A stretch of 33,016 nucleotides of DNA from Aquipuribacter hungaricus (GTDB lineage Bacteria; Actinomycetota; Actinomycetes; Actinomycetales; JBBAYJ01), in the NCBI RefSeq assembly GCF_037860755.1, contig NZ_JBBEOI010000018.1, positions 1 to 33,016 on the forward strand, in the 5' to 3' direction. Below, piece by piece: positions 1 through 33,016 of this stretch (its first letter is position 1; each line of letters opens with the position of its first letter). The position numbers and the translations under genes were made by a program. The notes beneath the pieces are model-generated. The model made no database searches. It was not told where the DNA came from and saw only the letters and a list, made by a program, of their open reading frames with translations.

Positions 1-151
1 CCGGTCACGGGCCGCGCAGGCCCCGGGCGGGCGGCGCGCCGGCGCTGGTCCGAGCGGGTGACGTGCCGCGGCTGCGGGCGGCCCGGGGCTCACCCGGCGT
101 CGCGGCCCTGCCGAACCCTCCCCGGTGCGTCCCGTCGGAGGAAGGTCGTCC

Positions 152-985
152 ATGCCGGTCCACAGCACGCCCGTGACGTCGACGGCTGCCGCCGTGCTCG
201 CGCGCCACCACGTCACGGTGACCGGGTCGCAGACGCTGCCCACGCTCGTCCTGCTCCACGGCTACGGCTCGGACCAGGAGATGTGGGGTCCCGTCCTGCA
301 CCACCTGGGCGGCCGGTACCGGGTGGTCCGCTACGACCTGGCCGGCTGCGGCCGGGCCGACGCCGCCTACGACCGCAGCCGCCACGGCACGCTGGACGGG
401 CACGCGCGGGACCTGCTCGACGTGTGCGACGCCCTGGGCCTGGAGGGCGTCACCCTGGTCGGCCACAGCGTGAGCGCGATGGTCGTCGCCCTGGCCGCCG
501 CGGCCCGCCCGTCGGTCGCCTCCGGCGTCGTGCTCGTCGCGCCCTCCGCGCGCTACCTGGACGACGAGGCCACCGGCTACACCGGGGGGTTCTCCGTCGA
601 GGACGTCGACGAGCTGCTCGCCTCGCTGCGCCACAACTACCTGGCCTGGTCCGCCTCCATGGCGCCGATGGTCATGGGCAACCCGGAGCGCCCCGAGCTC
701 GGGGAGAAGCTCACGGCGTCGTTCAGCCGGAGCGACCCCGGCGTCGCCGCCCACTTCGCGCGGGTGCTGTTCACGTGCGACCACCGCGACGTGCTGCCCG
801 TCCTCGGCGTCCCCGCCCTCACCCTGCAGTGCCGCCACGACGCCCTCGCCCCGCCGTCGGCCGTCCGGTACGTCCACGACGCCATCCCCGGCAGCACGCT
901 GCTGCGGATGCAGGCCAGCGGCCACTGCCCCCACGTCAGCGCGCCCGAGGAGACGGCCCGGGCCCTCGTCGACTTCGTCGGCTGA
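152..985 (+). CDS. RsbQ-like alpha/beta hydrolase (sensor partner)
   Basis: A 277-residue cytoplasmic alpha/beta hydrolase strongly resembling Bacillus RsbQ. The nucleophile elbow GHSVSA gives Ser106, Asp230 follows the strand LTLQCRH, and His258 lies in SGHCPH, so the triad is complete. The oxyanion region LLHGYGSD (34-41) and the cap region (about 140-205, with GNPERPEL) also look like RsbQ. In Bacillus, RsbQ makes or modifies an unknown small hydrophobic ligand sensed by the PAS domain of RsbP. Here the next gene, one base after the stop, begins with a PAS domain, so the same pairing is likely with a different output. The ATG at 152 was chosen because GGAGGAAGG lies 6-7 bases upstream; the in-frame GTG at 125 has no such site. 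The family call is firm; the ligand is unknown. Confidence 0.93.
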   Translation: MPVHSTPVTSTAAAVLARHHVTVTGSQTLPTLVLLHGYGSDQEMWGPVLHHLGGRYRVVRYDLAGCGRADAAYDRSRHGTLDGHARDLLDVCDALGLEGVTLVGHSVSAMVVALAAAARPSVASGVVLVAPSARYLDDEATGYTGGFSVEDVDELLASLRHNYLAWSASMAPMVMGNPERPELGEKLTASFSRSDPGVAAHFARVLFTCDHRDVLPVLGVPALTLQCRHDALAPPSAVRYVHDAIPGSTLLRMQASGHCPHVSAPEETARALVDFVG

Positions 986-986
986 C

Positions 987-2807
987 GTGACGACCCCTCC
1001 GACCGGCGCGACCTCCTCGGCCGACGCGGCCGACGGCTACGAGGCGCTGTTCCTCGACGCCCCGTGCGGCTACCTCACCACCGACGACGACGGCTGCATC
1101 ACGCGGGTCAACGACACGTTCCTCGCCTGGACCGGCCACACCCGGGAGGGCCTGGTGGGGTCGTCGTTCGGGCGGCTGCTGCCCGTCGGGGACCGCCTGC
1201 TGATGGCGACCCACGCCATGCCGCGGCTGGTGACCGACGGGCACCTCGCCGAGCTCATGGTCGAGGTCGTCGCGGCCGACCGCTCGCGCCGCCCGGCCCT
1301 GCTCAGCGCCTCGCGCCGCCCGCCGTCCCCGGGCAGGGAGGCCGAGCTGCGCGTCGTCGTGCTCAGCGCGCACGAGCGCCGCGCCTACGAGGGTCGCGTG
1401 GTGGCGACCCTGCAGCAGGCCGAGACCGCCGAGCAGCGCCGGGCCGAGGCCGAGCACGAGGTCCGCCAGCTCGAGACCCACGACCAGCTCACCGGGCTGC
1501 TCAACCGCGACCACCTGCGCGAGCGCCTCGACGCCCTCGTCACGGCCTCTCCCGGCGGCGCCCCGGTCGTCGCGCTGCTCGTCGACCTGGACCACTTCAG
1601 CTCCGTCAACGACAGCCTCGGGCACGCCGCGGGCGACCAGCTGCTCGTCGAGGTGTCCCGCCGGCTGCGCTCGGTGGTGCGCTCCGGCGCCGTGCTCGCC
1701 CGGCTCGGTGCCGACGAGTTCCTCGTCGCCGACACGCTCGCACCGGTCGCGGACAGCGGGCCCCCGGCGCTCGCCCTGGCCGCCCGCGTCGCCCGAGCCC
1801 TGGAGGACCCGTTGCTGGTCGACGACGTCGAGGTCGTGGTCTCGGCGAGCATCGGCGTCTGCGCCGGGCGGCCGGGGGACGTCGACGGTGCGGGGCTGCT
1901 GCGCGGCGCCGACCTGGCCCGGCACCGGGTCAAGGCGCGCGGCCGGGACGGCATCGCCCTGCACGTGCCCGAGGAGCAGGTCGTCGCCGTGGACCACCTG
2001 CGCCTGCTCGGCGAGCTGCGCCGCGGCATCCAGGAGGGCCAGCTGCGGCTGCACTACCAGCCGCTGGTGCACCTGGACGGGCGCGCGTCGACGGCCGTGG
2101 AGGCGCTGGTCCGCTGGCAGCACCCGGAGCGCGGCCTGCTGCCGCCCGGGGTGTTCATCGAGGCGGCCGAGCGCTCGGGCCTGGTGCACGCGCTGGGCCG
2201 GTGGGTCCTGGACGCCGCGCTCGCGCAGGTCGCGGTCTGGGACCGGACCGAGGGCCTCGGCCGGGTGCAGGTGTCGGTCAACCTGTCGACCCGCCAGCTC
2301 ACCGACCCGTCCCTGCCGGCCGACGTCGGCACCGCGCTGCGCCGCCACGGGGTGGACCCCGGCCAGCTCGTCCTCGAGGTGACCGAGACGGCGCTCATGG
2401 TCGACCCCGACGCCGCCCGGACGACGCTGCTCGCCCTGCGGGAGCTCGGCGTCGGGATCGCCGTCGACGACTTCGGCACCGGCTACGCGAGCCTCACGTA
2501 CCTCCAGCAGTTCCCCGTCGACGAGCTGAAGATCGACCGGTCGTTCGTGGCGGGGCTCGGGCGCAGCGACGCCGACGACGCCATCGTCGCCTCGTGCGTG
2601 CAGCTGGCCCACGGCCTCGGCCTCAGCGCGGTCGCGGAGGGCGTCGAGGGCGCCGGGCAGCTGGAGGCGCTGCGGCGGCTGGGCTGCGACTACGTCCAGG
2701 GCTACCACCTCGGCCGGCCGATGCCGCCGGAGGACCTCGTCGCGTGGGTGGCGGACCGCGCCGGGCTGCTGCAGCGCCTCGGGGCGTCCCCCGCCCCCGC
2801 GCCCTAG
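987..2807 (+). CDS. PAS-GGDEF-EAL cyclic-di-GMP protein
   Basis: A 606-residue soluble protein with no membrane segment. A PAS domain (about 18-130) is followed by a helical linker (133-165), a GGDEF domain (166-325) and an EAL domain (340-595). The EAL half keeps the expected phosphodiesterase residues: EALVRW (372-377), Asn432 in VNLS, Glu464 in EVTE, DDFGTGY (494-500), Lys515, Glu551 in AEGVE and Gln571. The cyclase signature reads GADEF (241-245) instead of GGDEF, so synthesis activity is doubtful and the domain may instead regulate the EAL domain. The GTG start is one base after the RsbQ-like stop, indicating a two-gene operon. Its TAG overlaps the stop of the convergent TetR gene. Inferred role: the hydrolase-made ligand binds PAS and sets c-di-GMP level. 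Confidence 0.93.
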   Translation: MTTPPTGATSSADAADGYEALFLDAPCGYLTTDDDGCITRVNDTFLAWTGHTREGLVGSSFGRLLPVGDRLLMATHAMPRLVTDGHLAELMVEVVAADRSRRPALLSASRRPPSPGREAELRVVVLSAHERRAYEGRVVATLQQAETAEQRRAEAEHEVRQLETHDQLTGLLNRDHLRERLDALVTASPGGAPVVALLVDLDHFSSVNDSLGHAAGDQLLVEVSRRLRSVVRSGAVLARLGADEFLVADTLAPVADSGPPALALAARVARALEDPLLVDDVEVVVSASIGVCAGRPGDVDGAGLLRGADLARHRVKARGRDGIALHVPEEQVVAVDHLRLLGELRRGIQEGQLRLHYQPLVHLDGRASTAVEALVRWQHPERGLLPPGVFIEAAERSGLVHALGRWVLDAALAQVAVWDRTEGLGRVQVSVNLSTRQLTDPSLPADVGTALRRHGVDPGQLVLEVTETALMVDPDAARTTLLALRELGVGIAVDDFGTGYASLTYLQQFPVDELKIDRSFVAGLGRSDADDAIVASCVQLAHGLGLSAVAEGVEGAGQLEALRRLGCDYVQGYHLGRPMPPEDLVAWVADRAGLLQRLGASPAPAP

Positions 2808-3400
2808 CTCCTGGCGGGGCGGTCCCCGGCGGGCGGGACGAGGGAGCGCTGGACCATGCCCCTGAGCACGGCCCGGCGGCGCTCGTGCTCGGCCTCCCCG
2901 TCGGCGGCGGTCGCGGTCAGCGTGGCGCTCACCGGCGACCAGGTGCCGGCGAGGGCGACGAGCAGCGCGTACACCTCGTCCGGCCGGATGCCGTCGACGA
3001 TGCGGCCCTCGGCCTGGGCCTTCGCGAGGGCCGCGTGCTTGTCGTCGGCGATGCCCGGATAGGCGGCCAGGAGCGGTCCTGTCGGCACCCGCTCCAGGCG
3101 GTACCAGCTGGCGAGCCGGACCAGCTCGGGGTCGGTGAGGTAGGAGTCGTAGAGCGCGACGACGTACCCGGGCAGGTCGTACGCCGTGAACGGCACCACG
3201 TCGACGATGCGGTGCAGGTGGACGCCGAGGACCGCGTCGAAGAGGCCGTCCTTGGAGCCGTACCAGCCGTACATCTGCGCCTTGTTGACGCCGGCGGCCG
3301 CGGCCACCCGGTCCACCCGGGCGCCGGCGATGCCGTACGCCGCGAACTCCACCGTCGCCGCGTCCAGCAGCCGTGCCCTGCTCCGGTCCCCGTCCTTCAC
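2804..3400 (-). CDS. TetR-family transcriptional regulator
   Basis: A 198-residue repressor-type protein. The N-terminal helix-turn-helix (about 8-55) contains the family pattern from LLDAATVEFAAYG through VDRVAAAAGVNKAQMYGWYGSK to GLFDAVLG. The rest is an all-helical ligand-binding domain resembling the C-terminal domain of actinobacterial TetR proteins. It starts with GTG, 47 bases from the divergent dehydrogenase start, around a near-perfect palindrome. It probably represses itself and the dehydrogenase, with a substrate of that enzyme as a plausible inducer. The stop (CTA at 2804-2806) shares a CTAG with the convergent EAL gene, leaving no room for a separate terminator. Confidence 0.92.
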   Translation of the reverse strand: MKDGDRSRARLLDAATVEFAAYGIAGARVDRVAAAAGVNKAQMYGWYGSKDGLFDAVLGVHLHRIVDVVPFTAYDLPGYVVALYDSYLTDPELVRLASWYRLERVPTGPLLAAYPGIADDKHAALAKAQAEGRIVDGIRPDEVYALLVALAGTWSPVSATLTATAADGEAEHERRRAVLRGMVQRSLVPPAGDRPARS

Positions 3401-3415
3401 GGCCCCACCCTATGA

Positions 3416-3435
3416 GCAACCAACCAGTTAGTTGC
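3416..3435. promoter_or_regulatory. Palindromic TetR operator between divergent genes
   Basis: The sequence GCAACCAAC-CA-GTTAGTTGC is a 20-base inverted repeat with a single mismatch per arm pair. It fills the 47-base gap between the TetR gene and the dehydrogenase and touches the putative -10 element TATGGT (3436-3441), six bases before the dehydrogenase ATG. A repressor bound here would block that promoter, and probably the opposing one as well. Binding is inferred from geometry. Confidence 0.75.
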
Positions 3436-3447
3436 TATGGTGGCCGC

Positions 3448-4413
3448 ATGAGCCGCATCACGAACAGCTTCGGACCCACCACCACCGCGCTGGAGGTCGT
3501 CCAGGGCGTCGACCTCACCGGCCGGCGCGCCGTCGTCACCGGTGCCGCCTCCGGCATCGGCGTCGAGACCGCCCGCGCCCTGGCCCACGCCGGGGCCCAG
3601 GTGACCCTGGCGGTGCGCGACACCGCCGCGGGGGACCGCGTGGCCGCCGACATCGCCTCCACCTCCGGCTGCGACGACGTCGCCGTCGCCCACCTCGACC
3701 TCGCCGACCTGGCCACGGTCGACGCCTTCACCGCCGCCTGGCAGGGACCGCTGCACGTCCTCGTCGGCAACGCCGGCGTCATGGACACCCCGCACGGGAC
3801 GACCGTGCAGGGCTTCGAGACCCAGCTCGGCGTCAACCACCTCGGCCACTTCGCGCTGGCCACCGGCCTGCACGGCGCGCTCGCCGCGGCGGGCGACGCC
3901 CGCATCGTGCAGGTGTCCTCCAGCGGCCACGCCGCGTCGCCGGTGGTGTTCGACGACCTGTTCTTCGAGCGCCGCGAGTACTCCCCGGGCCTGGCCTACG
4001 GGCAGTCCAAGACGGCCAACGTCCTGTTCGCCGTCGAGGCCACCCGCCGCTGGGCCGAGGACCGGGTGACCGCCAACGCCCTCATGCCCGGCGGCATCTG
4101 GACGCCGCTGCAGCGGCACTGGAGCCCCGAGCAGCGCGCCGCCGCCGAGCAGCAGGCCGCCCATGCCGAGGCCGCCGGGGTGTTCCGGATGAAGACGACC
4201 GAGCAGGGTGCCGCGACGTCGGTGTTCCTCGCCGCCCACCCGCAGGTGGCCGGCATCGGCGGCCGCTACTTCGAGGACTGCCAGGAGGCGGAGGTCGTGC
4301 CGCAGCTGCGCGGGCTGTCGGGCGTGCTTCCCCACGCCCTCGACCCGGTGGCCGCGCGCCGGCTGTGGGACGTCTCCGAGGAGCTGCTCGTCCAGGCACG
4401 CGCGGCCGCCTGA
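3448..4413 (+). CDS. Short-chain dehydrogenase/reductase (retinol-dehydrogenase-like)
   Basis: A 321-residue NAD(P)-dependent oxidoreductase of the SDR superfamily. The cofactor-binding TGAASGIG motif is near residue 36, NAGVM near 110, the catalytic Ser lies in VQVSSSGHA, and the Tyr/Lys pair is YGQSK. The length and the LGVNHLGHFALATGL segment point to the WW-domain-oxidoreductase/retinol-dehydrogenase branch rather than short FabG-type enzymes. The substrate cannot be read from sequence. The start at 3448 gives the family N-terminus and sits six bases after TATGGT, so the message is probably leaderless; an upstream in-frame ATG at 3373 would run through the operator and was rejected. Likely controlled by the divergent TetR. 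Confidence 0.93.
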   Translation: MSRITNSFGPTTTALEVVQGVDLTGRRAVVTGAASGIGVETARALAHAGAQVTLAVRDTAAGDRVAADIASTSGCDDVAVAHLDLADLATVDAFTAAWQGPLHVLVGNAGVMDTPHGTTVQGFETQLGVNHLGHFALATGLHGALAAAGDARIVQVSSSGHAASPVVFDDLFFERREYSPGLAYGQSKTANVLFAVEATRRWAEDRVTANALMPGGIWTPLQRHWSPEQRAAAEQQAAHAEAAGVFRMKTTEQGAATSVFLAAHPQVAGIGGRYFEDCQEAEVVPQLRGLSGVLPHALDPVAARRLWDVSEELLVQARAAA

Positions 4414-4435
4414 GGGCAGGGTTCGGCGGTGGCGC

Positions 4436-5602
4436 TCAGCGTTCTGCGGTCGCCGCGGGCAGGCGGACGACGACCACCAGGCCGCCGCCGGGCCGGGCGC
4501 GCAGGCTGAGGGTCCCCCCGTGGGCGGCGGTCACCCGGTCGACGACCGCCAGGCCGAGCCCGACCCCTGCGTGGTCGGCGCGGACGCGTCCCGCGCCCCG
4601 GCGGAACGGCTCCGTGAGCGTGGCCACCAGGTCGGGGTCCAGCACCTCGCCGGTGCTCTCCACGGTCAGCACCACGGTGCTGCTCGTCGCGCCGCGGCCG
4701 CCGTCGCGGTCGTCGTCCGTGCTGCAAGAGCTCGTGCTGACCGTGACGGTGCCGTGCTCGGGGAGGTTGTGCACCACGGCGTTGTGGACGAGGTTCGTCA
4801 CCAGCTGCAGCAGCAGGGCGGGGGAGCCGGGCGCCACGGCCCGCCCGCCGGTGACCTCCAGCGTGACGCCCCGTGAGGCCGCCAGGGGGAGGAGCTGCTC
4901 GACGGCCTCCTCCGCGGCCAGGGACAGGTCGACCGGCTCCTGCGGCACCGGCCCGGCGTCGGCGCGGCTGAGCGCGAGCAGCGCCTCGGTGAGGTCGACG
5001 GCGCGGTCGGTGACGGTCCGGAGCCGGTCGAGCAGCTGCCCCGTGTCCAGGTCGGGGTCGTCGCGGGCGACGTCCAGCAGCGTGCGCACCACCGCGAGCG
5101 GGGTGCGGAGCTCGTGCGAGGCGTTGGCGGCGAACCGCTGCTGCTCCGCGACGTGGGCCTGGAGCCGGTCGAGCATCGCGTCGAAGGCGTCGGCGAGCTC
5201 GCGGAGCTCGTCCTGCCGGCCGGGCAGGCGTACCCGCTGCGACAGCGAGCCGCTGCCCGCGCCCCGGGCCACCTCGGTGAGCCGGTCCAGCGGTGCCAGC
5301 ACCCGCCCGGCCAGGAACCAGCCGCCGACCAGGCCGAACCCCAGCAGGGCCAGCAGCGCGACGGCCGCGCGCGGGGCGAAGGCGTCCCACAGGTCGTCGC
5401 GGCCGGGGACGAACAGCCCCGGCGAGGGGATGCGGCTGTCGACCGAGCCGGGTCCGCCCGGGACCGTGATCGCCTGGTCGGGGACGTAGCGCAGCAGGAA
5501 CACCCAGACCACCGCGACCATGAGGACCCCGGCCACCATGAGGAAGCCGGCGTAGCTAAGGGCGAGCTGGAGCCGGACGCTCGGCCCCCGCGCCCTAGCC
5601 AC
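4436..5602 (-). CDS. Two-component sensor histidine kinase
   Basis: A 388-residue membrane kinase. Two transmembrane segments (about 12-37 and 79-103) flank a short extracytoplasmic loop of about 40 residues. A HAMP linker (about 100-150), a HisKA domain with phospho-acceptor His163 in NASHELRTPLA, and a HATPase domain follow, with N box NLVHNAVVHN (270-279) and G box GVGLGLAVV (346-354). The D box is the weaker TG-type (VESTGEV). The loop seems too small for a folded sensor domain, so it may sense the envelope or membrane. Its start overlaps the response regulator's end by 8 bases, so the two are co-translated, regulator first. Its stop faces the dehydrogenase stop across 22 bases. Confidence 0.95.
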   Translation of the reverse strand: MARARGPSVRLQLALSYAGFLMVAGVLMVAVVWVFLLRYVPDQAITVPGGPGSVDSRIPSPGLFVPGRDDLWDAFAPRAAVALLALLGFGLVGGWFLAGRVLAPLDRLTEVARGAGSGSLSQRVRLPGRQDELRELADAFDAMLDRLQAHVAEQQRFAANASHELRTPLAVVRTLLDVARDDPDLDTGQLLDRLRTVTDRAVDLTEALLALSRADAGPVPQEPVDLSLAAEEAVEQLLPLAASRGVTLEVTGGRAVAPGSPALLLQLVTNLVHNAVVHNLPEHGTVTVSTSSCSTDDDRDGGRGATSSTVVLTVESTGEVLDPDLVATLTEPFRRGAGRVRADHAGVGLGLAVVDRVTAAHGGTLSLRARPGGGLVVVVRLPAATAER

Positions 5603-6353
5603 GCGGCCGGCGCCCGTCCCCGCCGCCGCCGCGATCAGGGTCTCGGTCCCTGTCGTCGTCCCGGTCCCGGTGGTCGTGCTGGTCCGGGTCGTCCGGGACG
5701 TCGATCCGGTAGCCGACCCCCGGCACGGTGGCGATGAGCCACGGCTCGCCCATGCGCCGGCGCAGCGCCGACACGGTGATGCGCACGGCGTTGGTGAACG
5801 GGTCGGCGTTCTCGTCCCAGGCGCGCTCGAGCAGCTGCTCGGCGCTGACCACCCCGCCCCCGGCGTCGACGAGGACCTCCAGGACGGCGAACTGCTTGCG
5901 GGTGAGGGCGACGTAGCGGCCGTCGCGGTAGACCTCGCGGCGGAAGGGGTCCAGGCGCAGGCCCGCGACCTCGAGCACCGGCGGCCGCGGCCGCGCGCGG
6001 CGCCGGTCGAGGGCGCGCAGACGGAGGACGAGCTCGCGCAGCTCGAACGGCTTGGTGAGGTAGTCGTCCGCGCCCAGCTCGAAGCCGCTCGCCTTGTCGT
6101 CCAGCCGGTCCGCCGCGGTGAGCATGAGCACCGGGGTGCCGCTGCCCGAGGCGACGATGTGCCGGGCCACCTCGTCGCCGGACGGGCCGGGCACGTCCCG
6201 GTCGAGCACGGCGACGTCGTAGGTGGTGTGGCCCAGCAGCTCCAGGGCGGCGTCCCCGTCCCCGGCCACGTCGGCGGCGATGGCGGCCAGCCGCAGCCCC
6301 GTGCGGATGGCGTCGGCCATCAGGGGTTCGTCCTCCAGGACCAGCACGCGCAC
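5595..6353 (-). CDS. OmpR/PhoB-type response regulator
   Basis: A two-domain regulator of about 252 residues. The receiver begins RVLVLEDEP, with the phospho-acceptor Asp in VLDRDVPG and the conserved Lys in LTKPF. A winged-helix DNA-binding domain follows, with LTRKQFAVLEVL and the ending VPGVGYRID. The GTG at 6353 gives the canonical N-terminus and lies exactly seven bases after TAGCAT, suggesting a leaderless message; a GTG at 6377 would add eight residues. After the winged helix comes an unusual tail of about 35 residues rich in Asp, Arg and His, then Gly/Arg, encoded by near-repetitive DNA that overlaps the kinase start. It partners with the following histidine kinase; target genes are not evident. 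Confidence 0.93.
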   Translation of the reverse strand: MRVLVLEDEPLMADAIRTGLRLAAIAADVAGDGDAALELLGHTTYDVAVLDRDVPGPSGDEVARHIVASGSGTPVLMLTAADRLDDKASGFELGADDYLTKPFELRELVLRLRALDRRRARPRPPVLEVAGLRLDPFRREVYRDGRYVALTRKQFAVLEVLVDAGGGVVSAEQLLERAWDENADPFTNAVRITVSALRRRMGEPWLIATVPGVGYRIDVPDDPDQHDHRDRDDDRDRDPDRGGGGDGRRPRG

Positions 6354-6366
6354 CCGGCCGATGCTA
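6351..6366 (-). promoter_or_regulatory. Leaderless promoter of the response regulator
   Basis: On the minus strand TAGCAT (6366-6361) is followed by seven bases and then GTG (6353-6351). This matches a TAnnnT -10 element with transcription starting at the start codon. No good -35 or Shine-Dalgarno sequence is visible. Confidence 0.55.
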
Positions 6367-6568
6367 GGCAGCGGCACGTGTCGTGGGCGTATGCATCAGC
6401 CGGCCGGCGTGCGCGGTCCGCCGGAGCCGTAGCGGGCTTGGCCCACTGCCCCCGCCGCGTGGTCAGCGAGCTGGACGGCTGGGTTGTGCAGGGCGGGGTG
6501 AGCCGGACGGTCGTGCGCGGTGCTGTCGGTGCTGGTCCAGGCGTGTCCTCGCGGTTACCGTCCCGAGC

Positions 6569-6934
6569 ATGTCCGGTGCCGCGGCGGAGCCTGGGGAGCA
6601 CGAGGTCCCACGTCCTCGCCTGCGACGTGCAGCCGGCTGGGGCCTGATGGCGCTCAGCGTCGGCATGGTCGGGCTGAACGCCGAGGCTGCACTGCCGTAC
6701 GGGACCACGGAGGCGGTGGTCTTCGTGCTGCTACCCCTGCCCGGCCTCGCCGCCGCGCTCCTGGCCGACCGCTCAGCGATGAGGTGGCCGTTGGGCGTGC
6801 TGGGAGCGGTGTACGCCGCGGCGTCCGTCGCGCTCTTCATGATCTTCTTCGTGTACGTCGGCCTGCTGTGGATGGCCGCCGCCGGCTCGTTCCCCAGGGC
6901 TCGGTCGAACCGCCCACGCGATGGGGCTCGGTGA
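6569..6934 (+). CDS. Small membrane protein, unknown function
   Basis: A 121-residue protein with about three transmembrane segments (roughly 25-45, 49-67 and 72-108), a basic N-terminus and a basic C-terminal tail (RARSNRPRDGAR). It matches no family I can name. The ATG at 6569 is preceded by TACCGT (6556-6561) and a seven-base spacer, the leaderless layout seen for many genes here, which supports both the gene and this start over the longer in-frame opening at 6383. It is divergent from the response regulator. Confidence 0.7.
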   Translation: MSGAAAEPGEHEVPRPRLRRAAGWGLMALSVGMVGLNAEAALPYGTTEAVVFVLLPLPGLAAALLADRSAMRWPLGVLGAVYAAASVALFMIFFVYVGLLWMAAAGSFPRARSNRPRDGAR

Positions 6935-7102
6935 CCGGCGGCTCGGTCGCTACGGACTGCGTCAGCCGCGCGCCAGAGCTACCGCGAACGTCTCGGCCGC
7001 GCTGAAGGGCCGACTGCACTCCCGTCGACGCAGTGCATGGAGGGGCGCCGGTGGCCGGCGTGGCCAGCGTGACCGCGGGAGCGGCGTCGCCGTATGACGC
7101 CC

Positions 7103-7141
7103 CCGTCCCGGAACGGTGACCGGACGGGTCTATCGGGACGG
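7103..7141. repeat. Inverted repeat, possible terminator or degenerate repeat copy
   Basis: CCGTCCCG (7103-7110) and CGGGACGG (7134-7141) form a perfect 8-base stem with a 23-base loop, between the convergent ends of the genes at 6569 and 7623. The arms match the outer arms of the repeat copy at 13208-13252, so this may be the leftmost degenerate member of that family or a bidirectional terminator. The rest of the gap 6935-7215 holds no gene I can support. Confidence 0.45.
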
Positions 7142-7215
7142 TTGAGTGCGGGAGAGGGTCCGCCAGGCGCCTGACCAGCAGATTCCCGACAGAGGGTTGC
7201 TAGCCGGTGAACGAA

Positions 7216-7623
7216 CTACGCCACAGAGGATGGCGGCGCAAGCCGGACGCCCGTGCCGGCTCTGATCGACCCTAGGAGAAGCATCGCTGCAGCAGCCGCC
7301 GATGCCTTGTCCGGGTAACGCTCGTCGACGATCGCCGCCCGCCAGACGTCATCCTCATCTCCGCGCCAGACGAGCACCCGCCAGTCGCTCCGTCGCTGGA
7401 CGCGGTAGAGGAACCAGCGCCCGAGCTGTGGGAGCCCCTCGACCATCCCGACAACGGCCCAGACGACAAACACCCACCAGTCGCCGTTGAACAGATTCAA
7501 ACGGTCCAACCGGCGCGTCAAAGGCCAACCTTGCTTCGCGTTGCCACGCACCAACCGGATATGCCACGTGGCGCCGTCGGGCGACGTAGCCGACCTCCCT
7601 GGGTTCGCGAGGAAGGACACCAC
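7216..7623 (-). CDS. Hypothetical membrane-anchored protein
   Basis: A 135-residue protein. A polar N-terminus with a strand-like SPDGATWHIRLVRG segment is followed by a predicted helix or membrane stretch (about 48-66, DWWVFVVWAVVGMVEGLP), then a basic domain (WFLYRVQRRSDWRVLVWRG) ending in a helical Ala-rich region. The coding character is good, with aromatic residues clustered at the membrane boundary. I do not recognise the family. The start is uncertain: two adjacent GTG codons at 7623 and 7620, neither with a clear ribosome site or -10. First gene of the accessory zone. Confidence 0.6.
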   Translation of the reverse strand: MVSFLANPGRSATSPDGATWHIRLVRGNAKQGWPLTRRLDRLNLFNGDWWVFVVWAVVGMVEGLPQLGRWFLYRVQRRSDWRVLVWRGDEDDVWRAAIVDERYPDKASAAAAAMLLLGSIRAGTGVRLAPPSSVA

Positions 7624-7945
7624 CGAAGCAGTCTCTCCTACCCCCGCGCGCGTGACCGGCTCAAGACCGGGTGCACCGAACGCAACTCACACCCGCTCGT
7701 CCGCCCCGCAGCGGCCAAGGCGGAGCCACCTGCGACTGAGCGATCGCGCTTCGGCGCAGCCGCCCCGGCGGCGGATCCCCCGTGGGACGGCTGCGCCTGG
7801 TGCTAGGCGTCCACGCCTAAGCCGTCGGCCGTCACCCTGTAGGCGGTCGGCTATCGGTCCGATCCGACGGGGCAACATTGGGACCGTGGACGCGCGCTCA
7901 GCTTGGGCTGGTGGTGGCGCCGGGACGGCGGCTGCGATCTGCGGC
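7624..7945. other. Gene-free interval with a repeat copy
   Basis: No convincing gene in 322 bases. It holds one two-module repeat copy in reverse orientation (7773-7857). Inside that copy is a 16-base palindrome, TAGGCGT-CC-ACGCCTA, at about 7804-7819. Confidence 0.6.
7773..7857 (-). repeat. Two-module intergenic repeat, copy 1 (reverse)
   Basis: Read on the minus strand, module 1 (7857-7829) is CCGATAGCCGACCGCC followed by TACAGGGTGACGGC, and module 2 (7790-7773) is CCGTCCCACGGGGGATCC. It lies beyond the 3' end of the 7946-8422 gene. Order and spacing match the copies at 10139, 11898 and 13144. Confidence 0.65.
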
Positions 7946-8422
7946 TCACGGCCTTGCGTTGCCGTCCGGCGTCCCCGTCGCCGAGACGACCCTGGCCGCC
8001 CGCAGCTTGACCAACTCCCGCTGAGTCCGGGCGCGCCTCGCCGCGTCCTCTTGGGCGATCTTCCGTGCAGCCGCTTGCGCTTCCTTCGCCGCGTCCTCAG
8101 CCGCTAGGAGGGCCGCAGCCTCCCGCTTAGCTACCTGCCTATCGAATTCTGCGGCCTCCTCCGCCCGCCAACCGGCGCGAAGAGCCTCCCGACGCGCCGG
8201 GTCGTGCTCCGCCTTCATGGCGCGGGCGCGAGCACGCTGCCGGGGCTGGTTGCGGTACACGAGCCACTTGCAAACGGCCAGGCCGACCAACAACGCGCCA
8301 ACCACGGCTACACCGGCTGGCCCGGTCGCGTCGTAGAACAAGACGAAAGGCAGCATGAGCAGCATGAAACCGATGTAGGCGACAACGGCGATCAGCAATA
8401 CACCCACCAGGGCAAGAATCAA
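7946..8422 (-). CDS. Membrane-anchored coiled-coil protein
   Basis: About 158 residues. Two hydrophobic helices (about 1-24 and 33-52) are followed by a basic, then strongly charged Ala/Glu/Arg-rich region (60-150, e.g. REALRAGWRAEEAAEFDRQ and AAEDAAKEAQAAARK) that should form a long helix or coiled coil. Function unknown; the layout suggests a membrane tether or scaffold. The start is unsettled: TTG at 8422 gives a full first helix, GTG at 8407 is an alternative, and TACAAT (8427-8422) may be the -10. The upstream DNA is notably AT-rich for this window, hinting at foreign origin. Confidence 0.65.
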   Translation of the reverse strand: MILALVGVLLIAVVAYIGFMLLMLPFVLFYDATGPAGVAVVGALLVGLAVCKWLVYRNQPRQRARARAMKAEHDPARREALRAGWRAEEAAEFDRQVAKREAAALLAAEDAAKEAQAAARKIAQEDAARRARTQRELVKLRAARVVSATGTPDGNARP

Positions 8423-8522
8423 TTGTATGATGTCGACGCACCCTTCAGTAGTGGTCCTTTGAACTGTATGGAGCTATGCGGGGCAGGACTGCAGCCCGCG
8501 TCACTTGCAGGCGCCGCGCCTC

Positions 8523-8759
8523 TTAGGGGTTCTCGGAGAGGTAGTCGACGGCGTCAGACGCCATCTGCTCCGCGTCAGCCGCGCACTGCTCGGGATCTGT
8601 GTACTGCTCCGGGTGGTCGGAGTTCCACTGACGACAGGACTCTAAATACGAGGAGCCGCTGCTTCCGGTGCTTGCGTTACCTGTACTTCCACTGTCGCCG
8701 CACCCGCTGCTGACTCCGATCAGCAGCATGAGCAAAATGGCGTAGAAGGCGTTCTTCAC
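8523..8759 (-). CDS. Small secreted lipoprotein, unknown function
   Basis: A 78-residue protein with an N-terminal signal (KNAFYAILLMLLIGVSSGC) ending in a lipobox-like SSGC, so Cys20 is the probable lipidated residue. A Ser/Gly-rich linker leads to a mature domain with two further Cys residues (YLESCRQWNSD and DPEQCAADAEQM) that may form a disulfide. The GTG start has GGAG five bases upstream. Small two-cysteine lipoproteins of this type are common in actinobacteria without assigned function. It is followed by the coiled-coil gene on the same strand about 100 bases on. Confidence 0.72.
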   Translation of the reverse strand: MKNAFYAILLMLLIGVSSGCGDSGSTGNASTGSSGSSYLESCRQWNSDHPEQYTDPEQCAADAEQMASDAVDYLSENP

Positions 8760-8997
8760 GAGGCTCCGTCTTTGTGGTAGTAAAAGGTCGCTCCGGATGT
8801 CGACTACTCGAGCCCGTTCTGGAGTGCTGGCGGCGCCTCCTCACCCGATCGCCGGTACGCGGGCACATCCGGCTCCCGCCCAATCGCTGGTTGCTATGCG
8901 CTGGGTGACCATTCCGAGCCGTAGGGGACGCCGCGGGCACGGCCACGCCTGGTCGTCCCCTGGGCATCCACAACCGGTGACGAGCGCTGCTTCGGCG

Positions 8998-9017
8998 TGT
9001 AGCACTTGTGCAACACT
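8998..9017 (+). promoter_or_regulatory. Putative operator/promoter of the toxin-antitoxin pair
   Basis: TGTAGCAC-TT-GTGCAACA (8998-9015) is an imperfect inverted repeat overlapping a possible -10 (AACACT, 9012-9017), six bases before the antitoxin GTG. Antitoxins of the Phd/VapB class usually repress their own operon by binding such palindromes; binding here is inferred. Confidence 0.5.
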
Positions 9018-9023
9018 GGGCCT

Positions 9024-9275
9024 GTGACCACGATCGGACTGCGCGAGCTGCGCCAGCAGGCCTCCGAGCTGCTGCGACGCGTCGAGGGCGGTGAGCAGGT
9101 GCTCATCACTGTTGCCGGTCGACCGAGCGCCCGCCTCGTGCCGGTGAGCCCGCGAGCCTGGCGCTCCTGGACCGACGTCGCCGACCTCTTCGACGGGCCC
9201 GCCGATCTGCAGTGGGACACCGATCGGAACCGTCTCGATGACGACCTGCGCGATCCTTGGCACCCCACCCAGTGA
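9024..9275 (+). CDS. Phd/YefM-type antitoxin
   Basis: An 83-residue antitoxin. The N-terminal Phd fold is visible in MTTIGLRELRQQASELLRR and GEQVLITVAGRPSARLVP (about residues 25-42). A short linker and an acidic Asp/Trp-rich tail (about 50-83, LFDGPADLQWDTDRNRLDDD) should wrap and block the toxin. The GTG at 9024 gives the standard family start. The gene overlaps the downstream toxin in a GTGA arrangement, so translation is coupled. Likely autoregulated through the palindrome just upstream. Confidence 0.88.
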   Translation: MTTIGLRELRQQASELLRRVEGGEQVLITVAGRPSARLVPVSPRAWRSWTDVADLFDGPADLQWDTDRNRLDDDLRDPWHPTQ

Positions 9276-9652
9276 GAGCGCTGCTCGACACCTCCGTCGT
9301 CATCGCCGCCGACGTCCAGCCGCTGGAGGGCGAGCTGGCCGTCAGTGCCGTCACGTTGTCCGAGCTGCACTTCGGCGTCCTGGTCGCCACCGATCCTGCC
9401 GTGCGTGCCGAGCGGCTGCGCCGACTGTCGCGGTTGCAGCAGAGCTTCGACGCGCTGCCGGTCGATGAGGCGGTGGCCGCCAGCTACGGCCGTCTGGCCG
9501 CTGCGGTGGTTGCCGCAGGCCGTCAGCCCCGAGCGCGGACGATGGACCTGCTCATCGCAGCGACGGCTCACGCCCACGACGCACGGCTCTACACCCGCAA
9601 CGCTGCTGACCTCCGTGGCCTTGAGGTCCTTCTCGAGGTCGTCAGCGTCTGA
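9272..9652 (+). CDS. VapC-type PIN-domain ribonuclease toxin
   Basis: A 126-residue PIN-domain protein. Acidic residues expected to hold the catalytic metal are Asp6 (RALLDTSV), Glu31 (VTLSELHFGV), Asp92 (TMDLLIAATA) and Asp113 (TRNAADL). VapC toxins cleave RNA, often tRNA or rRNA, when freed from the antitoxin. The GTG at 9272 overlaps the antitoxin stop and gives the typical start; the longer opening at 9257 was rejected. It is the only clear toxin-antitoxin pair in the window and sits among the small cargo genes, where it could stabilise the region. Confidence 0.9.
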   Translation: MRALLDTSVVIAADVQPLEGELAVSAVTLSELHFGVLVATDPAVRAERLRRLSRLQQSFDALPVDEAVAASYGRLAAAVVAAGRQPRARTMDLLIAATAHAHDARLYTRNAADLRGLEVLLEVVSV

Positions 9653-9766
9653 ATTAGCGGCGCCTCTTGCGCCGGTAGCCGGCTGTGCTCTTGGCCAGTG
9701 GCCGATCGGCGACTGGGAGGCGCAGTGCTCGCGAGCCACGCCCCGTTTGAGCGTCGGAGCCGCCTA

Positions 9767-10117
9767 CTACTCCGGGTCTCGACCATTCGCCTTGGAACGG
9801 CGATGCCTCAACCTGCGACGCAGCTGCGCCTTGAACCTGCGCTGCGCCCGCTCGATCGCGACAAACTGCGGGTCGTTGGCGATTTCGAAGTACCCGTTCT
9901 CGGCAGGGTCGTTTCCCCCGTCGGAGTCAACCAGCCGAGCTAGCTCTTCACGCAGCGGCGGGCCGCCGGGCAGCTGGGCGGCCCAACTGGCCTTCGGCGA
10001 CGGGGCGTCCACGACGAGATCATGGGGCACCGCTGGCGGCCTTTTGCCCGAGTGGCGAGATGTCACCCATCGGCTGCCTGAGCGCATGGCGACGAGGCGC
10101 CGCAGGGTCGCTGACAC
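9767..10117 (-). CDS. Hypothetical small protein
   Basis: An open frame of up to 116 residues. The credible core starts near the GTG at 10030: an acidic middle (ELARLVDSDGGNDPAENGYF) and a very basic C-terminus (AQRRFKAQLRRRLRHRRSKA) predicted helical. No family recognised; the basic helix suggests nucleic-acid or membrane contact. There is no clear ribosome site for either the 10117 or the 10030 start. Codon use in the core is protein-like, but this is one of the less certain genes. Confidence 0.45.
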   Translation of the reverse strand: MSATLRRLVAMRSGSRWVTSRHSGKRPPAVPHDLVVDAPSPKASWAAQLPGGPPLREELARLVDSDGGNDPAENGYFEIANDPQFVAIERAQRRFKAQLRRRLRHRRSKANGRDPE

Positions 10118-10138
10118 GGAATCTGTCGAACGGCCCCC

Positions 10139-10231
10139 GGTAGAGGACCGCCTGCCGGCGACGGGGCGGCGGTGAGCGGCGTCCCGCAGTGACCTCGTCC
10201 GGTCGTCCCGCAGGGGATCCCGCGTGGGACG
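10139..10231 (+). repeat. Two-module intergenic repeat, copy 2 (forward)
   Basis: Module 1 (10139-10164) begins GGTAGAGGACCGCC and ends CCGGCGACGG; module 2 (10204-10231) is CGTCCCGCAGGGGATCCC followed by GCGTGGGACG. The module 2 arms CGTCCC and GGGACG pair around a central GGATCC. It lies just past the 3' end of the 10266-10559 gene. Confidence 0.72.
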
Positions 10232-10265
10232 GCCAGGTGCCTACGCCACTGACGCCTCAGATGGC

Positions 10266-10559
10266 CTACTCAGCGGGCCAACGTGCGAGCGTCGCTGCGA
10301 CACCTGCCTCCACCTGACTCCTCGAGGGCGGGTCGGTTTCGAACCACTGCCCGAAGGCTGCGGCGATGCTGTCCAGCCGTGTCGCATCCACAGCGGCTAG
10401 CACGACGGGCGTCACCTGAACCCCCAACGCGAGTCGGACCGCTTCACAGCACTCCTGCGGCGAGGCGTCGGCGACCGGCACCGGCGGGCAGACGGCAGCG
10501 GCGAAGGACTCGCCCATCGCGATCGCGAAATCCGCGCGATCCTGCTCCGACCAACGCAT
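10266..10559 (-). CDS. Hypothetical small soluble protein
   Basis: A 97-residue acidic, mostly helical protein without membrane segments. Visible segments include MRWSEQDRADFAIAMGESF, an ASPQECCEAVRLAL helix, and a C-terminal GVAATLARWPAE. I do not recognise it. The ATG has one of the best Shine-Dalgarno sequences in the window (GAGGAGAG, about four bases upstream), so it is a leadered gene unlike many neighbours. It is bracketed by repeat copies at 10139-10231 and 10658-10678, a one-gene unit. Confidence 0.65.
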   Translation of the reverse strand: MRWSEQDRADFAIAMGESFAAAVCPPVPVADASPQECCEAVRLALGVQVTPVVLAAVDATRLDSIAAAFGQWFETDPPSRSQVEAGVAATLARWPAE

Positions 10560-10657
10560 GAGCTCTCCTCGTCAACCGGCGACGAGGGGCGGTCGTCACC
10601 GAAGTCGGACGGCTCATCGTCTCACTCGATCACGGGTCACCGTGAGTCCCAGACACC

Positions 10658-10678
10658 GACCCGCTACCGGCGACGGGG
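10658..10678 (+). repeat. Module 1 repeat copy overlapping a gene 3' end
   Basis: GACCCGCTACCGGCGACGGG is nearly identical to module 1 at 13150-13168. The CTA at 10664-10666 is the TAG stop of the minus-strand gene 10664-11200, so the repeat encodes the end of that protein (Arg-Arg-Arg-stop). No module 2 was found close by. Confidence 0.65.
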
Positions 10679-11200
10679 AATGAGGGCTGGAGCGGCGACT
10701 GCGGCCAGCGCGGCTTCGACCCGCTGATGTTGCTCGGGCAGGAGATGCGCGCGGACGCTGGACAGGGTGCCTGCGGAAGTGAACAGCTCACCGAACAGGC
10801 CGCCGCCCTGCAGGCACAGATAGCTCGCGTGGGGCGCGATCGTCAGGAGCAACCCCCACTGGGTGGGATCGGAGTCGTTGACGACGACTGCCTGGAAGGG
10901 GTTCCGATGCACAGTCGTCAAGAGGCTGGGCCGGTTGAGCCGGTGCAGCGTGAAGGCGGCCTCTCGTGCAGCGGGCGGAAGCGGGCCGGTGCGGCCGAGG
11001 AGATCGGCGACGACCTGGGTGGCGTCGGGCCGCAGGGTGGCGAGGACCGTCCGGTAGAAGGCGTCGACCTCGGACGCGGCCGGGGCGGCGTACTCAGGGA
11101 CTGCGCTGGTGTCGAGATCCACCACGTAGGTCCGCCGGCGGCGCCACCTCATCGCGTGGCCGGCCCGGGCGGGCCGGCGGTGGGGCGGGTTGGGCTGCAC
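10664..11200 (-). CDS. Hypothetical soluble protein
   Basis: A 178-residue alpha/beta protein of unknown family. After a basic N-terminus (PPHRRPARAGHAMRWRRRR) come YVVDLDTSAVPEY, a long helical stretch (SEVDAFYRTVLATLRPDA) and a strand-rich core (FQAVVVNDSDPTQWGLLL then YLCLQGGGLFGELF). No catalytic signature is evident. The GTG at 11200 has GAAGGA four bases upstream; ATG at 11152 is a weaker alternative. The stop codon lies inside a module 1 repeat. Confidence 0.65.
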   Translation of the reverse strand: MQPNPPHRRPARAGHAMRWRRRRTYVVDLDTSAVPEYAAPAASEVDAFYRTVLATLRPDATQVVADLLGRTGPLPPAAREAAFTLHRLNRPSLLTTVHRNPFQAVVVNDSDPTQWGLLLTIAPHASYLCLQGGGLFGELFTSAGTLSSVRAHLLPEQHQRVEAALAAVAAPALIPRRR

Positions 11201-11341
11201 GGTCCTTCGTCCTGTCTCCCTATTCGGGGTGGTGCGTTGTCGAGCCGGGCGTCGGACAACTGAGGAGCCCCGTGAGGCGGCCCCGATGCTGGCGTTCGCC
11301 CAGTCGGTCGCGGCCTTCGGGCGAACTGGTGGGAACCGGTG

Positions 11342-11794
11342 TCAGCCGCTCTGGAGCTGGTAGTACCTGCGGACCGAAGGAAGGAGGAACACCGCCCAGG
11401 CGACAGCCGGGAGGAGCAGGAGGAGAGCAACGAAGGGGTTGACTCGCAGGCCCCACATGTCGTTCACCACGAGGTGGTCCACAGCACCTGCTGCGACGAA
11501 CAGGGGTAGGACCACCCAGGCCATGACTCGAGCTCGCCATCGCTGACGCCAGAGGGCGACTGCGCCACTCAGGGCCCCGAGGCCCAGGCCCAGTACGCCG
11601 ATGCCGTAGGGAAGCGCCTGCCACTGCAGACCAGGGTCGCCGGTCACCAAGCTGCTCACGACGGTCGTCAGGTAGACGATCCCGGTCAACGTCGTCCCTA
11701 CGCCAAGCAGGACAAGCACCGCGAACGGGAACCACAGCACATCGGGAGGACGCACCGAAGTTCGTCGGACGGCTTCGTGGGTGCTGGCGCGCAT
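11342..11794 (-). CDS. Four-helix membrane protein, unknown function
   Basis: A 150-residue integral membrane protein with four hydrophobic segments: about 17-48, 57-80, 89-108 and 119-139. Short loops and a Tyr/Arg C-terminus (RRYYQLQSG) complete it. No family recognised. The ATG at 11794 is preceded by GACGAT (11806-11801) and a six-base spacer, the leaderless layout; the longer opening to 11968 runs into a repeat copy and was rejected. Single-gene unit between the 11200 gene and the repeat at 11898-11994. Confidence 0.68.
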   Translation of the reverse strand: MRASTHEAVRRTSVRPPDVLWFPFAVLVLLGVGTTLTGIVYLTTVVSSLVTGDPGLQWQALPYGIGVLGLGLGALSGAVALWRQRWRARVMAWVVLPLFVAAGAVDHLVVNDMWGLRVNPFVALLLLLPAVAWAVFLLPSVRRYYQLQSG

Positions 11795-11897
11795 GGACTG
11801 ATCGTCCCGCTCTGGTGAGCAACAGGGGGCCAACTGCGCGAGGACGCCCCGATGGCCGATCGCCGGAGGCCAACTTGCAGCGCTCAGACGGCCGTTT

Positions 11898-11994
11898 CGA
11901 TAGACGACCGTCCACCGGCGACGGACAGAAGCTGGGGCGCCCTGCCCACGACCGAGCCTCGCCGTCACCCGGGGATCCTCAGCCGGGACTCGTC
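11898..11994 (+). repeat. Two-module intergenic repeat, copy 3 (forward)
   Basis: Module 1 (11898-11928) includes GACGACCGTCCACCGGCGAC; module 2 (11961-11994) includes CCCGGGGATCCTCAGCCGGG then ACTCGTC. It lies 50 bases beyond the stop of the PH-domain gene and upstream of the four-helix membrane protein. Confidence 0.72.
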
Positions 11995-12043
11995 AGGTGA
12001 CCCAGCCCCGTCCGTTGCCCCCAGCAACGATCCGGCGACCTAG

Positions 12044-12592
12044 TCAGGCCGCTGGACCCCCGGTTGCCAGCGAAGCCAGGACGTAAGCCGCCCATGAGAG
12101 CCAGAGAAGCACTTCGTACCACTCCGGCCGGCGTAGGCGGCGCCTGATCTGAGCACTGGAGCCAGCGGGGTCTCCGTCGAGGAACGAGACCGGGAGCAGG
12201 GCTCGTTCAACGGGCGGCCCGGCGAACTTCTGCTCCTCCAGCCCCCAGGCGTACAAGTTCCCGGTGCTAGTCCGGATTTTCAGCCAGCCGGCCGCACCGC
12301 TGACGAGCCCCACGTAGGCGGCCCGCGGGACGACGGTGTCGGTCAAGACGTTGCGAACAACCAGGCGGTCGTGCGCGGCTTCGACGCGGGGACGCGTGAG
12401 CAAGCTGAGGGCGAGGACGCTGATAGCGATCATCCAGAGGCCGTACTCCATCAGCGCCGCCGCGACTGTGTGCCGCGGGTAATCCGGGTCGGGTGCTCGA
12501 AGCATGAGCATGTCGAGACCGACCGCTAGAGCCAGCACGCCGAAGCTGATGAAGATGCCAGCCCCGAAGTTGGACCAACGGCGGAGAGTCAC
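12044..12592 (-). CDS. Membrane protein with bacterial PH domain
   Basis: About 182 residues. Two N-terminal transmembrane helices (about 12-30 and 45-65) are followed by a cytoplasmic domain resembling bacterial PH domains: HDRLVVRNVLTDTVVPRA, a YVGLVSG strand and WLKIRTSTGNLYAWGLEE. A basic segment and a final hydrophobic stretch (VLLWLSWAAYVLASLATG) follow. Such proteins are widespread in actinobacteria without a firm role. The GTG at 12592 gives a compact N-terminus; the longer frame to 12700 is implausible. A short palindrome, CACACCAAGTGTG (12601-12613), lies immediately upstream and could be regulatory. Confidence 0.7.
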   Translation of the reverse strand: MTLRRWSNFGAGIFISFGVLALAVGLDMLMLRAPDPDYPRHTVAAALMEYGLWMIAISVLALSLLTRPRVEAAHDRLVVRNVLTDTVVPRAAYVGLVSGAAGWLKIRTSTGNLYAWGLEEQKFAGPPVERALLPVSFLDGDPAGSSAQIRRRLRRPEWYEVLLWLSWAAYVLASLATGGPAA

Positions 12593-12859
12593 GGGGGGCA
12601 CACACCAAGTGTGAGGGCTGCTCCGCCGCGGACGGACGAAATTCCCCCCGGTTCGCCAGTCCGGGCGCATGAGGCAGAGACGGCCCCCGCAAGGGACCAC
12701 GGACCAACTTTGGTCGGTGGCAACACCACAGGCTCCCGGTAGCCGACGGCCTTACAGCGCCTTGGCGGGCGACGAGCTGCACCCTCACATTCGCTACGGA
12801 CGCACTGGTGGCTCACGACCAGGGCATGCTTATTCGGAACCCGCTGAAGCTCGCCGGGG

Positions 12860-13030
12860 CTAGAGGCCGGCTAGAAATGCTGCGTTCCCGATCATCGTCA
12901 CGACAAAGGCCCATGCACCGTCTAGGACAAGGAAAGCAACCGCCTGGCAGAGCGCACACAGGGAAAAACCGGTGAGCACACGCAGCAGACTCGGTTTGCG
13001 GCGAAGCTTAGAAGCTGTCAAGCCAAACAC
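12860..13030 (-). CDS. Possible small two-helix membrane protein
   Basis: A 56-residue frame found by reading the minus strand: GTG at 13030, TAG at 12862-12860. It encodes a basic start (FGLTASKLRRKP) and two hydrophobic helices, one with CALCQAVAFLVL and one with AFVVTMIGNAAFLAGL. Basic-then-hydrophobic layout and even codon use suggest a real small protein. The frame stays open upstream to a TAG within the repeat copy at 13144 but has no earlier standard start; the upstream protein-like stretch may be a remnant of a longer gene. GGAGA abuts the GTG too closely for an ideal ribosome site. Confidence 0.35.
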   Translation of the reverse strand: MFGLTASKLRRKPSLLRVLTGFSLCALCQAVAFLVLDGAWAFVVTMIGNAAFLAGL

Positions 13031-13143
13031 TCTCCACGCGGCACGCCGACGCCATGGCCGGGGCAGGTCTGGTGGGCAAGGCGCAGCGGCCTCGGCGGAC
13101 GCGTCGAGTCTAGAGAGAGCCAGCCGGAGAGGGCTGTTGTTCA

Positions 13144-13252
13144 GGTAGCCGACCGTCTACCGGCGACGGACAGCGGCTGAGGAGCAGGTCGCGTGACACC
13201 GGCCCCGCCGTCCCGCAGGGGATCCCCAGCTGGCGATCCGTCAGCGGGACGG
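13144..13252 (+). repeat. Two-module intergenic repeat, copy 4 (forward, best preserved)
   Basis: Module 1 is GGTAGCCGACCGTCTACCGG then CGACGGACAG (13144-13173). Module 2 (13208-13252) starts CCGTCCCGCAGGGGATCCCC, continues AGCTGGCGATCC and ends GCGGGACGG. Outer arms CCGTCCCGC (13208-13216) and GCGGGACGG (13244-13252) pair perfectly over nine bases with a 27-base interior. It lies upstream of 12860-13030 and downstream of 13447-13938. Confidence 0.78.
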
Positions 13253-13343
13253 GGTGGCCACGTCCGCCGGCGGTTGTTTCGTGGCTCGCTCCGTCGCCGG
13301 GAGCCGGTCCGCTAATGGGACGGCCATCGTTTCCCGCGACGCT

Positions 13344-13397
13344 GCGGGCTGCGGGCTGCGGGCTGCGGGCTGCGGGCTGCGGGCCGCGGGCCGCGGG
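13344..13397. repeat. Seven-base tandem repeat
   Basis: Five GCGGGCT units are followed by two GCGGGCC units and a partial copy. It is non-coding as far as can be seen and lies between the repeat at 13144-13252 and the gene ending at 13447. The single-base change spreading to adjacent units suggests slippage. Confidence 0.9.
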
Positions 13398-13446
13398 TCA
13401 GGCGAGGGCCATGGGTCCGCGAGGGCCTGGTCGCGGTTATCGAGTC

Positions 13447-13938
13447 TTACAACGGCTCGCTGGCCACACGTTGCTGATGGCCCTGGCGTGCCCGCCGATG
13501 CGGGACCAATTGGAGTGGCAGAAGTACCGTGACAACGACGAGGACCGGCAGCATCAGTGCGGCGGCGAGGGCCAGGCCGCCGAGGGGGCTCTCCTCTTCG
13601 GCGCGAAGGAGGCTGGGATTTCCGGTGGCGTACCTGACACGGATCGCGTCACCAAGGGCGTGAGGCTGGTCACGGGGAACGTCGAGTGACACCGGTGCGG
13701 GCCAGATGGTGTCGTCCACGTAGCGCGCCTCGAGTAGCGGCACGCCTCGAGACCCCTCGGCTTCACCGATGACGACGACGTCGGCCGACTGTCCCTTGTA
13801 GTGGACTGCCACCTCCTGTGCAGCCATATCGAGCCCAACGGCGAACAGCACCGCAGACCCGACGAGGGCCAGCAGCAGCGTCTTCAGAGAGGCGGCCGAT
13901 CCCCGCACCGCACGCGTCACCCATGAAGCCTGGCTCAT
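13447..13938 (-). CDS. Two-helix membrane protein with external domain
   Basis: A 163-residue protein: transmembrane helix at about 19-39, an external mainly beta domain (about 40-120, VAVHYKGQSADVVVIGEAEG to HALGDAIRVRYATGN), a second helix (about 122-145) and a basic tail (PHRRARQGHQQR). The layout and the RVRYATGNP segment resemble DUF3592-type proteins, though this is a guess. The ATG at 13938 fits the topology, but no convincing ribosome site or -10 is visible. Single-gene unit between repeats at 13144 and 14136. Confidence 0.62.
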   Translation of the reverse strand: MSQASWVTRAVRGSAASLKTLLLALVGSAVLFAVGLDMAAQEVAVHYKGQSADVVVIGEAEGSRGVPLLEARYVDDTIWPAPVSLDVPRDQPHALGDAIRVRYATGNPSLLRAEEESPLGGLALAAALMLPVLVVVTVLLPLQLVPHRRARQGHQQRVASEPL

Positions 13939-14135
13939 GCCAGTGATGACGAGTGGCCGTGGTGGCCAGGTGACGACGGGAACACAAGACCATCCTGCTG
14001 CAGGGAACGTGTCGACGGGGGTGCGTTGAGGTGCGTTCGACCGACCGGCCTATGACCCTTCGAGCGCGTGCGCCAGCGCGGGCCTCGCTGCCGTGCTGGA
14101 GGACAGCAAGGGCCGTGCGGCAACGGATTTCAATT

Positions 14136-14227
14136 GGCGATCCCCTGGGGGATGGCCAGGCCCATCCGCCGGCAGCCCCACGGGCGGGGGCGCGGCTCAC
14201 CTGGTAGCCGGTCGTCTATCGGCTACC
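14136..14227 (-). repeat. Two-module intergenic repeat, copy 5 (reverse)
   Basis: Module 1 (14203-14227) is itself a hairpin: GGTAGCCG (14203-14210) pairs perfectly with CGGCTACC (14220-14227). Module 2 (14136-14157) is GGCGATCCCCTGGGGGATGG then CC, palindromic. It overlaps the end of the phosphatase gene: CTA at 14223-14225 is that gene's TAG stop. Confidence 0.75.
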
Positions 14228-14666
14228 GGTTCGTGGGTCCGGCGTTCGCGAAGCGGAACACCCACCGGCGCTGCCAGGGAGTCTCGACCGCTTTCGGGTC
14301 GTAGTTGCGGCGCACCCAGGCGACGGCGGCTGTCGGAGGGATGCCGTCAAGAACCGCTAGGCACGCCAAGGCGGTGCCCGTGCGTCCCCTTCCGCCGCCG
14401 CACGCCACCTCCACCCGTTCGGTGGACGCCCGGCGCCAGGCCTCTACGAGCGCCTCGCAAGCGTCGGCCTCGTTGGCCGGGACGCGGAAGTCGCGCCAGC
14501 GGACCCACCGCGAGGGCCATGGAGCCTGCGAGGGCTGCCGTGCCAGCAGGTAGAGCCCGAAATTCGGGACCGGACCGACCGGTGGGAGGCGCCGGAGGGC
14601 GCGTGCTCGGATCTTTCGACCTGACGGCAGGTGGACGACGTGGAGGTCGGAGCTCGACCAGGTCAC
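14223..14666 (-). CDS. Cys-based protein phosphatase (PTP/DSP fold)
   Basis: A 147-residue protein with the CX5R signature: Cys89 and Arg95 in VACGGGRGRTGTALA, followed by the usual helix. Asp59 in RWRDFRVPANEADAC is a candidate general acid. The residue before the catalytic Cys is Ala rather than the common His, a variant that may alter thiolate stability. Size and arrangement fit small actinobacterial dual-specificity phosphatases acting on phosphotyrosine or other phosphoesters. The GTG at 14666 is preceded by TAGCGT (14678-14673) and six bases, a strong leaderless promoter. The stop codon is supplied by a module 1 repeat. No cognate kinase is adjacent. Confidence 0.8.
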   Translation of the reverse strand: MTWSSSDLHVVHLPSGRKIRARALRRLPPVGPVPNFGLYLLARQPSQAPWPSRWVRWRDFRVPANEADACEALVEAWRRASTERVEVACGGGRGRTGTALACLAVLDGIPPTAAVAWVRRNYDPKAVETPWQRRWVFRFANAGPTNR

Positions 14667-14678
14667 GGCGTAACGCTA
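14664..14678 (-). promoter_or_regulatory. Leaderless promoter of the CX5R phosphatase
   Basis: TAGCGT (14678-14673 on the minus strand), six bases, then GTG (14666-14664). The same hexamer and spacing recur at 15252, 27929 and 28831. Confidence 0.62.
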
Positions 14679-15265
14679 GGCCGCACCGTGACCGAGCCGC
14701 GTCGCCGACCCGGGGATCGCCGAGTGGGACTCGCGGCTTACAGACCCCCAAGAGCGGCCCAAGCCTGGAACCGTCCCCTCGACGGTTGTCCGTCCCGGCG
14801 CCGGTCGCTCTCAGTCGCCCGGGCGGGTGGTCCACGGCCGGCGCACTTCAGGGCGGTGCCGCCCGGTGCCGCCCCGGCGTGTGGGCGCCTGTCGCGACCG
14901 TTGGGGCCGTCTTCCTCGACCACCGGTGGGCCCAGGCTCGGCCGGCAGGGCCCGACACGCCCAACTGGCTTTCATGACTCCGTGCCGGGTGCTGGCCTGA
15001 CGGCTGGACGCCCGGAGCCGGCACCGGCACGGGGCGCCGCATCAGCCGGTCGCCGCGCCTGGAGCCGCGTGGTCTTCTCGGCTGGTCCGACAGTCGCCAC
15101 ACAGGGTCGGAACCTTGGTGGCCCGCGTACCTCAAGCGACGGCACACGGGGCGGGTGCAACGCGTCGTGCCGTTCGCTACCGGGGTCTGCAGCCCGTGGA
15201 CCTCACCTCGTGAGCTGCCGGACGCTGCTCGAACGGCTGTGCTCGACGGCGTAGCGTGCGGGGTC
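14667..15265. other. 600-base interval without a supported gene
   Basis: Frames here are open only through GC bias; the plus-strand frame 14631-15254 is Pro/Arg/Gly-rich with no domain, start signal or normal composition. The interval holds the phosphatase promoter, a module 2 copy (14703-14735) and, at its right end, the promoter of the glyoxalase-fold gene. It could contain decayed genes that I cannot identify. Confidence 0.5.
14703..14735 (+). repeat. Module 2 repeat copy (forward)
   Basis: GCCGACCCGGGGATCGCC then GAGTGGGACTCGCGG closely follows module 2 at 11961-11994. No module 1 partner is recognisable; the expected position is occupied by the phosphatase promoter and start. Confidence 0.5.
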
Positions 15266-15268
15266 GTG
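15252..15268 (+). promoter_or_regulatory. Leaderless promoter of the glyoxalase-fold gene
   Basis: TAGCGT (15252-15257), eight bases, then GTG (15266-15268). No Shine-Dalgarno sequence precedes this GTG. Confidence 0.55.
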
Positions 15269-15637
15269 GCGGAGCGGACAGTGCCCATCCTGCCGAGCCG
15301 CGACCTGCGCGAGACGCTCGACTTCTACCGCGTCCTGGGGTTCGAGAACCGCGGGGCGTCGCCGGAGGAGTGGGACTACCTGATCATCGGGCGGGGCGGG
15401 CTCGAACTGCACTTCGTCCGTGCGCCGGACGTCGATCCGCTCAGGACGGCTGGCAGTTGCTACGCGTTCGTCGACGACGCCCAGTTGCTCTACGACGCCT
15501 GGGTCGAGCTCGTGGTCCCCGAGCCGGCGACCGGTAGCCGCCTAGAGCCGCTGGTCGACACCGACTACGGCATGCGTGAGTTCGCTGTCGTGGACTGCAG
15601 CGGCAATCTGCTCCGCGTCGGGTCATCTAGAGACTGA
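15266..15637 (+). CDS. Glyoxalase/bleomycin-resistance-fold protein
   Basis: A 123-residue vicinal-oxygen-chelate protein. It begins VPILPSRDLRETLDFYRVLG, the usual first strand and helix, and has WDYLIIGRGGLELHFVR in the first half and MREFAVVDCSGNLLRVG at the end. One module per chain implies a dimer, as in bleomycin-binding proteins. Those sequester drug rather than catalyse, so resistance by binding is possible but unproven; the fold also includes dioxygenases and lyases. The GTG at 15266 gives the family N-terminus and fits the leaderless promoter; the opening from 15155 was rejected. Confidence 0.88.
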   Translation: MAERTVPILPSRDLRETLDFYRVLGFENRGASPEEWDYLIIGRGGLELHFVRAPDVDPLRTAGSCYAFVDDAQLLYDAWVELVVPEPATGSRLEPLVDTDYGMREFAVVDCSGNLLRVGSSRD

Positions 15638-15673
15638 CTCGCCGCAGCAGGGACCGAGGCAGCGACTCGGTGA

Positions 15674-15735
15674 GCCATCCCCTGCGGGACCGCTGAGCCG
15701 GGCCTCGAGGGCCGGCGCCGTCACCGGCGGTCGGC
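15674..15735 (-). repeat. Two-module intergenic repeat, copy 6 (reverse)
   Basis: On the minus strand module 1 is GCCGACCGCCGGTGACGGC (15735-15717) and module 2 is GCGGTCCCGCAGGGGATGGC (15693-15674). Spacing is shorter than in other copies. It lies between the convergent ends of the glyoxalase-fold and lipoprotein genes. Confidence 0.68.
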
Positions 15736-15808
15736 TTGCAGAAGGTCGGAGGAGGCTTCCCGGCCGGGGTGGGTCAATGAGGTAGCCGGCGTATCGCAAG
15801 ACGTTGGG

Positions 15809-16705
15809 TCACCCGGCCAGCACCAGGGCTGAGATGACCTGGACGACCCCGTCGCCGTAGCGTCCGTCGAGCTCAGACCGCAGGGCGCCGTCGTCGTAGG
15901 TGACCGTTAGCTGCACGGTGCCGGTCAGGACGTCGACGCCGGCGGACAGCATGCTGGCGACGCTCGTGGTCACCTCGTCCTGAATTCTTCTGAGCTCCGT
16001 CTCGGTGCGCTCGGCGGTGGTCACGCAGAGGGGGCCGTCCCACACCTCTCTCAGCTCCGCCTCGGCGGCCGCAGGGTCACCGGTGACCCTGATGTTGACG
16101 ACCGGCGGAAGGACTGTCGCCTCCGGGTCATCCGTCAACGCCCGGTCAAGCTCGTACGCGTCCCGGGGGTCTCGGTGCGTCACCCAACCGCCCGCGTAGT
16201 CCGAGCGTTGCTGGGCTGCCGTGAAGACAATGTCCTCTGCGGACCAGGGCATCGGTTCGCCCGGCCACCCGCCGGGTGGCTCCGGGCACGGCGAGGCGAA
16301 GTCCACGTCGGTCACGGACCCGGCATCGGTCCACTCGTCGGCGGGGACCGCGTCGGTGACCGTGAGGTCAGTGCCGTCGAACGTGCCAGTGACCTGGAAG
16401 TCGCCAAACCTCACCCCTGAGGCACTCTCGTAGTCGCCGTCATGGTCGGTCCAGTCCCACCCGATCAGCTCCGGCCCGCCGCACTGCGGCGGCAACGACT
16501 CTCCGACCCCGCCCGGACACAGCTCGGCCCCGTCCCCGCCGTCGATCACCATCACCGGGTACCGCGTGGTGACTTCGTCGCCCCACGCTGCCGGCCCCGT
16601 CTGTGGCGGCTGGCTAGCCGCCCCGGAGATCGCCTGAGTGGTTGGGTCCCCACAGCCGGCCACCATCAGCGGTGCAGCCACCACGCCCGTCACCAGCCGC
16701 CTCAT
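15809..16705 (-). CDS. Secreted lipoprotein, unknown function
   Basis: A 298-residue lipoprotein. The signal RRLVTGVVAAPLMVAGC ends in lipobox VAGC, so Cys18 should be lipidated and the protein held on the outer face of the membrane. The mature part is acidic with paired Cys residues (ELCPGGVG and PQCGGPE), a WDWTDHDGDYESASGVRFGD stretch typical of secreted beta-rich proteins, a FDGTDLTVTDAVPADEW motif, and a long helix (AERTETELRRIQDEVTTS) before a final VQLTVTYDDG strand. Similar actinobacterial lipoproteins exist without assigned function. The promoter was not identified. Confidence 0.8.
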   Translation of the reverse strand: MRRLVTGVVAAPLMVAGCGDPTTQAISGAASQPPQTGPAAWGDEVTTRYPVMVIDGGDGAELCPGGVGESLPPQCGGPELIGWDWTDHDGDYESASGVRFGDFQVTGTFDGTDLTVTDAVPADEWTDAGSVTDVDFASPCPEPPGGWPGEPMPWSAEDIVFTAAQQRSDYAGGWVTHRDPRDAYELDRALTDDPEATVLPPVVNIRVTGDPAAAEAELREVWDGPLCVTTAERTETELRRIQDEVTTSVASMLSAGVDVLTGTVQLTVTYDDGALRSELDGRYGDGVVQVISALVLAG

Positions 16706-16736
16706 GCAGCTGAGACGTCGTCCTCATGCCCACGGT

Positions 16737-16819
16737 TCCACGATCCTGGGTGCTGCGTGAGCGCCAGGCGGGCCACGCACGCTCACTTCACCAGGGCCGC
16801 GCCGGATGGGGATCGTGGA
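16737..16819. repeat. Long-spaced inverted repeat
   Basis: TCCACGATCC (16737-16746) and GGATCGTGGA (16810-16819) are perfectly complementary over ten bases with a 63-base loop. It fills the gap between the lipoprotein start and the end of the next minus-strand gene. The right arm is followed by GTGGCGATAGCGG, which resembles part of the module 2 copy at 20277. Confidence 0.55.
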
Positions 16820-16847
16820 GTGGCGATAGCGGTCACCACCCCGCCCG

Positions 16848-17201
16848 TCACGCAGAGTCGAGCGCCCACGAAGCACTGAGTGCAAGGGCGGCGGAAAGCC
16901 ACCATGGCGCGGCGCTTCGCAGGCCGGCGACGGTGAACGGGTGCCAGAACTTCGCCGTGTGCAGGGTGGTCCTGCGGTCGACGTAGAGCTGTAGTCCGCC
17001 CGCGTATGACCCGAGCGCGATGGCGAGGTACACCAGCGCGCCAGGGACTTCGGCCGCTGTCCTCGCACCAGTGAGGGAGGCCAGGACGCCAGCCGTGACG
17101 AACACCGCAACGAGCGCCACGGGGGGCCACCAAGGGAGGAACCGCGAGCGACCTCGCTGACGCGGGCGTGCCCGGTCCACCGATGGCGAGGTGCGGGACA
17201 C
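16848..17201 (-). CDS. Three-helix membrane protein, unknown function
   Basis: A 117-residue protein with a basic N-terminus (RARPRQRGRSR), two adjoining hydrophobic segments (WWPPVALVAVFVTAGVLASL and VPGALVYLAIALGSYAGGLQ) and a C-terminal helix (PWWLSAALALSASWAL). Family unknown. The GTG at 17201 lies seven bases after CACCAT (17214-17209), the weaker leaderless layout; a TTG at 17243 would add 14 residues. It lies upstream of the lipoprotein on the same strand. Confidence 0.6.
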   Translation of the reverse strand: MSRTSPSVDRARPRQRGRSRFLPWWPPVALVAVFVTAGVLASLTGARTAAEVPGALVYLAIALGSYAGGLQLYVDRRTTLHTAKFWHPFTVAGLRSAAPWWLSAALALSASWALDSA

Positions 17202-17668
17202 GAGATCGATGGTGACATCCGGATGGACTACACCGTGTCGCAAAAGGCGTATCGCACCCGCCCGGCCGATAGAGCGCGCCCGAAGCAGGCGCGGTCCCCG
17301 GACGCAAGAACCCCGATGCGGGGCGCATGAATCTCAGCTGCCCCGCGAACCACCGACTCGTCTCAGTAAACGATGGACGAGTGGGACGTGACGCCTCACT
17401 GACGAAGGGGACTGGTGGTCGTCGTGCCCTTGGAGACTGGGCAGCCTTGAGCCGCCACGCAGCTTCCCGAGCGGCAGCCAGCAGGACCGCTGCACCGGGG
17501 CGCCTACACGACAGGGGCGTCGCTGCGGGAGCTCGGCATGAGGAGCGGCAGCAGCTTCCTGAGTGGCTCTTGGCTGCCGGCTTGGTCGCAACCGTCGACG
17601 GCGATGAGTCCCAGCATCAGCCCGAGTCTGCGATGGCGATGGAGACTCACTCGACTTCGGGGATTTCT
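17202..17668. other. Gene-free interval
   Basis: Between divergent genes. The plus-strand frame continuous with the S51 peptidase (from 17327) has low-complexity Ala/Arg composition and no start signal, so I see no gene in 467 bases. No repeat copy was recognised. Confidence 0.5.
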
Positions 17669-18331
17669 ATGAAGCTGCTCCTGACGTCTGGCGGCGTCAC
17701 GAACCTGAGCATCCGCGCGGCGCTGGTACGCCTCCTGGGCAAGCCGATCGCCGAGTGCCGCGCCCTCGCCGTCCCCACGGCACAGTGGGGCCACCCGATG
17801 TGTGGTCCGGCATCGGTGAGGCGCTTCGTCGCGGACGAGCCGGGTGGGCGATCCCTCGCCGGCCTGGGCTGGGCGTCCCTCGGTGTCCTCGAGCTCACGG
17901 CGTTGCCCACCATCGACGTCGACAGGTGGCTCCCGTGGGTGCAGGACGCCGACGTGCTCCTGGTCGACGGCGGGGACGCGACGTACCTGTGCCACTGGAT
18001 GCGCGAATCTGGGCTCGCGGATCTGCTGCCCTCGTTGACCGGCACGGTCTGGGTCGGGGTGAGTGCCGGGAGCATGGTGATGACGCCCCGGGTCGGGGCC
18101 CGCTTCGTCGAGTGGTCAGGCGCGGTGGACGACCGCACCCTGGGCCTCGTCGACTTCTCGATCTTCCCGCACCTGGACGCTTTCCCGACGAACACCCTCG
18201 CCGAGGCCCAGCGGTGGGCGCGCGACATCGGTCTCCCGGCCTACGCCATCGACGAGCAGACCGCCATCGCGGTCGCCGACGGCTGTGTCGAAGTCGTCTC
18301 CGAGGGAAGTTGGACGACGTTCGAGGCGTGA
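17669..18331 (+). CDS. Peptidase S51 family protein (peptidase E-like)
   Basis: A 220-residue protein of the class I glutamine-amidotransferase-like fold. The nucleophile motif is VGVSAGSMVMTPRVG, and IFPHLDAFPTN carries the probable catalytic His. VLLVDGGDATYLCHWMRESG matches the conserved Gly-Gly-(Asp/Asn) loop. S51 enzymes cleave Asp-Xaa dipeptides (peptidase E) or cyanophycin; the short length fits peptidase E. The ATG at 17669 begins KLLLTSGGVTN, the family start, with GGGGA five bases upstream. A lone metabolic gene in the accessory zone. Confidence 0.88.
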   Translation: MKLLLTSGGVTNLSIRAALVRLLGKPIAECRALAVPTAQWGHPMCGPASVRRFVADEPGGRSLAGLGWASLGVLELTALPTIDVDRWLPWVQDADVLLVDGGDATYLCHWMRESGLADLLPSLTGTVWVGVSAGSMVMTPRVGARFVEWSGAVDDRTLGLVDFSIFPHLDAFPTNTLAEAQRWARDIGLPAYAIDEQTAIAVADGCVEVVSEGSWTTFEA

Positions 18332-18417
18332 CCACGTGAGGCGTCGCGACGTGGCCGGCACCCCCGAGCTGCGGGAAGGCCACGAACTGGGCGATTAGGC
18401 CCCGACCCGGCGTCTCC

Positions 18418-18513
18418 GACGAAGCGACCGCTTACCGGCGACGTCCGCCGCTTCTGTCGACGGTTACCGCAAAGGGCGGGGCCGTCCCGCGGGAGATCGC
18501 CAGTTGGGGATCG
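18418..18513 (+). repeat. Two-module intergenic repeat, copy 7 (forward)
   Basis: Module 1 (18418-18443) ends GCGACCGCTTACCGGCGACG; module 2 (18480-18513) is GGCCGTCCCGCGGGAGATCG then CCAGTTGGGGATCGG. It lies between the convergent ends of the S51 peptidase and VanZ-like genes. Confidence 0.7.
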
Positions 18514-18559
18514 GTGACCGGTGCACCCGTGGTGGTGCTTTCCGCCGGATGCTTGGCGA

Positions 18560-19423
18560 TCAATCGCCTTCGGGTAGCGACGCCGTCCACACCAGAAGTT
18601 GCGAGCCCTGTACCGCGTACGTCCGCACCGGGTTCCCGCGCCCGTCGACGGTATCCGTGGTGCCGGGCGCGGCGATGCCGACCTCGAGCCCGCCGCCGCC
18701 CTCGTCCTGCACGGTCACCACGACTCCCGGTGCTGCGTCGGACAGGATCGTGCTCGAGCCGATCGCGGAGCCCCCCACGCACAGCGAGCCGTCGTCGACG
18801 GCGTAGACGCTGACCCCACCGGGCAGCTCGGTGAGCGCTCCGGCAGGCTGCTGGCCGCACGCATCGACCAGAGGCACGAACGGCGGGGTGGTCACCGTCG
18901 ACGACACGGCCCAGACCACCAGGCCTCCGGCCAGGAACCCTGCCACCAGCCGGTAGACCGGCAGCCGAGGCGGCCGCCACCCACGGTCGCGCGGGCGCCG
19001 GCTCAGGAGCAGGACCGTGCCGGTCGCGGCCAGGCCCAACAGGGCACCCACCGAGTTGTTGAGCAGGTCGTCCACATCGAAGGCGCGCCACGCCCATCCT
19101 GCGGCCAGCGAACCCAGCAGCTGGCCGGTCTCGATAAGAAGCGTGACCCCGACGCACGCCAGCACCATCGCCTCGTAGCGCCAGCGCACCACCAGCGGCA
19201 GCAGCAGCCCGAAGGGCACCGTCATCAGGACGTTGCGCCGCGACTCCCACCCACCGAGCAGGTCCGGCCGCGACAGTGACAGGTTGACTGCGACCCGCCC
19301 TTCAGCGCCGGGAACCGGCGACCCCGGAAGGGGAAGGAACGCCACACCGGCGAGCACGAGCAGGTACACGGCGAACGCCACCGTCGCCAGGCGCTGCACG
19401 AGAGGAGAGCGCAGGTCGACCAC
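18560..19423 (-). CDS. VanZ-like membrane protein
   Basis: A 287-residue protein. The N-terminal 150 residues form a VanZ-like domain with four transmembrane helices and the family signatures SRRNVLMTVPFGLLLPL, LIETGQLL and FDVDDLLNNSVGALLG. A fifth hydrophobic helix (about 157-175, AGFLAGGLVVWAVSS) precedes an external beta-rich domain of about 110 residues of unknown role with two Cys residues (DACGQQ and GSLCVGG). VanZ gives low-level teicoplanin resistance by an unclear route, but most family members are not resistance proteins. The GTG at 19423 lies six bases after CACGAT (19435-19430), again suggesting leaderless transcription. Confidence 0.85.
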   Translation of the reverse strand: MVDLRSPLVQRLATVAFAVYLLVLAGVAFLPLPGSPVPGAEGRVAVNLSLSRPDLLGGWESRRNVLMTVPFGLLLPLVVRWRYEAMVLACVGVTLLIETGQLLGSLAAGWAWRAFDVDDLLNNSVGALLGLAATGTVLLLSRRPRDRGWRPPRLPVYRLVAGFLAGGLVVWAVSSTVTTPPFVPLVDACGQQPAGALTELPGGVSVYAVDDGSLCVGGSAIGSSTILSDAAPGVVVTVQDEGGGGLEVGIAAPGTTDTVDGRGNPVRTYAVQGSQLLVWTASLPEGD

Positions 19424-19463
19424 GGCGCGATCGTGACACCCAGCCGTCCCCGCCTCATCAGGG

Positions 19464-19494
19464 CGTCCAGGTAGGCGATCCTCAGCTGGGATTG
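19464..19494 (+). repeat. Module 2 repeat copy (forward)
   Basis: GGCGATCCTCAGCTGGGATT matches module 2 at 11973-11991 (GGATCCTCAGCCGGGACT). It lies between two divergent gene starts, the only recognised copy in a promoter gap rather than at a gene end. No module 1 seen. Confidence 0.5.
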
Positions 19495-19534
19495 GCCCTG
19501 CCGGGGGCAGGTGGTCGCTGCCACACTCCGTGAT

Positions 19535-19954
<420 letters not shown>

Positions 19955-20034
19955 GATCGGCTACGGGCACGCCGTCACTGCTGGCCTGATCACCGCCGGT
20001 CGTAGTGAGCAGCGGCGGGGTGCGCAGCCGCCCC

Positions 20035-20049
20035 TAGATTCGCCGCATG
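20035..20049 (+). promoter_or_regulatory. Leaderless promoter of the 70-residue membrane gene
   Basis: TAGATT (20035-20040), six bases, ATG (20047-20049). It supports a gene that is otherwise short and unrecognised. Confidence 0.58.
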
Positions 20050-20259
20050 GCTAGTTCTCGCCCCTGGTGGCAAATCGCAGCGACTCCCGCATGGGCACTG
20101 CGAGAGGGCGCGTTCTTCGCCGTCCTAGCCCTGGCGTGCTGGCTGGCTGTCGCCTTCGTCGGGAGCCTCCGTAGCCTGCCGTTCACGGTGGCTGCCGTCG
20201 TGCTCACGCTCGGTGCCGCCACCTACTTCCTGCAGGCGGCTTACCTGAGGAGGCCGTAA
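20047..20259 (+). CDS. Small two-helix membrane protein
   Basis: A 70-residue protein with two transmembrane helices (about 19-38 and 43-64) separated by a very short turn (GSLRSLPF) and ending RRP. Function unknown. Its reality rests on hydrophobic pattern, a plausible inside-positive N-terminus and the leaderless promoter placed exactly before the ATG. It converges on the serine recombinase with a repeat copy in between. Confidence 0.62.
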   Translation: MASSRPWWQIAATPAWALREGAFFAVLALACWLAVAFVGSLRSLPFTVAAVVLTLGAATYFLQAAYLRRP

Positions 20260-20276
20260 GCCCTTCGACGTGACCA

Positions 20277-20310
20277 CCTGGCGATCCCCAGATAGCGATC
20301 CTCGGGTGGC
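20277..20310 (-). repeat. Module 2 repeat copy (reverse)
   Basis: GGCGATCCCCAGATAGCGATC then CTCGG; read on the minus strand it resembles module 2 at 11965 (CACCCGAGGATCG). A possible degenerate module 1 follows at about 20312-20335. It lies just past the end of the 70-residue membrane gene. Confidence 0.5.
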
Positions 20311-20446
20311 GACGGGCTGCCGACGACGGCTGGCGCCGCAGGAGGACATGCGTGCGCCGGAGCGACAAGGTGCTGCCGCCGTCCCACATCAGTGTCAGTG
20401 GTGGGACGGCCGCGCGACAGCGCGTGTGGTCCTTGCCCTCCCTGGG

Positions 20447-21049
20447 TCAGCGGCTCCTGACGGAAGCTCCGGCACGGGCCTCCGCTCGGTGGACGGCCCG
20501 GTAGACCGTCGAGCGGCCGACGCTGAACAGCTCAGCGACCTCGAGGATGGAGTACTCACCGGTGGCCACCAGGACGGCCAGGTGCGCCTCCTGCTTGGCG
20601 GACAGCTTCGGTTGTCTCCCGTGCTGCCGGCCCTTCGCCCTCGCGACCTTCATGCCCTCGCGGGTGCGCATCCGGATCAGGTCTGCCTCGAACTCGGCGA
20701 CCATGGCCAGGACGTTGAACAGCAGCCGCCCGACCGGGTCGAGGGGGTCGTGCACCGAGCCGCCGAGGCTCAGCCGCACCTGGCGGACGGTGAGCTCCTC
20801 CGGGATGCTGCGGGCGTCGGGCAGGGAGCGGGCCAGGCGGTCCAGTTTCGTGACGACGAGGGTGTCGCCCTCGCGGCAGGCGGCCATGGCCTCCTTGAGG
20901 CCGGGCCGGTCGCGGTTGGTGCCGGTCAGGCCGTGGTCGACGTAGACGCGGCTTGCGGGAACGCCGAGGGCTTGGAGGCCGTCGCGCTGCGCGGTGAGGT
21001 CCTGGCCGTCGGTGGACACCCGTGCGTAGCCGATGAGTAGTGCGGTCAT
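20447..21049 (-). CDS. Small serine recombinase (resolvase/invertase family)
   Basis: A 200-residue site-specific recombinase. The catalytic domain starts MTALLIGYARVSTDGQ with nucleophile Ser12, followed by YVDHGLTGTNRDRPGL, the LVVTKLDRLARS motif with active-site arginine, and the E-helix region MVAEFEADLIRMRTREG. The C-terminus (about 160-190, YSILEVAELFSVGRSTVYRAV) is a helix-turn-helix. Length and order are those of Tn3 resolvase or Gin/Hin invertase, not a large serine integrase, and it appears intact. GAGGAG precedes the ATG by about seven bases. It may resolve a lost transposon or invert DNA between inverted sites; the neighbouring repeat array makes the latter attractive but unproven. 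Confidence 0.95.
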   Translation of the reverse strand: MTALLIGYARVSTDGQDLTAQRDGLQALGVPASRVYVDHGLTGTNRDRPGLKEAMAACREGDTLVVTKLDRLARSLPDARSIPEELTVRQVRLSLGGSVHDPLDPVGRLLFNVLAMVAEFEADLIRMRTREGMKVARAKGRQHGRQPKLSAKQEAHLAVLVATGEYSILEVAELFSVGRSTVYRAVHRAEARAGASVRSR

Positions 21050-21094
21050 GACGATGCTCCTCGCGTCGGCCGTCCCCGGGGCCCCATCGCGCCG

Positions 21095-21478
21095 GTGCGG
21101 CAGCGGCCCTGCCGCTACACCGAGACCGTCGAAGACACGTCGACCCTCAGCAAGACCACGGCTACGCGCTCGCTCAGAACGGCCCAACCTGCCCCCGGAC
21201 GGGATCCACAACTTGGCTGGCACCTGGCGCGCGACCTGTACGCGCGGTGCGTCCGCTGCGGCGGCATGGTGAGGCTGTGGGACGACCAGAGCGACGAATG
21301 CCCGTGCGGACGGCTCCACAAGGACGTGGACGCGGGTCGCTTCGGGTCGGATGACGGAGACGCGAGCCTCGCGGTGTTCCGCGTGACGACCGTGGCCGTC
21401 CGCCCTTGGTGGCGCCGGCTGAAGCGCGCCACGGGTCGCCTGTTCGAGGATCGAGGACCGCGAGGCTCGGGTAGCTAG
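21095..21478 (+). CDS. Zinc-ribbon hypothetical protein, start uncertain
   Basis: Up to 127 residues. A convincing zinc-ribbon-like core, ARCVRCGGMVRLWDDQSDE followed by CPCGRLHKD and DAGRFGSDDGD, has four Cys in CxxC plus CxC spacing. The C-terminus is basic (VRPWWRRLKRATGRLFE). The core begins near residue 48, but the preceding sequence has no good start or ribosome site and unremarkable composition. The gene may start at the GTG at 21095, use an atypical start, or have lost its true 5' end next to the recombinase. Role unknown. Confidence 0.5.
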   Translation: MRQRPCRYTETVEDTSTLSKTTATRSLRTAQPAPGRDPQLGWHLARDLYARCVRCGGMVRLWDDQSDECPCGRLHKDVDAGRFGSDDGDASLAVFRVTTVAVRPWWRRLKRATGRLFEDRGPRGSGS

Positions 21479-21550
21479 ACCGACCAAAGGTCGGTCACCG
21501 GGCACCTGCCCTCCGCCCGCACGGCGCTCCATCTGCGTGCCGCCCTCGGG

Positions 21551-22618
21551 GTGGTGGCTGATACCCGGGGGAGACTGCTGCTCGTGGACGGGGACCGCAG
21601 CGCCGAGGTGCTCCGCTACAACCCGGACAACCAGACGACGCTGGTCGTCGAGCGGGTCCGGACGTCGACCGGCAGCCGGGTGCGCAAGGAGCTCCGTCGA
21701 CCCGACCGGGGGAGCCCGTGGCGCGGGGGGCACTGGGCTGCCTCGACCGACCCGGGGCACTGGAACTACTGGCACCGTGAGGCCGAGGTCTACCGCGACG
21801 AGGACCTGCGCGCCTCCCTGGCGGGCACCGGGCTCGGGCTGGCCGCTGCCGAGGTGGTCGAGCACGACGCCGGCGCGACCCTGTGGCTGGAAGATGTCGT
21901 CGGTACGCCCGGCCCGGCGTTCGACCTCGACGACCACGTGGCGACCGCGGCCGCGCTGGGCCCCTGGCAGGGACGGCCGCCGTTGTCCCGGCCCTGGTCC
22001 TCGCAGCGCTTCCTGCGCGAGTACTCCACCAGCCGCCCGTGGGACCTGACGGTGGTCGACGACGACGCCGCGTGGGAGCAGCCGCTCGTCCGCGCCACCT
22101 GGCCGGAGGGTCTGCGCGACGGGTGGGCGCGGCTGCTGGCCCACCGCGGCGACCTGCTCGACGTCATGGAGGAGCTCCCGAGGGTCTCCAGCCACCTGGA
22201 CGCGTGGGTCAGCAACGTCGTGCGGCGCGCCGACGGCACGGTGGTCCTGCTCGACTGGGCCTTCGCCGGCGACGGCGCGGTCGGCGAGGACCTCGGCAAC
22301 TGGCTGCCCGACGCGGTCTTCGACCTGTTCTGGCCCGCCGACAGGCTCGCCGAGCTGGAGGCCGCCTGCTTCCCGGCCTACCTGCGAGGGTTGCGCGCGA
22401 GCGGCTGGCCCGGCACCGACACCGAGGCGCGGCTCGGTCTCGTGGCCTCGTGCGTCAAGTACGCCTGGCTGCTCCCGCTGATGCTCGCCCGTGCCGGTGG
22501 CACCCAGCAGCGCGCCTACCACCAGGACGTCGACGCGCAGCACCTGTACCGCCAGCGGGGGACGGCACTGGCGCACCTCGTCGGGTGGGCCGACGAGGCG
22601 ATGTCCATCGCGTCCTGA
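21551..22618 (+). CDS. Aminoglycoside-phosphotransferase-fold kinase
   Basis: A 355-residue protein with the APH/choline-kinase fold. The catalytic loop HLDAWVSN supplies His215, Asp217 and Asn222, and VVLLDWAF carries the metal-binding Asp near 234. The N-lobe has VEVVEHDAGATLWLEDVVG (hinge). These kinases phosphorylate small molecules such as aminoglycosides, choline or sugars; the substrate cannot be told and the divergence from known APH enzymes gives no reason to call resistance. The start is GTG GTG at 21551 with no clear ribosome site. Its end converges with a small membrane gene. Confidence 0.82.
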   Translation: MVADTRGRLLLVDGDRSAEVLRYNPDNQTTLVVERVRTSTGSRVRKELRRPDRGSPWRGGHWAASTDPGHWNYWHREAEVYRDEDLRASLAGTGLGLAAAEVVEHDAGATLWLEDVVGTPGPAFDLDDHVATAAALGPWQGRPPLSRPWSSQRFLREYSTSRPWDLTVVDDDAAWEQPLVRATWPEGLRDGWARLLAHRGDLLDVMEELPRVSSHLDAWVSNVVRRADGTVVLLDWAFAGDGAVGEDLGNWLPDAVFDLFWPADRLAELEAACFPAYLRGLRASGWPGTDTEARLGLVASCVKYAWLLPLMLARAGGTQQRAYHQDVDAQHLYRQRGTALAHLVGWADEAMSIAS

Positions 22619-22658
22619 CCAGTCCACCCCCGCGGCTCGCTCGCAGCCCCTGGTGGGT

Positions 22659-22687
22659 CCGGACCCGGTCCTCTACCGGGGACCGCT
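22659..22687 (+). repeat. Possible module 1 copy (weak)
   Basis: GGTCCTCTACCGGGGACCGC resembles module 1 (GACCGTCTACCGGCGACGG) and lies between convergent gene ends, as other copies do. It is outside the main array and the match is loose. Confidence 0.3.
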
Positions 22688-22725
22688 GGCCGTCAGCCCT
22701 CTCGGGGTGGCAGCGCGCAGCCCCG

Positions 22726-22932
22726 CTACCGCCTGCTTCGACGCACCACGACGGCGTAGCCGGCGAAGAAGACCGCGAGAGCGACGAGCAGGCCGCCCAC
22801 CACCGGGAGGGGGATGCCGCGGCGACCGACGTCGGACATGTCGGAGGTCAGGAGCACCCCGATGCCGCCTGCCAGGCAGAACCCGGCGATGACGAACAAG
22901 CCCGTCGGAGAGAGGGGAGGCTGTGAGGTCAC
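22726..22932 (-). CDS. Small two-helix membrane protein
   Basis: A 68-residue protein with helices at about 11-30 and 43-63 and a basic C-terminal end (VVVRRSRR). A short soluble turn (SDMSDVGRRGIP) separates them. The GTG at 22932 is preceded by AGGAT at about six bases. Function unknown. It lies just beyond the tRNA on the same strand. Confidence 0.65.
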   Translation of the reverse strand: MTSQPPLSPTGLFVIAGFCLAGGIGVLLTSDMSDVGRRGIPLPVVGGLLVALAVFFAGYAVVVRRSRR

Positions 22933-23076
22933 AGGACATCCTGAGCCGCGGCGACCGGCTCCGCCCTACTCAGGAGCCTGGATGGACGCGGCTTGTTCGG
23001 TTTGGTCCGCCAGACGGAGACCACGGGCCGACAGCCGACGCATCGCCCACGACGCCGTGACCGGCGTGTTCTGCGG

Positions 23077-23149
23077 TGACCCCGGCCAGATTCGAACTGG
23101 CGACACACGGTTTAGGAAACCGATGCTCTATCCCCTGAGCTACGGGGCC
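23077..23149 (-). tRNA. tRNA-Arg (anticodon CCU)
   Basis: A 73-base cloverleaf on the minus strand. The acceptor GGCCCCG pairs with CGGGGTC (one G-U). The D arm is GCTC...GAGC, the anticodon loop TTCCTAA gives CCT at positions 34-36, and the T arm GCCAG-TTCGAAT-CTGGC is canonical; the discriminator is A. CCA is not encoded in full. It reads AGG. Its 3' end points left, toward the accessory zone. No second copy of its 3' end was seen in the window. Confidence 0.96.
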
Positions 23150-23267
23150 GTGGGCAGCGTCGGCCCGGGGCCCCCGCCGCCCGTGAGGACGAGACGGTCG
23201 GAGGCTACCCGAGCCCGCCGACGGGCGGGCACCGGCACCGGCCGCCCCGGGCGGTCCCCGACCGGGT

Positions 23268-23323
23268 GCAGCCGTCCGGGCGACAGCGCGCGCCGGGCGG
23301 TCGGGATCTGACCGGACGGCTGC
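23268..23323. repeat. 12-base perfect inverted repeat upstream of the S8 protease
   Basis: GCAGCCGTCCGG (23268-23279) and CCGGACGGCTGC (23312-23323) are perfect complements with a 32-base loop, ending 31 bases before the protease start. It could be a regulator site pair, a hairpin in a longer leader, or a terminator for leftward transcription. The rest of 23150-23354 is featureless. Confidence 0.8.
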
Positions 23324-23354
23324 GGCACGTCCCGTCACGGCCCATCATCGGGGA

Positions 23355-25439
23355 GTGGTCAACTGCAGCTCCCGCCCCGTGTCCTCCGCCGTGGCGCTCG
23401 CCCTCGGCAGCCTCCTGCTGACCGGTGCGCCTGCCGCCTCCGCGGCGACGGCCGGGGCACCGACGGGCGCCGCCGTGGCGCAGCAGGCGGCGCAGCATGT
23501 CGCCCCGGTGCAGGGGCTCGTGCACGAGCAGGCAGCGCCGCTCACGGAGCCGGCGCCCGACGGCCCGCCGCTGTCGGCGGCCGCGGTGGTGGCGCGCGAC
23601 GGCATCGTGGACGTCGTCGTCCGCACGGCCCCCGACGCCGACCCTGAGGTCGTCGCGCGCGGCGTCGACGCGGGGGCGGACCTGGTCTTCCAGTCCGTTC
23701 TGTCGGGGTTCACCACCACGGTCGACCCGGCGGGGCTGGCCGACCTGCAGGCGGACCCGCGCGTGCTCGCCGTCGAGGTGGACCAGGTCGTCTGGACAGC
23801 GAGCACCCGTTCCCCCGTGACCTGGGGGCTGGACCGCACCGACCAGCGCACCCTGCCGTTGTCCGGGAGCTACACGCAGCGCTCGACCGGCGCCGGGGCC
23901 ACCATCTACGTCGTCGACAGCGGGGTCGACGCCGGCCACGCCGAGTTCGGCGGCCGCGTGCGGTCCGGCTTCACCGTGGTGACCGACGGCGCCGGCACGG
24001 ACGACTGCAACGGTCACGGCACGCACGTGGCGGGGACCGCAGCAGGCGCCGTCCACGGTGTCGCCAGCTCGGCGACGGTGGTGCCGGTCCGCGTGGCGGA
24101 CTGCCGCGGGAAGGGCACCGTCGGCGGGATCGTGGACGGGTTGGACTGGGTGCTGCAGGACCACCAGGCGGGGACCCCCGCGGTGGTCAACCTCAGCATC
24201 GGCGCGGGACCCAGCCCGATGCTCGACGACGCGGTCCGTGCCCTGCACGCGCGCGGCCTCAGCGTCGTCGTCGCCGCGGGCAACGCCGGGGCCGACGCCT
24301 GTCTCAGCTCGCCGGGCCGGGTCCCTGCTGCCGTCACCGTCGGGGCGACCGACGCGTCCGACCGGCGGCCGTCCTGGTCGGACCACGGCGCCTGCCTCGA
24401 CCTGTTCGCCCCCGGGGTCGAGATCCGGTCGGCCGCGCACGGCACCGTGACCGGGACCCGGGTGGACTCCGGCACGTCGATGGCGGCCCCCCACGCCGCA
24501 GGCGTCCTCGCGGTCATGCGGGCGGCCGAGCCCGGCCTGACCGCCACGGCGGCGGCGGAGCGTCTCGTCGCCTCCTCGTCCCCGGGCGTCGTCCTGGACA
24601 CGGCCGGGTCGCCGAACCGCCTGCTCTCGCAGTCCTCCGCGCCGCCCAGCGCCGAGTGCCCGGCGGGCGACGACCGCACCGGCGCCGTCAGCCTGCCCCG
24701 CCCCGGTGTCGTCGTCGTCCAGCGGACCATGTCGCCCACCCGCTACGACCTGTTCACCGTGGACAGCAGCGGCGCCGCCACCCCGCTGGCGGTCGACGGC
24801 CTGCCCCTGACCACCCAGGTGGTCGCGACCTGGGAGAACGGCGCCGGCTGCTCCGGCCTGCCGGGCTCGCGCGCCGCCTGGGCCGTCACCCCCGGCGGGC
24901 GCGTGTTCGGCGAGGGCTCCGTGACCGGGCCGCCCGCCGCCTCCTACGGCGACGCCTCGACGCTCCCGCTGGCCCGCCCCGTCGTGGGGATGAGCCCGAC
25001 GGCGTCCGGTCGCGGCTACTGGCTCGTCGCCTCCGACGGCGGGATCTTCACCTACGGCGACGCGGTCTTCCACGGCTCGACCGGGGCGCTGCGCCTCAAC
25101 CAGCCGATCGTCGGCATGGCCACCACGCCCACGGGCGGCGGGTACTGGCTCGTCGCCTCCGACGGCGGGGTGTTCGCCTTCGGCGACGCGGTGTTCCACG
25201 GCTCGACCGGCGCCCTGCGGCTGCAGCGCCCCGTCACCGGCATGCTCGCCACCCCGACCGGCCAGGGCTACTGGATGGTCGCCTCCGACGGCGGGGTGTT
25301 CACCTTCGGCGACGCGCTGTTCCACGGCTCGACCGGCGCGCAGACGCTCAGCTCCCCGATCGCCGGGATGCTGCCCCGTACCGGCGGCTACCTGCTCGTG
25401 GGCGGCGACGGCAGGACGTACGGGTTCGGCGGCCGGTAG
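23355..25439 (+). CDS. Secreted subtilisin-family (S8) serine protease with C-terminal repeats
   Basis: A 694-residue exported protease. A signal peptide (about 1-31, ending APAASAAT) and an I9-type propeptide (about 75-148) precede the S8 domain: Asp188 in YVVDSGVDAGH, His221 in NGHGTHVAGTAAG, an oxyanion Asn in AAGNAGAD, and Ser375 in SGTSMAAPHAAG. A linker leads to about four copies of a 36-37-residue repeat (about 540-694) containing YWLVASDGG, FGDAVFHGSTGA and a PIVGM-like strand, probably a beta-propeller or adhesive module. The GTG at 23355 is six bases after CATCAT, so transcription may be leaderless. Substrate unknown; likely released or cell-wall associated. Confidence 0.93.
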   Translation: MVNCSSRPVSSAVALALGSLLLTGAPAASAATAGAPTGAAVAQQAAQHVAPVQGLVHEQAAPLTEPAPDGPPLSAAAVVARDGIVDVVVRTAPDADPEVVARGVDAGADLVFQSVLSGFTTTVDPAGLADLQADPRVLAVEVDQVVWTASTRSPVTWGLDRTDQRTLPLSGSYTQRSTGAGATIYVVDSGVDAGHAEFGGRVRSGFTVVTDGAGTDDCNGHGTHVAGTAAGAVHGVASSATVVPVRVADCRGKGTVGGIVDGLDWVLQDHQAGTPAVVNLSIGAGPSPMLDDAVRALHARGLSVVVAAGNAGADACLSSPGRVPAAVTVGATDASDRRPSWSDHGACLDLFAPGVEIRSAAHGTVTGTRVDSGTSMAAPHAAGVLAVMRAAEPGLTATAAAERLVASSSPGVVLDTAGSPNRLLSQSSAPPSAECPAGDDRTGAVSLPRPGVVVVQRTMSPTRYDLFTVDSSGAATPLAVDGLPLTTQVVATWENGAGCSGLPGSRAAWAVTPGGRVFGEGSVTGPPAASYGDASTLPLARPVVGMSPTASGRGYWLVASDGGIFTYGDAVFHGSTGALRLNQPIVGMATTPTGGGYWLVASDGGVFAFGDAVFHGSTGALRLQRPVTGMLATPTGQGYWMVASDGGVFTFGDALFHGSTGAQTLSSPIAGMLPRTGGYLLVGGDGRTYGFGGR

Positions 25440-25514
25440 GCAGGCCGGGTCGGCCGGCGTCCGGACGGTAGGGGGCCAGGTCTGACGCCGGGCCGGTCTG
25501 GGTACCCCTCCGGC

Positions 25515-26126
25515 ATGACCGACCTGACTGCCCTCGTCCTCACCTGCTCGCTCAAGAAGTCCCCCGCCCCCTCCTCCTCGGAGACCCTCGGCCGCGAGGT
25601 CCTCACCGCGCTCGGCGAGCACGGCGTCACCGGCGAGGTGGTCCGCGTCGTCGACCACGACGTCCGCTTCGGCGTCTCCCTCGACGAGGGCGACGGCGAC
25701 GGCTGGCCGGCGCTGCGGGCCAAGGTCATGGCCGCCGACATCCTCGTCCTCGCCACCCCCATCTGGCTGGGGCAGCCGTCCTCGGTCGCCAAGGTCGTCC
25801 TCGAGCGGCTCGACGCCGAGATCTCCGAGTCCGACGACCAGGGCCGCATGCTCACCTTCGGCAAGGTCGCCGGCGTGGCCGTCGTCGGCAACGAGGACGG
25901 CGCCCACCACACCAGCGCCGAGGTGTTCCAGGCGCTCGTCGACGTCGGCTTCACCGTGCCGGCCGCCGCCACCACGTACTGGGTCGGCGAGGCCATGGGC
26001 GGCGTCGACTACCAGGACCTGGAGGAGAAGCCGGAGTCGACGCAGGGCACGACCGCCGACGTCGCCCGCCACCTGGCGCACCTGGCCCGGCTGCTCAAGG
26101 ACTCGCCCTACCCCGCCGCCGGCTGA
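25515..26126 (+). CDS. NAD(P)H-dependent FMN reductase/flavodoxin-fold protein
   Basis: A 203-residue flavodoxin-like oxidoreductase. TALVLTCSLKKSPAPSSSE forms the phosphate-binding loop after strand 1, and DILVLATPIWLGQPSSVAK is the family's central signature contacting FMN. VAGVAVVGNEDGAHHTSAE is the second conserved region. Such enzymes reduce quinones, azo dyes or FMN using NAD(P)H. The ATG at 25515 follows TACCCC by six bases, so it may be leaderless. It ends 33 bases from the convergent epimerase gene. No operon partner. Confidence 0.9.
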   Translation: MTDLTALVLTCSLKKSPAPSSSETLGREVLTALGEHGVTGEVVRVVDHDVRFGVSLDEGDGDGWPALRAKVMAADILVLATPIWLGQPSSVAKVVLERLDAEISESDDQGRMLTFGKVAGVAVVGNEDGAHHTSAEVFQALVDVGFTVPAAATTYWVGEAMGGVDYQDLEEKPESTQGTTADVARHLAHLARLLKDSPYPAAG

Positions 26127-26159
26127 CCCGCACGCCCCGGGCGGGACCGGGACAGGTCC

Positions 26160-27047
26160 TCAGGCGGGCGCGTCCGCGCGCAGCACCTGGCAGCCTGTCC
26201 ACTCCCCGCCCGGGGACAGCGTCACCGGCTCCAGCTGCGCCGGCTCGACGCAGACGAACTCGCCCTCCCCGCCCGGGTGCACGTCGCCCGGGGCGCCGCC
26301 CGGGCCGGGGTTCCACACCACGCGGGAGCCGAAGCCGTCGGCGGTGAGCACGGTGGCACCCAGGACCGGGTCGCGGAGCACGACGGCCCCCTGGGTCCCG
26401 GGCTCGACGCCGGCCACGGCGACGTCCACCGGACCGACGACCGGCAGCGGGCCCTGCGGCAGGACCGTGCTGCCGCTGCCGTCGTTGGCCTCCGCGGTCC
26501 GCCCCTCCAGGCCCGTCAGGCGGGCGTCGGCCGTGGAGGACACTCGCAGGTAGGTGTGCAGGGCCGCCGTGAAGGTCAGCGGCGCGGTGCCCTCGGACCG
26601 CACCCACAGCCGCACCGACAGCTCCGCGCCCACCGCGACCGCGTCGAGGTGGAGCGTGAAGGCGTGCGGGTAGGGCGTCGTCGTGCCGTCGGACACCAGG
26701 CGCAGCCGCGCCGTGGCCGCCCCCCGGTCGTCGGTGCCGGCCTGCAGCACCTCCCAGGCGCGGTCGCGGACGACGCCGTGCCGGGGGCCGTCGCCGCGGG
26801 CCGCGAACTGCGGCCAGATGACGGGGATGCCGCCACGGACCGCGGTGCCGGGCCCGCAGCCGGTGTCCCGGCTCAGCCACAGCCGCTCCTCACCGCCCGC
26901 CGGCGACCACCCGAGGACGTGCCCGCCGTGCGCGCAGAACGTGAGGACCGCGCCGTCGTCGGCCACGAGCCGGACCGGTCGGCAGGGGTCCGGGGCCCCG
27001 TCGTGCGGTGCGGAGGACGCGTCCGGCCGTGCCAGGGGCTCGGTCAT
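26160..27047 (-). CDS. Glucose-6-phosphate 1-epimerase-like (aldose epimerase family)
   Basis: A 295-residue beta-sandwich mutarotase. HGGHVLGWSPAGGEERLWLS opens the fold, RGGIPVIWPQFAARGDGPRH matches the YeaD-type D-hexose-6-phosphate epimerase signature with the catalytic His region, FTAALHTYLRV carries a second His, and FVCVEPAQLEPVTLSPGGEW holds the probable catalytic Glu. It would interconvert alpha and beta anomers of hexose 6-phosphates. The ATG overlaps the sirtuin stop as ATGA, so the two are translationally coupled, though no biochemical link is obvious. Confidence 0.92.
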   Translation of the reverse strand: MTEPLARPDASSAPHDGAPDPCRPVRLVADDGAVLTFCAHGGHVLGWSPAGGEERLWLSRDTGCGPGTAVRGGIPVIWPQFAARGDGPRHGVVRDRAWEVLQAGTDDRGAATARLRLVSDGTTTPYPHAFTLHLDAVAVGAELSVRLWVRSEGTAPLTFTAALHTYLRVSSTADARLTGLEGRTAEANDGSGSTVLPQGPLPVVGPVDVAVAGVEPGTQGAVVLRDPVLGATVLTADGFGSRVVWNPGPGGAPGDVHPGGEGEFVCVEPAQLEPVTLSPGGEWTGCQVLRADAPA

Positions 27048-27862
27048 GCCAGCGAGGGTGCCAGGTGCGCCGCCCACCCGGCCAGCACCGGCGAGCAGCC
27101 CGCGTCCAGGTGCACCGTGGCCAGGTCCGCCGCCCGGGTCGGGCCGCGGTTGACGACGACGACCGGGATGCCCTCGCGCGCGGCCCGGGCGACGAACCGG
27201 CGGCCCGAGAAGACCGTGCACGACGTCCCGGCGACCAGCAGCACCCGGGCGGCCTCGACCAGGGCGTAGCAGCGCTCGACCCGCTCGACCGGCACGTTCT
27301 CGCCGAAGAACACGACGTCGGGCTTGAGCATCCCGCCGCAGCGCTCGCAGGGGGCGACGACGAACCCGGCCGTGTCGTCGAGGTCGACGTCCCCGTCCGG
27401 GGCGATGTCCGCCGAGCCCAGGTCGTCCCGCTCGGCCCAGCCGGGGTTGAGGGCCGCGAGCCGCTCGTGCAGCCGCACCCGCGGCGTGAGCTCCCGGCAG
27501 CCCAGGCACACGACCTGCGACAGGGTCCCGTGCAGGTCCACGACGTCCGGCGACCCGGCAGCCTGGTGCAGCTCGTCGACGTTCTGGGTGATGACGGACG
27601 TGACGACCCCGGCCCGGCCGAGCGCGGCGAGCGCCCGGTGACCCTCGTTCGGCGACGCCGCGGCCATCCGGTGCCAGCCGACGTGGCTGCGCGCCCAGTA
27701 GCGCTGCCTGCCCCGCTCGGAGCGGGTGAAGTCCTGGTACGTCATGGGCGCACGGCGCGGCGTGCCCGGCCCCCGGTAGTCCGGGATGCCCGAGTCCGTG
27801 CTCATGCCCGCCCCGGTGAGCGCCACCACCCCGCCCCCGGCGAGCAGCTCGACTGCCTCCAC
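27044..27862 (-). CDS. Sir2-family NAD-dependent protein deacylase
   Basis: A 272-residue sirtuin. NAD-binding GAGMSTDSGIPDYRG, ITQNVDELHQ, catalytic His in VDLHGTLSQV, a four-Cys zinc site (CLGC and CERCGG), PDVVFFGENVP and GTSCTVFSG are all present, so it should be active; the pattern resembles the SIRT4-like class II. Sirtuins remove acyl groups from lysines, linking acylation to NAD status. The GTG at 27862 gives the normal N-terminus and follows TACCCT by six bases, strongly suggesting leaderless transcription; the opening to 28045 would antisense the divergent gene. Coupled downstream to the epimerase. Confidence 0.95.
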   Translation of the reverse strand: MEAVELLAGGGVVALTGAGMSTDSGIPDYRGPGTPRRAPMTYQDFTRSERGRQRYWARSHVGWHRMAAASPNEGHRALAALGRAGVVTSVITQNVDELHQAAGSPDVVDLHGTLSQVVCLGCRELTPRVRLHERLAALNPGWAERDDLGSADIAPDGDVDLDDTAGFVVAPCERCGGMLKPDVVFFGENVPVERVERCYALVEAARVLLVAGTSCTVFSGRRFVARAAREGIPVVVVNRGPTRAADLATVHLDAGCSPVLAGWAAHLAPSLA

Positions 27863-27896
27863 CGGGTAAGGGTAGGTCGGGGCGCCGGGAGGTCGA
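27860..27896 (-). promoter_or_regulatory. Leaderless promoter of the sirtuin
   Basis: On the minus strand TCGACC (27896-27891) may be a -35, then 16 bases, TACCCT (27874-27869) as -10, six bases, and GTG (27862-27860). It is back to back with the promoter at 27929. Confidence 0.62.
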
Positions 27897-27928
27897 GGAC
27901 CGGTCGTCGGGTCCCGGACGGCGCGGGC

Positions 27929-27944
27929 TAGCGTGCCGCGGGTG
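27929..27944 (+). promoter_or_regulatory. Leaderless promoter of the DUF5995-like gene
   Basis: TAGCGT (27929-27934), seven bases, GTG (27942-27944). The GTG at 27933 lies inside this -10 and so cannot be the start of a leaderless message. Confidence 0.6.
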
Positions 27945-28718
27945 GACAGCCCCGAGCACCTCATCGACGGCGTCCTGGCCCGGATGGGGGAGCGGCTGGA
28001 GGAGCTGGAGCGGGCGGGGGACCCGGCACGGCACTTCCTCGCCACCTACCGCCGCGTCACCCTGGCCGTCGGCGAGGCGGCCGCGCAGGGCCGGGTCGAG
28101 GACCCGTCGTGGCTGGCGCGCTGGGACGTCGCCTTCGCCGAGCTGTACCTGCAGGCGCACGACGCGTGGCAGCAGGAGCCGGCCACCGTCCCCGGGCCCT
28201 GGCGCGAAGCGTTCTCGGCGCCGGCCGGCCTCGAGCCGTACCTGCACGTGCTGCTCGGCATGAACGCCCACATCAACTTCGACATGCCGCAGTCGCTGCT
28301 GCAGGTCGTCGGCGAGCGCGACCGGCACGACCCGGTCCTCATGGGCTCGCGCGAGCGCGACCACCACGCCCTCGACGGGGTGATCGTCGCCCTGGTCCCG
28401 CAGGAGTCCCGCCACCTGGTGAGGGCGGCGGCGGCCGCGCCCGGCGTCCTGGACCGGCTGCTGCTGCCGCTGTCGCGGGCGGCGTCGGCGCGGCTGCTGC
28501 GCGAGAGCCGCGAGCAGGTGTGGGCCAATACCCACGTCATGCTCCGCGCGCGGGCGGCCGGTCCCGGCCCGCTCGCCGCCGCGACGGCCCGGCTGGAGGA
28601 GCTGTCCACCCGGCGCGTCCACGACCTGCTCGTCCCGCGCCACCCGCTGTACCACCTGGCCCGGCACGGCTTCGGGGTGCGGCTCGACGGCGGCGCCGAG
28701 GACGAGCGGGTCGCCTGA
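27942..28718 (+). CDS. DUF5995-like protein
   Basis: A 258-residue helical protein. The segment LHVLLGMNAHINFDMPQSLL is the most characteristic part and recalls the DUF5995 family, where the His and Asp residues could bind metal. Other conserved-looking stretches are HFLATYRRVTLAVGEA and HDAWQQEPATVPGPWREAF. Function unknown. The GTG at 27942 was chosen from the leaderless promoter. It is divergent from the sirtuin. Confidence 0.75.
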   Translation: MDSPEHLIDGVLARMGERLEELERAGDPARHFLATYRRVTLAVGEAAAQGRVEDPSWLARWDVAFAELYLQAHDAWQQEPATVPGPWREAFSAPAGLEPYLHVLLGMNAHINFDMPQSLLQVVGERDRHDPVLMGSRERDHHALDGVIVALVPQESRHLVRAAAAAPGVLDRLLLPLSRAASARLLRESREQVWANTHVMLRARAAGPGPLAAATARLEELSTRRVHDLLVPRHPLYHLARHGFGVRLDGGAEDERVA

Positions 28719-28830
28719 CAGACGCTCCTCTCGCCTGCTGGCGCGGGCCGGGCCGTCTCGCGGCCAGGCCACCTGGGCGGGGCAGGCCTGCTCGGCCCGC
28801 AGCGGGAGGTCCGCGGTCGGTCCCGGGACC

Positions 28831-28845
28831 TAGCGTGACGGCGTG
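28831..28845 (+). promoter_or_regulatory. Leaderless promoter of the EamA transporter
   Basis: TAGCGT (28831-28836), six bases, GTG (28843-28845). Confidence 0.62.
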
Positions 28846-29817
28846 GCTGTCTCCCGTCCCGCCCTGGTCGTCGCCTGGCTCGTCGCCGCCACCTGCTGGG
28901 GGGCCAGCTTCCTGTTCATCAAGTGGGGCCTCGAGGGCCTGGTCCCCGGCCAGGTGGCCCTGGCGCGGCTGCTCTTCGGGACGCTGTTCCTCGGCGGCTG
29001 GCTGCTGGTCACCCGCACCGCGCTGCCCGCCGACCGGGGCACGTGGGGCCACTTCGCGGTACTCGGTGTCCTGTTCTGCTTCGCCCCGTTCACGCTGTTC
29101 GCCTACGCCGAGACCCTCGTGGACTCCGGGCTGGCCGCCATCCTCAACGCGACGACGCCGCTGTGGACGCTCGTCATGGTGCTGCTGTTCCTGCCGAGCG
29201 AGCGCGTCACCACCCGCAAGGCGGTCGGTCTGCTCGTCGGCTTCGCCGGTGTCGTCGTCGTGGCGCTGCCGCAGGTGGCCGGGCTCGGCGGGCGCGACGC
29301 GCTGCTCGGGCAGGCCGCCTGCCTGGGGGCGACCGCCTGCTACGGCGCCGGGCTGGTGTGGGTGCGCCGGTTCGTCATCCCCCGCGGCACCGGCCCGCTG
29401 GTCATCGCGTTCGGCCAGGTGTCGATGGGACTGGCCTGGTCCCTCCTCGCCGCGCCGGTGCTGTCGTGGGAGCCGGTCCAGCTGACGACCAGGGTCGTGC
29501 TGGGGATGGTCGCGCTGGGCGTGCTCGGGACGGGGCTCGCCTTCGTGCTCAACACCGCCGTCACCGCGGGGCTCGGGGCGACGTTCGCGTCCACCGTCAC
29601 CTACCTGTCGCCGGTCATCGGCGTCGCGCTCGGTGCGCTCCTGCTCGCCGAGAGCATCGGCCTCGCCGAGGTGGTCGGCGGCCTGGTCGTCGTGCTCGGC
29701 GTGGCGGTGGGCCAGGGGGTGCTCCGGCTGCCCCGCCGGGCCGCCCGGGACTCCTCCGGCGTCCGGGCGTCCCCGGGTGCGGGAGGCGCCCGCGGGGCGC
29801 GGGATCTCGTACCGTGA
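28843..29817 (+). CDS. EamA/DMT-family membrane transporter
   Basis: A 324-residue drug/metabolite-transporter protein with about ten transmembrane helices arranged as two EamA repeats (about 6-140 and 150-290). Recognisable segments include LVAATCWGASFLFIKWGLEG at the start, a SGLAAILNATTPLWTLVMVL helix in the first repeat, and FASTVTYLSPVIGVALGALL in the second. DMT members export amino acids, metabolites or drugs; the substrate is unknown. The C-terminus is a Gly/Arg-rich cytoplasmic tail. It overlaps the promoter of the next gene. Confidence 0.92.
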   Translation: MAVSRPALVVAWLVAATCWGASFLFIKWGLEGLVPGQVALARLLFGTLFLGGWLLVTRTALPADRGTWGHFAVLGVLFCFAPFTLFAYAETLVDSGLAAILNATTPLWTLVMVLLFLPSERVTTRKAVGLLVGFAGVVVVALPQVAGLGGRDALLGQAACLGATACYGAGLVWVRRFVIPRGTGPLVIAFGQVSMGLAWSLLAAPVLSWEPVQLTTRVVLGMVALGVLGTGLAFVLNTAVTAGLGATFASTVTYLSPVIGVALGALLLAESIGLAEVVGGLVVVLGVAVGQGVLRLPRRAARDSSGVRASPGAGGARGARDLVP

Positions 29818-29824
29818 GCACATG
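29810..29824 (+). promoter_or_regulatory. Leaderless promoter inside the EamA 3' end
   Basis: TACCGT (29810-29815), six bases, ATG (29822-29824). The -10 overlaps the last codons and stop of the transporter gene, so the next gene can be transcribed separately. Confidence 0.58.
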
Positions 29825-32800
29825 CCATCCCCCGGACAGCCGTCGGTCGAGACGGGTCCGGGGACCACGGGCCCGGCGGGGCGCGCCGCGCAGGTGCTCG
29901 ACCGCGCCCGGACCGCGCTGCTGCAGGACCCGACCGGCACCCGCGACCTGAGGCCCGTCGAGGCGGCCTGCCTCGACGTCACCTCCGCGCACCCCTCCGG
30001 CCAGGCGCACCTGCTCGCCTCGGGCCGGCAGAAGCTGTCGGGCCTGGTCCGCGACCCGGACGCCCGCGTCGCCGCCCTCGCGCAGCTGCGCCGCTTCCGC
30101 GAGGTCGTCGGCTCGCTGGAGGACCGCGGCCATACCGCGGGGCACCTGGTCGCCGGGGTCGTCGTGCTGCCCGACGGCGGCGAGATGCCGGTCCTGCTCC
30201 GCTCCTGCCGCGTCGGCGGCAGCGGCGAGACCGACGCCCAGGTCGTGGTCGAGGGCCAGGTCGAGCTCAACCCTGCCCTGGCCCGGGAGCTGCTCGAGCG
30301 CAGCGGCGGCACGGTGGACCTGCCGGCGGTGCTCGGGGACCGGCTGCGGACCAGCGGGAACGGCTTCGACCCCTACCCGCTGCTCGACCTCGTCCAGGCG
30401 GCGCTGCCGGGCGTGCCCGGCGCCCTGCTGCGGCGCCGGCTGCTGCTGGCGCCGGTGTCGCTGGACGGCGACCGGGTCCTCGCCGACCTGGAGCGGCTGC
30501 GCACCACCGTCGGCCCGTCCTCGCCGCTGGCCTGGGTGGGCGACGAGCAGGACGAGCCCGTCGAGGACCTGCTCGCGCGGGTGGGCCACGGCCTGCCCGT
30601 CGTCGACGACCCCGGCCAGGGCGTCCAGGACCTGCTCGAGCGCTTCTCGCCCGTCCGGCTCGACCCCGACCAGCGGCGCGTCCTCACCGCCGTCCTGGCC
30701 GGCCACAGCACCGCCGTGGACGCCCCGCCCGGCGCCGGTGCCACCACGTGCGCGACCGCCGTCGCCGCGGTCGCCGCCGCCACCGGCCGGCGCTGCCTGG
30801 TCGTGGTCCCCACCCGCGCCGAGGGCGACGTGCTCGTCGACCGGCTCGTGGCGCTCGGCCTGGGCGACCTCGTCAGCGACGGCTCCGGCCGCCCGGCCGC
30901 CTCGACCGAGTCCGCCGCCCGCACCGCGGGGTCCACGGGCGGGCCCGCCGAGGAGGCCGCCCGGCGCCACGTCGAGGCGGGGGAGCGCTACCGCGCGGCG
31001 GTCGCCGAGCTGCGCCGCGTCCGGCGGCCGTGGCAGGTCACCCGCGCGCAGGTGCTCGAGGTGCTGGCCGAGGCCGCGGTCGAGGGACCCCGGCTCAGCG
31101 ACGTGGTCCTCGCGCAGGACCCCGGGACCGGGCTGTCGCGCGAGCAGATGGAGGCCCTGGCAGACGACCTCGCCGAGGCCGTCGCGCTCGGCTCGCTCGA
31201 GCCCACCGAGACCGCCTGGACCGGCGCCCGGATCACCGACCGGCAGGGTGCGCAGGAGGCCCTGGGCCTGTCCGCCCGGCTGCGGGACGGGCTGGTCGCC
31301 GAGGCGGTCGACGCCGCCGCCGAGCTCGCGCAGGGCACCGGCACCGTCCGTGCCACGACGGTGGCCGAGGTCGCCGAGCGCCACCGCCTGTTCGCCGGCC
31401 TGCAGACCACCCTCGACCGGCTCGTCCCCGAGGTGTTCGACGTCCCGATCCTCGACCTGGTGGCCGCGACCGCCGACGAGGAGTTCCGCCGGACGACCGG
31501 CTACACCCTGGGCGGCGCCCAGCGCTGGCGACTGCGCCGGCGGGCCCGCCAGCTCGTCCGCCCCGGCGTGGAGTGCGACGAGCGCCAGCTGCACCGGCTG
31601 CTGTCCGCCGCGGCCGCCCAGCGCCTGGACTGGCAGAAGATCTCCGAGGGGTCCGGCTGGGCGCACCTGCCCTCCTCGACGGCCGGGCTCGTGGCCACGC
31701 TCGGCGAGCTGGTGCGGGCGTGCGAGCGGCTGGACCTGCTCCACCCCGGGCTGCAGCTGTCCCGCCGACCGGTCGGCCAGGTCGAGCAGGTGGCCGCCCG
31801 GCTGCTCGAGGAGGCCGACGCCCTCGACGACCTGCCCCGCCGCACCCTGCTCGAGCAGCGCGTCAGCGAGCGCGGCGGCTCCGGCCTGCTCGCGCACCTG
31901 CGCCGGCTGCCGACCGGCACGGTGAGCCCGGGCGCCGCCGCCCGCGAGCTGCGCCTGGCGTGGTGGACCGGCGTGGCCGAGGCGACCGCGCCCGCCCTGT
32001 CGGACCGGGCGGTGACGAGCGAGGCGTCCGAGCGCTACGCCGCCTCGCAGCGCGACTGGGTGGCCGCCGCCCCCGCCCGCGTCCGCGCCGCCCGCGGCGA
32101 GGTGGACAGCGGCTCCCGGCTGGCCGGGCCGGTGCGCGTGCTCGTCCCCGCCGACGTGGCTGCCCTCCCGGTCGACGACCACGTCGACGTCCTCGTGCTG
32201 GACGACGCCGGTCGCGCCGGCTTCCCCGAGGCGTGCGGCGCCCTGGCCCGCAGCTCGCAGGTGCTCGCCCTCGGCGACCTGGGCGTCGCGCGGCAGGGTT
32301 CCGCGCTCGCCGTGCTCGGCAGCTGCCTGCCCGTCGACCGGCTCCGCACCGGGCACCGCACCCACCAGCCCGCGCTCGCCGGGCTGCCCGCGGTCACCGG
32401 CAGCACGCCGGTCCGCAGCACCGGCTCGCCCGCCGCGGAGCCCGCGGTCACCTGGAACCTCGTCGAGGACGCCGTCGGCCTGCCCGAGGGCGACGCCGAC
32501 CAGGTCGACAGCACCGAGGTCGAGGTCGACCGGGTGGTCCGCGAGACGCTGCGCCTCGTCGCCGAGCTCGCCGCGCAGGACCCGCCGCGCTCCGTCGCGG
32601 TGGTCGCGCTCACCCGCGCCCACGCGCTCGCCGTCGCGGGCGGGGTCCGCCGGGCCGTGCGCGCCTACCCGTCGCTCGCCGTGGCGTTCTCCTCGGCGAT
32701 GCCCGAGCCCGTGGTCGTCGCCTCGGTGGACCAGACCCGCGGCCTCGAGCGCGACGAGGTGCTGCTGACGACCGGGTTCGCCCGCACCCCGCACGGTCGC

Positions 32801-33016
32801 GTGCTGCACCGCTTCGGCCCGCTCGACGCCCCCGGCGGGGCCGGGCTCATGACGACGGCGGTCAGCCGCGCCCGCCACCGCCTGCACGTGGTGACCGCGC
32901 TGCGCGCCCGCGACCTGGACCCCTCGCGGCTGAAGACCCCCGGCGCGGTCTCCCTCGCCCGCACGCTCGCCGCCGTGGAGCTCGACAAGAACTTCACCGA
33001 CGACCTCGACATCGAC
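29822..33016 (+). CDS. UPF1/DNA2-like SF1 helicase-related protein with degenerate Walker A (partial)
   Basis: At least 1065 residues, running off the right edge. Residues 1-275 have no recognised domain. SF1 features follow: Q-like motif RLDPDQRRVL, Walker A region DAPPGAGATTCAT (about 300-312), motif Ia-like VVVPTRAEGD, a long helical insertion (about 365-770), motif II VLVLDDAGRAGF (Asp794-Asp795), motif III-like VLALGDLG, motif V-like VASVDQTRGLERDEVLL and motif VI-like TTAVSRARHRLHVV. The Walker A position normally Lys (GxGKT) is Ala307, and motif II is DD rather than DE. ATP hydrolysis is therefore doubtful; it may be a structural pseudo-helicase. The frame is otherwise open for 3.2 kb with good coding character, so it is not simply decayed. 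Confidence 0.85.
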   Translation, partial: MPSPGQPSVETGPGTTGPAGRAAQVLDRARTALLQDPTGTRDLRPVEAACLDVTSAHPSGQAHLLASGRQKLSGLVRDPDARVAALAQLRRFREVVGSLEDRGHTAGHLVAGVVVLPDGGEMPVLLRSCRVGGSGETDAQVVVEGQVELNPALARELLERSGGTVDLPAVLGDRLRTSGNGFDPYPLLDLVQAALPGVPGALLRRRLLLAPVSLDGDRVLADLERLRTTVGPSSPLAWVGDEQDEPVEDLLARVGHGLPVVDDPGQGVQDLLERFSPVRLDPDQRRVLTAVLAGHSTAVDAPPGAGATTCATAVAAVAAATGRRCLVVVPTRAEGDVLVDRLVALGLGDLVSDGSGRPAASTESAARTAGSTGGPAEEAARRHVEAGERYRAAVAELRRVRRPWQVTRAQVLEVLAEAAVEGPRLSDVVLAQDPGTGLSREQMEALADDLAEAVALGSLEPTETAWTGARITDRQGAQEALGLSARLRDGLVAEAVDAAAELAQGTGTVRATTVAEVAERHRLFAGLQTTLDRLVPEVFDVPILDLVAATADEEFRRTTGYTLGGAQRWRLRRRARQLVRPGVECDERQLHRLLSAAAAQRLDWQKISEGSGWAHLPSSTAGLVATLGELVRACERLDLLHPGLQLSRRPVGQVEQVAARLLEEADALDDLPRRTLLEQRVSERGGSGLLAHLRRLPTGTVSPGAAARELRLAWWTGVAEATAPALSDRAVTSEASERYAASQRDWVAAAPARVRAARGEVDSGSRLAGPVRVLVPADVAALPVDDHVDVLVLDDAGRAGFPEACGALARSSQVLALGDLGVARQGSALAVLGSCLPVDRLRTGHRTHQPALAGLPAVTGSTPVRSTGSPAAEPAVTWNLVEDAVGLPEGDADQVDSTEVEVDRVVRETLRLVAELAAQDPPRSVAVVALTRAHALAVAGGVRRAVRAYPSLAVAFSSAMPEPVVVASVDQTRGLERDEVLLTTGFARTPHGRVLHRFGPLDAPGGAGLMTTAVSRARHRLHVVTALRARDLDPSRLKTPGAVSLARTLAAVELDKNFTDDLDID

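Follow-up and report, generated by a model that had tools for sequence, protein, structure and literature searches.

A probable integron-like cassette array in an actinobacterium, its small gene units likely shuffled by the small serine resolvase family at res-type sites

Introduction

To our knowledge, the known cassette arrays, integrons and dif modules, rely on tyrosine recombinases. The sites of pdif, the dif modules of Acinetobacter plasmids, are 28-bp XerC/XerD dif sites with a 6-bp spacer. Among Tn3-family resolvases, the res site, with its crossover site I, adjoins the resolvase gene, and classical resolvases integrate poorly, their preferred reaction being excision of the DNA between two direct repeats of the site. 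The XerC/XerD modules of Acinetobacter plasmids comprise one or two genes between opposed sites, undergo site-specific shuffling and in many cases encode toxin-antitoxin systems; some of them carry a serine recombinase gene as plain cargo (PMC13141974).

In this report, we analyzed a 33,016-nucleotide stretch of DNA from Aquipuribacter hungaricus (the window), which constitutes contig C18 of an actinobacterial genome assembled into 547 contigs (4.3 Mb). From comparisons of sequence, we propose with a probability of roughly 0.7 that an island in the window is an integron-like array, in which small cassettes are separated by res-type sites and have been shuffled by the small-serine-resolvase family of the recombinase encoded there.

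Results

The island and its recombinase

The island, at about 7.7-21.5 kb, is AT-richer than the remainder of the window, with the GC content falling from ~0.76 to 0.65-0.73. Its genes are short and mutually unrelated (Table 1); they encode VapBC, a VOC-like protein, a phosphatase, a peptidase of family S51, VanZ, small membrane proteins and lipoproteins. Two of these cargoes are also present, re-sited, in the same-genus genome G001: the VapBC pair (locus L053, 14830-15483; 85%) and the lipoprotein-like gene (L053; 72%), which lies there beside VapBC and a recombinase gene. Outside the island, a tRNA-Arg (CCT) gene is found at 23075-23149, ~1.6 kb past the last array site, and a long ORF at 24963-25370 contains three 126-bp direct repeats that represent a repeated protein segment. 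Short tandem repeats (GCTGCGG and GACCGCT units) adjoin array sites at 13341-13396 and 19926-19953.

As a sequence-only reading of this DNA had proposed, the island encodes an intact recombinase of the resolvase/invertase type, its reading frame unbroken. Its domains are those of a resolvase, PF00239 (2.7e-38) for catalysis and, at the C terminus, the helix-turn-helix PF02796; its residues R-V-S-T and K-L-D-R-L-x-R-S align with those of the DNA invertase 4m6f, the closest of its nearest solved structures, which also include gamma-delta resolvase. Copies in Pseudokineococcus are 92-93% identical to it (93% for that at locus L078). The genome also encodes other serine recombinases at 40-44% identity, one of them on the array-bearing contig C25, and seven tyrosine recombinases. 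On a protein tree, the window recombinase groups with those of P. marinus, Pseudokineococcus sp. 2-287 and Quadrisphaera, while that of G001 falls in a different clade, next to Nocardioides, and thus was probably acquired separately.

The recombinase units of other genomes carry other partner genes, named here by eye: a DUF433/DUF5615-like pair in P. marinus and Quadrisphaera, and an Abi-like protein in Nocardioides, for which a Pfam search returned no match (L079 9634-9864, L081 9207-9810 and L084 9045-9851).

The repeat family

Copies of a repeat of ~126 nt occur in both orientations and, within the window, only in the island. Their architecture comprises module 1 (GNTAGCCGACCGNCTACCGGCGACG), ~45 variable bases, and module 2 (GCCGTCCCGCAGGGGATC..). 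A profile built from seven copies listed in the sequence-only reading recovered those copies at E = 1e-13 to 1e-25 and found new ones on other contigs; a search of Markov-shuffled sequence with the same profile gave one weak match only (E 0.57). The two orientations assigned in that reading stand for the forward copies at 10139, 11898, 13144 and 18418 and the reverse copies at 7773, 14136 and 15674; the reverse copy at 20277 proved to be only partial: its GGATC cores lie on the minus strand, and it matches the full profile weakly (E about 0.1-0.2). The earlier description of the copies as degenerate was borne out: many in the window are divergent, with a mean column identity of 52%, and both modules are retained in only some. 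Two opposed modules are combined in many elements, as at 13138..13325, where matches fall on both strands (13138-13253 and 13207-13325), and the order of orientations along the array is not strictly alternating. A strict cassette order of gene, module 2 and module 1 was considered and rejected; several genes are reversed, e.g., a gene precedes module 1 at the start of C25. A search of the island against Rfam gave no match.

To hold the window out, a site matrix was trained exclusively on sequence from other contigs and genomes; it placed 15 sites in the island versus 2 in the other 18.5 kb of the window; in shuffled versions of the island, the mean was 0.8 and the maximum 3. The sites beyond those already listed include 9705, 17373, 19478, 19956, 21204 and ~21450. 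Because they continue past the recombinase gene to 21451, this gene is enclosed by the array as one of its members and is not at its edge, as had been supposed.

Contigs C25, C19, C158, C10, C79, C2 and C53 of the same genome carry further copies; G001 and G002, both of the same genus, and P. marinus have fewer. G002 has one good element (L223, on its contig C59, 2936-3039) without a close recombinase; elements can thus exist without one. We abandoned a loose module 1 pattern that had been run over eight genomes: in distant genomes it turned up as often as its control.

Table 1. Features located in the island (window coordinates)
Feature	Position	Strand	Basis or detail
Repeat element (module 1 + module 2)	7744..7865	-	Profile and model matches
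Cargo: VapB-like antitoxin and PIN-domain toxin	9006..9652	+	Toxin PF01850; antitoxin from position and sequence only
Extra crossover-type site, core 9705, after VapBC pair	9692..9720		Held-out matrix, 16.2 bits
Repeat element	10133..10241	+	Module 2 = 10204-10231, CGTCCCGCAGGGG-AT-CCCGCGTGGGACG, full 28-bp site-I-like palindrome
Repeat element	11889..12007	+	Profile and model matches
Two-sided repeat element	13138..13325	both	Module 1 (+) 13144, module 2 13209, module 1 (-) 13292-13314
Repeat element	14111..14226	-	Profile and model matches
Repeat element, divergent, after VOC-like gene	15659..15740	-	Profile and model matches
Cargo: lipoprotein-like protein, unknown family	15809..16705	-	Without Pfam match
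Cargo: peptidase S51 (peptidase E) family	17327..18331	+	PF03575, 4.3e-18
Repeat element between peptidase S51 gene and VanZ gene	18410..18530	+	Profile and model matches
Cargo: VanZ-like protein	18563..19423	-	PF04892, 2e-17
Extra crossover-type site, core 19478	19464..19496		Held-out matrix, 18.3 bits
Extra crossover-type site, core 19956	19942..19974		Held-out matrix, 16.6 bits
Degenerate repeat element, 3' side of recombinase	20266..20388		Weak profile match 20299-20388; matrix cores 20285, 20298
Palindrome GCCGTCCCAC..GTGGGACGGC directly after recombinase stop	20378..20412		Conserved recombinase-side pair of half-sites (arms of module 2)
Intact gene for small serine recombinase of resolvase/invertase type (200 aa)	20447..21049	-	PF00239 + HTH_7; cassette within array
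Two crossover-type sites past recombinase, cores 21204 and 21451	21190..21466		Held-out matrix, 13.0 and 11.5 bits

The modules resemble resolvase crossover sites

Ordinary members of the recombinase's family, which are plasmid-borne or, in one case, part of a Tn3 transposon (L103), keep 28-bp imperfect palindromes upstream of their genes; examples are TGTCCGCTAGGGGATCCCTAACCGGACA in Clavibacter, GTCCCGTTGGGGGATCCCCAACCGGGC in Actinoplanes and GTCTCCTAAGGGGAACCCCCACCGGGAC in Pseudonocardia. As search space we took the 300 nt preceding the genes of 55 non-redundant ordinary relatives, and ran on it matrices made from arrays and junctions only. The best match to the module 1 matrix lay within -152..-124 (about -137) at 31 of the 55 loci, where 5.9 would be expected (p 1e-16), and that to the junction matrix did so at 21 (again 5.9 expected; p 9e-8); over 58 loci, the upstream-site match gave a Fisher p of 2e-11, although counts across relatives share descent, such that these p-values overstate the number of independent cases. 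Since matrices derived from the arrays pick out a site in a fixed position upstream of ordinary relatives, both modules look like crossover-type sites of the recombinase's family. At the level of sequence, a site of ~28 bp with inverted half-sites, the form of crossover site I, is seen both at 10204-10231 and in the fixed-position match. Judged by symmetry, the center of the site would be AT, AA or AC.

The array-borne recombinases have a different arrangement. Their subclade keeps the upstream crossover site in 1 of 15 cases, and the half-site is found downstream instead: GTCCCGCA, from module 2, occurs within 90 nt past the stop codon in 15 of 24 close relatives versus 0.6% of background windows (p 7e-28, overstated likewise by shared descent). 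All of the recombinases that group with that of the window have this 3' arrangement, and it is clustered on the protein tree, requiring 3-4 changes versus 13.7 when shuffled. A full-length site matrix was also applied to the palindrome past the gene, but its signal was weak (Fisher 7e-5, driven by few loci), and the half-site test was used instead; with that matrix, counts of sites around recombinases of other genera were mostly not significant.

These observations strengthen the link between recombinase and repeats that had earlier been drawn by inference: both modules resemble the family's site ~137 nt upstream, and a half-site follows the gene in most close relatives. They also bear on a pair of inverted 9-mers that had been noted on either side of the gene. 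The copy at 20403-20411 is an arm of a real local palindrome (20378-20410), but conservation in relatives does not extend to the copy at 21068-21076, and the window as a whole contains 4 and 3 copies of the two 9-mers; the inverted flank is thus probably due to chance. A consistent association of recombinase homologs with a Tn3-like transposon, named in the sequence-only reading as an observation that would speak against the link, is not what we found. Tn3 transposase (PF01526) occurred within 4 kb of only 1 of 23 close relatives (L103), and no large ORF was near the other 22.

Blocks end at a common core and change neighbors

Near-identical blocks in close relatives end within a few bases of a core, GGATC, GGTTC or CGGTCG. 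This core, matched as a regular expression, is in the last 8 shared bases at 12 of 18 block ends, versus 8% of all 8-mers, with a p of about 1e-9 that is optimistic because the motif was picked after some ends had been seen; P. marinus blocks fetched later and separately gave the same core. Some of the ends compared belong to other repeats and miss the core. What all the block ends have in common is TC preceded by a variable base, which differs from the AT, AA or AC that symmetry suggests for the central dinucleotide.

The same blocks occupy different neighborhoods in different genomes. Positions 1-1166 of L078 (2-287) are 99.7% identical to P. marinus L219 up to CAGTTGAGGATC (GAGGATC), after which the two are wholly different: 2-287 has a 763-bp unit, and P. 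marinus has CCCAGTGACACAAGATC. In 2-287, CCCAGTGACACAAGATC comes instead after another block (L078 10723-11733, 99.6% identical to L222) that ends in TCGTCGATC (GATC). The 763-bp unit is present twice in tandem in L078, the copies being 100% identical and bounded by GAGGATCG. The recombinase units of P. marinus (L079, L080) and L078 diverge exactly after GGCGGTCG, the reverse complement of the module 1 core. In Nocardioides, a 1751-bp unit that is 99.9% identical in two genomes ends in GATCGG and GGGGTTC. G001 has VapBC, the lipoprotein gene and a recombinase gene as neighbors, and their order and relative orientation differ from those in the window. The shuffling suggested in the sequence-only reading is therefore consistent with these junctions, and cassette shuffling can be regarded as well supported at the level of sequence comparison. 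The identical tandem in 2-287, together with blocks that are 98-99.9% identical, end at the core and have different neighbors, points to recent events in relatives.

In the window's own assembly, contigs C25 and C158 share exactly 63 terminal nt and then part inside module 1 (L044 1-63, L045 8788-8850). This fork may reflect two live junctions or a duplicated flank; a search for a third contig holding the common part found none. The shared 63 nt end a protein (..VVVDATDLDAPVIASHR) whose TAG stop lies inside module 1.

Two other kinds of repetition were seen. A 1.7-kb block is duplicated within this genome at 95% identity (L044 201-1913 and L048 12914-14625), with one end at GAGGATCG; by eye, its genes have the appearance of a sigma factor and a partner. 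Further, a dispersed repeat of 185-316 bp, up to 99% identical between contigs and with inverted ends GGTCTCACCGTCGCCCGG and CGACGGTGAGACCCCC, looks like a small non-autonomous transposon (L045 1949-2264; L048 4379-4694; L225 5886-6200; L233 9430-9614 and 3276-3456).

Discussion

What can be read from the alignments is a set of repeats, block ends at the core, changed neighbors and modules that appear to match the family's own sites. In the explanation we prefer, the island would consist of small gene cassettes, mostly of one gene or one toxin-antitoxin pair apiece, separated by elements with one or two copies of a res site I (~28 bp, its two GTCCCG-like half-sites flanking a dinucleotide at the center). 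The enzyme, a small serine resolvase of this family and most likely the 20447-21049 protein, would bind the half-sites, cut at the center and rejoin the ends. Between two directly oriented sites, this reaction would release a cassette in circular form, and its reversal would let the circle enter another site, such that cassettes could spread, duplicate and change neighbors. The recombinase gene would itself travel as a cassette, its sites having shifted from their usual upstream place to the gene's 3' side. We infer that the 20447-21049 protein is the acting enzyme, that circles are the intermediate and that the array is active now. The weakest link is the identity of the enzyme, given the G002 element without a close recombinase and the paralogs in the genome. 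A more ambitious version of this explanation envisions a self-sufficient, integron-independent system, descended from a plasmid resolvase, in which a resolvase cassette with an attC-like 3' res site both excises and integrates res-ended cassettes; we advance it tentatively, at somewhat under even odds.

The nearest competitor grants that the resolvase family built the array, but holds that this occurred long ago and that the array, now mostly degenerate, is ordinarily inherited; it thus departs from our preferred explanation only in whether the window's array still recombines. The divergence of the window copies, the retention of both modules in only some of them and the enzyme-less element of G002 would fit, yet the perfectly duplicated 763-bp unit and the near-identical blocks that meet new neighbors at the core argue for recent events in relatives, and the fork between C25 and C158 may mark two live junctions, if not a repeated flank. 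We judge such a fossil array to be unlikely, while taking it more seriously than the notion that another enzyme, for instance a paralogous serine recombinase or a host Xer pair, moves the array and that the recombinase at 20447-21049 is only cargo. That notion, which we deem considerably less probable, draws on the fact that the recombinase occupies a cassette like the rest, on the serine paralogs (one of them on array contig C25), on the seven tyrosine recombinases, on the G002 element and on the serine recombinase cargo of Acinetobacter dif modules (PMC13141974). Set against it are the resemblance of the junction sequence to the site upstream of ordinary members of the recombinase's own family, the half-site beside the recombinase gene in many genera and the absence of an integron integrase above cut-off.

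Inversion is possible, since sites lie in both orientations, and the sequence-only reading had raised inversion between opposed repeats. The changes we found are gains, losses and new neighbors, not clean inversions, and none of the latter was observed. The sole pointer to inversion is the relative orientation of VapBC and the recombinase gene, which differs between the window and G001 and which separate insertions explain equally well. That the recombinase serves as a switch, flipping segments between opposed repeats to alter gene expression, is accordingly improbable: no invertible promoter or isoform was seen, and many genes differ between genomes. Least plausible of all, and in our estimation hardly credible, is that the elements are ordinary intergenic repeats or terminators whose shared ends are coincidental. 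Module 2 is indeed palindromic, GC-rich and intergenic, but coincidence sits poorly with the concentration of block ends at the core and the fixed-position match to resolvase sites, and the single-strand folds of most copies are not unusual relative to shuffles.

If the preferred explanation, an array built on small-serine-resolvase sites, is correct, the storage and shuffling of genes in cassette arrays would have evolved more than once. It would also point to a means of gene capture in actinobacteria to which searches based on integrases are blind, and would make integration, alongside excision, by a resolvase open to testing. Among the open-access papers searched, we found no description of such a resolvase-site cassette array.

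The array shares much with described systems. Like integrons (IntI/attC), it is composed of small, site-joined units that are gained, lost, duplicated and reordered, with unrelated cargo that includes toxin-antitoxin pairs, and the order of its small cassettes changes between genomes. Unlike in integrons, units face both ways and the expected enzyme is a serine resolvase. In three genomes of the genus, the best match to the integron integrase model (TIGR02249) scored 74.6 bits, with none near the 265-bit cut-off; the attC boxes RYYYAAC and GTTRRRY are absent from the repeat consensus; and z-scores for single-strand folding are ordinary for most copies. On these grounds we rejected an integron with attC sites. 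The pdif arrays are comparable in that their modules hold one or two genes between opposed sites, undergo site-specific shuffling and in many cases carry toxin-antitoxin cargo, in some a serine recombinase; here, by contrast, the consensus of the sites forms a GC-rich palindrome that resembles the res sites of serine resolvases rather than dif sites, and the arrays are of chromosomal type in an actinobacterium. With the resolvase-res systems of Tn3 and plasmids, the locus has in common the recombinase family, with its catalytic and C-terminal helix-turn-helix domains, and a 28-bp crossover site with half-sites; it differs in having its sites on the 3' side of the gene and also scattered among unrelated genes, with each genome holding many copies. 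The closest solved structure and the sites that face both ways are reminiscent of DNA inversion systems (Gin/Hin, Bacteroides Mpi), whereas the junction changes seen here are gains and reassortments of cassettes. The sites and the likely enzyme are of the serine resolvase family, and tests that define integrons and Tn3 transposons went against the array. We accordingly class it as a variant cassette array, one that works like integrons and the Acinetobacter dif modules, and not as a member of any of these named systems.
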